From Prostheceraeus crozeri (taxonomy: Eukaryota; Platyhelminthes; Polycladida; Euryleptidae): DNA of 64,000 nt. The first letter of the stretch is position 1, and each line of letters starts with the position of its first letter. Made by a program: the position numbers and the translations under genes. The stretch covers positions 392,785-456,784 of the forward strand of contig CAJQUW010009227.1 in NCBI GenBank assembly GCA_907163375.1, written 5' to 3'. A model generated the notes under the pieces. It had not been told where the DNA came from. It saw nothing but the letters and a program-made list of their open reading frames with translations, and did no database searches. Below are positions 1 to 64,000 of this stretch, one piece after another.

Positions 1-45
1 TTTTTCATAATTCAAAAGTGCATGAAAAATATTGAGAATACTCAC

Positions 46-178
46 AAGGCAAAGGACACTCCGTTACTGGCAATGAAAATATTTCACAAAATGTTTTATC
101 GTCGGAGGAAACACTGGACGCATCAAAACTATTAGAGGATGGGAGATCAGGAGATGAATCGTTTGCAGGCAAAATGTA
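46..178 (-). CDS. GRAMD4: GRAMD4-like exon: Ser/Asp-rich linker and start of GRAM domain
   Basis: On the minus strand a pyrimidine-rich acceptor (ending TATATTTCAG) precedes 44 codons plus one base, followed by a GTGAGT donor. The peptide begins YILPANDSSPDLP, runs through a Ser/Asp-rich linker, and ends KTFCEIFSLPVTECPLPC. This last part corresponds to the family's F-x-E-I-F-x-L...ERPL entry into the GRAM domain, a PH-like lipid-binding fold. It starts in phase 0, matching the phase-0 end of the exon at 24587-24738, and the joined linker length is close to the vertebrate one. The exon ends in phase 1, so the next exon must lie beyond base 1 of the window. Confidence 0.82.
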
Positions 179-2055
179 CTGAAATATAAAGGAAGAAACA
201 TAAAATTTCTTGCAGAGATACATAAAGAAACATTTGATAGGTGATTTCGATGTTGGCTACGTCTACAAATCTCATGTTCTTCAAAATTGGGTCCAGCTGG
301 TGTTTCATGAAAATTGGCTAGCTTGCGAATTTGTTCCCAGATGCACGCATTATCTCATGCTATTTATTGTTTATTTTTTACGTATATCGTTCAGTCTATA
401 CATCTGTTTTTCCAAATCATTGTAACCAATAAATTTTTCATTTGTTTTCGACGCAGATTTTATACATGTACCGGTACATATGGGCAATTCCATACAGAAA
501 CGGACGCTCGTTCGCATGACATTTCAAAGTTCTGTGGGAGGATCGAGAGTAGCCTGAGATACATAGCCATTTCACTCTTATTTCCTGAGTATGTTTGTAA
601 GGAGAGCGTGAAAGTGGAGCTGTAAATCATGGCTTTCAGAGCGAATGAGGTGCCATACACTAAGGCGAGCGGCCCTTCAGTTGGACACAGTGCCAAGCTT
701 CAATTTTCTTGATGCTTTATTGTATCATGATAGGATGGATAATAGAGGCTTATAAAGATGAATTGTGATGTGCGATGGTCAAAAGTGCCGTATCAGGCAA
801 ACATTTGGAGAAGTCTTGATATAACTTTGTTCCACAAAGAAACATTTGGTTCAATATCTGGTACTCTCGATGCGACTGTAAAACATGAGCCCTGAGTGAA
901 GTAAGTCAGTGGAATCTGGAGCTGTGTGGGATGTGGTGCTGGCGTGCATTGGCATATAAGCGACAGTTAGTTTGGCCGGACTTTATCAGCACATGCCATG
1001 AAGCAAAAGTTTGAGAGGAACCGGAACTCTGTTGCGGAATCAAAGAAAACACTTATAGTCGGAGTCGGAACCGGAGTCTTGAGGTCGGTGGTAGAGCCGG
1101 TGCCTTTCAAAAAAATGACGGCTCCGCAGCCCTGGTTAGCACTGCTGATTGGGACAATAAGACTTTGGGACTGGTTACATTTCCAGATTCCCCTTTCCAT
1201 TTTTTAGTTTCAATTTTCGATGCGCTTTGTTGCAGAAACAGGATGACGTTTTCAAACGCGCGCTTTAGACATCTTTGAAGCAGAACATTTTCACAAAAAT
1301 TCAGACACATTAACGGTGCAAAGGAAACATCAATTAACAACGATAATATCAGTTCTTAAAACATCACTCCATCGAACTATTCCTTAATCTCTGAAGAATT
1401 CCCTATACACTGTATAAGTGTATTTCATTTGATTTCGCTGCAATAACTGGCAAGTTTCAGACTAAAAAATTTAATTTTCAAAGATTACTAAATGAAACTC
1501 AGGTAACTCGATCTTACTGACTCCAGAAAGGAATTAATAAATAACAATATTCGATTATTGTTTTCTGGAAAGATGAAGTCTCCATACTCGATTTCGAACC
1601 CCGAGGTTCGAATAAGCAAGAGAATGTCTGGTTTCTTAGAGAGCTGTGATGTTTGCACGGTGAGAGTCCAAGTCCTCTATCCCAAAAAACTACGAAGAGT
1701 TCAATATTCCTGACTCAAGATTCTTAGATTTGAAGATTTCTCAGATTAGAGCTTCTTACTTGCTCGCATTTAACGTATATCTATATCGCAAACAGTTGGG
1801 ATACAGTTGGATAAATAGTCGCGTTATTACATGCTACTCAAACAACTTTGCCATTAAATGATAAGAAATAAAGACCACAATCTGCCATTTTCTGCCAAGT
1901 GAAATTATTACAGCATTATTTTAATATATTTTCCTCCTCCTTCATTTTCTTCTTCATTACCAACTTCTAATAAACGCTGAGTTGGTGTTTCGTTTTTTCA
2001 TAAAAGGTGATTATGTTGAAGTAATAAGTCAGCGTCTTTTCGGACACTGACTCTT
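179..2055. other. Intron, no clear feature
   Basis: This lies in the 24-kb intron of the GRAMD4-like gene. A slightly GC-richer segment at 1010-1170 repeats GGAGTCGGAACCGGAGTC-like words and may be an old repeat. Nothing else is recognised. Confidence 0.5.
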
Positions 2056-2057
2056 TA

Positions 2058-2451
2058 GGGCGGAGGCACACAGAATAAGTCATAAGCCATAAATTATTTT
2101 GAAAATGCTTTGTTTCTCATGATAGGTAATGCAAGCAGGCAAAAGAAGAAAATAGATGATGTTTTTCGAAATTTTGTAAGAGCACAAAACATAGCAAAGC
2201 TTAAGCATAAAGAATGACGCATTATGTCACAACATCGGTTCTATTGAAGACAATCGCCCAAGGATTCTCAACCGGTTGACTGCTAGTGGCTTACAACTTG
2301 TGGCTTCTGGCTCGTAGCTTATCCTGTGTGTCTCCGCAATAAAAGGCGGCTTATGGCTTGGGTTGTTGCTTACTATGTACGCCAGCTCTCATTGGAACGT
2401 AGGGGTTGGAATTCTTTTGCGTCTTATGGCTTATAGTGTGTGCCTACCGCC
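2058..2451. mobile_element. Composite Harbinger-like MITE
   Basis: The left end reads GGGCGGAGGCACACAGAATA after TTA. The right end, read in reverse, is GGCGGTAGGCACACACTATA and is also followed by TTA. TTA target duplications and G-rich ends suggest the PIF/Harbinger group. A third, inverted copy of the end (GCGGAGACACACAGGATAAG on the minus strand) sits inside near 2317-2337, so two related elements appear nested or fused. Short CTTATGGCTT-type words recur inside. No coding capacity is seen. Confidence 0.55.
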
Positions 2452-2457
2452 TTACAT

Positions 2458-2573
2458 ACCAGCAGGTGGCACGCTAACCGGCAATGTCGTCTGCTAAACA
2501 TCTGCAAAGTCTAAGATTTGAACCCAGGTTTCCGTACGCGGAGCTACCTACCACTCTACCACACGGCCAATCC
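2458..2573 (-). repeat. tRNA-derived SINE, second family, truncated
   Basis: Read on the minus strand, an A-box-like GGCCGTGTGGTAGAGTGGTA and a B-box-like GGTTCAAATC are followed by TTAGACTTT. The same order and the same AGACTTT continuation appear in the copy near 8.7 kb. It is abutted on its left by the MITE end. Confidence 0.5.
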
Positions 2574-3226
2574 ATGAAGATAATTTCCTAATTATTTCAT
2601 CCATAGATTATTTGCAAATAAAATGAATTTGATCAGGTTTCCTCATGAAAATAGCCGTTGAGATAAACGAAGAGCTGCAAGTTATCAAGTCAAAACATGT
2701 CCCAGGCTGAGAGTTACCCTGTCATGATTTGGCGTCACGTGTCTTTTGTTTGCGATTTATATCAGTGAGAAATGTGGACACTCAATAGCAGAGGGTCAAA
2801 CGTCTGAAGAAACTTTTCATCCGGGTACCAAATATTGATTCCTATTTGTCAGTCGTTTACTAGCAACTTCTTCGGATACTTTCTCTCTCATTTAAATGCA
2901 CCGTCAAGTTGTGCTAACTTTCGTCAAATGCAACATGCTAGCTTCGTGGTTGCAACAGATTCTCCAAGTCAGATTCTTTAATTGATGCAATTCACAGTTT
3001 TAGACAATTCACAATACTTATTAATGCAGTTCACAAATGGAAAGTGTCTCTGTACCTGGACACGATTTATCTGATAATTAACGAGGTGATACTAAACAGG
3101 TGTATAAATGACTCACGGTTCCTCTGGGAGATGACGTTGAATCAAGAAATATTATGTCACAATGTGGTCTACATATAATAGAAACTGCAATCATTGTAAT
3201 GAACTTATTGATACCTCAAGGGCCCT

Positions 3227-3414
3227 AATGAATGATGGTTTAACGTCCCTACTCTCCCATACTGGGGGCTTCGACGGTTCTGACATTTCTGGAGAGTTGT
3301 GATCTTTTAGCCCGGATGTCCTTTCTGTCGACTTCCAATGACACTCTCGGGGCTCGACCTCTGGACCGAGAGATCGCTAGGCCAAGCACTAAGCCACCGT
3401 GCCACGGATACCAC
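3227..3414 (-). repeat. tRNA-derived SINE, main family, copy 1
   Basis: It has the main-family features: an A box close to TGGCACAGTGGTTAAGTGC, a B box close to GGTCCAGAGGTCGAGCC, a body with GTGTCATTGGAAGTCG and GGCATCCGGACTA, and a 3' end near GTGACGTTAAACCATCA. This copy is inverted and keeps the full length. Confidence 0.85.
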
Positions 3415-6400
3415 AATAGCTGTGAGAGGCATTAATAACTATAGAATTTCTCTAATCTCTAACTCGATGGAATTATTTTGCATTCATTCGTGCCTTTGAA
3501 GCTTCAGTCCAATGTCACACTTGAAGGAGAACTGACCGAAATGTGAAATCAAAAATGGCATTTATTCACTTTGACAGCAATATTAATGGAATATTTCGTT
3601 CGTGCTGCAGTTACAGTACGTTCTCTCGTTCGATGTGAAAATGCTATTTTACAGCTTCATATAGTGGAAAAATTCTTCACCGCTGAATAATTCAACAGAA
3701 CAGAATTATCTTTCAAACTGATAATATTGCAAACAACTCAAATTTGGCGTTTGTCTATAAACTGTTCAAATCACACTTGTCTCTCTCAAATAGATAAACT
3801 ATGGTGAAAAATATTTGTCTATCGCTAGTTTGGACGAAATGAAAAAGCAATTTCTTGTCTACTTCACAAATGAGCGCTTTTGAAGCATGACGATTCATTT
3901 GAATAACTCAACGAAATTTCTAATAACAAATTATCAAACTTGCTTCAACTTTATGAGAAATCTGGAGAAACTCAACTACACAACAAATTTAGTTCTACGG
4001 TTCACAACCATAGAGTAAAAAAAGATCGACTCAAAAAAGTGTTTACATGAAGTGAAAATTTTTATGAGTGAAGATTCAGTTTTTTTACGTAGATTACGTT
4101 CCTGTGGTCCAAAAAATTATTTGAGAAGTCTTTAAAAAACTAAATTTTTGCAAATTTATATACTACCGACGTGAAGTCCCTTTATAAGTAGTATGAAACA
4201 AGTTGGATATCAAAAGGAATGAATATTCGCTAACAAGCATCTTAATTAGCTGAAATTAAGCTGATGATCTAGGAAATTTCATCAACTGCATTATAATGGA
4301 AGTCTTCAAGGAAAAGTTGAGATCTCTGTGCTTCATGACTGAGATGTCATGTTTTTAATTCAATTTTCAGCGGTATGAATTGATGATTCACAATTGTAGT
4401 TATTTCTTGAATCTGAATAGTGATGTGGACCCATCAACATCTTTTAAAGTTCATTATGATAAGCTTCCTTGATTATGATGTTTTGCTCATTCAGTGGCAA
4501 TTTATGATATGATCACGATTAAGAAAATAATCTTGTTATAATAAAGCTGAGCTTTTAACCCATCTAACTGCCAATTTAACAAACTATATTACTTCTCCAA
4601 GTTGTCATGACATGGAGGATTTGCGGAATACTCTTCTTTATTCTCTATTGCTATCAGGATCAGTCAGATTAATGCTATAATTTCTCCAGACGTGTAGAAA
4701 TTCGCGTATCTCACAAATGAACATGGGTTCATTTAATGAAATCGAAACTGTATACACATTGGGGATTTAATAAATACTGAGTTAAAACTCTACCTAATAT
4801 ACCTACTCTATGTTCACGACTGTAGATAGTTCTAGGCATTCACGAGGATTCTTGAGGTATGCATATCGCTTCCACAATTGAATAGAATCCTAAATGTGAC
4901 ATGTATCCTAGCTATTTGTTTTCATGTAGTGGGTGGTTCTGCGAATGTCATCGAAATTGAAGTGCGATAAATCGATTGTGAGAATGGTGAATATCGGGAT
5001 CGACAGTACATGGAAATTTTGCTGTTTCCCTCACCGGGTTTCCAATTTGATAAAGTGCCGAAGCGGACGCGGGTTGTTGAGTCGCTGTGTAACCGGACAG
5101 TTCCCATGACTTGCAGAACAATGAACTTTCATGATTTACATAAGAAGCTTAAATTTTGTACTGCAAGCAACGAATACAACACTTGGTGGGGCGAAGTGGC
5201 GAGTTCTCAAGCTTTTTGCCCCACTTTTTAACTATTTTGTACTGCAAGCAGTGATAAGCAAGAAATACATGCATTATGCATGTAGTAGTATTCTATTCTA
5301 TCTAGGTTAGTGAGGAGCCGTGTCCGAACCCTTGCTTTAAATTTAATAAGCTTAAGAGAACTGAAACTTTCAAATGTTAATTTTTGGCATCGGAGACCTT
5401 TCTTCCGCAATAAGATTAAGTATGATTCATTTATTAAGATTAAGAAGGGGCTCCTAGGTCAAAAAAACATTTGGACTGTAGCGAGGGTTGCCGATGGGGA
5501 TGGGAAACCCATGGGAATGGGACGAAGAATTACGCCCCACCGGCAAGCCTAACTGTAGCTCCGCAATGGCCAGCAAATATTTACAAAACTGAAATTTTCC
5601 CTTTGTTCAAGGAAATCAAATGCATTGTATTTCATTTCTGACATCTTGCCATTGTAAGAATGTTTATCATCATTGCACTCGTATCATTGAATCATTGACA
5701 TCAATGAACTGATTTGAAATTGAGTATAAAGGAAGGGTAAGGAGACAACCAGTGCAAATTCTGGCTTACAGATGAAGATATAGCAAGCATTTCGGAGAGA
5801 TCAATTGGTGTTGCACCTTCTGTAGACTAAAAATATATTCTTATATAGCACTAAATTTGCCCGATGCTTCATTGAGAACAGCAAAAGAAATTACGCATGA
5901 CAAAATAAAGAAGTCTAAATATAGAATGAGAAAACAACATTTCATCGATGAAACAGTATTAAAACAATGGAGCAAGATTAATTCAAAGGCGAAAGATTCA
6001 ACTTCTTCGGGAAGTATTGTGCTTAGTTTTTTCCTCATGAATGAAAGTGTTCGTTGAAAGAGATTCAGCTGAATCAGTAATGCGGTTGATAGATTGCGCT
6101 TAGTGCTTATCTGAGAAGGTGTGGAAGAACTGAAACATCACTATCGTGCAAACCCAATTGACACAGTCGATTTTCATCAGAATAAGTTCACATCTTTAAG
6201 ACAACATTATTAATACTGCACAACGGAAAAATACTTTCATTTATCTTTTTGAGTGAAATATGTCTTAGTATATTATCATGTTTATCCATTTTTATTATCA
6301 AAATGCAATTGTATGATAAGTTGAAAATTCAAGCTTACTTTGTGAGCCTGTTGCAGCTTTTGGTTTCGGATTCCACTGTATTCATGCCCGATACAGTTAA

Positions 6401-7271
6401 ATATGCTTTTTAGACCGGTTGCATCATATATGACGCATGGTGCTAAATTGCTCCAAAAAGCAAGCTGCATTATGTAATGGATAGTGTCTTTCAGATTATT
6501 CGAAGCAAAACATTTTTCACTACAGAGAACTGATGCCGGTCACGATTATAATGCCGCACTGAAGCGCTTTTAAGGAGCAAGCGGTTAAAATCTAATCAAC
6601 TGCTTAACCGAAGTGAAATTTGCTGGTTAATTGCTCGAATGATCAGATGAATGTGCTAGAAATATGTGAAAACTTTGGTTTCGTTTAAGCACCAACTTGC
6701 CCTCGACTGATCACCTTTCACGATAGATTTCCCTGCTTGTGAAAGGGCGATGACGTCTGAGAACGCGCTAAATATTCAAAAAGAAGACCGATTGATAACA
6801 TGCTAGAAGAACGATTCTCATCTAATCTCAGGTTCTGGCTCCAGATTCGCGAAATTTTGCATCTTCGGCTCCGACCCATGTAGAAATTTGGACTACATGC
6901 TACATAGGCGAAACTCGAAGACCACTATATCAAATAATCAAGAAACATGTCGATACCAGACTGCATCTGAAATATCCGTGCACATTAAATGCACCAAAAT
7001 CAAACAATTTCAAATCACAGCAAAAACTGAGCATACAAAAATAGTAGCTTAGAAGCCCTTATTATCGAAACAGAACAAAACATGAATATCTCACGTCGGC
7101 AGATTAACTATTTGTATCTTCATCCAGCTCTATCGATCGTGACTGATTATGTATTCACTGTCCGATCCAAAGTGCGATCCATTCTAATTTGTAATCACCA
7201 TTCTGCACACTGCACTTTAATTCTGCAAAATGTCCAACCCTTTTCAAACGTGCTCAATATTCAAATTTTAT
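3415..7271. other. Intron, nothing recognised apart from the 16-bp repeat
   Basis: AT-rich sequence with short frames only. ORFs at 5310-5552 and 5857-6057 show no motif and are probably chance. Confidence 0.5.
5154..5250. repeat. 16-bp direct repeat flanking a 65-bp segment
   Basis: TTTTGTACTGCAAGCA occurs at 5154-5169 and again at 5235-5250. It could be a target-site duplication around a small insertion, or a local tandem duplication. Confidence 0.6.
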
Positions 7272-7464
7272 GTGGTCTCCGTGGCACATTGGTTAAGTGC
7301 TTGGCCTATCGATCTTTTGGTCCAGAGGTCGAGCCCCGAGAGGGTCATTGGAAGTCGTCAGGAAGAGCATCCAGACTAAGAGATCACAACGCTCCAGAGT
7401 AAGGGCTGACCATGTCAACACCGTCCAAGCCCCTATGGGAAAGTAGTGACGTTAAACGATCAAA
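7272..7464 (+). repeat. tRNA-derived SINE, main family, copy 2
   Basis: Near-complete copy with GTGGTCTCCGTGGCACATTG at its head, GGTCGAGCCCC in the B box, and a tail of GACGTTAAACGATCA. Confidence 0.88.
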
Positions 7465-8670
7465 TATCAATTTGACGCAAAATCCTGTTGCTTGATGCAC
7501 AATCTCGCCACTAATGATGGAGAGATCCGAAAAATGCAAGGCGATAAAACCTCGTTTAAGAAGTTGTAGTTTCTCCCCTGAACAGAAATGCCTGCTTAGT
7601 TAATTTAATTATGCAAATAATGATGAAAAGTTGAACAGCGATATATGTCAGCTATGATAAGACCTCGCGAATGAAATCCCTCGATTTGTTCCATCGCCCA
7701 ATTTCCACGATTCATGAGAAAACGTTGTTGTTTAGATGCCCATGACGACACGGCAGTTTGGAAGAGAAAATGCTAACTGGAAGTAATTAAAAATCTAATT
7801 ACAGTTAATAATATGAGGAATGGAAAGCATTATTGTAATTTAGATCGTCCCGGAAGCAGATATTCGCGCAATCAAATGAACTTGACCTGCCGTTGGAATC
7901 GATGGAAGGCGAATTAAAAATTAAATAGACTAAACATGTCCCTGGAAAAACTGATAATTACAGACCTAGCTCAGTTTCAAGGTGATTTCAAAGAACCAGA
8001 CAAATTAAGTCTCACATTACGTCTGTTTCTTAACTCATCTTCATTGTCGACTCGTCAGTATTATTTAATAACTCTTTCAGATTCTTCCTCAGCCAGACAA
8101 TATTCATTGATGAAGTTGAATACCTTATTTCTGACAATTTTTCGCATCTTGTTCAAGCTCTTTGCATTCTCGTCGTGAATATTTTCATATCAAGTAATTG
8201 TGCAGCTAAATTATAATGACAACTTTGAAGGCTGCAGAATGAAATTTGTAGCAAATTCCGTGCAATGACTATAATTATTGCATATGGAAATGATGTCTTA
8301 TTGCATGAAAGATCATATTAGTCTTGTAATCATATTAATCAGAAATTTGAGTTTGTGAACATGTCTCCGACAGTCAGGAGTAAAGAACTCTAGGGATATT
8401 TTCTCTGCAAGGTTACCCTGATTTCAGTACTTCATCAGTTTATTTCTCAGACCCTCAAACGCGAACTATGGAAATCGAAAAAATTTCTGCAATTTGTCAT
8501 TATCTTACAACAAATGCATTCACCACTAGACATGCTTCAAACTATTAGCATATCCACATGATGCTCAAAAAACGCATTGACATGTCGAAGTGCAGCCGAT
8601 TCGCCCCTCTCCCTCTTCTGAACTATTGATACGAATTTAAATAAACATTGCTTACACGCGGAAGCACATT

Positions 8671-8853
8671 AGGCACGGAGCCATTCTTCCATGTGACCGA
8701 GTTGTTATTTATCCACTCTCATTCTTTTTGTGCTGAGTGTTTAGCAAGAATGCAGAGTGCACCTTTTTTTTAAAGTCTTAGGTTTGAACCGACCAATGTT
8801 TGAACCTCGGTCTCCCGGACGCAGAGCGAACACTCTACCACAAGGCCACAGCG
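8671..8853 (-). repeat. tRNA-derived SINE, second family
   Basis: On the minus strand it starts with an A-box-like GGCCTTGTGGTAGAGTGTTC and a B-box-like GAGGTTCAAAC. CTAAGACTTTAAAA and a body containing CTAAACACTCAGCA follow. This arrangement resembles widespread tRNA-derived SINEs of fishes and invertebrates. The cloverleaf is imperfect, so it is not a functional tRNA gene. Confidence 0.6.
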
Positions 8854-9402
8854 ACAGTCAAATGTCATGAAATTCACGGTACAACATGTTTGCTATGTTA
8901 ACTTTATAATGGTGGCATTCATTTTCCTTAATACGCTCATCTTTATGCAAAAAAATAACAATTGAACATTTAAAAACTCACTAATGTTGACAGACTTTTG
9001 AAATTTTACAGAATTTTGGCGATCTACCTTCTTAATGATTGCTATTAATGAAGCCAAACTCAAGTGATTTCAAGTGTGATGACTAAGAAGAAGGGTAGCT
9101 TCGAGATTCAGAAGAAAGTATTCAAATGATTCGGAAAACGTACAACAATGACTACTTATAAGTGCACTACTATCCAACTTTTAAAGTAGTATTTACATAA
9201 CATTTGAATTACCAATTCTCCATTCCATGTCTATGGTATTATAGATGATCATGAATCTATCTGCTTCACTCAAGTCGAGGATCACAATGCATCTTTTGAC
9301 TAAAACTTGAAAAGTAAGAACACTCAATTAGTCAAATTAAACTTATGTGTCGAATATAATTTGTACGATCAATGAAATGACAATTAATGACTTATTTTAA
9401 GT

Positions 9403-9594
9403 GAAGATTTAGCGTCACTACTCTGCCATGCTGGGGGCTAGGATGGTGCTGACAAAGTCAGACTCTTCTGGAGCGTTGTGGAACTTTCGGTTCGAATGCC
9501 CTTAAAGCCGACTTCCAATGACAGTTTTGGGACTCGACCTCTGGACCGAAAGATCGCTAGGCCAAGCACTTAACCACTGTGCCACGGAGACCAC
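9403..9594 (-). repeat. tRNA-derived SINE, main family, copy 3
   Basis: Inverted near-complete copy. Both promoter boxes and the GTCATTGGAAGTCGG body are recognisable. Confidence 0.87.
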
Positions 9595-10379
9595 TACCAC
9601 TTTATTTTAGGTAGATATCTTGAAACCATTGAATAATTTATATCTTCTTCGAAATTATTACGTTAACCAATTTTCAAATTCTACATAGTCTGCACTTTAT
9701 GAAGGACTTCGTCTTCTATACCTTCGCAGATCCACTGTCATTCCCATTCCTCTTCCAGGGTTCAATAATCAATTATCGATATTCAGCAGAGATAAACAAT
9801 GCAAAAACCATACATGTACCACGGAGTTCCGAGACTTATCTGGTTGAACAACATGATTTTGGATAATGAAGAAAAAACGCAACCAATCTCTTTACAGACA
9901 GATAAGGTTGTTCTGTCGAGCAAATATGAAGGCATGAAATGAAGCGTATGAAAACATGCAACAAAATCCGCAACAACGAAAGCACGTGCATACTCTAGAC
10001 TTATATTGAATTATTGAGCAAACACCGACGCGAATACTCCATCAAATCATTCGAGATAAATCTTGGTAAAAATTCTGACGAAGAAACAAACTCGTATGTA
10101 CAGTGGAAACCACAAAGCGGTATGAATTAGCTATCTTTAAAACAGAGTAATTGTGTCGCGCACCCAATATTGAAGAGACATGTTCAGTTCATGTTGACAG
10201 GCTAAAATTACACTGTCCACCGCCATACGTCAGTAATAGCAAAGACTTGAAAGTGCAGCTTTGAGATCAGAATCCATTTCATACACTGCGATTCTTATGA
10301 TTCCTAAACAGGTGAATACTTTTCCATTTGAATCTTAACGGAAAACTCTATGTGATTACTAATGCAATTTTTCATGACA

Positions 10380-11345
10380 TGTCATATTTCGTCACATTTT
10401 TAGGGCAAGGTACTATTCTGTCATACTTTCTGTGTCTGATCATATTAAGTCACATCTTTGTCATTTTTCTATAGATTTAGACTGTTGAAGAAGATGCCAG
10501 TCAAAGAGAGAACTTTTTTAGCATCAAATGTAGTAATAGTAGTAATATTAGTAGTAATATATCTTTATTGAAGTCTTACATATCAGGATTCGGTAAGAAC
10601 GCGTCGCTGTCTGAAGGTGGCAATAAGTCATAGGATTGAATGATGCAGGGAAACACGTCACACAGCACTGCAGAAAGATGTTGGAGAAGGTAAAAGCAGG
10701 CACAGACATAGGACTAGGTCTGTGAAAGCAGGAGATAGCGCGCAGGTAATAAGATGCAATGGAGGTGTAATGTACAAGGGAAATGTCGCTAGGTTTGAGA
10801 CGATGACTAAGCGAGTGATAGTGGCGCGCGATAGCAGAATAGCAGAAAAAGTGTATTGTCCAGCGAGGAGAATAAACCCGTAATTGATCCGAAAAGCCGT
10901 TGACCAAGTGGAGATATTATACAGTCAGGTGATGCAAGGGTGAATCAAATATAAGGTAAAACTGTGTAAGCAGATAATGATGATTTATGTACAGGCGAAG
11001 CAAACCAAGCAGAAGCATGCCGCTAGCAGGAGGCGTGTACGCGCGGCGACCGCACGACAGCCTGCCAAAGTGGTGAATGAAGTATATTGCATTACTATTT
11101 TTTGTACAAGCTGTAGTTAATGGGTATACTGTGGTGAAGGTTTGAAATTTATCGTCATATTTGTAGCAAATTGAACTTTTTGCTTGACAATGGAAACACA
11201 ATTTTTGGTCTATTTTAAGATTTTTAGATCTTACCAAACTACAATTTAAGATTTTTAAGTCGCATTTTGGTCACATTTTGAGTTTTTAAGTCATTTTTGG
11301 TTATATTTTAAGCTTTCTTAGGTCATATTTTTTCGATTTTTAGGT
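10380..11345 (-). repeat. Retroposon 3' end with ATTAC-type tail inside a TTTTTAGGTCA-repeat region
   Basis: On the minus strand, an AATAAAGATATATTAC sequence runs into repeated TACTAATATTAC units (10530-10560). This is the kind of 3' microsatellite tail seen on CR1/L2-like LINEs. Two minus-strand ORFs (10917-11237 and 10548-10907) show no recognisable domain. The outer parts contain degenerate copies of TTTTTAGGTCATATTTT (10380-10460 and 11215-11345), probably an older repeat. Confidence 0.4.
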
Positions 11346-12419
11346 CATAAATTACCCTAGTAATTACTCACATACTAGCGTTCATGTTGAATCCTCGGAA
11401 ACCATTGGCTTTCATTGATGATGCTTATAAGTTCTCTTTTTCTGATTTGGGAGCACGATCAATGTTCAACTATTCTGAATCCACTGTTCAACATAATGAG
11501 GTTGTTAGTAATGGAAACTATTGCAAATTAATTATTCCTATTTAAAACGGCTTTTACTTCATTTTTTGAAGCTTCTGTCTAATTTCTATACATTTTCTCA
11601 AAATATTCAAATTCCGGCTTATTTCTTTCCTTAGAGTCAAATGGCCCTGTGTATTTGTTTAGAGGACTATGACTGGTATGATTACTTAATAATCTAGGAG
11701 GCCAAGCTGCGTGAATATCTTAGAATTGTCGGGAACAGTCATCCAAAATCTTGATATTCTCCTGCAATTCTAATTACTGAAAAGTATTGCAGTTAGCAGG
11801 ATGCGTTACATTATAGAAAAATGTGAACAAGAATGTGCGGCAATTCTATCACCTGGTTGACCAGTGCTGTGGTAATTTAAGAGATCGTTCGCTCAGCGTA
11901 TGAGAGACTTCGGACCAGACCTTGGTCGTATCAAGCCTAAGACTTAAAATAGGTAGGTGTACTCCACAGTTTTGCTATACATTCTGCACAAAAGAATGAG
12001 GATGGGATAAATAAAGTGTGGCGAATGTGCTTCCTAATATAACACCAATGATAACCAAGTAATCAATTTAACCAAGCATAAATAAGGCTAATGTAAACAT
12101 TATCATTTTATTTTACAATCAAATAGTTTATTAATTGGCCGAATTATCATAATGACAGAAAACAGAATATTTCTTCGACCAAGACAGCTATATTAAAAAC
12201 AATAAAGTTCTCCAACGTCCATGGTTCTGGTACACGGGAGGTGAATGCTGGAATTAGTTTAACAAGAGACAGATATTGCGCAAATGGATAACCTAAACAA
12301 GTAATACGAAAGTGTTTATTGAAAGTAAAATCTCAGCCAAGAACTCAGAGAGAGGAATAAAAAAAGCCTATCTAACCCTGTCCAATTAATCGGAAATTCA
12401 AGTCAGACAAATAAGGACT

Positions 12420-12764
12420 ATGGCAAGAAAATGCAAAATAAGCGATCATCTCAACATCAGCTTCAAATCACGCCATCCGGCAGCAAGTCCTCAAACTAGG
12501 AAGAATAGATTTTGTTTGAAGGAAGACTGTCTGTCTTGTTTAGCTGGTGATGGAGTGGATTGTGGCATTAGGGGATGTGTGCATCAAATTAATAGCAAAT
12601 TTCGTAGCTCCTTTTACATTGGCGAATCGAAACGGACAATGAGGACTAGGATACGAGAGCTCGTGAAGAATAATTCGTCATCAGTTTACCAACATGTTCG
12701 GGATAGACATTCTATTGATCCATCCTTGGGTTGCATCACTTGGACATTTTACATAGAAATCTAA
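12420..12764 (+). pseudogene. Penelope-like element, GIY-YIG endonuclease fragment
   Basis: The 114-residue reading frame has a cysteine cluster (CLKEDCLSCLAGDGVDC) followed by VHQINSKFRSSFYIGESKR and a downstream Arg/Glu-rich helix ending in VYQHVRDRH. This is the zinc-knuckle plus GIY-YIG nuclease pattern at the C-terminus of Penelope-like retroelements. The catalytic GIY-type strand is degenerate (VHQI) but YIGES and the Arg helix are visible. No reverse transcriptase is recognisable just upstream, so this is a 5'-truncated copy. Confidence 0.7.
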
Positions 12765-12977
12765 GATCTAAAAACATAGAAGGTAATTGCTTCGGGCATT
12801 CATCAAAATACTATTCTAACGACATGGTTTAAGATGCTTTGGTGGACAATCGATCCCAGCTACTCGCCCTAATGTCGTCGGTCACAATTGTGACGAGTTA
12901 TTTATCCATTGATTATAATTGCTATGACAACTGATGTGTGGTGGTGAGGGTTTGATCCTGCCAATTGACACAGTCGC

Positions 12978-13053
12978 GTAAGTGGCTCGTAGCTCAGTTG
13001 GTAGAGAACAGGTCTAGTCAACCTTGGTCGTAGGTTCGAATCCTACCAGCAGC
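12978..13053 (+). repeat. tRNA-like sequence, degenerate
   Basis: The sequence has a good A box (TAGCTCAGTTGGTAGAG) and a perfect T arm with B box (GTAGG TTCGAAT CCTAC). The anticodon loop would read CTAGTCA (anticodon AGT, Thr). The acceptor strands do not pair and position 37 would be a C. It is probably a tRNA pseudogene or a SINE head, not a working tRNA. Confidence 0.55.
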
Positions 13054-14411
13054 ACATCTTTTGCATGGCAATTTGATCTATTGTTTATTTAATTTCACTC
13101 TGTTGTAAACACACTACTGACATTCCGTATAAGCTAGTGTGACAGCACTAATCAATAAATGCTGTTTTGAAAAATATTCGCGCATTAATCTTGGTGATGA
13201 ATGAGCAACAGAAGAGATTAATACTTCCCTTCGATGGAGAAAAGTCGAAGACTTGAGTAATTAAGTTGCCTTAAATGACTGACAACACGTGATTAACTTC
13301 TGCGTGGGACAAGCGCATATCACTGTCTATGACTGATTCAGCCTATCTGCCTCCAACTACATCCCACTATCGTTCACTCTCACTGAGTATAATTGGATTT
13401 TGCTTTCATTACTTTTCCAGACAGACACGCAGACAGAAATAATTCAATTCAATGGTCATATCAAATATCAACAATCCGATGCACAAACAAATATTTCCTT
13501 GACTACTTTGAAGGGAATGGTATGGCATGATGTCCTTCATTACGGCTGAAATTTCAAGTGACTTTCACACAATTCGCTTATCCATTTTCAATCGACTTAA
13601 TTAATGTTATAAAAGCGACTCTGTAAATGTAATCTGTAAATCAGATAAACGTAGGTGTGAAATCAGATAAACGTTTGATCAAAAATTGCAAGGACTGAAA
13701 GGTTAAAGCAATGATATGAAGATACGCCGCATCACGACTCTAGTAGCTTCTGGAAATTGAGGGAACAAGATTATTTTTTGCAGCAAAGCTCTTTGAATAT
13801 ATTATTCAGCATATTAAATATTTATATTATAATTTAATTACAATTTATTTAATTGTTATTCATATTTATTATATATTTATCTGCATATTTATTCAGTACA
13901 TTTACATAGCGATGTACCCAAGTGGCTCACAGCGCAGAGAAACAATGCTAACAAACAACCGAAAGTGAAAGTCACGTGAAAGCATTTGACAGAAGGAAAG
14001 TTTTTAATAGGCGTTTAACAGAATTTAGTGACTGAGCATCACAGATTGTCTGATTCAACAGACGGAAAATAACCAAAACATTCTAGACCAACGCCATACC
14101 AACTCATCCATTGATGTGCGATAGAATGACATAGGTCCTCAATTGAAGAATCCGCGATATCGAATCAGATGGCTTCATAACCCAAGGCAACATGGCATTA
14201 ACCGTCAAGACAAACCACAGAAGCAAGATATCAGTAATTCAAAGCCAGCATCATACTCTGAGGAAGACCATTCCACACCAGTGGAGCAACGTAGCTCAAT
14301 GACCACCAGATAATTTAATGCTAATTTTAGACACTTTTGAAATTGTTGAGTCACTTAATAAACGGAGAGAGCGAGAGGCAACATATAAACGACACATTAG
14401 ACAAATGCCTT

Positions 14412-14617
14412 GGTGTTCCCCGTGGCACACTGGTTAAGTGCATGGCCTGGCGATCTTGCGGTCCAGAGGTCGAGCCCCGAAAGTGTCACTGGAAGTCACT
14501 GGGAAGGGCATCCGGATTGCAAGATCACAACGTCCCAGATTAAAGTCTGACTGATTCAGCATCGTCCAAGCCCCCACAAAGGGGGAGTGGTGATGTTGAA
14601 CCATCATCATCACATCA
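14412..14617 (+). repeat. tRNA-derived SINE, main family, copy 4
   Basis: Near-complete copy. The 3' tail expands into CATCATCATCACATCA, showing the family's ATCA-type simple tail. Confidence 0.87.
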
Positions 14618-14624
14618 TATTAGA

Positions 14625-14812
14625 CATATACAGAGGTGAATTGGAATACAAAGCCTTGTAACTCAAGACAGTCTAGCCTGCTTCTCAAGCGATGAGAGAT
14701 TGGCAGCCACTTTAGTGTTTTCAAAGCAGGAGATATGTGGTCACGTTGACGAGTCCGCAAAACAAGGAGAGCACAAGAATTTTGAATCTTCGGTAATTTG
14801 AGCAAAAAATCT
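14625..14812 (-). pseudogene. CR1/Jockey-like LINE reverse transcriptase fragment
   Basis: The minus-strand frame reads LPKIQNSCALLVLRTRQRDH followed by ISPALKTLKWLPISHRLRSR. This matches the conserved Q-N-x-A-A-R-L ... R-x-x-H-I-x-P-x-L-x-x-L-x-W-L-P stretch after the catalytic domain of CR1/Jockey-type LINEs. It is a short remnant between a SINE and a Penelope-like element. Confidence 0.7.
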
Positions 14813-14845
14813 GATTAGGAAGACCGCAGAGAAGCCAGAAGATAT

Positions 14846-15264
14846 AAGAAAATGTATATCAATGACATTTTCTTTATTATTGATGCCTCTTCTGACTTTC
14901 CTTCCGATAGATTATTAGAAATTGCAAATATTATCAACAGTCATATTCAATTTACTCTTGAAAAAACACAAAATGGCTCCATATCATTTCTAGACACCAC
15001 TGTAAGTTGTCTGAACGATCAGACTTTTTCTTTAAAACTTCACATCAAAAATATCCACTCTTTTCATATCATGCCGCGGAAAAGTCACGTGCCCCATAGC
15101 CAAAAAAACCTCAGTTATAAAAACGGAAAAATCAAGAGCTTTGAGATATTCGACATCAAATGAAGGCAAAATACTCTCGCTACAATTGACTGCTAATAGA
15201 TTCCTTGTGAAAGGGTATCCGAAAAGACTTGTTTATTCCATTTTATTTTCGCCTCCACAACGTA
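14846..15264 (+). pseudogene. Penelope-like element, reverse transcriptase 3' part
   Basis: The frame starts MYINDIFFIID, the YxDD catalytic motif region with the first Asp replaced by Asn. It continues IQFTLEKTQNGSISFLDTTV, typical of the Penelope-like reverse transcriptase palm/thumb. A frameshift near 15130 moves the reading to a second frame with TANRFLVKGYPKR, after which the DD41D transposon begins at 15305. The nuclease domain of the same kind of element resumes beyond the transposon at 17169. The copy is inactive. Confidence 0.72.
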
Positions 15265-15302
15265 GATGAGTTAATGATTTAAATAATAAGAAGTCAAGAA
15301 TG

Positions 15303-17055
15303 TACAGGGTGACTCAAAAGTCTTAATCGGGTTTCAAGTCAAGATTTCTCAGTAAGTATTTGCACTACAACCTTAATTTTTCGTTTATACTGTAGAGGAA
15401 GAACCAGAATTTTAGTAACATATCGCAATTTGTGAAAAAAATCAAGTTAGAGTTCGAACTACTTGCTCATTCATTTTATGGAGGTCAACCAATTTATCAA
15501 ATGGTATGAAACATTGTCCGCTTACGATTTGTTTCTCATTGACTACAACCACATGCTAATACTTCATCATTAAATTTGATTGATCAAGTGACCTGCTAAG
15601 TGTGAACAAGACTTAATGCACATGCGTCCATTGAAATAATAGCGGAAAGTTAATACGAAGGCATAATGAAGAAGGACAACAAAGAAGAATGCTAAGCTAT
15701 CCATTTCCATTAATGTGTGATTGGTACTTATGATAATTATCGAACTTCTACATTAGCTCAATAGTTATGCATGACGTCAAAATGTCGTTGAATTGAAGCA
15801 TAGGCATAGATATCTGTGAAAAGACTGATTTCGGAAACCGTTTAGTACTTAATAGCTGCTGATATTCACTTTTCTATCATAGAAACCAGTGATGTTATCT
15901 GTGCAAGATCGGATCAACGTTGTGTTGCTTATGGCTAAGCATGAGTCCGTAACTACCGCCCGACGGGAGTGGCAAAGAAATTTCACATCAAAGCCACCTT
16001 CTGAAAGCACATTCCGACTTGTGTTTAAGAAATTTACTGAGACGGGTTCTGTCCAAGATGCTGAGCGAAGTGGTCGCCCATCCCTTGATGAGGATGATGT
16101 TTTACGTGTGAAAGAGGAGTTTGAGAACAATCCAAGATCGTCGGTGCGGGATGCAGCCAATCAGCTTGACATGCCACGCGAGACTGTTCGACGTACTCTG
16201 AAGCGAACAATTGGCATGAAATCATTTCACATTTCCCGTGTTCATGAACTGTTGCCACACGACTATGAACCAAGGCTTCAGTGAAGAAATTAGCCGGCTA
16301 TGTGATGATCCCAGCTTCATACACAAGCTATGTTTTTCTGACGAGGCCATCTTTCATCTGAATGGCAAAATTAACAGTCACAACTGTGTGATTTGGGACT
16401 ATGAGAATCCACATTTATGTGACGAGATTCCTCTAAAGTCGAAAGGCTTGGTGTTCTGGGCGGCCATGTTTTGCGACCGGATCATCGGACCTTACTTCTT
16501 TGAAACAACGGTGACGAAAGACTCCTATCTCGAGATGCTGAGGGATTATTTCATTCCTGAACTGAAGAGACTACGAAGATTTTCCACGACAGTCTTCCAA
16601 CAAGATGACGCTCCTCCTCATTGGGGTCTGAATGTGAGAGAATTTCTCAACATCCAATTCCCTAATCGATGGATTGGCAGGAACGGTCCCATCCACTGGC
16701 CAGCTAGGAGCCCAGATTTGACGCCTCTTGATTATTTTTTGTGGGGTCATATCAAGGAGATGGTGTACAAGAATAGGCCAACAGACAACGAAGAACTGCG
16801 AGTGAAGATTGCAGAAGCAGTCCAGTCCGTGACGAAAGTCACGATCAACAAGACTTTTGAAAACTTTCAAAAAAGAGTCATTCTTTGTAATGAAGTTAAC
16901 GGATCTCACTTCCAGCATATATTGTAAAAATGCAAGTCTCTTTGGAAATTCTGGTTCTTCCTCTGCAGTATAAACGAAAAATTGAGTTTGTAGTGCAAAT
17001 ACTTACAGAGAAATCTCAATTTGAAACCCGATTAAGACTTTTGAGTCACCCTGTA
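15303..17055 (+). mobile_element. DD41D mariner-group transposon (rosa/VISITOR-like), complete ends
   Basis: The element occupies 15305-17053 (1749 bp), flanked on both sides by the TA target dinucleotide. Its inverted terminal repeats are about 108 bp (15305-15412 and 16946-17053), beginning CAGGGTGACTCAAAAG, with only a few mismatches between arms. It carries one transposase gene with a single frameshift. It is inserted inside a Penelope-like element, so it is the younger insertion. Confidence 0.92.
15889..16927 (+). pseudogene. DD41D mariner-group transposase, one frameshift
   Basis: The first frame (15889-16284) holds the paired helix-turn-helix DNA-binding region, with a GRPS linker (ERSGRPSLDEDD) and a second helix set (DAANQLDMPRETVRRTLKR). 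The second frame (from 16238) holds the catalytic domain: CFSDEAIFHLNG (first Asp), FQQDDAPPHW (second Asp) and SPDLTPLDYFLWG (third Asp). Counting from the Asp before DAPPHW to the Asp of PLDYF leaves 41 residues between them, the spacing of the rosa/VISITOR group. The frame changes near 16270-16284 by a net +1 shift. Otherwise the gene is intact up to its stop at 16927, which suggests a fairly recent loss. Confidence 0.88.
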
Positions 17056-17168
17056 CATCAAACTCCCGTTCATAAGTGGTTCATGCTCAACACGTTTCAG
17101 ACATGCAGTTAAGCAAGAATATATTTATCTCCTATGGATAAATCAGAAACCGTTTTGAAGATGTCTCA

Positions 17169-17320
17169 AGACTAAAAAGGATTAAACGTGACGACAGATG
17201 CATTTGCGGAGGCAAATATTTATGTTATAAAAAGAATGTTGCTTATCGTGTTGATTGTATTCATTGTTATTATTTTTATGTTGGTGAAACTCATCGTCTA
17301 ATGTTTTCCGTCATCTTCCT
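17169..17320 (+). pseudogene. Penelope-like element, zinc knuckle and GIY-YIG start
   Basis: The open frame reads RLKRIKRDDRCICGGKYLC, then AYRVDCIHCYYFYVGETHR. This has the C-x-C and C-x-x-C pairs and the Y-V-G-E-T motif of the Penelope-like GIY-YIG nuclease. It lies 116 bp beyond the right end of the DD41D transposon and in the same orientation as the reverse transcriptase fragment on the other side, so the two are most simply the halves of one interrupted element. Confidence 0.72.
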
Positions 17321-20000
17321 CATATTCATTTTATTTCCACCTCATTGTTTACAGACGTTTCCTTTTCAGTTCTAAGAGCTGGTTTTGTTGATTCCACACA
17401 TAGGAAAAAGTTAAAAATGAACAGTATCCGACAACTAAGCCCAGAAATCAACAATCAATATGCTTAATACAATGTGGGTGGTTGATATCTATGATCTTTC
17501 ATGCCTTTCCAAGCACCTCTACATCTATGATGGCTTTTGCACTTGAAGTTTGTATTTTAGCTTTGCTTACTTTATGATCTTTCTTTTGATAGTTCATGAT
17601 TAAGGCGCATGCCGAAATATTGAACATTTTTAATGAAAATAAACTTTTATTGATGTTCGTCAATTTTTTGATCTTCAAAAAGGCTAGCATGCACATTTTG
17701 GTTCGTAAATCTCATACTGCCATGAACGATTACGCTTTGAAACGGAGGATAATTTGTAATTTGAATAGAAAGCCAGTCTAAAATCAGTGACATTTACAGA
17801 AGATAAGATAAGCCCGGTATAGCCTGAAGGTGGTAAGAAGATCATTATTTTCTCTGTGGAATCCTCTGAAGTTACTATATGTACCCGAATGTCGCACAGT
17901 AAAAATCAAATGAAAATTTAAAATTCCCGTTCTATGTTGATGAATAAATCTTTGTGACTAAAGGCCCATGAAGACTTCATATAACATCAAAGTTCTTTAA
18001 AAAACCAGGCACCTCTATTATTTTCAAGTATTTCGAGCACTGCTTTCAATCATGAAGAAATGCTCCATAAGTAAAGGAAGTCATGCGTAAAAAGGAAGCA
18101 ATCCTAAAGTAAGATACATTGGTCTACGCACTTTAAATCTTCAAAATAGCACTTTTTTGATAAACATACCAGCCAGACAAGCCTAACAAGATCAACAGCT
18201 TGTGACGCAAGAAAATTATCAGGAAAAAACAGTAGCCATTGACTACATAAACACAAAGGAACTCTTTTGTATTTTGTTGTATGGAAACAATTGAAAAAAT
18301 ACATACGAATTATACATAAACTAATGCGCTAAATATAATCATGATTTAGTCTACGAAATACACCTTCTTAATAAAGTGACTTCCAAAAATATTGCCGAGT
18401 TACTCCAACCACTGCATAGCTATTTTCTCAGCATGGAAGCACTAGCTCATTCCATCATTCAGCATGGAGTTTATGTTGCTTTCAAATAATCCATTGTCTA
18501 TTTCATAATGCCTGAATCTTGGAATATTTGCAAAATCAGAATCTTTTGACAAAGGCAATAAAAATGAGATATTACCTGATAAATTCTTTTGATCTTGGAA
18601 CAATAACATCTGAATCTTCTTCTTCTAGTAATGGCAACCCCATATTTTGTTTTGGACGTTTCGAATAAATATTTATCAGTTCACATATTGTTTATGTAGC
18701 AGAGAGTAAAATTTTGTTTGAAGAATAACAATTAATGCTAAGTTGTATGGAATAATGCGCTCTTTGCTTGTCTCATAATTGCCGATGAAGTTGTATTTCA
18801 TCATCGAATTATGATGAACAAAAATAATTGTTCATTATTGAGAATTCATCTGATCTACTCTTGACATTTAAAGCATCGTCAATTATGAGTTACTATTTTT
18901 TGAAAAGTTGAAGGTTTCATGCTTCTTTTCTTTTGTTATGTCTTTGAAAGGTTTCTTTTTCAAGGATTTTATTATGTCTAGCCATTAATGAAAGGATTCT
19001 GATCTAGAAATAGTCAGAAGAAAGAACTCCCATTGTATGGAGAAATAGTTTCTATCATAATTCTCTCATAGAGAATAATTTCTCTCACAAGTAAAAAACA
19101 ATCGCAAAATTAGTAGGACTAGACATTTATAAAACGTATTAGGTGCTGTTTAATGATTTGCATCATATTTCTACAATACAGAATTAGCACACAAACATAT
19201 TTGTGTGAATTTAGTGCATCAGCAATGAACGATTTTTGTATTTACTCTGATAATTCTCGAGCATCTACCAACATCATTAATGGTAAATGGCAGTGTCGGA
19301 CAAAACCTGATGAATCTAATGCGCAGTGTCACTGGTAATTAAACAAAGACCATCTTATCAAAAACTGGAAAATGGATACTTCTTCCATTATACGATTTCC
19401 AAATAATCGGTCAATGTGGCATCGCGAAATGACATTAACCTAAGGCTACCGTTTGTGGAGCCCATGCATGGTTTTTGAAAATGATATGTATGGCTGACAT
19501 AGTATGTAGGCCTACACGCATGCAGATGTAACATGATCAATTGTAGCACTATCAATTTTATCTTGCACGGCTCTCGGGCGGATAGTTCCGCTGCTCTTAC
19601 AGACTGCTTTATTTCGATGAAATAAGGTTTGTGTCTATCATATCAATAAAAGAAATTTATATTACCGTCTAATTACACAAAAAACGTTCATGGGCCTATT
19701 CAGTCCTCGCAGGAATTGCAGAATGTAAATTATCATTTGTTAATATTAATTAATCAAATTAATTGCGTACAATGCTGTAGTGTGCATTCACATATAGAAT
19801 TTTGTTATATGATACGACCACTGTACATACAGCAGCCGGAATAAATTGCAGAATAAAGGAATTTCAAGCCTTACTGCATTTTAAAATTGATGGCTTGCGA
19901 GCCTCTTCGCGGCCACTCCTTGTGACCCACTACCCCAACTTGGTTGCCACCACTGACCTAACGCAAGAGCGGTGCAGTCAGTGCAGTCCTTGAACAATTG
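17321..20000. other. Intron, nothing firmly recognised
   Basis: AT-rich. A minus-strand open stretch at 18576-18697 ends in a GTAATA donor but fits no exon phase. The remaining frames look random. Confidence 0.5.
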
Positions 20001-20075
20001 AGATATCCTACCACCAAAAGTGCTTCCCGAGAATTGAACCCGGGTATTCCACATAGCATGCAATGTCAAGTGAAA
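20000..20075 (-). repeat. B-box-like tRNA-derived fragment
   Basis: The minus strand has CCCGGGTTCAATTCTCGGG, a T-arm/B-box-like hairpin. I see no A box at the right distance. Probably a truncated SINE head. Confidence 0.35.
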
Positions 20076-20978
20076 TCACAATTCCTCACCGTTTAAAACC
20101 ACCTCTCTGACGTCATCAATTCACTCTCAATCATATTTTCAAGCAGATTCAAACTATGGAAAATGCTTTCATTTGTCAAATACCACAATATAATTCATTG
20201 ATGATTGCGGTGACAATGAATTCAACAGATCATTGAGAAATATATTTATCGACTAATGACGACTATTGTCATAATCTTTTGGGAAGTACTGCGCCACTCA
20301 ATCGTCTTTGAAATGCTAAAAACCCATAACTGTGGAATGCTAGTGAAAATCTGTCAATAAATCTCCGATTTGTCACTTAACTTAACGGTAGCCAATATCT
20401 CGTCACTCCAATGACGAATTTCCACACTGATTGACTTTCCAAGCGGTAATTAGATTAAGGGACTGACACAATAAATTCCGTCATGAAGCATGCAGATTAA
20501 TCAGCTTTGGAATTTTCAAATTAGAAGTGAGTTAAGACTCACTTTGTCATAAAAATGTTGTCATGTTTATTTTATTTTCTGAATGATAGCACCGACGATA
20601 TTTCTCTCAGTATGCATAAACAATTCCCACTTCCCACTTTGTCGATAATTGCGAAAAATTCATCATTCAATGATGCAACAAACTTTAAAAGCTTCCTTGG
20701 CAACGCAAGAAAAATGAATGAATTGAATAAACAGTGTGAACCTGAATTGCGTGGTCGTTCTTAACAAGATTAGGCAGGCAAGTACCTCGATATATTGAAA
20801 TCGATGGAAGATGACCGGATACAGGTTCACTCAATCCTTGAAACCATCTAATTAAGATGTGGGCAGAGTTGCTGCGTTCTCAATTCTTCTTCTGTCTATC
20901 CCGTTCTTCGCTGCTGAAACGCTTAAAGAATTGTAAGAACTTTGAAGGAGTGTCAATTCATTAAAGCATGATAAATGC

Positions 20979-21191
20979 GGTGGTCTCCGTGGCACATTGG
21001 TTAAGTGCTTGGCCTAGCGATCTTTCTGTCCAGAGGTCGAGCCCCGAAGGTGTCATTGGAAGGCAGGAGGAAGGGCATTCGGACTAAGAGATCATAACGC
21101 TCCAGATTAAAGTCTGACTATGTCATCACCGTCCAAGCCCTCATCAGCATGAGGAGAAGTGACATTACACCATCATTTTCATTCATTCATG
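20979..21191 (+). repeat. tRNA-derived SINE, main family, copy 5
   Basis: Near-complete copy. The tail is CACCATCATTTTCATTCATT, again ATCA/TTCA-type repeats. Confidence 0.87.
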
Positions 21192-22271
21192 ATAAATATC
21201 TACTGAGGACTGACGACCCACAACACTGACATTATCAGCCATGGAGGGTTGACGAAGTAACAATCTTATCTGATAACTCAGGATGAATATCAAAGATCGT
21301 GGGGTCCACGAATTTCTCCGTTCACAATAACATCTGATCACACTGCATTAATTTACGAGAGCGGCACTTCAAGGAACAAAAGCGCGGATAATTAACTACT
21401 ACAATGTATGTTTCATTTACAATGTCATTTGAAAGATCAATCAACTAAATTGCTCTAAAAACACGAATGTTGAAAAAAAACGGCAGTCACCTGATGTGTT
21501 TCTAGCAGTTTGAGCATTGAAGCCACGATCTCCTTTTTGAGCTTCCCAGGATAATTATGGATCAAAGCATATACTCATTATTCGATAAAATTATGCTGTT
21601 ATTCAACACTTCTTGTGACTACAACTATACTTTATAAGATAGCGATGATAGATGCATGGAATGCATGAGTTATACTATATATCAGTCTTGATGTGAATTG
21701 TATTGAAAATTGTGCAAAAGATGCTCCCACTTCTTACAAATATCGTATGTAATAATGTAAGTGACATCTCCTCACTATATGTATTTACCCGCATCGATAG
21801 TTTAAGAAGACATCTCTGACATCGTTTACAAAAACAACATTATTTTCATACATTCCTAAGTGACAAATAATGAAGAAAATTAACGAAAATTTCCCCTTTC
21901 GGAATTTGATCACAACCGAAAATTAACCACTGATCCAAAAGTAGACAACGCAGAACATTTTTATTTTCTGACAATCAATTCGGCAGGAGCAGCCCACACT
22001 TTACGGAAAACTATCTACTAAGGCTGCTCCTTGAGTGTCGCTTCAATCGGTCGCTGAGTCACCAACTGACACACAAAAAATTCGCTAAAACAGATGACAC
22101 TAAAGAAGTATGTATATAATATACATTTGGTAAACAATCAATAACTCAGAAATTTTGGACTGCTTGCTCTCTGAAATATCGCGTGATAAGACAGACCCCT
22201 TAATACTTCAAGACGCTAATAAAGGAGAGACATTGTTAAGTATTATTAAAGACAATCACAACAAGACCAGC

Positions 22272-22466
22272 AGTGCTCTCCGCGACACAGTGGATAAGTG
22301 CTTGACTCAGCGATCTTTTGGTCTAGAGGTCGAGCTCCGAAAGTGTCATTGGAAGTCGTCAAGAATGGTAAAAGTATCGCAACTTTCCAACTAATTCTGG
22401 CAATGTCAGCACCGTCCAAGTCCCCAGTAGGGCTTAATGCTTAATGTTATGACGTTAAGGCTCCAT
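22272..22466 (+). repeat. tRNA-derived SINE, main family, copy 6
   Basis: More diverged copy. The head is CTCTCCGCGACACAGTGGAT and the B box GAGGTCGAGCTCC. The central body is partly rearranged. Confidence 0.8.
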
Positions 22467-23139
22467 AATGTGACGGTGAAAAATGCGCAATTATAATAGG
22501 ATTGCCTTCCAACTATTTTAATAGAAACACAGTGCAAATGCTGAGAATGAAATAGTTTGACAACTATCCTGATTTAGTACGAAAGATGCGCGCTAGTAAG
22601 GTGTCGGAGAGATTTTTGGGTAAAGTCATATTTTCATAAATTAAAGTCGACGAGATTTAGCATTTGGAATGGAGATGAATTTCGCAGGTTTCTATAACAG
22701 CAAACATGTCATATTTTCTATTGCTAGGCGTGTATTCTATTTGCACTGCGAGAATTATTTCATTAGTGTACCATTTGGAAAATACTCTGTATTTCATATG
22801 GCAAACAAATTATCGGCTTTTGAGACACTTCTGTAAACATTGGGACTGTTCATTCATCATTGCAATAAAGCTGAATTCGATCCAGGTCTCAAACCTCTAA
22901 CCCAACTGTTGACTTTCCTCCGCTGTTTCGAGTGCATTTCTGAGAGAGTGGAAATTAAAGCGTGTAACATATCGTGAAGTGTGAACTTCATTTCACAATC
23001 GATCGAACTGAATGCATATTTGAATAACTTCTACACTCAACTTCGTTGATTACTTTTGTTTTACATCAGTTGCTTATTTACTCTTGCTCTTCAATTCTTC
23101 CCCAGCTTTGAGGGTAGGATACTGGGGTTGTGCCGACCG

Positions 23140-23275
23140 TCGCTAGAATGGATTTCCATCCATGAATCTTCTGCATTCTGCTCGGTCTTGCGATAATTGA
23201 GAGTCCACATGCAAGACATCCAAATCTCTCTTCACGTTGTGATACCATCTCTTTCTCTGACCACCTTTGATGTTC
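23140..23275 (-). pseudogene. LINE reverse transcriptase C-terminal fragment
   Basis: The minus-strand frame reads GQRKRWYHNVKRDLDVL, then QLSQDRAECRRFM, ending at a stop. This is the G-R-x-K-x-R-W-x-D-x-x-K-x-D-L ... A-x-D-R-x-x-W-R motif at the C-terminus of many RTE/CR1-type LINE proteins. Only the tail is left. Confidence 0.6.
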
Positions 23276-23657
23276 GGTGCTGTCACTTCAAAACTTAGTT
23301 TTCTCTGTGTCTACTTCCAGTTCGGCATCCGTTGCGTAGGACTGATTCCAGATCACGCAAGTTCTGCATGTCTCACAGTTCACACACAAAACGATGGTTC
23401 TCATTTCTCACCAGGAGGGATTAGGTAATCAAGTCTTATGGGCCATGTCTCCGGCGCATGCTGTAAGACGCTTCATAGAGATGCTCTTGTTGGCAAGGAC
23501 TTCCATGCGCTTCTTGGACGAGCTGCTATCGCCCACAACATTCTTCGAAATTACTTAGTAACAGAAACAGAATTAAAGTAACAGGAATCATCGACCACTT
23601 CAATGAAGTCCTCACTCATCACAATCTTAATGATCTTACTTTATCATTGATACTTAC

Positions 23658-24095
23658 GTGCTACATCGCTATTGCAAGACGAAATTTCAAAAAAAGATAA
23701 ACTGCATGGCCAGCAGGATTCGTTCTCCAATCTTTCGATTCATAACAGGTGCTAACTTTCTTTACAGCGTCAGCATCTTCGTAAGTTATAATTCGAAATA
23801 TATTGCATCGATAGACAAGGCTTATTTTATTCATTTTAGCTTTTATGGAGTGAAACGCAGCAACACAATAACAATAAAACACATTTGTGATGTTATAGGA
23901 ACGCAAAATACCAGCGACAAAAACACTTCTGATATTCGTCAAAATTTACACATGAAAAATAATTGTCAAGAAAAATTAGTTATTGTTTTCGTCGATTCCA
24001 ATCTTCCGAATGAATGCATTAGTGGACGCATAATATTTTGTGCAACAAATGATAAGAGAAATGTCGGAATGAAAGATTTTAGTTTTCTCACTTAG
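23658..24095 (+). other. Unrecognised 145-codon ORF
   Basis: This is the longest open frame not assigned to an element. It is rich in Asn, Ile, Ser and Lys with no motif I recognise. Composition follows the local AT content, and a minus-strand ORF overlaps it. It may be chance or a very old repeat. Confidence 0.15.
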
Positions 24096-24586
24096 AACAC
24101 GGCGTTGCTTCCGTCTATTTCTTAACTCGCTAGAGCCCAGTGATCAATGTTTTCAGCTTCCAGAACGTAGAATATTACAAATAAATACATTTTCCTCCAT
24201 CATCATCAAAATTTCGCGGTTGAAAGGAAAACAAGCAAAAACCGGAGATTAATTGCGCTAAAATCTAACTTGAAGTATATGTGTGATTTCATGACAGTAT
24301 AATACCAAAGGAAAGTTACTGAACACCAACAGTGGATAAAATCCTTCTCGCACAGATGAAACATCAAAAGCATCTTTAGCTTCAATATTTCACAAATGTT
24401 TAATGTAAAAGTGAAATCTTCTGGAAAGGGATTGCAGGAAATAGAAAGACAGTGTGAGATTGAAGCTCATGATTAAATGTTTCTATCAAAAAGCCAATAT
24501 TCTAATTTACAGTTATTCCATCGCATAAATAATCATTAGACAGCCAAACAGCTTATTAAAACTGAAACATCAAGCAAAACTCCTAC

Positions 24587-24738
24587 CTTATCCATCTTCG
24601 ATGAAGCGTAGAGATTTAGGTGCGCATCTGTTGGAAGCATTTGCCACGCGTTGTAGACTGTATCATATTTCCTTCGTATTCGAGGGAATCGCATAAAGAA
24701 ACAGTCAATTATGAAAAGCTTGATTCCAAGGTAAATAC
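24587..24738 (-). CDS. GRAMD4: GRAMD4-like exon: second hydrophobic block end and KYDT motif
   Basis: The minus-strand acceptor (ACTCTTCGTTGTAG) and donor (AAG then GTAGGAG) frame 152 bases: two bases completing a Gly codon, then 50 codons. The peptide starts IYLGIKLFIIDCFFMRFPR and contains KYDTVYNAWQMLPTDAHL. This matches the strongly conserved region after the second membrane block of GRAMD4 (vertebrate form roughly KYDTPYIIW..LPTD). A 64-bp intron separates it from the exon at 24803-24912. This exon gave the clearest family identification. Its phase-0 end fits direct splicing to the exon at 46-178 across a 24-kb intron. Confidence 0.9.
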
Positions 24739-24802
24739 CTACAACGAAGAGTTGGAAACCACAATATTATCGCAACAAATATACAATGACGTCTTATCTT
24801 AC

Positions 24803-24912
24803 CTATTAGAAAGAAGAGCTTATCGACGGAAAGAAATAGGGACAAAATCAACGCAATAATGATGATTTGAGTAACTTTGAATGTGATGTCAGGAGTTTGC
24901 CACGTTAGGAGG
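24803..24912 (-). CDS. GRAMD4: GRAMD4-like exon: second hydrophobic segment
   Basis: The acceptor (TTCTTGCATTTCAG) and donor (GTAAGA) enclose 110 bases: one base, 36 codons, one base. The peptide opens LLTWQTPDITF and continues into a very hydrophobic stretch (IIIIALILSLFLSV) expected to be a membrane or hairpin segment. The first base C completes an Asn codon with the AA left by the exon at 29206-29249. The last G joins GT of the next exon to give Gly. The W-x-x-P-x-I-T pattern matches the vertebrate family. Confidence 0.9.
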
Positions 24913-25092
24913 CTGAAATGCAAGAATTAGGCTAGACAATGAATTTACGAAGGGATGGGAGATTTTTCGATTTTCGATGCTTTCGGGATATTCTGACAAG
25001 ATTGCCATTTTTCCGAGAAAAAAATCAGGACGGTGCTCCAGAATGTCCGTAGCAGGTGAAATACCTAGGAGAACGACCGACAGAATATCCCA

Positions 25093-25230
25093 GAATAATA
25101 ATAATAAAATTTATTTTTTCTTCCTATCCTCATTTCTTTGTAGTAAGATAGATCGGCAATGTGCATGTACATCTACATGTAAGAAGAGAAGAAATAACAA
25201 TTGTGTTACAAAATTGTCCTTACTTAAGTA
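25093..25230 (-). repeat. LINE-type 3' end
   Basis: On the minus strand the segment ends AATAAATTTTATTATTATTA, a polyadenylation-like word followed by an ATT repeat. This is the usual 3' end of CR1/L2-like LINEs. No coding remnant is clear next to it. Confidence 0.45.
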
Positions 25231-25759
25231 GAGATATCACTAAAATAAATTACAAATGCATAAGCATATACCGTAAAACCTGGTATAGACCGCCACTTCC
25301 TGTTTTTCAGCATTTTAAGTAGTGAATATCAATATATTTGCTTATGTAAGGCCTGTCCTATATGTTGTGCGTTGTTGAAACTCCTTTATTTGTCTTTGGC
25401 ATCTTCAATATTAACAATTGCATTTAAATTGATCACTAAATGCCTATAATGTTAATCATGATTTGTGTTGCTGGTCATATTGTTTTCTTTATATGTTTTA
25501 GCTTACTAGATAGATGTAGTGTGTCATCTTGTTGAATGTTCAACCTCTATAACTAATAAGCGGGTGAATTAAGACTCATGATTATTGTCAATAACCTATA
25601 AATCAATTTATTGAATACCGATCAAATACGTATTGAATTTTTCTATCAAATATTGATTGAATGTTAGTGACATACATGTATGTACTTGGCATCATATTAA
25701 GTTTCAATCACAAAATAATATGCATTGCTAATAAGCCGAAATGCAACTGATCTCATATA

Positions 25760-27607
25760 TAGGTTTTCCCGATCAAATATAACACCCTGTCAAACCAAAT
25801 GTAACACTAGACAATCACTTTGTAGCATGTCAGACCAAATGTAGATTCAATGCAGCGCATCGATTGCAAATCTAATTGTTGGTAGATCAAATATAATCTG
25901 TCAGATCAAGTGTTGAATTCTATTCATTCTCTATCGTTCTATTGTGCACCATAGGTAGAACAAATATCAAACTAGTCTCTTTATAAGTGGCAGATACAGA
26001 CCAAATATATGTTGTTATCATCGGATGCTATCAATGATGCGATATCAAAGAATTTCCGTCATTGACAAGCAGCGCTTGGTAGACGCTCATAGTCATGGCG
26101 AGGATTATGTTGCACTCGCCCGCCAACTTGGGATCAAGAGGTCCACAGCGAGCGTACGCCATCATTCGAAGAGCCAATGACAATTAAGGCATCGTCGCCT
26201 TTCCTCGAGGTGGAGCTCGTCCGCAACGGACTCGTGTGACGCCTGCTCTGAGGGAGGCCGCAGTAGCCATTGTGGAGCAACATCCAGACTTCACTCTGGA
26301 TCAGATAAACTCTGAATTACGCGTAGCTCTTCCGACACATGCACCGATCGGAAGATCAACGCTTTCGAACATGCTGTATGAGGAGCTAATCGTAATGAAG
26401 AAATTAAAGGATGCGCCTGGTCAACGAAATTCGGAGGTGGCAAAGCAAAGACGTAAAGAATTTGCAGAATGGATCATGCAGCTGATGAGCAAAGAGCTCA
26501 TCTTCATAGATGAAGCCGGCATCAATCTGTGGACGAGGAGAACCAGAGGACGCGCACGGGTAGGCGAGCGAGCTGTACGAGTAGTTGGTGGTACAAGAGG
26601 ACGGAATTTCACTATGACACTTGCTGTTAGTGCTACTAACGGTCTAATTCACCATGATCTGATCAGTGGAGGAATGAATGGCGAACGGTTCAAAGAATTT
26701 CAGCGAGAAGTGGTAGAGCATTTTCCCGACGATGGAGTGGAGAAAGTCCTTATTTTCGACAACGCGCCTGCTCATCGAAGTGCTGGTGATGTCAGTCTTC
26801 CGCAGACAGTCACACTCGAGTGGCTTCCACCGTACTCACCCATGTTGAATATTGTGGAGAACTGCTTCTCTCAGTGGAAGGCCTCCGTAAAGCGAGGTTT
26901 AGCGGAAGTAAGAGATCAGCTTCATGATCAAGCTCCTCAGGAGAGAGAAGCCACTTCATGTCAACTTGCGGAGCAGAGTGTGTCGGTCATCACCCCAGAG
27001 GAATGTGGCAGCTACTTTAGACATTTGCAGCGGTATTTGCCAGCGTGTTTATTAAAGCAGAACATTTTGATGTAAATTTGATTTGATAATTTATGCGCAT
27101 GGATTATCAAGTTGTTCTCACATTCAAATATTTTTCGGCTTCAGATATTGACCTAAGAAAAGTGGGGTACTCAAAAATTCCTGATCATTCATATATGTTA
27201 TCAATTCTTATTCTATTCTTAGGCATGAGTAAATTAATCGTTTTCACATCTTGTATGTTGCGGACATTCACCAGTATGACATTCAATTAATGGTTGATGT
27301 TCAAATGTGAAGTTAATTGCATTCTTCGTAGCATATCAATTCTATTGATATGTATGACACTATATGATTCTTTTATTATATTTGATCTGTCATTGTTAAA
27401 TTTGCTTTTGACTAATCATCATTATTACATTTGATAACAGCTTTATGCTACATTTGATTTGACAGGTTATATTTGATAACTGCCCTAATGTTACATTTGA
27501 TTTGACAGGTTATATTTGATAACTGCCCTAATATTGACGTGTTACATTTGCTTTTATCTATATTACATTTGGTCAAAACAAGTGTTATATTTGATCGGGA
27601 AAACCTA
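25760..27607 (+). mobile_element. DD32E Tc1/IS630-like transposon with subterminal repeat arrays
   Basis: Ends at 25762 and 27605 form perfect inverted repeats of about 24 bp, beginning GGTTTTCCCGATCAAATATA, flanked by TA. Between each end and the gene lie many spaced copies of an ATCAAATRTAA-type word. On the right, a 45-bp unit containing ACATTTGAT...TATATTTGATAACTGCCCTAAT is repeated in tandem (27440-27535). The transposase is interrupted. Element length is 1844 bp. Confidence 0.9.
26034..27075 (+). pseudogene. DD32E Tc1/IS630-like transposase, broken near its N-terminus
   Basis: A start at 26034 opens a helix-turn-helix frame (MMRYQRISVIDKQRLVDAHS). A 4-bp tandem duplication (AGCGAGCG, near 26150) shifts the frame, and an in-frame TAA follows near 26180. 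The remaining frame from 26236 runs 279 codons. It contains a second HTH (FTLDQINSELRV), the catalytic FIDEAGINLWTRR (Asp), FDNAPAHRSAG (Asp) and LPPYSPMLNIVEN (Glu), with 32 residues between the last two. All three catalytic residues remain. The C-terminus reaches a normal-looking stop. Confidence 0.87.
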
Positions 27608-29205
27608 TAACATATCGGGTATCTATTAAAGCATTCAGTTATTTGAGAGCTTTTATGAAACACACACGCATGTACAAGCTTTGTTGGTGCGATATTTCTT
27701 GACACTTTTAGAAAGTGTCAGATTTATGAAAATTCAATTATCAATGGGAACGATTATCTGATTCACGGTTAAGAATCATTTAGCAGGAGTGTGATATTCG
27801 ACAGCATGAGTCGGAGGCCAGCAGCGGCAAAGGATGACCAGTGGACATTTAAATAACTGACAAAAATGCCCGAGTAATACATCCAATTGCAATTCATAAG
27901 TCTTGAACGTCCTTCTTTGCAACGTCCAAAACTTGCTGCTTAAAGACGTTTTAAAGGAGTTTGTGAAGGTAGATCTAAAATAGCTATTTGTGTCCGTAGC
28001 CTCCTTCCATCGAATTATTTTTCACGTGATCCATCATGACTTGACAATAAAATAATTCGTCATAAATCTTCGACTTTGCAGAAAATCTAATGTTATGTTC
28101 TGCCTCGTGTAGGAGTAGAAAGAATTGTGTCTTCATATTTCCACTTTCCAGTGAGAATCTGTCTGCAGCCAGGGATCCTAATTGGCATCACTTTGCTATA
28201 AGCGCGAAGAGACATGCTCAGAAAGCAATATTTCCGCTGACACTCATACATAAGAAACAGGAAAATAGCCTAATTGTTGCTTCAAGAATTGATTTTAGAC
28301 ATCCGGCTGACTTCGTCTTTAAATAAGGGCTTCAATTGCGGGAAAAGTTCAAGTTAAACGCAGAAAATCTATATTTTCATGAAAAACACAATTTTTGACT
28401 TAGATTAGTACTAGGATTAGTAACTAGATAGATGCTAGATTAGTAACATCCTTAGATTCGAGGTGTCAATATATTCGAACTTCTCATCCCGTAGACTGTC
28501 AACAATATTTGTTTTGACGGCTAGAATTCATAATTTCGAGGTTTCAATACAATGTAACTCATTTTGGGAGCAGCTTCCGATTTCGTAGACTTAAGCAGCT
28601 TTTAAAGCGAGTCTTTCTGCTTATCGAAGATAATAAAACATTGAATGATCTATATGTTTAAAACTTGTCAATTGATTGATCGGCTACAATTCCATTGTCA
28701 TTTAATTGGTTTCCAGATTTTATGTTTAGTGATTGCGCAATTGTTTGAAATTCGGTCATAATTAATATATATATATATAAATAAATAAGTTTTTATAATA
28801 TTGTGGGAATGATTTATCCACTTAATGTCTAGTGATTCTAAACTTACATAGTACTTTCCTTGTGCCCTTGCCACGGATGTATTAAGTCGAAAATATATAT
28901 TAGTCTGCTCTAACTTCAAAATTGCTGTATGACAACGATGCATCTTGGCTCATCACTAATCGAGGTTGAATGTTGGCTAAGAATCAATTAATTTGTTACA
29001 ATCAATTAATTCCAATGGCAAATTTCGAACATCAATTACTGCGATCAATTGTGCAGTTATTTGTAGCAATTGCACATTTTTAAAGTGCCAAATACTTTGG
29101 ATTCACGGGATAATCAATAATGGAATTGTGCACTGGTTTTAGAAGTCTGTTCACTATCTAGTAACAAAAATATGAACAATGTACATTACGCTGACATCGA
29201 ATTAC
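27608..29205. other. Intron, simple repeats only
   Basis: It contains an (AT)n run near 28763-28790. The ORFs are short and unrecognised. It lies between two GRAMD4-like exons. Confidence 0.5.
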
Positions 29206-29249
29206 TTTTTTAATTTCTCCAAGTGATCCGCAATGATTCCGGACATATT
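29206..29249 (-). CDS. GRAMD4: GRAMD4-like exon: short helical exon
   Basis: This is a 44-base exon with acceptor TTTATTTTTCAG and donor GTAATT. It encodes NMSGIIADHLEKLK plus two bases of the next codon. The vertebrate protein has a similar amphipathic helix (x-M-A-D-I-L-E-K-I-K-N) here. Reading through the donor gives an in-frame TAA at once, so splicing is required. It is separated from the exon at 29320-29394 by a 70-bp intron. The GTAATT donor is weaker than the others in this gene. Confidence 0.83.
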
Positions 29250-29319
29250 CTGAAAAATAAATTCAACACAATTACATCATTGAACACGAATGATTCTCAG
29301 GTAATTGCTGTGAACTTAC

Positions 29320-29394
29320 TTGACACTTTCTTGCAACATGAACGATGAAATTGAACTGAACAGCCACACCTGTATCTTGTGTTTTTTGATCATC
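29320..29394 (-). CDS. GRAMD4: GRAMD4-like exon: linker and amphipathic helix
   Basis: This is a 75-base exon of exactly 25 codons, phase 0 at both ends, with acceptor TTGATTATTTTAG and a strong GTAAGT donor. The peptide starts DDQKTQDTGVAV and contains FNFIVHVARKCQ. This corresponds to the helical region between the two membrane blocks of GRAMD4 (vertebrate pattern FQLVLDVAQKAQ). Joined directly to the exon at 42331-42379, the linker length agrees with the vertebrate protein, so no extra exon is needed in the 12.9-kb intron between them. Confidence 0.87.
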
Positions 29395-29875
29395 CTAAAA
29401 TAATCAAAACTAAAGATCAATATTCTTCAATTAAACAAATCTAAGGCCAAAGCATTGATTAGTTCCTCAATAATAACTGCGTCGACGACCGACTGAGACT
29501 TTGCTTCTAGCTGCTAGAGACCGCGACTTTAGAGCTGTGGATTAAGCTATTATCAAATTATTGCTTTAGGCAACAATTTAGAAATATTATGTGTAGCGCA
29601 TAATCACCAGGCAAAAAATGGCGATGAAAAAACGTTCATTGGAGTAACACGGTGCAAAGAACTTGCAAAAGTTTCAAAATCGTCGCTCAGAATTTTAACA
29701 TTCGTGAGCGTAGCCCCGTTTGGGAGCGTTGACTTGATTAAAAAGATGACCAGTTCTGTCACAAGCTCCAATTTCTGCGACTGCGAAGGACAGACAAGTA
29801 TTTAACGTTAATTTCCATGTGTTCATATTTCTCAGCTTCATCTCTGATTATGATTCAGAAGTGCCAGATAGACTG

Positions 29876-30191
29876 TTGGCCTTCTAGGCTGCCAAGGAAA
29901 TTTCGTGCTTAATTAGTTCAAGTCTGAGGATATCTTTCTATTCTATGCCCAGGCAAACTGGCACTCTGCAATCTTTATGATTATCAGCCGTACTCCAAAG
30001 TCAGGATAAACGCAGAGCAGCCTGTTGTGCAGTCCTTCAACTTGTTTAGCAATTCTAGATATTTTAAGCTAGTTTGGGCCATTGAAAGCAGTGCTGACGA
30101 GCCCTTGTAGGGCGAAACGCAGCGTCTACAGCTGCCAAGGAATTTTCGTGTTTAAATTGCAAGTCTGAGGACATATTTCTATTATTGGCCT
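29876..30191 (+). mobile_element. Hammerhead-ribozyme retroposon (retrozyme-like) with 7-bp target duplication
   Basis: TTGGCCT at 29876-29882 and 30185-30191 flanks a 302-bp element. The element is one unit of about 242 bp (from about 29884) plus the first 58 bases or so of a second unit (from 30126). The two unit starts share GCTGCCAAGGAA, then TTTCGTG and CAAGTCTGAGGA. The unit junction is a complete hammerhead ribozyme, and the left end of the element aligns with its cleavage position. No open reading frame is present, so it must be mobilised in trans. Confidence 0.78.
30088..30135 (+). ncRNA. Type I hammerhead ribozyme
   Basis: The conserved core CTGACGAG (30094-30101) is followed by stem II (GCCC/GGGC closing a TTGTA loop, 30101-30113), then GAAA (30114-30117), stem III (ACG/CGT closing CAG), and the cleavage triplet GTC ending at 30126. 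Stem I forms between GCAGTG (30088-30093) and TAC...CTGC (30127-30135), with an internal loop as in natural type I ribozymes. All catalytic-core positions are intact, and predicted cleavage is after C30126. Found by motif reading only; no folding program was run. Confidence 0.87.
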
Positions 30192-31321
30192 CCAGTATAA
30201 CGTAAATTTTTGATATGAAAAACAGAAGGCACTTTTCATTTTACACGAAAATATGTTAAATAATAGAGTTCTTTATTTTCGAAATGACGTTATTCAAATT
30301 GCACACTCAATGATTCATAACTCATCACGCTCGGATGTACAATATGAAGAGATTATGCAGAGCCACCGTGCAGCATTATCGCAATGTAAAATCACCACAA
30401 AAGTAGCATTATTCAAGGACATCAGCAAAAGTTCGTGAAACATCAATTAATGTCAAAATGGCACAAAAACATGTAAATGTTGCACAAATCCAATGATCCC
30501 AGTCCGAAAACACATACCATCCATAACAAGCATGACAGCAGTTGATTTCACTGACATTTTTTACTGTTTTTTTTTGCTCAAGAGTCAGAAGTTCATTATT
30601 TACTAAGTTACTGTCATCAACCTTACAATAAGCTACGAATCTAGTGTTGACCAATTATCTGAAATACACGATTCTTATACGTTTATCTGTTTTAATGAAT
30701 CGGAGCGATGCGACAAAGTGTTGAATATAATTCTCACCATCGCCAGTCTGAAGCGCTTGAAGTTGATGCGAGTTCCACTGGAAGAGACACTTTCTTAAGG
30801 ATCTAGAACTGATTTGACTTAATTAGTATTATTTGAGTTACAATGTTTTTCATGCTTAAAGTTGAAATTCGATAATAGTGAATTAATCAATTTAATGTGA
30901 GTTTATTAGAGTAAATTGTACGCGTATATCAGTGTTTACTTGGAAGCGCCCATCACCTTACATGAATTTCAATAATTAGATGATAGATACTTGACGATTA
31001 CTTCGTCCACTTTTGCACCGACGACTTGGGAACAGCTGTCACATGTCAATGTACAACTGAGCTCAATCAGCAGGAAAACTGAAGTCAGAACGCGGAGTGC
31101 TAAATGCCAACTTCAAGTAGCTTTGAGGTTGCAGAGAAACACTTGATTTAGTACTTTCTTCAGTGCTTGAAAATTATATTAAAACACAGTCGGAGTGATT
31201 AAAAAGTGGTATATGATATGAGTACACCATATGAATACTTCAATTTCTGCACAATGCTTCAAGTTCATCTGATAATTGCAGAATATTCACACTTTTCAAA
31301 TCCTTTTTCTATCCATACAGC

Positions 31322-31992
31322 GGGGAGGTGATTCGGCAATCTGTCGCATTTTTGTGGTGTAAACATGGTCCTCCTAAAACTAAACCGCCCGACCAATACT
31401 TTTCATGAATTTCAGTTTTAAATATATTTTCTAAGGTTTCACCAGAATCTCAATGCGTTTGACACTCTATAAGGTCAAATTCATGACCTATTTTGAAAAA
31501 CAGTTTCTTCAAAATCTGAATTTTGCCACTTTATCGAACTTTTTGTATGACAACTATCAATAAAATGCATTGATTTTCAAAACAGTACATGCCTCTATAA
31601 ATTTGACCCTGTAAGATATATCATGATTATCGATCTTTAGATGCAAATGGAAAACAGACTGGAAAACTTGAATACTGTTGTAAATGCCACTTACCAAAGA
31701 TTTTAGCGGCAATTTTTAATAGCATTATTTTTGAGAATTTCCAAATTATGTGAAAATTTTTGATTATTATATGCCAATTGAGTTATATTTCATGCACAAA
31801 TGAATCTTGTCAATATCTTCTCGTATTCAAAAGTGATTTGTCAGTATAATTAACTATTCTAGCATCATAACGGATGAACCATAAATCGATTTATTACCGA
31901 GATTCGCTAAATTTGAAGATAAATTTGGTAACATTGGAGATAAATACAAAAATCGAACAGGGGACCGAATCGCCTCCTCCACATTCCTCCCC
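31322..31992. mobile_element. Possible MITE with imperfect G-rich inverted ends
   Basis: The left end GGGGAGGTGATTCGGCAATC resembles the reverse of the right end (GGGGAGG, 13 extra bases, then CGATTCGGTCCCCTGTTCG). No coding capacity is seen. I could not settle a target duplication. Confidence 0.4.
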
Positions 31993-32611
31993 ATAGAAAG
32001 TTCTTGCGCTTCAGAGCTAGCTGTAGATATGACTAAACACTTATGTGAATAGCAGCACTGAGAACAAAATGTTGTCTACATACATGAGTTCATCCAGTGT
32101 GAAGGAATTCCTTCAAGTGTGTTCTCGACAGCCGCAAATGTCTGATAAATATCAGACAAGACAGCGAATTATTCGACGTAGATAGGTGCGGATGTCTTTG
32201 TCCAAACCCCGGAGATGAAGCCTTTCTAACATCATTATACATTTGAATGACGCTCGCAGAGTATAAATCAATGAAGACAGAACTAAAGCCTTCACTCGAT
32301 ATGTACTAAATGAGAAGCACTCGAGTGCACATTTGCGAGCTACTTCAATGTTTTTTCTCTTTCTTCTTCATGCAATAGATAAGAGGGAAATTCTCTAATG
32401 ATAAATACATGCACTTAAAAGGCAAGAGTTATCATATAGTCGTCGTCGCTGCAAGGCGATGCATTCTCAATTTCGGATAACTTCAAAGTCCTACTACTGA
32501 AATCGACTCGATCATACGCATCACATAATTTCTTGAGTTCATCTATTCATCAAGATGTGAAATAAGATCAACAGATAGCGCGAATTCCGTCCAACATATT
32601 TGTGATGTGTG

Positions 32612-32842
32612 TGATATGGTTAAGCGTCACTACTCCTCCATCCCGGGGGCTTGGACGGTGCTGACATAGTCAGACTTTTCTGGAGCGTTGTGATCTCTTA
32701 GTCCCATAGAAGTAAATAATCATACACTTTCTATGGTATTTTTAATTTCTATGCTTAGTCCGGATGCCTCTCCTGCCGACTTCCAATGACACTTTCGAGG
32801 CTCGACCTCTGGAGCGAAGACCTCTGTGCCACGGAGACCACT
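32612..32842 (-). repeat. tRNA-derived SINE, main family, copy 7, with insertion and deletion
   Basis: Inverted copy interrupted at 32704-32753 by 50 bases flanked on both sides by CTTAGTC. The insert carries the inverted words CCATAGAA and TTCTATGG. Between the B-box side and the A box, about 20 bases of the family sequence are missing. Confidence 0.8.
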
Positions 32843-34085
32843 CTTTGTAAAATTATTTCGATCGTAGTATCTTATTGCAAGCTCTTGCTATAAGGACGAT
32901 TGCTGCATGTATTTTCACCGTGGAATACCCAATGTGCTTACTTATAGCTCCGCTCATCAGCTCATGCGCTAAGAGATGTGTTTAACTGTACAAAGGTGAC
33001 CATGATAATAGCCGTGCAAATTTCACATCCAAGCCTCGATCGCTACGGCAATCTGACCTTCAAATTGAATAGCGATGGTTACGAAGTGTTATAACGAAAT
33101 TGATGGTGATTTTACTAATCGTGGCATGAACTTTTATTTGCATAAAATAAATTAAATGTTAAATGACATGTAATAATTAATGTAATATAAACCGAAAATT
33201 GTACGAACCACTAAGTACATGTATTTGGAAATAATGCACAGAAACCATTCATCTAAAGTTCTACCTCCAATTTCACCGAAATCTTTCACCTGCATAACTC
33301 TTTTACCAAAACCGCAAGCACTAAACTACAACTTCGAGTTTTGTATTTGAAGGTATTTTAAAAATATTGGCTTAGTTCAAATGCTTTGTTGAATACATAT
33401 ATTTACTATGCGGCGAGAATGTTCTCATTGTTTTATTTCAGATTCTTTTGTGATTCTTTAAATGAAATTCGAAACGCTAACAAATAATAGTAGAAACAAA
33501 ATTTACTGAAATGACTAGCCTAAAACATTGATGGAAAACAAGTGTGGCGCAAATACCCCTTTAGACTACCACATATTACTTACATAAGCATTAAAGCGTT
33601 TACTAAATGGAGCATTTGAGATCGAATGAGATATCTAGAATAGAAAAGTTATAACGAACAAATAGTTCATGCATTTTCTGTGGATTATTCATTATTCAAA
33701 CATATTTTAAGTCGCTGAAAGTCAACACATCTTTGACATTTTACATGTAGTCCTCTAACATGATTCGGGAGGCATTATCTTTCCTATTCTCAAATGAAGG
33801 TATATATATACATTTTTTTCTGACCTAAGAAGCTCAAAATCGACAATGATAGGTCGAAAGGGAGTACCTACAGCATCAACATTATTCTGGAGAGAAAATT
33901 AAAATAAAATCATTGATGCATTGATGATAATGATGAATTAATGATAAGTTAAGAGGTTTCATTATCTACTGAATACTCGACCATGAACCTTACAACACGA
34001 ACTTTCTATGATGTTTGCATACGAAATTGTATAGTTTATAATGATATGAATACACTAATAATAGGATACTCTGTGAAATGAAACG

Positions 34086-34271
34086 TCAACGTCACTACTA
34101 CCCAACAGGGGGAGGGGCTTGGACGATGCAGACATTATCAGACTTCTCAGGAGCGCTGCGATATAGCTTGGATGCGCTTCCTGCCTACTTCCAATGACAC
34201 ATTTGGGGCTTGATCTCTATTCCATAAGATCGCTAGGTCAAGCACTTAACCATTATGCCACGGAGAACACT
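34086..34271 (-). repeat. tRNA-derived SINE, main family, copy 8
   Basis: Inverted diverged copy. The body shows CTTCCAATGACAC and the head ends GCCACGGAGAACAC. Confidence 0.83.
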
Positions 34272-35830
34272 GAGACTATCATGTGCATATTCACAATCAC
34301 TCTTACAGAGTTAATCGACGGGATATGAACATACTGTATAAGTTCATAAAATGGCTTGTCCACTGCATAATGATTACTATAAAGCGTGACTGTTTTTAAA
34401 GAGTAATGATTCAAAATGGCATGAGTTAAATATTAATATCTCAAATAAGCAAATTCACAACTGTCTTTTCGACTTATCATCTTTGAAATATTTTACATCG
34501 CTTCATTCATGCAATTTCGATGTGATTAAAGGAACTTGAAATAGCATGACATTTAGAAAATGAGACGCTCTATTCTTCTGAGAAATGTTAATTTTGAATG
34601 AAATTGGCAATCTATTTTTGGGATTAATGAGAAAAGAAGGATTTCTTTAAAAAAGGAACATTTTGATAAGTTCTATTTTCAGGTTAATCAAAATCTCATG
34701 CAAGTAGGACTTCTTCTCATCAGCTGAATCTAAATTTAACACGATATCAACATTTTTGCAGGAGTTCCTTCATACCTCACCTCTATTACATCATCAATCT
34801 TTACCGAGGTCATGAGGCTTCCAACATGAAATCCTAAGTCAAGATTTTCGATATGCACTGTAGGGAAGCACCGACAACTATTTGAATGTCTGAGCATTGA
34901 TTATACGCGCACATAAAACGTTCCGCTGCAGTTTTGAGAGCGCGGCTTCGTTATTACAATTCATCTTTGCATTGAATTGTATCCAATCAACACAGATATA
35001 GATTAATTGTTTCACATTCTCCAAAATGAAAAGTTCCAACAACAAATAAAAATCAAACCAAAATTGCGCAGCACACTCAAGGGCAACCTTAGAGTATCAA
35101 TCAAATTGAACAAAACAAGTTTAAGGCCTTACTTTTGAAACCTTGTTGAATATGAAAGAAAGATAATAGCACTAATGTAATAATCATAATGCACAAGATA
35201 AGGAAACAATTAAAAGACTTAAAATTACTCAACCTAACAAATGCTATATCATTCGAAATTTCGCAAATATATCGTCTAGAGTTTCATGCTTAAAGTAAAT
35301 AGTGCTTCATTTACAAAAAATATTAAATTACAGAAAATAAAATAAATGTACATGTGGAAATATGAAGCGTATTTACAATTATTCATGCAGTATATGATTT
35401 ATTTCGGTTTTGTTTGGGAATGAATATAATGAACATCAATTACATTTGAAGCTATAGCTGAAAATTTTTGCTAAAAAGAGAGAGGCATTTAAATGCAAGC
35501 TTTAGTTCATTATATGAAGATTATTGAAAATTATGTTCACAAATTATTTAAATGTGTTAGACTGGACTTAGGCAGCTAATAATGCTGATTATAGAAAGAC
35601 ATTACAGGATGAACGAAATTCAAATTTCTAGAAATATACACTGTGCATGACTTGAATATACACACAAGTATCCTACCCTTTGTATCTCCTCAATATCATC
35701 ATTTTCATATCAGCTTACATATTTTTATACTTAGTTGACATCCTGTTCACCATACAAGATTGCATCTCACTGACATCTCACTGAACTCCACATGACTTCA
35801 ACAAATAGAAGCATATGAGCTATGTATGAC

Positions 35831-36030
35831 TTGTGAATGTTTCAGCGTCACTACTACCCTATCCTGATAGGCTTGGACGGTGTTGACGCAGTCAGACTTT
35901 AAGTTGGAGCGTTGTGATCTCTTAGTCCAGATGCCCTTCCTGACGAATTCCAATGACACTTTTGGGGCTCGACCTCTGGACCAGAAGATCACTAGGCCAA
36001 GCACTTAACCACTTTGCCACGCAGACGGTG
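35831..36030 (-). repeat. tRNA-derived SINE, main family, copy 9, with 17-bp target duplication
   Basis: Inverted copy flanked by a perfect 17-bp direct repeat, TATGAGCTATGTATGAC, at 35814-35830 and 36031-36047. This fixes the element borders and shows it moved by LINE-type target-primed reverse transcription. Confidence 0.93.
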
Positions 36031-37177
36031 TATGAGCTATGTATGACAAAATAAGCCGATTTGGCATGCCAGCGAATAAAGCTGAGAACTAGTACACCAC
36101 GGCTTCAATGTTATTCAAATTGTTAATCAACATGAATACAAAAAATGGACAAAAATGAGAGAGCAAGAGAAAATGAGATAGACAGGAAAATAGGCGCACA
36201 GACTGTCTGACAAACTATTGAGATGTCATCCCAATCACTCAGTCGATGTAAAGAAATGAATGGAGTTAACGAATTGCTGGAGACATATCATTTAAAGCTT
36301 TCATCAGTCTAGACGAAATGAAATGACGGAGTAAAGGTATGGATCCGAATTCTGATCACAAATATAATCGTTTGGTTAATTGCATTAATACTTTAGCGAA
36401 TATTATGAACTTAGAGAGGAGACGGAGGGATTATCATCAGGTACATGTTGCAAACCCATAGGCCAGCAGATGGATAACGGATAAAGCTAATGAACAAGTT
36501 ATAGGTTTGTAAGTGAAATATGTTGTAAAATTAATATTCGAATTTGAAGTTTCTAATGAATGACTTCAATAATGATAAATATTCGAAATCACTTAAAAAT
36601 TTCCTAAATGAAAACTAAAAGCGCACAGATAACACTGATATTCAAAGCGTCCGTTAAGGAGTTCTCAGGTCATGTTCTAATTCTCAGCTTTATAGTTGGC
36701 TAAGACAAGCAAACCACAAAATACGTTCGTAAATCTAACAGGGTGGTCCGGCCTCTCTCGCATGGACTGATAATTTATAGTCTGAGGATAGATTTGAAGG
36801 ACTGAGAGCGTCCTTGGAATTCTAGGATATACCTTACGCATCTTCATTCTTTTAGGATGCTCTGTTTATGCTTAAGTTGAATCTAAGCAAGTGGTGATCT
36901 ACCTAGTTTCTGAGCCTTCATTTTCGAAAAGCTACGTACACATTTAGCACGCACTGACACCAGTACATAAACAATCGTTTCTAATAGACCATCATGAATT
37001 AATTCAATCGACATGAACATTAGCCGACTATGTACGACCGAAGGTCTTGGAATACTGATTTTGCTGTTATGGCAGCTTGAACCATTCATTGTTGCGAAAA
37101 CAAAAAACGGAATTCTTTGATGTGATTGTTTTGTTTATGTTGCATACAAGCCTTAAGCAACAATTACCAGGTCTATG

Positions 37178-38774
37178 CCTTGTACAAGGGGTCAGCAACC
37201 TCTACAATCCCGCGGGCCACTGGATCGAGTTCAACATACTCGCGGGCTGCAACCCCAGCAGTAGTTAATCATTACAAGATGAATCTTTAGTGTGACATTT
37301 GAAAACTATTCACAAGACAATTCCTCTTTGTAGTTCTGTTAATGGAAAATTCACAAATTGGAAATAATTTTAATTCATCATTCATTACAAAAACTGATGA
37401 CAGTCAACTGAGTATACAAAGAATACACGTCGCAGTAGGTTGGCGGAGGAACTACGAACTCGTACCGTTCTAAGCATCACAAACTCCCAACTAATAAATG
37501 GAAGGCAGCCAGATCGTGTTTCTGCAGGGAACGAGTCCGAAAATTAGACTTTCACAGAATGATGTACTTCCTATGCCTACTACGAATCTGCACGTCTGCC
37601 GAGTTCTGGACCGTTCCCTGCCCTGTCAGACAGGATCAAAGAAAACACATGCTAATCCAATGGGGCGCAGGTTGCAGTTTTTGTCAAAAAAGAGACTTTA
37701 TATGTTTTCGCTTATCAACTGAAAAGTACGAAGTCTAGAGTCACAATTTTCGGCATGATATGTCTTCAGGTGATTTCCAATTATGTGTATGTGATATTAT
37801 CATGCTTCTGATCGGCGATGTATGCGAGAATGAGGCTCAATGTGTATAAAGTGGGCCAACATAATAGTGTTTGCGGACAGTGGGAGGCTTGGCAAATGTG
37901 AATGTGCGTAGCTTCATAGATAAATGTTCATGAACATGATAGGAAATGACCTGATGACAAGTCATGTAAAAAATTATGACTAAGGGCTTATTACTTTCCG
38001 CTTAATCAGAGAAAATATAGAACATTTATTTTTGCCAAAAAACTGCAATCTGCGTCTCATTGGATATAATGTGTTTTTCTTTGATCATGTCAGACAAGAT
38101 GAGGAACTAACTAGAACTCAGTAGACGCGTAGTTTCCTATTGGGCAGTGTGTACATCACTCTGTGAGTCTCATTTTTGACCTCATTCCCTGCAGAAGCTT
38201 GTTCTGGCTGCCGGACTATATAGGAGTATTCTGCATGTGTCCGTAGCGCGATGATGCACGGGAGAAACAATTGTACATTGGACTGTGAAAGGTGATCAGA
38301 TCGTGAAGTTGAAAGGAACAGAAAAGAAAGTGTGATGTGGGACTGATCAATGGACAGGAGTGAAGACCTGCGAAAGAAGATGAACCTAGATAGCATTTTC
38401 AATATTCTGCGAATAAGGTTGCAGCGTTACAGCCACAGTATGAGAAGATAAGATGACTAGAAGAATAGATCCTGACACCATGAGGTTGAAAGCAAGAAGT
38501 CGAGAGACAGAGCACAGAAAACATGGTCACAAGTCGTCTCTGATGACCTCGATCTCAGGACACAAATTCAGCAATGTTCTATGATCAGCAGGAGTAGAGG
38601 CGCGCCACCGAAAGGCAACAACCGTCTGACAGCGTGGAAAATGACGGAAAGAAATCAGTTTTACAAAAGCTACTGTAGTTGTAGTGGGCTACACATGACG
38701 GCAATTTTGAAATGGAGCCACGGGTCGCACGAGATGGGTTCGCGGACCGCAGGTTGACGACCCCTGCCTTAGAC
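37178..38774. mobile_element. hAT-like non-autonomous transposon
   Basis: Ends at 37185 and 38766 are imperfect inverted repeats of the AAGGGGTCAGCAACC / GGTTGACGACCCCTG type, followed inward by GCGGGCC-like words, as in hAT elements of the Charlie sort. Flanks CCTTGTAC and CCTTAGAC agree at 6 of 8 positions, fitting an aged 8-bp duplication. The interior (1.58 kb) has only short frames and no recognisable transposase. Confidence 0.72.
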
Positions 38775-40531
38775 ATACCGATGCATACCAGTGAATTTTC
38801 ACTAGTTCTAACGGAAGATAAAGATGTAGACAAATGTGTCAAACGTACCAATTAGCATTTCTATAAAAATTGTGTTTCAAACAACTGTCAAAGCTAATAA
38901 GGTTGTTTCATTAACTTCATTATAGAAATCAGACGCTTCCTTTTTGGGATAATACTGCAGTATTACAATGGAAAGAAACCCTCTGTTAATGGTAACTTCA
39001 CAGCGATTTGAGTCAATGTTGCTAGGTAGCTCTTAAAATGAATCAAATTACTGAAGCATTCAACAGTTGTACATTCTTGCCGAAGGACAGTCTACTGTAA
39101 GTTATTATGACAATATGATTCCATGTTTAATGAAAAACGATAATAATCGTGAATAAGAAAGTGCACTGAAAGTGCGTAACAAATGACAATATGTGTACCG
39201 AAAGATTGTCACCGTGTTCTATAGGCACTGTTGTCATTACAACCGCCGCATAATATTGTTTTCACTGCATGTGCATTCAGATTCTAGTCATTTAAAAACA
39301 TAGTGTGTCACATCTCTACAAATCCTTCGGTAGTTCGGGCACGTCAATTGCGTCACTTCATTTCAATATTGAATAGATGGATAGAAGTGAATGAATACAT
39401 ATTAAGTTATTTTCATGAATTCAAGATGACATTTTCCAACAAAAAATGAGTCTGCTATTTACTCTTGCCTGCTTCAAACGTGTAAATGAACAATTAACGA
39501 ATTCAAATATGTAGGGTCTAATCGTAAAAACTGATTTACGAGTATCTCAGTCAATATTCAAAACCGCAATAGAGACAGAAGTATTGTGGTTGTGAAAAAC
39601 ATTTGTAGCGCGATAACTGATACAAAACTGGAAATAGTATGACAATGAAATTCGAAAGAAATTGATAAGAAATAGAAATATCCATTACCATTTGTCGAAT
39701 ACAGAGCATGCGTAGCAAATAGTTGATAAAGCATTTAGAAGCTGAATGTAATGGTCTCTATCAAAATATCAATGTAACAGGGACTACATAGTGCGGGAAT
39801 GAGATAGTCAGTCAAATATAAGTAAATACAAGTATAAATGCGTTATAAGTCAACGTGAATGATTACCAATTTAGTGGATTGGCGACGTTTTCGAGGAACC
39901 TTCGGAGACAATTAACAAAATGAATTGAATTTACTGAATGCATAAGAAATGTCACAAAAGTTTATATACAGCACATGAGAAAATCAAGCAAATTATTTAG
40001 TTCAACAACGAGTCTGATCCCTTGAAAAAGACCATCATCGCTAACACAAAATGTATGTATCTGATTGCAGAACAGCTTATTTCATATTCAGAACTGCGTT
40101 CGTAACAGCAGCAATCTCGTGGTTCACATCAAGTTGAGCCTAGCGATGTATCGAGTTCGTCATTGTGTTTTACACATTTGGAGTCGTGTTTAACATTTGT
40201 TTTGACTAAAACCTTAGTTTGAAATGGTTTTACGCTGCCAGCTGTTCTAGCTTTATAAGACAAAGCTCTCCACTTTATTCAAGGAACTTTTAAAATCCAA
40301 ACCGAAGTAAATTATTGTAGTTAGTTAATCTGGTTTAGTCTTATCCAGTAAATTATTGTGTTGAATCGAATCATACCTCGCTATCAGGCATGTCTTAGAT
40401 AAGCTGCTTGTGGAAAATATTTCGTGTCGTTTGTGTTATTTTCGTGTTAGGTGGAGCTTTATAGGCGATTTGAATTTCATGTTTGTAGATACGGTTAATG
40501 ATTCTGTTGGCCATTCCTGGATGATGTTAAC
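38775..40531. other. Intron, nothing recognised
   Basis: AT-rich sequence without long frames, inverted ends or tRNA-like boxes that I could see. Confidence 0.45.
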
Positions 40532-40660
40532 TATACAAAATATTGCCACTGCATTTTGCAGGAATTAAGAGCGAGATTTTTACTTGTTACAGAATCTCGA
40601 AACGTTGAGTAAAAATCTCGCTCTTAATTCCTGCGAAGCCAGTGTCAATATTTTACATAA
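40532..40660. repeat. Long hairpin (foldback) element
   Basis: Perfect 26-base arms at 40558-40583 and 40609-40634 (left arm starting GCAGGAATTAAGAGCGAGAT) surround a 25-base loop. Outer arms (AAAATATTGCCACTGC against its near-complement) extend the pairing to about 50 bp per side. It is likely a foldback or MITE-type element. The perfect inner arms suggest a young or maintained structure. Confidence 0.8.
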
Positions 40661-41229
40661 TTCATGTTCGTGTTTGTGTTTTAACTGGAAGATTTCATGT
40701 CGTGCTGAGGCAAACGTTGAGCAAGCTCAGGTGTGAAGAGAATGCATGTACAAATGAGTAGATGTACGTTATGTCTACGAATAGGATGGTGATATGAAGG
40801 AAAAGTTTCCATTATATCACTCACTTAGGCAGATCATAGATATAATAGATGTGCATAATTGAATTATGCATGAACGTTCACTAATTGTTAATAATGTTCA
40901 CTTCTTCTATAAATGATCTTTTTTCATTCATAACGCTTTGCAATGTCGAATTTAAGTTTAGTTACTCGAACATCATATGTCACACTATGTAAATCATGCT
41001 AACAGTGCAACTGAAATTTTGACAAATTTTTTGAATAATTTCTTGAAATATGTCAATATTTTTTATTCTACTATTCATAATTTCTTCAAATAGCAATTGT
41101 GATTTATTCAAATTAACAACTATGAAATTGCATGGTCTTTAATCAATAACCTGCGCAGGTGAAATTTTGGGAAAAGGGAATTTATCAACATCATTTGAAC
41201 TTTATTCTGCATCGTGCTGCTCAAATAGA

Positions 41230-41682
41230 AATCTATCTTTCTAAAAAAATAGACTATGATCATCGCTTGAAATTATTAGGCCTTCCTTCCCTGTGTGAAA
41301 GACGGAAAATATAAGATTTACGTCCTTTTTTGAAAGCGTATTATAACTTAATTGAAACTGATTTTTGAAAATATTTTACTTCACTTCAGATCCCATTATC
41401 TACTAGAAGTTTTGCCAAAATTCCTTTCTCACACAAAGATATTGCGTAAATATTTTTTCTATCGTGTTTTCTTTTTGGAACTTATTACCTGCTAAATGTG
41501 TTTGTGCACCATCTTTTCAGGGCTTTAAAACAATATTGAAATCAGAAATTTTATTTATTTTTGATAAATGTACTCTTTCTTTACGCAAGCCTGTAAGCGC
41601 CTCCCGGGGCCATGGAGCGCGTTTTGTGTAAAATTGATGAATGTCAATTTTTGAAGAATAAATCGATTATTATTATTATAAA
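41230..41682 (+). pseudogene. CR1-like LINE 3' end: C-terminus, UTR and ATT tail
   Basis: Broken frames include YDHRLKLLGLPSLCERRK and, in another frame, FWNLLPAKCVCAPSFQGFK. These are the R-L-x-x-L-x-L-x-S-L-x-x-R-R and W-N-x-L-P-x-x-V-x-x-A-x-S-x-x-x-F-K motifs of LINE C-termini. Several stops and frameshifts separate them. A 3' UTR follows and ends in AATAAATCGATTATTATTAT (41658-41681), the usual microsatellite tail of this group. Confidence 0.72.
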
Positions 41683-42330
41683 AGTGTCTTTCAAAGTACC
41701 GACAGGATAACGTTGAAAGACAACTTGCATAATCTGCATGTTTCTCTTTATGACTGTACTTCCATAAAGTTGAATATAGATCCAAATGAAAGTTCACCCT
41801 TCAGTGATAGGAGAATCTTGAAAATCGATAGAAAAACTTGCAACAGTATTCTGAGGTCTTATTTCAAAACACTGAGTGAACTCGCGACAATTTATTCATT
41901 TGTCTTGAGATTAAAGAAGATTTTATTCTATTTTCGCCATACTCCAAAGAAAAAAATTAATTCATTTCCTTCTCTTCCAATTAAAAACTATTTCCTTAAC
42001 CTTTGTGAAGAAATTCATGTCATCTCTCTTCCTGCTATTTATATTCAGACGTCTCCAAACTCAGCATAAGCTTCTGCTCTGAGCCAGACAGTTCATTCTG
42101 TCGTTGAGTTTGAAGATCCCATAGGCATTATTGTCTTCCACGACATTCAAACTGTTTAAAGATACCGATTTATCTTCAAATTATGCATTTCCATCAACTT
42201 CGATTAATTAATTTTGAAATGATAATCATCAGATACAGACATAGATGACATCAAATAACCAATCTGATGCCTGAACACAAAAATGAGAAACTAACAAATT
42301 GTTAATAACGTCAATGACAGGACAACTTAC

Positions 42331-42379
42331 CTCGGGATCATACATGCGAATGAAATGAAGATCAATTGCCCAACCTCTC
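42331..42379 (-). CDS. GRAMD4: GRAMD4-like exon: R-G-W linker after first membrane segment
   Basis: This is a 49-base exon with acceptor TTGTTCATTTGCAG and donor GTAAGT. One base completes an Arg codon with AG from the upstream exon, then 16 codons read RGWAIDLHFIRMYDPE. The family has an RGWxI motif at this position, right after its first membrane segment. A LINE remnant begins only about 100 bp away, so this tiny exon is closely hemmed in by repeats. Confidence 0.85.
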
Positions 42380-42480
42380 CTGCAAATGAACAAGAATGAG
42401 ATACAAGCGGTGATCGATTACTTAATAATTTCATTCTCAATGCGATATATACTGTATATTCGAATGCCAAACACACAAAA

Positions 42481-43041
42481 TCAAAGTTCAATCTTAAGCT
42501 CTTGGAGCCAATGTCTTAAGTCAATATCAGGATGACGAAGGAGACGCAGGTCACCAGGAGATCTGTGGACTCCGCATTGCGAGATGATGTGCTCCACTGT
42601 TTGAGCTGGATGACCACTGTCAAAAGCGGACAGCTTTAGACAGGCGGATTGTCTAAAGCCCCATCGCTGGAGGGTGGCGACCACGCGTGCGGTGTTGGAG
42701 AAGAGTCGGTTCAGTCGGACCCATTGGTTTCGAGGGGGGTCGGCCGCGGATGGTAACAATTGGGTCGGAGCTGGGCAGGCACCCTTTAGAAAATTGGGAC
42801 CGTCGTTGACTTGTATATTGCACATATTCAAAACATCAAAACCGTCACGGAGGAGGCGGGACGCGTGACGCGAGAAAGGCCGTCGTGATTTAAGCCGCTG
42901 AGTTGGTGCAGCGGTGATACGATGATGAAGGAGGTGATGTTGGTTGGCCTTTGCTCTAGTTGCGAGACTCATGAAATGCGACTCTCGCCGGATTGCGAGT
43001 GGAATGCGATGAGCTTCTATCACATCAGATGATGATGCCAA
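42481..43041 (-). pseudogene. LINE C-terminal fragment with H-x-C zinc-knuckle remnant
   Basis: The 186-codon minus-strand frame has the C-terminal signature of many LINE proteins: NQWVRLNRLFSNTARVVATL, WGFRQSACLKL, then FDSGHPAQTVEHIISQC, ending WLQELKIEL. The usual Cys of the C-x-C-G-x-P-E-Q-T-x-x-H-I knuckle is changed (FDSGHP). The frame is open for its full length, but the upstream catalytic part is absent, so it is a 5'-truncated copy. It ends about 100 bp from a GRAMD4-like exon on the same strand. Confidence 0.72.
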
Positions 43042-44264
43042 AATGATGCAAATAATGAGTCCAAGCCAAAGAAGAGAATCCCCATTGTAAGTGAAATAGT
43101 GGCATCTTCGAAAGAGTGAGTTTTGTTCATCGAGTCATTCTCACACAAGTTTGTTAAAATTTAATAAGGAAATTCATACCTCTCAACTTGGATCAGATAA
43201 ATCGTCTGGACTTCTTATCTGCGATGCAATACGATAGTCAAACCCTTGACAACTATCTAAATCGCTAAAGCCAGGTATTCAAATGAAAGAGATACAAGCA
43301 CTTCCAACAATGAGGAAAAAACAGTTCCGTAAAAGGTTTTCGTACGAGAATCTATTAGTTTGATAATAATGGGGGTTATTAAGAAGAATATTATCAACCA
43401 ATCAATATAATACGGCAGTCATAAAGCAATATGCCAAACAAACCTAAAATAAATGAACTAACAAATAATTAAATAAATTGAATAAAAAAATAGATCCAAC
43501 AACATGCTTTCAAAACCCACCTCGAACGCACTTTATAACATTGCACGCGATTATTAGAAATATCACTCGGGTTCTGCGGAAGATCTCTTGGAACTGTCTA
43601 TCAGATCCTTTTCTTCTTCAATTGATAAGACAACTAGCATACCGAATATCAATGTCGCTAAATGATGTCCATAAAGAAAACCTCGACAGACGTTGTGTAG
43701 TAGACAAACTGTTGCTTGTGATGTGAATTCGATTAGACATTTTATAGTGAAAATCCTTACAACAAATCAACATAACATGGATACATTCATTTGCCAAAAT
43801 AGAAATATTTACTTGTGACTTTCAAAACATGCTGTTCAAAGAGAAACACGTTCCAAAGAGCATTATTCTCATAAATCATCTTCTTCAGAATTTTCAGTTG
43901 ATGAAACTACATAATTATGTGATGTAGAATATGCTCAAAATATCCATGTCAATTGAATGTGCATCGTTTATGCTTTGACGGAAAATTCTTTAACCTAGAA
44001 GTTGTCACAGATCATACTGGGTCAAAATTTGAGTATTGTTGCTTGAGATCACAAAGATGACTGTTTAAAAAATCCTTAAAAATTTGTAGCATCAAAATAG
44101 ACCTTGTCGTATAATATGAATGGATAAATTAACAGATTTTGTTTCTTCTTTTGAGAATGCAAACATGAAACTCTGGGACGAAGGCTACACTGCTAGAATT
44201 TTTTATCCGGAACTTGGGAACAATGAGAGATGGAATATTTTCTCATTCCCATCTTTTTTTTTTA

Positions 44265-44459
44265 CGGATTTTACGTCACTTTTTACCCCTACTGGGGCCT
44301 TGGACGGTGCTGACTGAAGTCAGACTTTGTTTGGAGCGTTGTGGAGCTTTGTAGTCCGGATGCCCTTCCTGCCGACTTCCAGTGACACTTTCCGGGTTCG
44401 ACCTCTGGACCATGAGATCGCTAGTCCAAGTACGCAACCACTGTGCCACGGACACCACT
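44265..44459 (-). repeat. tRNA-derived SINE, main family, copy 10
   Basis: Inverted near-complete copy with GACTTCCAGTGACACTTTC and GCCACGGACACCAC. Confidence 0.86.
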
Positions 44460-45066
44460 CGGTGATTTAACAAAATCATCAAAAAATGACCAGAAAATCC
44501 ACAGAGACGAAAATAATATTGACAGACATCTCATATTACATGTGTAGATCACGAGTGAGGAACGAATTCTTCTACGAAGCTTGCAGAAAACCCTCACCTC
44601 ACCGTTAAGGCTGCAATAAAATCAAAACATAATTCCATTGCAGTTCTGCATGTGTGTCACCTGTGTGATATGCTGTACTAGAAAAAATATATAGTAATAC
44701 AGAGTTTTTTAAGGAAAATGTTGGGGACCCTGTAGGGAACTGGAAGTTTTCCATCAAAAATTCATAATTAGAGATCTTTTGAGCACCATCGTTGATGATA
44801 AAGTGTTCAGCCTTGTCATTTTTTTATGGATGAATATGAGCGGATCTAGATATTCTGTGTTCATATTCCCTGAAACCATATACGTACTTTACAGCATGTG
44901 ACTACATGACGTGATGCTAGCTCAGTATTATGGCCCAGGATACACAAAACAAAAGATTCATTAATCATTTTATATCTGCATCCTTATATACACCTGTGCC
45001 AGACAAAATCAGATTCGAAAACCAACGGGTAGGCTGTCACGAATTTATCTCTTTTTAAATGTTCAT

Positions 45067-45408
45067 TCATCTACATCCAACATGTACTCGTAGTGGCAGC
45101 GTCTTCGAGAAAGTCGGCATCGTCGAACGCTGCCGCCGAGTGCCATGGCTGTCATGCATCTCCTTCGGCAAAACCCTCGAAGTAGAAGCCCTCATCGTCG
45201 TCCACCTCGGTTTTCTTTTGTTCCTCGAATTATCCAGTCCAGACAATTCGCAAAGCGATGACCGCAGCCTCAGGACAGACCGGGCCACGACACCCCATCC
45301 GCGAGGCAGTGTATAGATGCATGGTGACATAAATGAAGGTCTAGACTTAAGTCTATGATATAGCTGTACTAGGAAATTGCATCCGTGAGCGCATACTTTT
45401 GGGAACAT
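45067..45408 (-). other. GC-rich patch with overlapping open frames, unresolved
   Basis: This interval is clearly richer in G+C and CpG than its surroundings and open on both strands. The minus frame is basic (MFPKVCAHGCNFLVQLYHRL...). Another minus frame is acidic (EVDDDEGFYFEGFAEGDA). It could be an exon of an unknown gene, a remnant of a transposon gene or a processed sequence. Splice phases of the flanking GRAMD4-like exons do not require it. Confidence 0.25.
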
Positions 45409-46303
45409 ATTCGCTGTTCCTGGAAACTACATACTAAGCAGTGGATTGGTACTTTGTCTCTTGGAAAATGTATACGAAAGTAAAGTTTCTGCTGCTAGAA
45501 TATCCATTATGAAGGCATTATGAAAGTTATTTCAACCTTAACAAAACATCCCAATCAATATAACTCACGAACATTGATTGTGTTTTGTCCACAACTTAAA
45601 TCTAATACTAGTTAGAAACTTTGGACGGACATCAAATCAAAGTCACTTTCAGCTATAGGCCTACATATATATTCATCGATAGCCTAATAGTTGAATCATG
45701 TTAAAGAAAATCAAAGTAGTGGTTCTAGCAGAAAAAGTATTTAATTGTATATTTACAAGAAATAGGCTACCGATGCTTCAAAACGCATATCTCTACTAAA
45801 TTTATAACCCAAAATAAGTGAACATTTTTCTGAGACCTTCATCCGCGCAGGTTCAGATTCATCCGGACAGATTCCGCGCACGCGCAGCAGTGCGAAACCG
45901 ATGAGCTGCTTTTCTTCTAATTCTTGGGACCCAGGAATACCTAAAACACCTTTAAAAACTTTGTAAAGTAATATACACAAGTTATGTTACAGCAGTTACA
46001 TTTATAGTTCAATGCAAAACGCAAAATTATGTTGTAAAACTGCGACATTATGAAACTTAAGCCACGAAAGGATGATTCATCATAGCTAGATTCTAAGTAA
46101 TTAAAGCCAAGTCAGGCAATGAGAATGAGTATACGAGTCCTTCTTCAAAAATCGGTAAAACAAAATAGCAGTGCATTGTAATCTGCATTATTATACGTAA
46201 GTCTCGAAAAATGCATAAATTGGTTAAATGTGCTACAGAAAACCAACGAGTATCATTGAAAACCATGTCAGAAGAACTGACAAAACATGACTGATAATCT
46301 ACT

Positions 46304-48523
46304 TACCGTATTTCTTCGAATAAACGCCGCCCTCGAATAGACGCCGCCCTCGAATAAACGCCGCAGCAAAATCAGGGTTGTTTCGAATAAACGCCGCCCT
46401 CGAATAGACGCCGCACCTAATTTATGCTTTTGTCTTTTACTTGAAGCCTCATCATCGTACTCAATGCTAGACACGCGTAAGTATAAATTTAGGGTCTATC
46501 GTTCTGCAAGAACATTGAGGTCTAGATTAACCCAGCTTGTACGGTTTTTTTCAATATTCACATTATTAACAAAAATTTCCTTTGTTCATAACAAACTTCA
46601 ATTACACCTTGAATTACTTATGTGTCTTAAAAAAACGAAAGTTATTTATGAAAGCCAATGTCGATGGACGAATCGGATTCACTAGAGTAGCCAGATTCAC
46701 GTGATGAATCGTCGTCGCTGATAAATTGACAAGTCAAATCCAAGTCCACATCGTTGGCATCCAAATTCTGGATATATTCGCGGGATGCCTCCGCAACACC
46801 TCCTGACTTCGTACAGTGAATTACGTCCGGGTCATTGCTCGTTATGCCACAAGCATGAAGGACGTCGTAATTACATCCAGTGGAATCTGGGCCCATGCCT
46901 CCTTGATCATTCAACCATCTTAATGCGACTCGGGGCCCGTGGGTTTCCGGCGGCTGTGACGTCTGAACCACGTGTTGGGTCCGCCAACCAAGCTTCATAC
47001 AATTCGGTGTATAAGGCCTTGAATGGTTTATTCCAGCTGACATGGGCAGGTTGAACAAGCATCGTACAACCTCCTGGGATGACGCAGTTCACAGTGTTCG
47101 TTGTCTTCAGCGTTTTCTTGATTTCATTAGTCAAGTGTCCTCGGAAGGAATCCCACACCAGCATCCTTCGGGAGAAAGCGAACGTCCCCCAACACTTTCT
47201 GATCCACTCTATTGTCGATTCCGAATCCATCCAACCATTTTCGCTCATTGATACAAAACGCCACTGACGTGTTTCAGCTCCTGGGGAAGTCGCTTTCCTG
47301 AAAATTGAATGGGAAAGGGAGATACAAACTTGATTTAAATTTATAGTTGGTCTTAGTGGCCTTACCTTTAAATAGTACCATCGGTGGTAATTTTCTTCCG
47401 TCTGCCATTGCAGCCAAAACACACCGTTACTCGGGTCTTCTCATTGACTGTTGTTAACACGGGCACTGTTTTGACGCCTTTGGAATCAACAGTACGATTG
47501 CCTGTCATGTCAGCCCAAACTGCTGTTTCATCCATATTTCCGATGTTAGAAAGCTCGAAATTGTATCTCGTTCGCATTTTCAAACAAAATTCAACGAAGC
47601 TAGAAACTTTGGTACACAGTTCTTTAGGAAGCCTTTGTCCTGAAGTAGTTTTGGACGCGCACGGTATAATCATTTCGTTTGAGAAACTTGTCTACCCATC
47701 CTCTCGAGGCCTTGAATTCAGGATTGTTAGCCAACTCTGACGCCTTTCTAGCAATTTTCTTTCGGGTCACACGATGATAACTTTCTCGTTCGGTAATAAT
47801 CCAAGTAGACAGCAGTTGTTCAATTTCTGGTAGGAGCGGTTTCCTGCCACCAACAGGTATTCGCCGGCGATTAGAACTTGTCGTTTCAGAAATCTCATCA
47901 AATTTTACGTTTTGTGTCTTCCATTCTCTTAAACGCCGTTCATCACACGGAACTCCCGAGCTGCAGGCCGCGTACCAATTTGCAGACTTCTTTCAATCGC
48001 TTTTTTCTTGAAAGCAATCGAATATGACCTTTTGGCATGACTAAGATGATATGATAAGAGACGAGAAGAAGATCTCACGTAGAACGTAATACTAACTTTT
48101 TCTCTAAATCACCTGTGTGTACTATCCTGAAACGCAGTTAGCTAGAAATTTAACCAATCAGAACTTTGTGCTATGTCATCCTACGCAGTTAGATGGTTCG
48201 CGTAGGTTACCGTGCGACCTGAGATCCATTTCTATGAATCCAGGCACACGGATAATATATTATCAGAATTCTACGCGCAATAAATTTTCGTGCATATTTA
48301 GACAATTTTGTGCTTTCGAAGACGACGCACATCTTCCTGGATTATGTATCATTGCATAATCACAATATACTCCGGTTATTAAATGTTCTTAAATATAAAA
48401 AAATAAAAAGGTTTGGTAGATTTTTAGCATGTTTCGAATAGACGCCGCCCTCGAATAAACGCCGCAGCAAAATCAGGGTTGTTTCGAATAAACGCCGCGG
48501 CGTTTATTCGAAGAAATACGGTA
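46304..48523 (-). mobile_element. Pogo-like transposon with direct and inverted terminal repeat arrays
   Basis: Ends at 46306 and 48521 form 24-bp inverted repeats, starting CCGTATTTCTTCGAATAAAC, flanked by TA. The left end carries five tandem or spaced copies of CGAATARACGCCGC (46318-46415). The right end carries three copies in the same direction (48434-48498) before the inverted end, producing a perfect 26-bp palindrome at 48485-48510 (half site CGAATAAACGCCG). The transposase is on the minus strand and broken. Confidence 0.9.
46642..48060 (-). pseudogene. Pogo-like transposase, several frameshifts, catalytic change
   Basis: Read from high to low coordinates, it opens with a pipsqueak/CENP-B type HTH (SYSIAFKKKAIERSLQIG), then the CENP-B HTH (ASELANNPEFKASRGWVDKF). 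The DDE_1 catalytic region follows: SNIGNMDETAVWADM (first Asp), LVWDSFRGHLT (second Asp) and VQPAHVSWNKPFKALY, where the usual third Asp of QP-x-D-V is His. At least three frame changes occur (near 48.0, 47.4 and 47.05 kb). The C-terminus is Ser/Asp-rich. The element cannot now make an active enzyme. Confidence 0.85.
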
Positions 48524-49426
48524 TTGAAGTTTGCTTGCTCTGCTATTTTGTGACTCAGAAGAGAAAAATTGGAGCCTATTTGTGAAATTATCGCACAATT
48601 GCTGGCTTCTGCACATTTTTGTTATCCACAATCTGAGCTTATGAAGGCCGCAAATGGCCATAATAAGGTCACAGATTACGCACTCATGTCTCAGATTTTC
48701 TACAGGAATTATCGGCCTTACAAAATTTTCTCTCAATGAAACCATAAACGACACAAATTCAAAAGCATAGATCAGACATTTGATTAATTCAAAAAAGATC
48801 CCTGCCGGAATTGACCAAAGAGGCCAACGTGGGAGATATTGGTCAAAGACAACAGAACGATGAAGCAATGGGAATGACAATAACATTGTGATTAACACTC
48901 ATAGATCTGTATCTCAGCCATTAATCATTTAGATTGTCAGTCCAGAATATCTTAAAGACAAACATACACCAGACGTCCGGAGCTCACTTCATGATAATAT
49001 TTGAAAGTTCAATTAGTGTTTTTCTTTTGAATTACAAGTGAGACGAACTTGAACTCCTTTTCCTGCTTAAGTTCATCACTATGCAATGATGTGCATGCAC
49101 ATAAAACATTTCTGCTGCTTCTGAACCTCTCGTTTAATGAATAATAATGATAGAAAAGTGTCACGTCGATTAAGAAGATATCTTAATAGAAAGAAAAATA
49201 AATAGAAGATTATCTATCCCTAATATGACATAGCTGATTTCTACATGCCGTTGTTGCAAAGACATCATATCGATGTTCAGGTAAACACAATGTTATGCCA
49301 GCAAAAAAATGATCATTTTGAAAATGAAGCCTAGCAAATGTGACTTGCTACCGTGATATGTAGGCCTACTTATAAACCGTTCTCAAATATGACTTACTGT
49401 TGACATGAAAATGCAAGTATACTCAC

Positions 49427-49518
49427 CTAAATTTCAGGTAATTTAATACCATACGCAGGAGAACAGCACACAAGACAGCAGAAAGTAGCCATCCGGACCA
49501 CAGTGAATACATGTACGT
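49427..49518 (-). CDS. GRAMD4: GRAMD4-like exon: first membrane segment
   Basis: The acceptor (TATTCATTTTCAG) and donor (GTGAGT) enclose 92 bases: 30 codons plus two bases. The peptide begins TYMYSLWSGWLLSAVLCAV and continues into LLRMVLNYLKF, a hydrophobic stretch followed by basic residues. The family shows VYM-x-x-VWHGW followed by a hydrophobic segment and NYL at the same place. The phase-0 start fits the phase-0 end of the exon at 54225-54342. Confidence 0.88.
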
Positions 49519-50559
49519 CTGAAAATGAATATACAATTTGAGGAACTTCGACTTGACATGGACAGTAAACATCTCTGAGCTGAAAAACTTCAGCTTCTCT
49601 TAAAATCGTTCAATTTATCGAGGTTTTACAAACGAATTTTGGTCATTTTTGTTAGATTTTTGATAATTGAGCTTTTCATTACTTATCTATACGAATATTG
49701 GCACCCAACCAAAAACTGGTGAAAATCCTGGAAATAAGAATATTCTTCTAAGACTTAACCCGCTCTAGGCTTCATGGTGGACCGTGTTGACCAACGTCAG
49801 TCTCGGTCTCAAATCATTTGCAGCCACATTTGAAGAATGTGATAAAAAGTAAAACCGGAAAGTAAAATAACAAGAGCAAATAAGTTATTTAGGTCCTTTT
49901 GCAGCACAAAAGGCAGTAGAATGCTCAGAACCAAAACCGTGTAAATGAAATACAGAGACAATATTTTGATATCAGAAATGACATCCAATATTCAAACTCA
50001 AATGAATCTGACATCCATAACCTTCGAATTTTCTCATTTGTAACTAATCTGACGATTTTTAAAACTTTATTTGTCTTTCTTGTCATCTACTTTGAAGGGG
50101 CATCGATTAAAACGAGCAGAATTGTTGTCATAGCTGCTAAATTCTGGAAAAGCACGCATTAAATCGTTTGAGATATTGTTTAACATGAGTTTCTGCAGTC
50201 AGTCAATCGTGTGAGTTTTAAATCATGAACACAACTTCGAACATCTAAGGAAGATGACAGAAAGCCAACATTTGACGACAGAAGAAATGCACCTGATAAA
50301 CCTATTCAGTCAAGAAATATCAAACGAATGATTTCGAATGAGTAAATAAAGAAAAATCACGAAGTGATAATTGTCAACCTAATCTTATTTGACAAGCTAA
50401 TCAGCTAGACTCCTTGAGTTATCATTATTATCATGATATTTTTGAGTTTAAATCATCAGCTCTAATTGGAGACGCGGAAAGCACCATTTTGTTGTATTGA
50501 ATAAAAGTTGATGTGATAAATTGAGAAGCAATCATTAAAAACGAAATTGCGGTTTAGGT

Positions 50560-50770
50560 AAGACTCGACCACGTGAAAATCCTCGGTCTAGCTCTATCAC
50601 ACATCATGTATTTGAGCAAAAGTGTCAACCTGCAGAAACGGCTTTTTAGTGATATTTCATGTGGGCGCAGCAATTTGTTGCGTTTGCGTATTGCCGAAGC
50701 ATTGTATATCAAACGCCGCCGGCCGAATTTGTGTTTAAAAAGCGTTCTGTCTTTAGCTTCAACTTGGTAA
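50560..50770 (+). pseudogene. Penelope-like GIY-YIG C-terminal fragment
   Basis: The frame contains NLLRLRIAEALYIKRRRPNL, matching the L-x-x-x-I-x-E-x-L-x-I-K-x-x-x-P-x-L motif that closes the GIY-YIG nuclease of Penelope-like elements. The Glu of the nuclease (E of AEAL) is kept. The rest of the element is not recognisable nearby. Confidence 0.55.
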
Positions 50771-51569
50771 TTAACTTAAATTAATTTTGATTTTATGATT
50801 TCTTATCTTTCTTTAAACATATCAGTGATTTATCATTTCCATAGTGTACAAAACATAGTGCAGCCTCAGTGGTTGCTAAAGAATACTTTGTTTCGATTGA
50901 TCAAGTCTGTATATAGCTCATATCTATGTAGATGTTCAAGTAAACTGATATTCTAGAATGTCTCTTTTCGAGAAGCTACATGCTTGTAAATTGTAAGGCT
51001 TCATCAATGCCAGCGCAATAGACGGTGATCGCTCTCAGAGACATTTAAGCCACGTGATAGAAGCGTTGATCAGAATCAATTCCTCATATTCGCAGTGGTG
51101 ACGTTAGAAAGCTGTATGTCGTCTTGTAACTAGGACAAACCAAAAATGACTTGTGAAATGCACATTCAGGACTAAACAAATAACAATTGATTTCTGTACA
51201 GCACCTTAAATATTGAAAAAGGAATCGAAGCACGTGTTGAAACTCCGAGCTCACTCATATAAAGGTAAATGAATTAAATTTCTTTTCACAGGGTCGAGTA
51301 GATATCTAAATGTGTCATGTATTTGATCTGCGAGTTTTATCATTTGCAAATTTAGCTACTCACGACTTTCAGAAAGGTCAGATAAAGAAGTTGAACTACA
51401 TTGATTGACAATTCATACATTGAGAACAAATACAGCAATGAAGATGAAACAAGCTATCGAACAGAGGACAGTTCAATACCGTTACACAAAAAATCTGCTA
51501 TGTCACCGTACAATATATCCAGGTCCTTCAAGCTAGCAGAGATAATTGCTGTGAAGACATGCCGTTGAG

Positions 51570-52010
51570 AATTTATGACAAGATTGAATTGCACTGCACC
51601 GAAAAAGACGATGACCCATAAATTTCCAGAATCAATCGTGAATCTTTTGAAGGAACAGATAAGTCGAAGACAACCTCTGAAGCGGTGAAGACAATGAAAG
51701 AAAATCTGGAAAAAGCTGTCTGAATCGTTGCAAACAATCCTTCAGAAGATGTAGATTCTAGCAAATTCAGTGCAGTCATAACAAGCAAAATTTCATCTGC
51801 AGAACAAAGTAAAGAGCTTGGATTTATCTTCAAACTGTTGACAATTGTTTTCTTAATATTCCACCTACTTTAGTCGAAGCGGAGAGAGCACTTTCCACTG
51901 TTGGGGTTTTAAAGAAAGTTTTACACAGCACGGACAATGAGACAAAACACTGGATGTGCTTCATTTGCTCAAACATTCATCAGAAAGAAAATCATTGCAC
52001 ATGTACATGA
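51570..52010 (+). pseudogene. hAT transposase C-terminal remnant
   Basis: The end of the region reads IPPTLVEAERALSTVGVLKK, continuing to CFICSNIHQKENHCTCT and a stop. This is the hAT dimerisation motif (P-x-S-x-E-x-E-R-x-F-S-x-A-G) near the enzyme C-terminus. Upstream, broken frames rich in Glu/Lys/Ser fit the linker before this motif. No ends were found, and it is not clearly related to the element at 37-38.8 kb. Confidence 0.68.
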
Positions 52011-54224
52011 CAATTGTGACTATACGTATTTTAAACATGCCGTACCCGTATGCATAGATTTGAGTGCCTTCAACACTTTCTAATCAAAAGAAATAATTTT
52101 GAAATAAGCAGTGTCCAACACTGGATACTTGTATATTGTACAACTCTTGTACTTTGCAGTGCTTACGTTGTCCTTCTTATAATTATTGCACCTGCTAGCA
52201 TTGCAGAATGGCGACACTTTACTCTTACTGTGTAAGCGAGACTTTACAATCAACTCTCGCAGGATAAGCGCAAGTAATCACTAGAATGAGATGCCTCGAA
52301 CCGAAGACGTTCTAGGCTATGAAGTGCGACCGAATTATCAACTCAACCATTCACATCCGTTGATTTTCAGATAATTGTCATTGTGAACTCGTGACATCCG
52401 GCTCTACACGGTTGTGATCTACGTGACCTTCATCAACATAAATTATGAACACTGATTAATGTTCTTGTCATCGGCCTGTTGGTTTTCCCATCACTTTACT
52501 CTGATACTTCTTCTTCAACTTAAAAACCGATTCCTTCGATAGCTTTAATCAGTAGATCTTCACAACGTAGAGAACAGCCAGACTGCTCCCACACTCTGCT
52601 CAGTTAGTCGACAAGCGTATTCCAGCAGAATGATGCGGGCGTGGCTGAAGACATCCTTGCCTTAACACGGATTTATTAATTTCATTTTGTGATCAGTTGA
52701 GGATTATTACAACGTTATCAACCGGATCAACAAATCTCACTGATTATCTCTGCCCTAGATCAAATGACACTTCTCTCACATGCCTGTGGAAAAACAAAGT
52801 CAGTGAAATTAAATATCGAGGCACATGACATGAAATTAATTTCTTCTCGAGGTAGGATTTCATTCAGATAAAAATAACATTTTTGACTTTAAAGAATAAG
52901 AGAAAGTATGTTTACATAACGCAGAATGATTCTCCTCAATTATATGGATGAAGAAAGAGTTGGATATTCAACATTTATCAGTCCGTTTAGGATTATTGTT
53001 ATCTGATCATTCATTAACTCATCAACAAGTCAAAAACTTGAAGGAAAGACTTTATAAATTTTCTAAAATCATTGTTTTGTATACCTTCAAATTCAACTAA
53101 TACTTTGGTCATCCTCAAATAAAGATATTTAGAAGCTGATTTACACGGTGTTCATAGAAAACAAGCAATAATGAAAATAAAGAAGAATAAGAGATATTCG
53201 TTGACATTCTGCACGCACAAAATGAAACGTTCAACGGTAAGTCTCTGTGGTTCCAATTTTGTGTAGTCGACATGGTTTTGAGCTTTGAAGACAACACAGA
53301 ACGGAGATCGTAGAGTTCCACTTCCTTCTTTTTTATCAAACTTCTTGATTTTCAGCATTGTGCTGTTCTGTGCAGAAAAATCAAATATATTCATTCCTTT
53401 TGTAATATGTTCCCATAGCGTTGATATTCAAGAGTGAAAAATCTTCGCTCTCATGATTACCATTGTTGAGTACATTTCATACTACACTAGTAAACACACT
53501 AGTATATTCGCTCTGATCATGACGCTAAAATAAGTGTTATAACGGAACAATGACCCTAAGCTACGATTCGAAAGTCAGCTTTCAAGTTGAACATTATTAT
53601 TGCTTATGGTAAGATTTGATTCTGCCGCTTAGCTTCCGACAAATATCCTGTAGTCCAACTATAAGGTAATTGGTCTACATAGCCGATGTGGTTGTAGATG
53701 CAAGTGCCACATTTGCATCGTATCTATTCATCACTCACCCGACGATTATGTGTTGGAGCACTATCAAAAGGGTAAATTGAAATTGTTCAAAGACAGCAAA
53801 CAGCTTTTGTGGTCTATGTTGCACGGTGAAAATGGGACCTCCTTAAAAATATCATTTGAAGTCAAAAAGTATTCCGACTGAAGAACGCCGCTGGCGAGGA
53901 GATGGCCATTCCGATACCACTGCGGTGCTTCCATACCCAAGACAAAGCTCTTCACACCGTGAACAGCATTGACCGGGGGAGGGAGCAACCCGTGTTTCCA
54001 CCCACACCTTGCCTCCGAAGAGGGGCGGCTGCAATCGCTGAGGGGACTTTGGACAAGGCATAGCGAAGCATGCCACAGGGGAGGAAGCTCAAAGAGCTTC
54101 GTTGCATTTCCCAACAGCCAAGATTGATACTTGCACCCAGGTCTGTCGGACGTTGAGGGAACCTCATACCACAAAGGCGCGACACCGGTCACAATGTTGT
54201 TAATAATAAAGAAGAGTGACTCAC
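52011..54224. other. Intron, nothing recognised
   Basis: The 203-codon minus-strand ORF at 53764-54375 overlaps a true exon in another frame. Its GC-richer middle (53880-54180) may be an old repeat. No domain was found. Confidence 0.45.
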
Positions 54225-54342
54225 CATGAAAACCAAACAAGTATAAGAAGGCCACCGCCACGTAGCTATTGCTTTCACACCAGCGATCGTCTCCCAAATT
54301 GGAGTCATTGCTCGTCCAAGTCGAGTTATGTTTTCTTTTAAT
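54225..54342 (-). CDS. GRAMD4: GRAMD4-like exon: helix preceding first membrane segment
   Basis: The acceptor (CTCCTGTTGTTTCAG) and donor (ATG then GTGAGT) enclose 118 bases: one base, then 39 codons starting LKENITRLGRAMTPIWETI and ending in a Trp-rich, hydrophobic SYTCLVFM. It aligns without gaps to the 39 residues preceding VYM in vertebrate GRAMD4 (x-TEN-x-x-RL pattern). An overlapping minus-strand ORF in another frame (53764-54375) is longer but lacks this support. The first base must complete a codon ending in A from an upstream exon. Confidence 0.82.
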
Positions 54343-54814
54343 CTGAAACAACAGGAGACATGAAATATAATGCACCGCGCTAAGGGTACAGGAAATTCAA
54401 TTTTGATTCCTTTTGTAACTCCTTCTCGAAAACAATGAAGCAAGTGAACACCTGTCGATTTAAGCAAATTTTTGGTACATAGGCAAAAACATTCAAACAC
54501 ACATGATCTCGAATGTTCCAAATATCACAGATTCACATAATTATGCAACCTGATGCGATAGGATTCGCGTATGAATATGTGCGTGAGTACACAAGTGCAT
54601 CTCAGGACAAGTTTCACATTGTCGGTTCTCGTATGAAACATTCAATCCTAGAACAGGATTTTCAGAGGGGCTGGAACATGCTCTCATGCACCCATTCCGA
54701 TTTTTGCATCAAAAGCTTGATTGCAATGAATTTCAGGATTGCATGCGACGAGCCCTACGTGTGTAATGAATCACAAGCTTACCAGTATGGCTTAACATCC
54801 TGGGTGGCGAGGAA

Positions 54815-54900
54815 TGTTCAAGTGGAGCATATATAATTAATAATTATAATATAATTAATATAATTATGTTCAAGTGGAGCAAGTATATTATTATTATCAT
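54815..54900. repeat. Local duplication with AT-rich spacer
   Basis: TGTTCAAGTGGAGCA occurs twice about 50 bp apart, separated by an ATAATTA-type stretch and followed by an ATT/ATC microsatellite. Confidence 0.6.
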
Positions 54901-55236
54901 TATCAAATGGGGAAAAAACTGCTTCCAGCAGCGATGTCATCTTCAGGATTGAAATTAGATATTTCAGGTATATGTGTACTGCAACTTTCAGATACGTGCC
55001 ATTTTTATGTAATTCAAACTACAACAATAGCATGAATATTGGCGTGGTGTAATGTTCTGCAAAGTGTTGAGCATCAATGTGACTTGAGCATGCTGAGAAA
55101 TGCTTGAGGATCAGGGTATTTACTTTTACGTGTAAGTACTTTACATATACTTTACTTTCTTGCTCTCCGTCGCTTCTCCCCGATTACTTTCTTCCACTCT
55201 TTCGATCAGGAGCAGTGTCTTCCTTGATTACCATCA

Positions 55237-55288
55237 CTATTGGGAAGCGCTGACCAAGAGCATGCTCAAAGTCAGCGCTTCCCGATAG
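55237..55288. repeat. Compact palindromic hairpin
   Basis: Arms GGGAAGCGCTGAC (55242-55254) and GTCAGCGCTTCCC (55271-55283) are perfect and extend to 18 bp with one mismatch. The loop itself contains the 10-bp palindrome GAGCATGCTC. It may be a small MITE relic or a structured site. Confidence 0.75.
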
Positions 55289-55710
55289 CAGCGTCACGAC
55301 CAAAAAATCGGTTACTACAGATTTTGCTGTGGGTCTCTGATGAATTAGATATCAAAATCTTGAATTCAGATTGTCATCGAACTGTTTCAGAGATGTGTCC
55401 TCGATTCCATATAATTATGTGAATTTAACTTGTCTATTGTCTGCATATTATAGCAGATAGGGTTGGAGTCGGCACGGATTATGACGACCGATGCAGTCAA
55501 AATCGGCCGTTCCGGCAAGTAACGGCGACTGGTTCCAGCCCTGATAGCACAATCAAGTTGCTTAAGCAAAAATTGTATCCATTATCGTTACCAGTATTTA
55601 GCTTTTTACCAATACCCACCCCAAGAAAGTTCCTCAACATTCCAGTTTTTTTCTTGCAAACAAATAGTTATTTCAATCTGATGAAGATCGATCAACAAAT
55701 CTCTCCTTAC

Positions 55711-55746
55711 TCTGATGTCATTTTAGATATGCTTAGCGTTGAGCTA
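55711..55746 (-). CDS. Possible small upstream GRAMD4-like exon
   Basis: A 36-base minus-strand interval has a good donor (GTAAGG) and a moderate acceptor (GTGCCTATTCAG). It would contribute SSTLSISKMTSE, with its terminal GA plus the A of the next exon making Glu. The phase fits the exon at 54225-54342. The region is poorly conserved in the family, so only phase and splice signals support the call. It could be chance. Confidence 0.35.
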
Positions 55747-55923
55747 CTGAATAGGCACTCTCGTCGAGCAAAAAGTCGAAGTAATAGCGGCTTCATGCAT
55801 TACACTAACATTACCAGTCGTACGCAACGAACTGGCTTTTGAAACGCACTTGTGATTTTGCATTAACATGAAAGCCTACTTTGGAGGCTAAATGAAGTCA
55901 GCACATCAATAACATATGTTAAA

Positions 55924-56150
55924 ATGGGTCAAGAGATGCTTTCCATGTCGAGTTTTGAGTCGCAAAAAATGAATTTGAGAAGCATTGATGTAGACCTTCT
56001 TCGACACAGGCATGCCATGTTTTCTCCAGTCTTCCTGGTGGACGGCGACCGTCGACTGATAAACGATATTCCCCTCTCCCATGACACTCCGTTGCTCTTC
56101 ATCGCAAGCATCTCTGGCGCAGGCGAAGAACAAGTAACTCTGGTGGGTCA
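55924..56150. other. GC-rich coding-like patch, strand unresolved
   Basis: The patch is open in several frames on both strands and has balanced codon-like composition. The minus strand offers a good acceptor (TTGTTCTTCGCCTGCGCCAG) and the plus strand a GTAACT donor after GAAGAACAA. No domain is recognised in any frame. It could be an exon of an unknown gene or of the unseen 5' part of the GRAMD4-like gene. Confidence 0.25.
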
Positions 56151-57120
56151 CATCATCACATCGCACTTTGTTATTAAACTTTACAAGTGTGGCATATCGC
56201 AACATTCGTCTGTCAATTATCATAATCAGCATATAATCACCAGCATTATCAGCTGCTCTGTCAATTTCTCAGTGATACCCATCACACACTAGAGACTTGC
56301 GTCGGAGAATTCTGAGTGGATCTGAATCTCGAAATGAATCAGTGAAAATTAGCATAGACCTACTTAAGCTTTTTGATAAACGGTTTGCTTAGCCGAGGGA
56401 TATTGAAGTTCTCATGGATTTTTAACATGAGAAGCGAACAGGTCTTCCAAATTGCAAGTACCAGTAGGCAGTAGTTAATTGTTATCAAAAGACGCCACAC
56501 AACATTTTTCGGACTTGTTGTGAAAAAAGGCATGATAGAAAACCTTGTAGACCTAACTGGAATAGTGGGCGGTAAATGAGCTATAGATAAACAAAAGCTG
56601 CCAACTGTGAGGACGATGTCAAGAAAGTGTAGTCTATCACACATTAATGTTATCCAAGAAACAAAATATCGATTTAAATGGAGAGAGATAGCCATATACG
56701 TCAGCATCTTCACGTTCCAGTGGAATGTGAGATAAAAGGTAGTCAATTATGCTGATGACCAATAAGCAGCCATAGAGTGATTTGTGGGTTTGCTGTTGGT
56801 CAGCATTGCATGTGTGGTCAGCTTCATTGTTTATCCGATCGGCGACTATTATTATCAGGAGCTCTCCAGCCTCAACATAGAGTCATTGATTCCATTGAAA
56901 TCAGAAAGAACAGAAAAATTCCTTCAGCCAAACGCGATGACAACATGTTTTTTTGAACTCATTCGTTCCATATACGACGGCCTTGTTAAATGGAGCGATG
57001 TGTAGTCTTACATATTGACACTTAGTCAGATTCGCTCAATGCATCACCAGCCTTTGCGTGTGATGCTTAACCTATGATTTTCAGCAACTTTCAGGAACTT
57101 GAATTAAACATTTGCTTACG

Positions 57121-57874
57121 TACCGTATTTTTCGGACTGTAATGCGCATATTAAATCTGTATGTTTATGAAAAATCAGCAATGCGCCTTATGTATGAGCA
57201 GTATGTATGTTCATGGGCGATTGGGGTGGCGATTAAGACGAAGCTCTTTCACTTACCAAAACCACTTTGCTAGATACGTACGGTGCTTCAACATCCGGTA
57301 ATTAGGGAATCCAAAATATCACCTGTTAGGAGAAATGCTTACGACACGGATCTCAGACTCAAGACCATTAGCCACGCAGTACAACATGGGAACAGTGCAG
57401 CTGGGAAACATTTCAACAATAATGAATCAATGGTAAGGAAGCAGACAAGATGACCTGCGTCAAGTAAAGAGGACGAAGAAGAGTTTCCCAGGGAACAAGG
57501 CAATATGGCTACAATTAGAGAATAAAATTGAGCAATGGATTGCTGAGCAAAGAACAGCAGGTAGAAGCGTCTCTATAGTCTCCATTCGACTGAAGTAGCA
57601 ACAGCAATGGCTTAAGAGTTAAGTCCAACTGTGAAAGTCCGGCACTGAAAAGGAGGAATTTGATGGATTAACATAAGAGGAATGATTGAAAAAGTGAGTA
57701 CACTTTTGTGTAATATTGTAAGTTACTGCTAGTGATTTGAATAAAGGATGATCTAACGTAATCTTGTTTCGCTTTATGCGCCTTATAATCCAGTACATAT
57801 TATGTATGAAAATGGATCCGTTCACTAATACTCCGTCTTATAATCAGTTGAACCTCATAGTCCGAAAAATACGG
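57121..57874 (+). mobile_element. Second pogo-like element, internally deleted
   Basis: Inverted ends start CCGTATTTTTCGGACTGTAA at 57123 and close with the near-complement at 57874. The left TA is kept and the right one is altered to CA. Sequences inside the ends (ATGCGCA / TGCGCC) also mirror each other. At 752 bp it is too short for a full transposase and keeps only the DNA-binding part. Confidence 0.85.
57335..57598 (+). pseudogene. Pogo-like transposase N-terminal remnant
   Basis: Broken frames keep the HTH region: NAYDTDLRLKTISHAVQHGN, then after a frameshift TKKSFPGNKAIWLQLENKIE and WIAEQRTAGRSVSI. These match the Y-D-x-x-F-K-L-x-V-I ... L-E-x-x-L-x-x-W-I-x-E-x-R pattern of pogo/Tigger enzymes. 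The catalytic domain is absent. Confidence 0.72.
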
Positions 57875-59564
57875 CACTTGCTTAGAGTAAGCCTATATAG
57901 GAATACCAAAAACGGCTTTAGATAGCTATTGAAGAACGCATTATCCATGGCGCTCAATGAAATAAACAGTCTAATTAAGTCGTCTTTATTTTAGTGAGAT
58001 AATTACAGTCTACTCCATTTTACAACTCGACCTATTTTGAATGATATATTGATGTTAGAATATAAGTTAGATAGTGGATGCTGTCACATTGGTCTTGCTT
58101 TGAGAGAAAAGTAGTTTGATGATGGAAGCTAGGTCTATGAACTCAGGCCTGTAAAAGTCCTTTGAATCTCATATTTGACTGGAAACGTAGCCTCCATCAA
58201 TCGTTCCTACACAAATCTTGAGCCTGGGAAAGCACCAATCTTCATGAGTTTAAAATAAGTAAATTCAACTATTTCTAGATTTATTTTCAGAAAGCAATGA
58301 TAAAATTTTTAAAACTTATAGCCTTACATAACAAGCTCTTAAGACATTTTATAGTTAAATCATCATTCCAATAGTGCTGGTAGCTTCCCATGGCATCACT
58401 GCCCGCAACTATTGCTATCCTTAAATATTTTAATCAGACTGAATTCAAACAATAGGCCTAGAAGGATAGAACACGCACACATCCAAATTCGCCACTGCTA
58501 ATCATGCTTATACAAGTATGAAAGATTACAGAAGACTTTGAGTATTATCATGTAGACTTATTCCTGTACAAGCTTGGAGTACCCTGGGACTGGAAAGTAA
58601 AAATTATGGAATCTCAGGTACATGATCACTGCTTCAGTTGAAAGGTCTTAGGAGCCCGTGCATACAATCACAAGTCATCTGAACACCTGTAGCACGCACC
58701 TGCTGTTTATCATGCAGCTGCTTCGACTAACTACCGAAGTCTTCAACCGCTTCAAGTGAGAATCCAACATCAAAATCTTATTAGAGCTTCACGTTTAAGT
58801 CTTGTCGATCGAGAAGAGGCGATAAATCAAAACAAAGCCGAAGCCAACCGATTCGAATTTTTCTCGAATCACAGTTCGAATCGAATCTCGAAGCTTCGCA
58901 TGTCTCTAATTAGGGTCGATCTTACATACACGTGTGCCTAGTGCCTCAACAATGCCTGTACATGTCTCTAGTAAGCTCATCACTTTCTCACTTGCGTACA
59001 GAAGAAATCGAAATATTTTTTCTACTTTCGATAAATCTCTGGTTAAAGCAGGCAGACATTGTGCATTTCATTGCCTTCTCGCATAATACGCAGCATGACT
59101 TCAGCTTGCAAAGAGACGAAATAATTCAATACTCATGACCAGGGATTGTGAAATAATTGATTTGGAGGACAAAATCAACTTAACAAATCAAATAATTTCA
59201 AATATAACGTATAAAGTCATTGCAGTCTCTTATATAACAATTTCAATCATTCAATCACAAATTTACATTCCAATCGTAACATTTTCTACTACATCGACAC
59301 AATAACTATCTACAGTTGATGAAATGACAGCACGCACGGCAGTTGACTGATGACTTTGATATCAGATAAAAGACTGATGTACCTCATTAACTTCTCGACA
59401 TCTCTGCCATTCACTTGTAGTGATGTCGAACATGCGCACATGTCATTTTGTTTCATTATTTGAATTGTGCTGATGCTGCGAAATGAACTACTTTCACAAA
59501 TCTTTGTTGCTTAAGAAAAGGCCGCAATGATTGACGAAATGTTTCTAATTTTCCAAATACTCAC

Positions 59565-59676
59565 ACACAACATCAGAGCCGAACACAAAGTTCAGGAATG
59601 CTTTTGACTGTCGAGGTCTGATTTCATCTTTTAATAACCATGCACGCAAACGCTTTGCATCGAAAACAGAAAGAAC
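59565..59676 (-). other. Possible exon of an unknown gene
   Basis: A minus-strand frame reads FDAKRLRAWLLKDEIRPR, then SKAFLNFVFGSDVV, before a good GTGAGT donor. The acceptor side is unclear and the phase does not fit the next known GRAMD4-like exon. It looks protein-like, but I cannot name it. Confidence 0.22.
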
Positions 59677-59948
59677 TCAGCGTGTGTCTTGCTACGCCTT
59701 AAAATAAGAATGCTCATTACCAGCAGAGCTACGATGGATATTCAGCTCAATGGGAATCAAAGGTGAAATTGTCAACTCCTGTCTTTCGGAGAGGTTGCTC
59801 TAGAACAGAAATGTCCAACATATTTCCGCAAGGCCTTGAAGATTCTTAGAAGTATTTAACCTTTAATGAATACTTCCACTCGCAGATACTGATACAGAAG
59901 ATTAGGGCATTATTTCTCCAAAGGTTTTATCATCATTCCGAAAGAACA

Positions 59949-60492
59949 TCACCCCGCTAGTAAACATCACATTAATGTGTTGTGCCGCAAAGGTATGGGT
60001 TCAAATTCTATCAAGTGCACAAGATGCCAGTTTTGGGCTCACAAACGTTGCAGTGGCATTGTGGTCCGCCTGTCATCCGCAGCAGCTACATTCGTGTGCC
60101 GCCGGTGTAAAGGAGAATTGGTGACCGACCAAACGCCATCATTTGGAGACGATGATCTTTCTACGGTTTATGAGGAAAGCTATGAAATAGTGAATCCAAT
60201 GAAGAGCTCAGAAGAAGAATGTGCCTGGAGCCTATCGGTGACTCTATCAGAAGACGACACCTAAGATGGTGTGGACATGTGGAGAAGAAAGACGATTGTC
60301 AGTGGGTGAAGCGCGTGCGGAAATTGCAAGTGGATGGTCGCCGACCTGTTGGACGTCCAAGGAAATCATGGAGCGATAACATCAAAGAAGGCCTTCGAGC
60401 GCTCGGGATCCGCGTGGAAGATGCTAACGACTGAGCGAAGTGGAGAACTGCCATACAAGCGAACTGTCGCACCCAACATGGAGGGAACAATC
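59949..60492 (+). pseudogene. LINE C-terminal fragment: zinc finger plus GRPR tail, internally deleted
   Basis: The first frame (from 59949) has a Cys/His finger: LCRKGMGSNSIKCTRCQFWA, then HKRC and FVCRRC. After a deletion and frame change the second frame (60219-60434) reads RRRHLRWCGHVEKKDDCQWV and VGRPRKSWSDNIKEGLRAL, a very common LINE C-terminal tail. In full-length relatives about 150 residues lie between these blocks, so most of that part is lost here. A stop near 60434 is followed by more tail-like sequence to about 60490. Confidence 0.75.
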
Positions 60493-61200
60493 GACGTTAA
60501 ATGGTATAAGTAATGAAAAATACTACGTGGCAATTCGTATTGCATAAAAGATGTAGAAAGCGACATCCGTGTCCAAAAATCATTGGCTTCAAGTTTGGTT
60601 GCAAACAAAGAAATACTAGCTGTATTTCAATGGACGAAACAATTTTCAACACTTAGAATGCTAATGAAAACACAATGTGACCACTCAGCAATTGCAATGT
60701 GATAATGGAATAGCTAATGTTAGTGTATAATGTCTTTCGACGCACATATACTGACATAAGAGTGATTGACTTACATCACTACTTCGGGAAGACTATTTGA
60801 CCAACTGCAGAACTGACTGCTATGTATCAGGGCTATCCTCCTGAATTAAAGCAGTATAAAGTAATTTAGTGCAACATTCCCATAGTCCGAAAAGAGAATG
60901 CATTAAAAGAATAATGACACACATTTGCAGTTGAACATTGATTTGATATTATTTTAAGCTTTTTATCAACAGAATTAAGTTCTTTTCAAATAATTAATAC
61001 TGTTGCAAACTATGAAGTTTTTATCAGCACATTGGCGTTGGACAATAGTGTCTTTAATTCCATTATATTTACTTTGGTAACAATTTCCACCGAGTTTATA
61101 ACCCGATTGAAGTAACATTTTTACTATTTAAATGCAATGCAATATCCAATGCTTTCGAGACGCGCATGTTCACAGATTGAAAATAAAATTTTACATTAAG

Positions 61201-61385
61201 TGGTTTCCATGGCACAGTGGTTAAGTGCTTGGCCTAGCGATGCTTTGGTCCAGAGGTCGAGCCCCAAAAGTGTCATTGGAATTCGGCAGGAAGGGCATCC
61301 GGACTACGCTCCAGAAAAGTCTGACTATGTCAGCACTGTCCAAGCCCCCAGTCTGAGGGAATAGTGACGCTAAATCTTCATTTTT
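61201..61385 (+). repeat. tRNA-derived SINE, main family, copy 11
   Basis: Copy with intact A and B boxes (GGCACAGTGGTTAAGTGCTT and GAGGTCGAGCCCC). The body lacks the AAGAGATCACAAC segment. Confidence 0.86.
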
Positions 61386-62323
61386 TATAAAGAAGGTCCA
61401 CAAGCAGAAGTTCTTGATTTAATTCAATACAATGAAAACACTTTCAATTCGCAAACTTTAACAAGGATGTATATTTACCACTTGGGAAGAAAATACTATC
61501 AAATACGAGTAATGTACGTCGCACATGCCTGAAATAATCGTGAAATATTACACGATGGAGTTTCAAGAAATCTAAATATCAGGTGAATGCCGGGAAATTA
61601 CAGAAGATTACATCATGTATACTCGAAGACACAGCTCTGAATTTACAAACATAATGTCAACTAAGTATTAAAGAGAAACCAAAACTAGCTGAAACCTGAA
61701 CCCTGACGGTGATTGAAATGTGAAAATTAAAAATTTTTGTTCGAGTAGCAATTCATATAATAGCCGAGAGCAATGAGAATTGAAGATATAAAAATAATAA
61801 TTATTTTCTCAATGTTTTTGTTCTTATTGAGAATAAATCAATATCATCTTCACTTTATTCTTTTCTCACGAGTGCTTGTATTTCATAAAAGTAATCTGCA
61901 CAGAAGTTGATATTGAAATCAGAGACCCTTCATCGCGGAGTATATCATGTGAATATAATATCAATGCCTTTAATTATTTTCCGAAGACCAGTCTATCACG
62001 TCTTGTCATGTGAAGATAATTCAAAAACCAATTTGATTAGCAGTTAATTGAAATTTACGTGAAAGACTGTATGAACGCTTAGCCGCTATGTTAGTTAAAT
62101 TCGCTTGCAATCTGAAGCAAATATCAATTGAACAATAGAAAATGTCTCTGGAATTCTTAGACGGATAGAACCACACAAACTTTCATAGCATTGACTCAAA
62201 TTAAAAATTTTTAGTAAGAGGAACACACCGTTTTACTCTGATACTCTGATTAAGCTTGGATTGTTTCTGTTTCATTATAATAGCTTCTACAATGCTGAAC
62301 AATAAGTATTTCCTTTGTACACA

Positions 62324-62501
62324 GAATCTCAGTGGCACAGAGGCCTAGCGATCTTTTGGTTCAGAGGTCGAGCAGCGGAGTGTCATTAGAAGTCGTCACG
62401 AAGGGCATCCGGACTAAAAGATCACAACTTTCCAGATTAAAGTCTGACTATGTCAGCACAGTCCAAGCCCCCAGTTTGGGGAGTAGTGACGTTACACCAT
62501 A
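62324..62501 (+). repeat. tRNA-derived SINE, main family, copy 12
   Basis: Copy with a short deletion in the A-box region (GTGGCACAGAGGCCTAGCGA) but a typical body and 3' end (GTAGTGACGTTACACCATAC). Confidence 0.84.
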
Positions 62502-63523
62502 CTTTTTAATTAAGAAATCAGCGTTTTATTCACAGTTTAGCGGTAAGACGATCCAACACTTTTGAACAGAAGTGGACTGGAAAGAAGTCGGCTATTGCAT
62601 TCAGAAACCGGTGTCAGAAATGCATCCTTCAGACAATCCGGCATGACTCCTTCGAAGATACTACGTTTGAAGAGATACTGATATCCGATGAAAGACAATA
62701 AAAGCTATAACATTATTAGTTATTGAAAAAGATATTCTGATTGAGGGTGGGAAATACGTAGTAACAAGAGAAAATGAAAGTAATTGAGATTATATCAGAA
62801 TAGAAACAATGGTAAAAATCTTCATTTTTGTTAGATAACCCTTTTAATAAGAGCCGTTTCATCATAAACTTCGCATTTATCTATCTTGACAAAAGGAATC
62901 ACTCATGAAAAACTCTCAATATTCCAGTATCTCAGAATTTCCATCAAAGACGCAAATGCGTGGAGATGAGATAGAGGTACACTGGAATGGTGTACAATGA
63001 GGCAACTATTTTGGGATCAATGCGTTCTTCCTCACCAACTTAACGATTCAGCAGTAATACACACAAAGAAAAAAATTGACAACAGTTCCTACAGAAACTG
63101 AACAGTATGTAGCAAACAACAGCTGTTTCCAAACACTCTGTTACTGAAACAATGACAAAAACTGCTGAATCAAAAGCTGAACTCAATGACTGATCACGAA
63201 TTATTTACAAAACTGTAATTCCAGATTCATGAGACTTCAATTTTAAGAAAATATGTTGTTTATGGTAGTGACACAGAATTAGACAGGTCGTCTCTTCTTC
63301 TGTTTGACTAGAAAGGAAGCATGGGAACATGTAACCTTAATGAAATGGTGTAATCTGCTGATATATTACCATAGCAATCGAACAATAAGCAGCCAGTTCA
63401 ATATTAAACACGCCAAATTATGTTAAGTTTCGGTGACTTATCAGCCGGATCTCACAGCAAAGAGACGCAGACGATGCTAAGTTCTACAGAGAAGTTTGTG
63501 AACGTTTTTTCTTCCGTCTGCTA

Positions 63524-63671
63524 TCTTTTCCGATAGTGATCCGAAGGGCCAACATTATCGAGAAAACTTTCGTGCAATGAATTCCTCAAATCTGAAGGAA
63601 AGGTGACGTTCGGAACACTTTGAAGAAATTTACAGAAATCCGCAAGCGACGCACGACTATTTTTCCTATCT
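63524..63671 (-). other. Possible terminal exon of an unknown gene
   Basis: After a moderate acceptor (ATACCTTGCAG) the minus strand encodes SLADFCKFLQSVPNVTFPSD, then LHESFLDNVGPSDHYRKR and a stop. The peptide has good complexity but no family I recognise. It could also be a transposon remnant. Confidence 0.22.
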
Positions 63672-64000
63672 CTGCAAGGTATCAAAAATTTCTTTTTGCC
63701 CACCTAGTAAGTTCCTGCATATGCCATCGTTTTGAATCTGCTTGCATTTGTAGTAAAGTGGCCCGTTAAAACAATCTATTTCCGTGGGTAGTGAGCTATA
63801 CAACTAAACCAAAACCTCAAAAAGAGTCGAAATGGTATATTTTTGAGAATTATTATTCAGTAATGAATGATGGAATTACATCAAATCAACTCATGGGCAG
63901 AATGACCGCGGTAGAGTGATATTCATTCTTCTAAACAGATCGTGTTCACATCGATGTCATTAGCATTTTCAGAATATGAGAATACATCCTATCTTCTTCA

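What the first reader, a model, noticed from the sequence alone, without database searches (positions are those of the whole stretch)
29876..30191. Self-cleaving-RNA retroposon whose left border is the hammerhead cleavage site
A 302-bp element with a 7-bp target duplication (TTGGCCT) holds one 242-bp unit plus 58 bases of the next, and a complete hammerhead core lies at the unit junction. The left border aligns within a base or two with the predicted cleavage point (after C30126). This suggests the inserted copy came from reverse transcription of an RNA cut at one ribozyme but not at the next, like plant retrozymes and the small hammerhead repeats of animals. It has no coding capacity, so a partner must supply reverse transcriptase; Penelope-like elements, which also carry hammerheads in some animals, are present in this window.
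Basis: partly seen in the sequence, partly recalled or inferred. Interest (0 to 1): 0.87.

Follow-up and report, generated by a model that had tools for sequence, protein, structure and literature searches.

The report
Ribozyme repeat with Penelope-type insertions
The window holds a small non-coding, RNA-copied repeat with a self-cutting ribozyme, and its relatives in the same genome carry insertion marks typical of Penelope retrotransposons, which points to the machinery that probably moves it.

Summary
A 302-bp insert (29883-30184) with a 7-bp target duplication carries one 242-bp unit plus 58 bases and a type I hammerhead (Rfam 24 bits, below cut-off; a better copy, L003, just reaches it). 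The genome has 87 exact copies of the 33-nt core and no reversed control. It fits the known metazoan "retrozymes".

The proposed left-border rule fails: of 143 5' ends in 88 insertions, 3 lie within 2 nt of the cleavage site (2.9 expected). The other end is fixed: 123 of 139 3' ends fall about 60 or 98 nt after the cleavage site. 49 of 88 insertions are head-to-head inverted pairs, none tail-to-tail; in 34 of 37 classified pairs one arm starts at +60 and the other at +98. Penelope-like elements (PLEs) of the same genome end 60 or 89-96 nt after a hammerhead-like GAAACGTY and form the same unequal head-to-head pairs inside one target duplication.

Most likely it moves by PLE-type target-primed reverse transcription, one start per DNA strand, on RNA uncut at the hammerhead (multimer or circle). 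No sequence shared with the sampled PLEs was found. Self-cleavage, circles and the helper are untested.

The parts
29876..29882 (.). left copy of the target site duplication TTGGCCT
30185..30191 (.). right copy of the target site duplication TTGGCCT
29883..30184 (+). retrozyme insertion, single-arm copy, 1.25 units, 3' end of the short class
29885..30126 (+). one complete unit, cleavage site to cleavage site (242 bp here, 247 in the family consensus)
30088..30132 (+). type I hammerhead; exact 33-nt core at 30094-30126; predicted cut after C30126 (not tested)
30127..30184 (+). 58 bases of the next unit; its end is the short-class reverse-transcription start (median 60 nt after the cleavage site in the family)
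29943..29983 (+). internal copy of the stretch between the two start sites (about +59 to +98 of the unit), the counterpart of the PLE 'tail'; coordinates approximate
   Evidence: inference
12390..12764 (+). decayed GIY-YIG endonuclease piece of a Penelope-like element, 20 kb away; the candidate class of helper, not part of this insertion
   Evidence: Pfam GIY-YIG only E 0.05, 14.3 bits, below cut-off

Best explanation
The element is a non-autonomous, non-coding retrozyme: units of about 247 bp with a type I hammerhead, transcribed as multimers and probably cut and circularised. It is inserted by a Penelope-like element's protein. The endonuclease opens both strands of the target a few to 17 bases apart. 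Each freed 3' end primes reverse transcription inside the retrozyme RNA, not at its end, at one of two sites about 60 and 98 nt downstream of the hammerhead cleavage site. As a rule one DNA strand uses one site and the other strand uses the other. The two cDNAs run 5'-ward along the RNA, often past the hammerhead, stop at scattered points and are joined head to head; gap filling gives the target duplication. Where only one cDNA is kept a single copy such as the window's results. Shown by counts: fixed 3' ends, head-to-head pairs, unequal starts, target duplications, the same architecture in PLE-like elements of this genome. Inferred: the protein, two-strand priming as the cause of the pairs, and the RNA form used as template.
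For: 88 independent insertions (100 loci; 6 dropped as the same place, 6 as copies with shared flanks): 49 head-to-head '-+', 35 single arms, 4 other arrangements, 0 tail-to-tail '+-'. 139 3' ends: 67 at unit positions 50-76, 56 at 87-106, 16 elsewhere; medians 60 and 98. Of 49 pairs 37 could be classified: 34 short/long (18 and 16 by side), 2 short/short, 1 long/long; Fisher p 1.9e-7. Target duplications of 7 bp or more flank 21 of 49 pairs (displaced control 4.9%) and 12 of 39 others (control 1.0%). The inner ends of the two arms coincide within 5 nt in 2 of 52 pairs (2.3 expected), which speaks against a snapped-back cDNA. PLE-like elements of this genome: family A ends at +60/+96 and family B at +60/+89 after GAAACGTY; 8 of 9 head-to-head pairs examined share a 9-12 bp duplication, against shuffled maxima of 8 to 11; with ends placed by that duplication 7 pairs are short/long and none equal. 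Adjacent opposite hits within 6 kb in the listed hits of two PLE queries are 19 '-+' and 0 '+-'; by eye the GIY-YIG list adds 4 '-+' and 0 '+-', while 150 listed RVT_1 hits show no opposite pair (by eye). Published PLE traits agree: internal start at two adjacent sites, cleavage and extension of both strands, a 30-40 bp tail (PMC11167929); head-to-head inverted pLTRs with the tail optionally on one of them, and movement of other sequences in trans through pLTRs (PMC3846280, passages).
Against: The 60-98 nt region of the retrozyme resembles PLE families A, B and D no more than shuffles do (709, 608 and 576 of 1000 shuffles score as high), whereas A-B and A-D are clearly related (0 of 1000); so no helper family is identified. 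12 of 49 retrozyme pairs could not be classified, and the end windows were chosen after seeing the histogram. For PLE pairs the script alone gives 5 short/long, 1 long/long (C2834, a gapped alignment that its target duplication corrects) and 3 unclassified (C2136, C1957, C9315). In vitro, PAc showed no difference of start site between the strands and worked with the hammerhead mutated (PMC11167929). Hairpins at the start sites fold no better than many shuffles (18 of 200 and 69 of 200). Inverted arms could also come from self-priming, as proposed for PLEs in PMC3846280.
Confidence: 0.82

Rival explanations
1. One reading: the template was an RNA cut at one hammerhead but not at the next, so the left border is the cleavage site.
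For: The window copy starts 2 bases from the predicted cut. In 49 unselected second arms there is a slight excess of 5' ends within 10 nt (7 against 4.17 expected).
Against: 3 of 143 5' ends within 2 nt (2.89 expected); 21 of 40 unselected classified arms read through the site; 13 of 152 arms read through two such sites (before removing shared-flank copies).
Confidence: 0.06
2. A LINE moves it, and the inverted arms are ordinary twin priming.
For: Target duplications of variable length and 5' inversions also occur with LINEs (established knowledge, not tested here).
Against: In LINE twin priming the inverted arm starts at an upstream internal point (recalled). Here inverted arms start at the same two sites as forward arms, one each. 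Among 150 listed RVT_1 hits of this genome no opposite pair lies within 6 kb (by eye; a capped list).
Confidence: 0.07
3. The head-to-head pairs are snapped-back cDNA (self-priming), not priming from both DNA strands.
For: Proposed for rotifer Penelope elements with palindromes at the junction (PMC3846280).
Against: Inner ends of the arms differ freely: within 5 nt in 2 of 52 pairs, 2.3 expected. Self-priming gives no reason for one arm to start at +60 and the other at +98 (34 of 37).
Confidence: 0.08
4. It is a reduced PLE, that is, a pLTR relic that kept hammerhead and start sites, and not a separate retrozyme family.
For: Same spacing from hammerhead core to 3' ends as PLE-like families A and B; reduction from PLEs has been suggested in a review (PMC11722881, passages).
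Against: No sequence similarity beyond chance to families A, B, D. Other PLE families of this genome, such as those with 720-741 aa frames, were not compared.
Confidence: 0.3

Closest known systems
Metazoan non-LTR retrozymes (Cervera and de la Pena 2020, PMC7229834; parts 1-4 of 6 read)
   Same: Type I hammerhead in short non-coding repeats (150-450 bp there, 247 here), GC below 50%, target duplications longer than 4 bp, dispersed in one genome together with PLEs.
   Different: There RNA circles were shown; here not tested. That paper proposes PLEs as helper mainly from shared hammerheads, tandem copies and co-occurrence; a later review says the repeats show no motif that tells the helper (PMC7761336, section read). 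Here the insertion borders themselves carry PLE marks.
Penelope-like elements, e.g. PAc of Anolis (PMC11167929) and Penelope of Adineta (PMC3846280)
   Same: Two internal 3' start sites 29-38 nt apart (30-40 bp tail there), head-to-head inverted copies, tail on one arm, variable target duplications.
   Different: No protein-coding part; unit is 247 bp; no sequence shared with the sampled PLEs.
Plant LTR retrozymes (PMC4918200; listing only)
   Same: Non-coding, hammerhead, parasitic on another element.
   Different: Those have LTRs, type III hammerheads and 600-800 nt circles (as described in PMC7229834); none of that here.
LINE twin priming (recalled)
   Same: 5' inversions inside one target duplication.
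   Different: Here both arms start at the fixed 3' sites.

Membership tests
metazoan non-LTR retrozyme | type I hammerhead core | tested here: met
   87 exact cores in the genome, 0 reversed; RF00163 over cut-off at 7 places, 0 of 14 control genomes
metazoan non-LTR retrozyme | short repeat unit (150-450 bp), low GC, non-coding | tested here: met
   247 bp, GC 0.48; longest frame 90 aa across a tandem trimer
metazoan non-LTR retrozyme | tandem copies | tested here: met
   copies up to 2.56 units (L003); 7 places with two exact cores one unit apart, 0 reversed; most copies fetched are 1-1.5 units or less
metazoan non-LTR retrozyme | target duplication longer than 4 bp | tested here: met
metazoan non-LTR retrozyme | self-cleaving transcript and small RNA circles | not testable with these tools
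   no RNA data; predicted only
metazoan non-LTR retrozyme | animal host | not tested
   genome of 2.05 Gb, unnamed; an animal by my reading of its transposons, not shown
PLE-type integration (works like) | internal 3' start at two sites 30-40 nt apart | tested here: met
   medians 60 and 98
PLE-type integration (works like) | head-to-head inverted copies, tail on one arm | tested here: met
   49 of 88; 34 of 37 classified
Penelope-like element (is a) | reverse transcriptase with GIY-YIG endonuclease | tested here: not met
   non-coding; so not itself an autonomous PLE
reduced PLE / pLTR relic | sequence shared with a PLE pLTR of the genome | tested here: inconclusive

The most novel reading that the evidence does not exclude
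The insertion rule 'one start site per DNA strand' is general for PLEs and for the retrozymes they move: a protein dimer holds one RNA structure that begins at the hammerhead, and its two active sites start cDNA on the two target strands at two points about 30-40 nt apart. The PLE tail would then be the mark of which strand was copied, and the hammerhead fold would serve as a measuring landmark for the reverse transcriptase as well as a cutter, so a retrozyme can hijack PLE protein by shape and spacing without shared sequence.
Probability: 0.4. Interest if true: 0.85.

Novelty: new member of a known kind. Interest (0 to 1): 0.66.

Why it matters
Which enzyme moves animal retrozymes has been open: reviews name PLEs or LINEs as candidates and state that the repeats show no motif that tells (PMC7761336; PMC11722881). 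Borders of many copies can answer this from any assembly, and here they point to PLEs. The same counts offer a reading of the PLE tail, long described as optional: within one insertion the two strands usually take different starts. Five full-text searches (open-licence papers only, listings seen) showed no paper that maps retrozyme borders in this way; papers outside that library were not searched.

Tried and rejected
Left border at the cleavage site: rejected by counts. Snapped-back cDNA: not supported. Homology between the start region of the retrozyme and PLE families A, B, D, which I thought I saw in the tail by eye: not above shuffles. A hammerhead in PLE 3' flanks: Rfam found none in L104-L108 or L109-L120; the GCC..GGCGAAACGTY motif there is my reading. 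Five 47-bit hammerhead hits looked like another family; two of the five were fetched and are retrozyme copies carried inside one longer dispersed repeat. Hairpins at the start sites and the hammerhead stretch are not more stable than many shuffles (z -1.44, -0.31, -0.51). S arms are not clearly longer than L arms (Wilcoxon p 0.09). No target motif beyond AT richness. PDB search and NCBIfam for the PLE pieces gave nothing useful.

Selection and bias: L001-L030 were chosen by similarity to the window copy, L031-L100 by the exact core in order of contig number, so each locus has at least one arm with a hammerhead-region match; second arms are unselected. C12907 was set aside (both arms identical far beyond the coding end). 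In one search L129 and L130 are counted long through gapped alignments; both look short by eye. A 17-bp duplication around the C4015 PLE copy was seen by eye.

Full report
What is there. The insert at 29883-30184 is real: 302 bp between two copies of TTGGCCT, one 242-bp unit and 58 bases of the next, with a hammerhead core at the unit junction. The core pattern occurs once in the window and never in 100 shuffles. Rfam gives type I hammerhead at 24.0 bits, under its cut-off of 34; the weak score comes from a decayed stem I in this copy, since the consensus of 29 copies pairs six of six there (read by eye). One of 20 further copies scanned passes the cut-off.

A family. The genome holding the window (2.05 Gb, 14165 contigs, unnamed) gave 58 matches from 40 scored of 5739 candidates and 87 exact copies of the 33-nt core, 0 of the reversed control. 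The unit consensus is 247 bp, 48% GC, without a long frame. Seven places hold two exact cores one unit apart.

Borders. I mapped 100 loci against the periodic unit, counted from the predicted cut (u1). After removing 6 repeats of the same place and 6 copies that share flanks with another, 88 insertions remain: 49 head-to-head pairs, 35 single arms, 4 other arrangements, no tail-to-tail pair. 3' ends, 139 in all: 67 at u50-76, 56 at u87-106, 16 elsewhere; medians u60 and u98. 5' ends, 143 in all, are scattered: 3 within 2 nt of the cut (2.89 expected), 7 within 5 nt (6.37 expected).

One event, two starts. Pairs lie inside one target duplication: 7 bp or more in 21 of 49 pairs (displaced control 4.9%) and in 12 of 39 others (control 1.0%), up to 17 bp. 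Of 37 pairs with both ends classified, 34 have one short and one long end, 18 and 16 by side; 2 are short/short and 1 long/long (Fisher p 1.9e-7); 12 pairs could not be classified. The classes were drawn after seeing the histogram. The inner ends of the two arms coincide within 5 nt in 2 of 52 pairs, 2.3 expected. In 33 of 34 short/long pairs the long arm runs past the short start.

The template. Of 40 second arms that played no part in choosing the locus and have a classified start, 21 run through the cleavage site and 19 stop before it; 13 of 152 arms pass two sites. The RNA was therefore often uncut at the hammerhead next to the start: a multimer, or a circle closed after cutting. The data do not tell these apart.

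PLE comparison. The GIY-YIG-like piece in the window (12390-12764; Pfam E 0.05, below cut-off) has at least 151 matches in the genome, and the Pfam GIY-YIG model finds 150 listed places over its cut-off, some in frames of 720-741 aa and in tandem. I read the 3' flanks of two families. Both share a conserved GCC..GGCGAAACGTY. Family A (18 distinct ends) stops near +60 or +96 after it, family B (17 ends) near +60 or +89; the script gives 6 short and 12 long in A (two of the long are gapped misalignments by eye) and 5 short, 8 long, 4 neither in B. Nine head-to-head pairs were examined: 8 share 9-12 bp at the two outer flanks, with shuffled maxima of 8-11. By script 5 are short/long, 1 long/long and 3 unclassified; placing ends by the shared duplication moves C2834 and C1957 to short/long, giving 7 short/long, none equal, with C2136 (no duplication, short arm 7 nt early) and C9315 (one arm stopped at +30) left open. 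Adjacent opposite hits within 6 kb in two PLE lists are 19 '-+' and 0 '+-'; in the GIY-YIG list I see 4 more '-+' and no '+-'; in 150 listed RVT_1 hits no opposite pair; these last two by eye, all lists capped.

What this matches. A purified PLE protein starts reverse transcription inside its RNA at two adjacent sites and cuts and extends both target strands; the stretch between the starts is the PLE tail of 30-40 bp (PMC11167929, parts 1-2 of 4 and passages). There the hammerhead cut lies 26 nt and the main start 111-118 nt into the frame, so 85-92 nt apart by subtraction, close to the +98 site here. Penelope elements of a rotifer have inverted pLTRs head to head with the tail optionally on one of them, and pLTRs sufficed to carry another gene in trans (PMC3846280, passages and Discussion). 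Those authors favoured self-priming; the counts here favour two independent starts. Against a simple reading, PAc showed no strand difference in start site in vitro and did not need its hammerhead.

What is not shown. The start region of the retrozyme is no more like families A, B, D than shuffles are. Family A and B reverse transcriptases were not read. No RNA evidence exists here; self-cleavage, circles and helper are inferences.

Verdict. A new member of the known metazoan retrozymes (animal host likely, not proven), with insertion borders that point to PLE-type, two-strand, two-site priming. Confidence in PLE-type integration 0.82; in the left-border rule 0.06.

Noticed in passing
window 12985-13054 (+): tRNA-like sequence (RF00005, 35.7 bits) just downstream of the GIY-YIG piece; a tRNA gene or a tRNA-derived SINE.
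   Followed up: no
window 14819-15163 (+): Frame that reads like a PLE reverse transcriptase piece (recalled motif; no Pfam match) with 150 matches listed in the genome, among them nine head-to-head neighbours.
   Followed up: partly
window 15883-16924 (+), 26188-27072 (+), 46907-47992 (-): Pieces of DNA transposases: mariner-like, DDE_3/Tc1-like, and Tc5/DDE_1.
   Followed up: no
window 40556-40636 (+): Hairpin weakly matched by three microRNA families (mir-553 41.6 bits, cut-off 82; mir-423; mir-1322), perhaps a small inverted-repeat transposon.
   Followed up: no
L101 and L102 (C6453, C2063): A head-to-head retrozyme copy with a 47-bit hammerhead is carried inside a longer dispersed repeat, 97% alike over 1.3 kb; five places in the genome have the same hit score.
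   Followed up: partly
L104, L106, L108, L110, L112 and relatives: PLE-like 3' flanks of several families keep a hammerhead-like GCC..GGCGAAACGTY although the CUGANGA part is degenerate and Rfam does not see it.
   Followed up: partly
window 46316-46414: 17-bp tandem repeat, 5.9 copies, GC-rich for this window.
   Followed up: no
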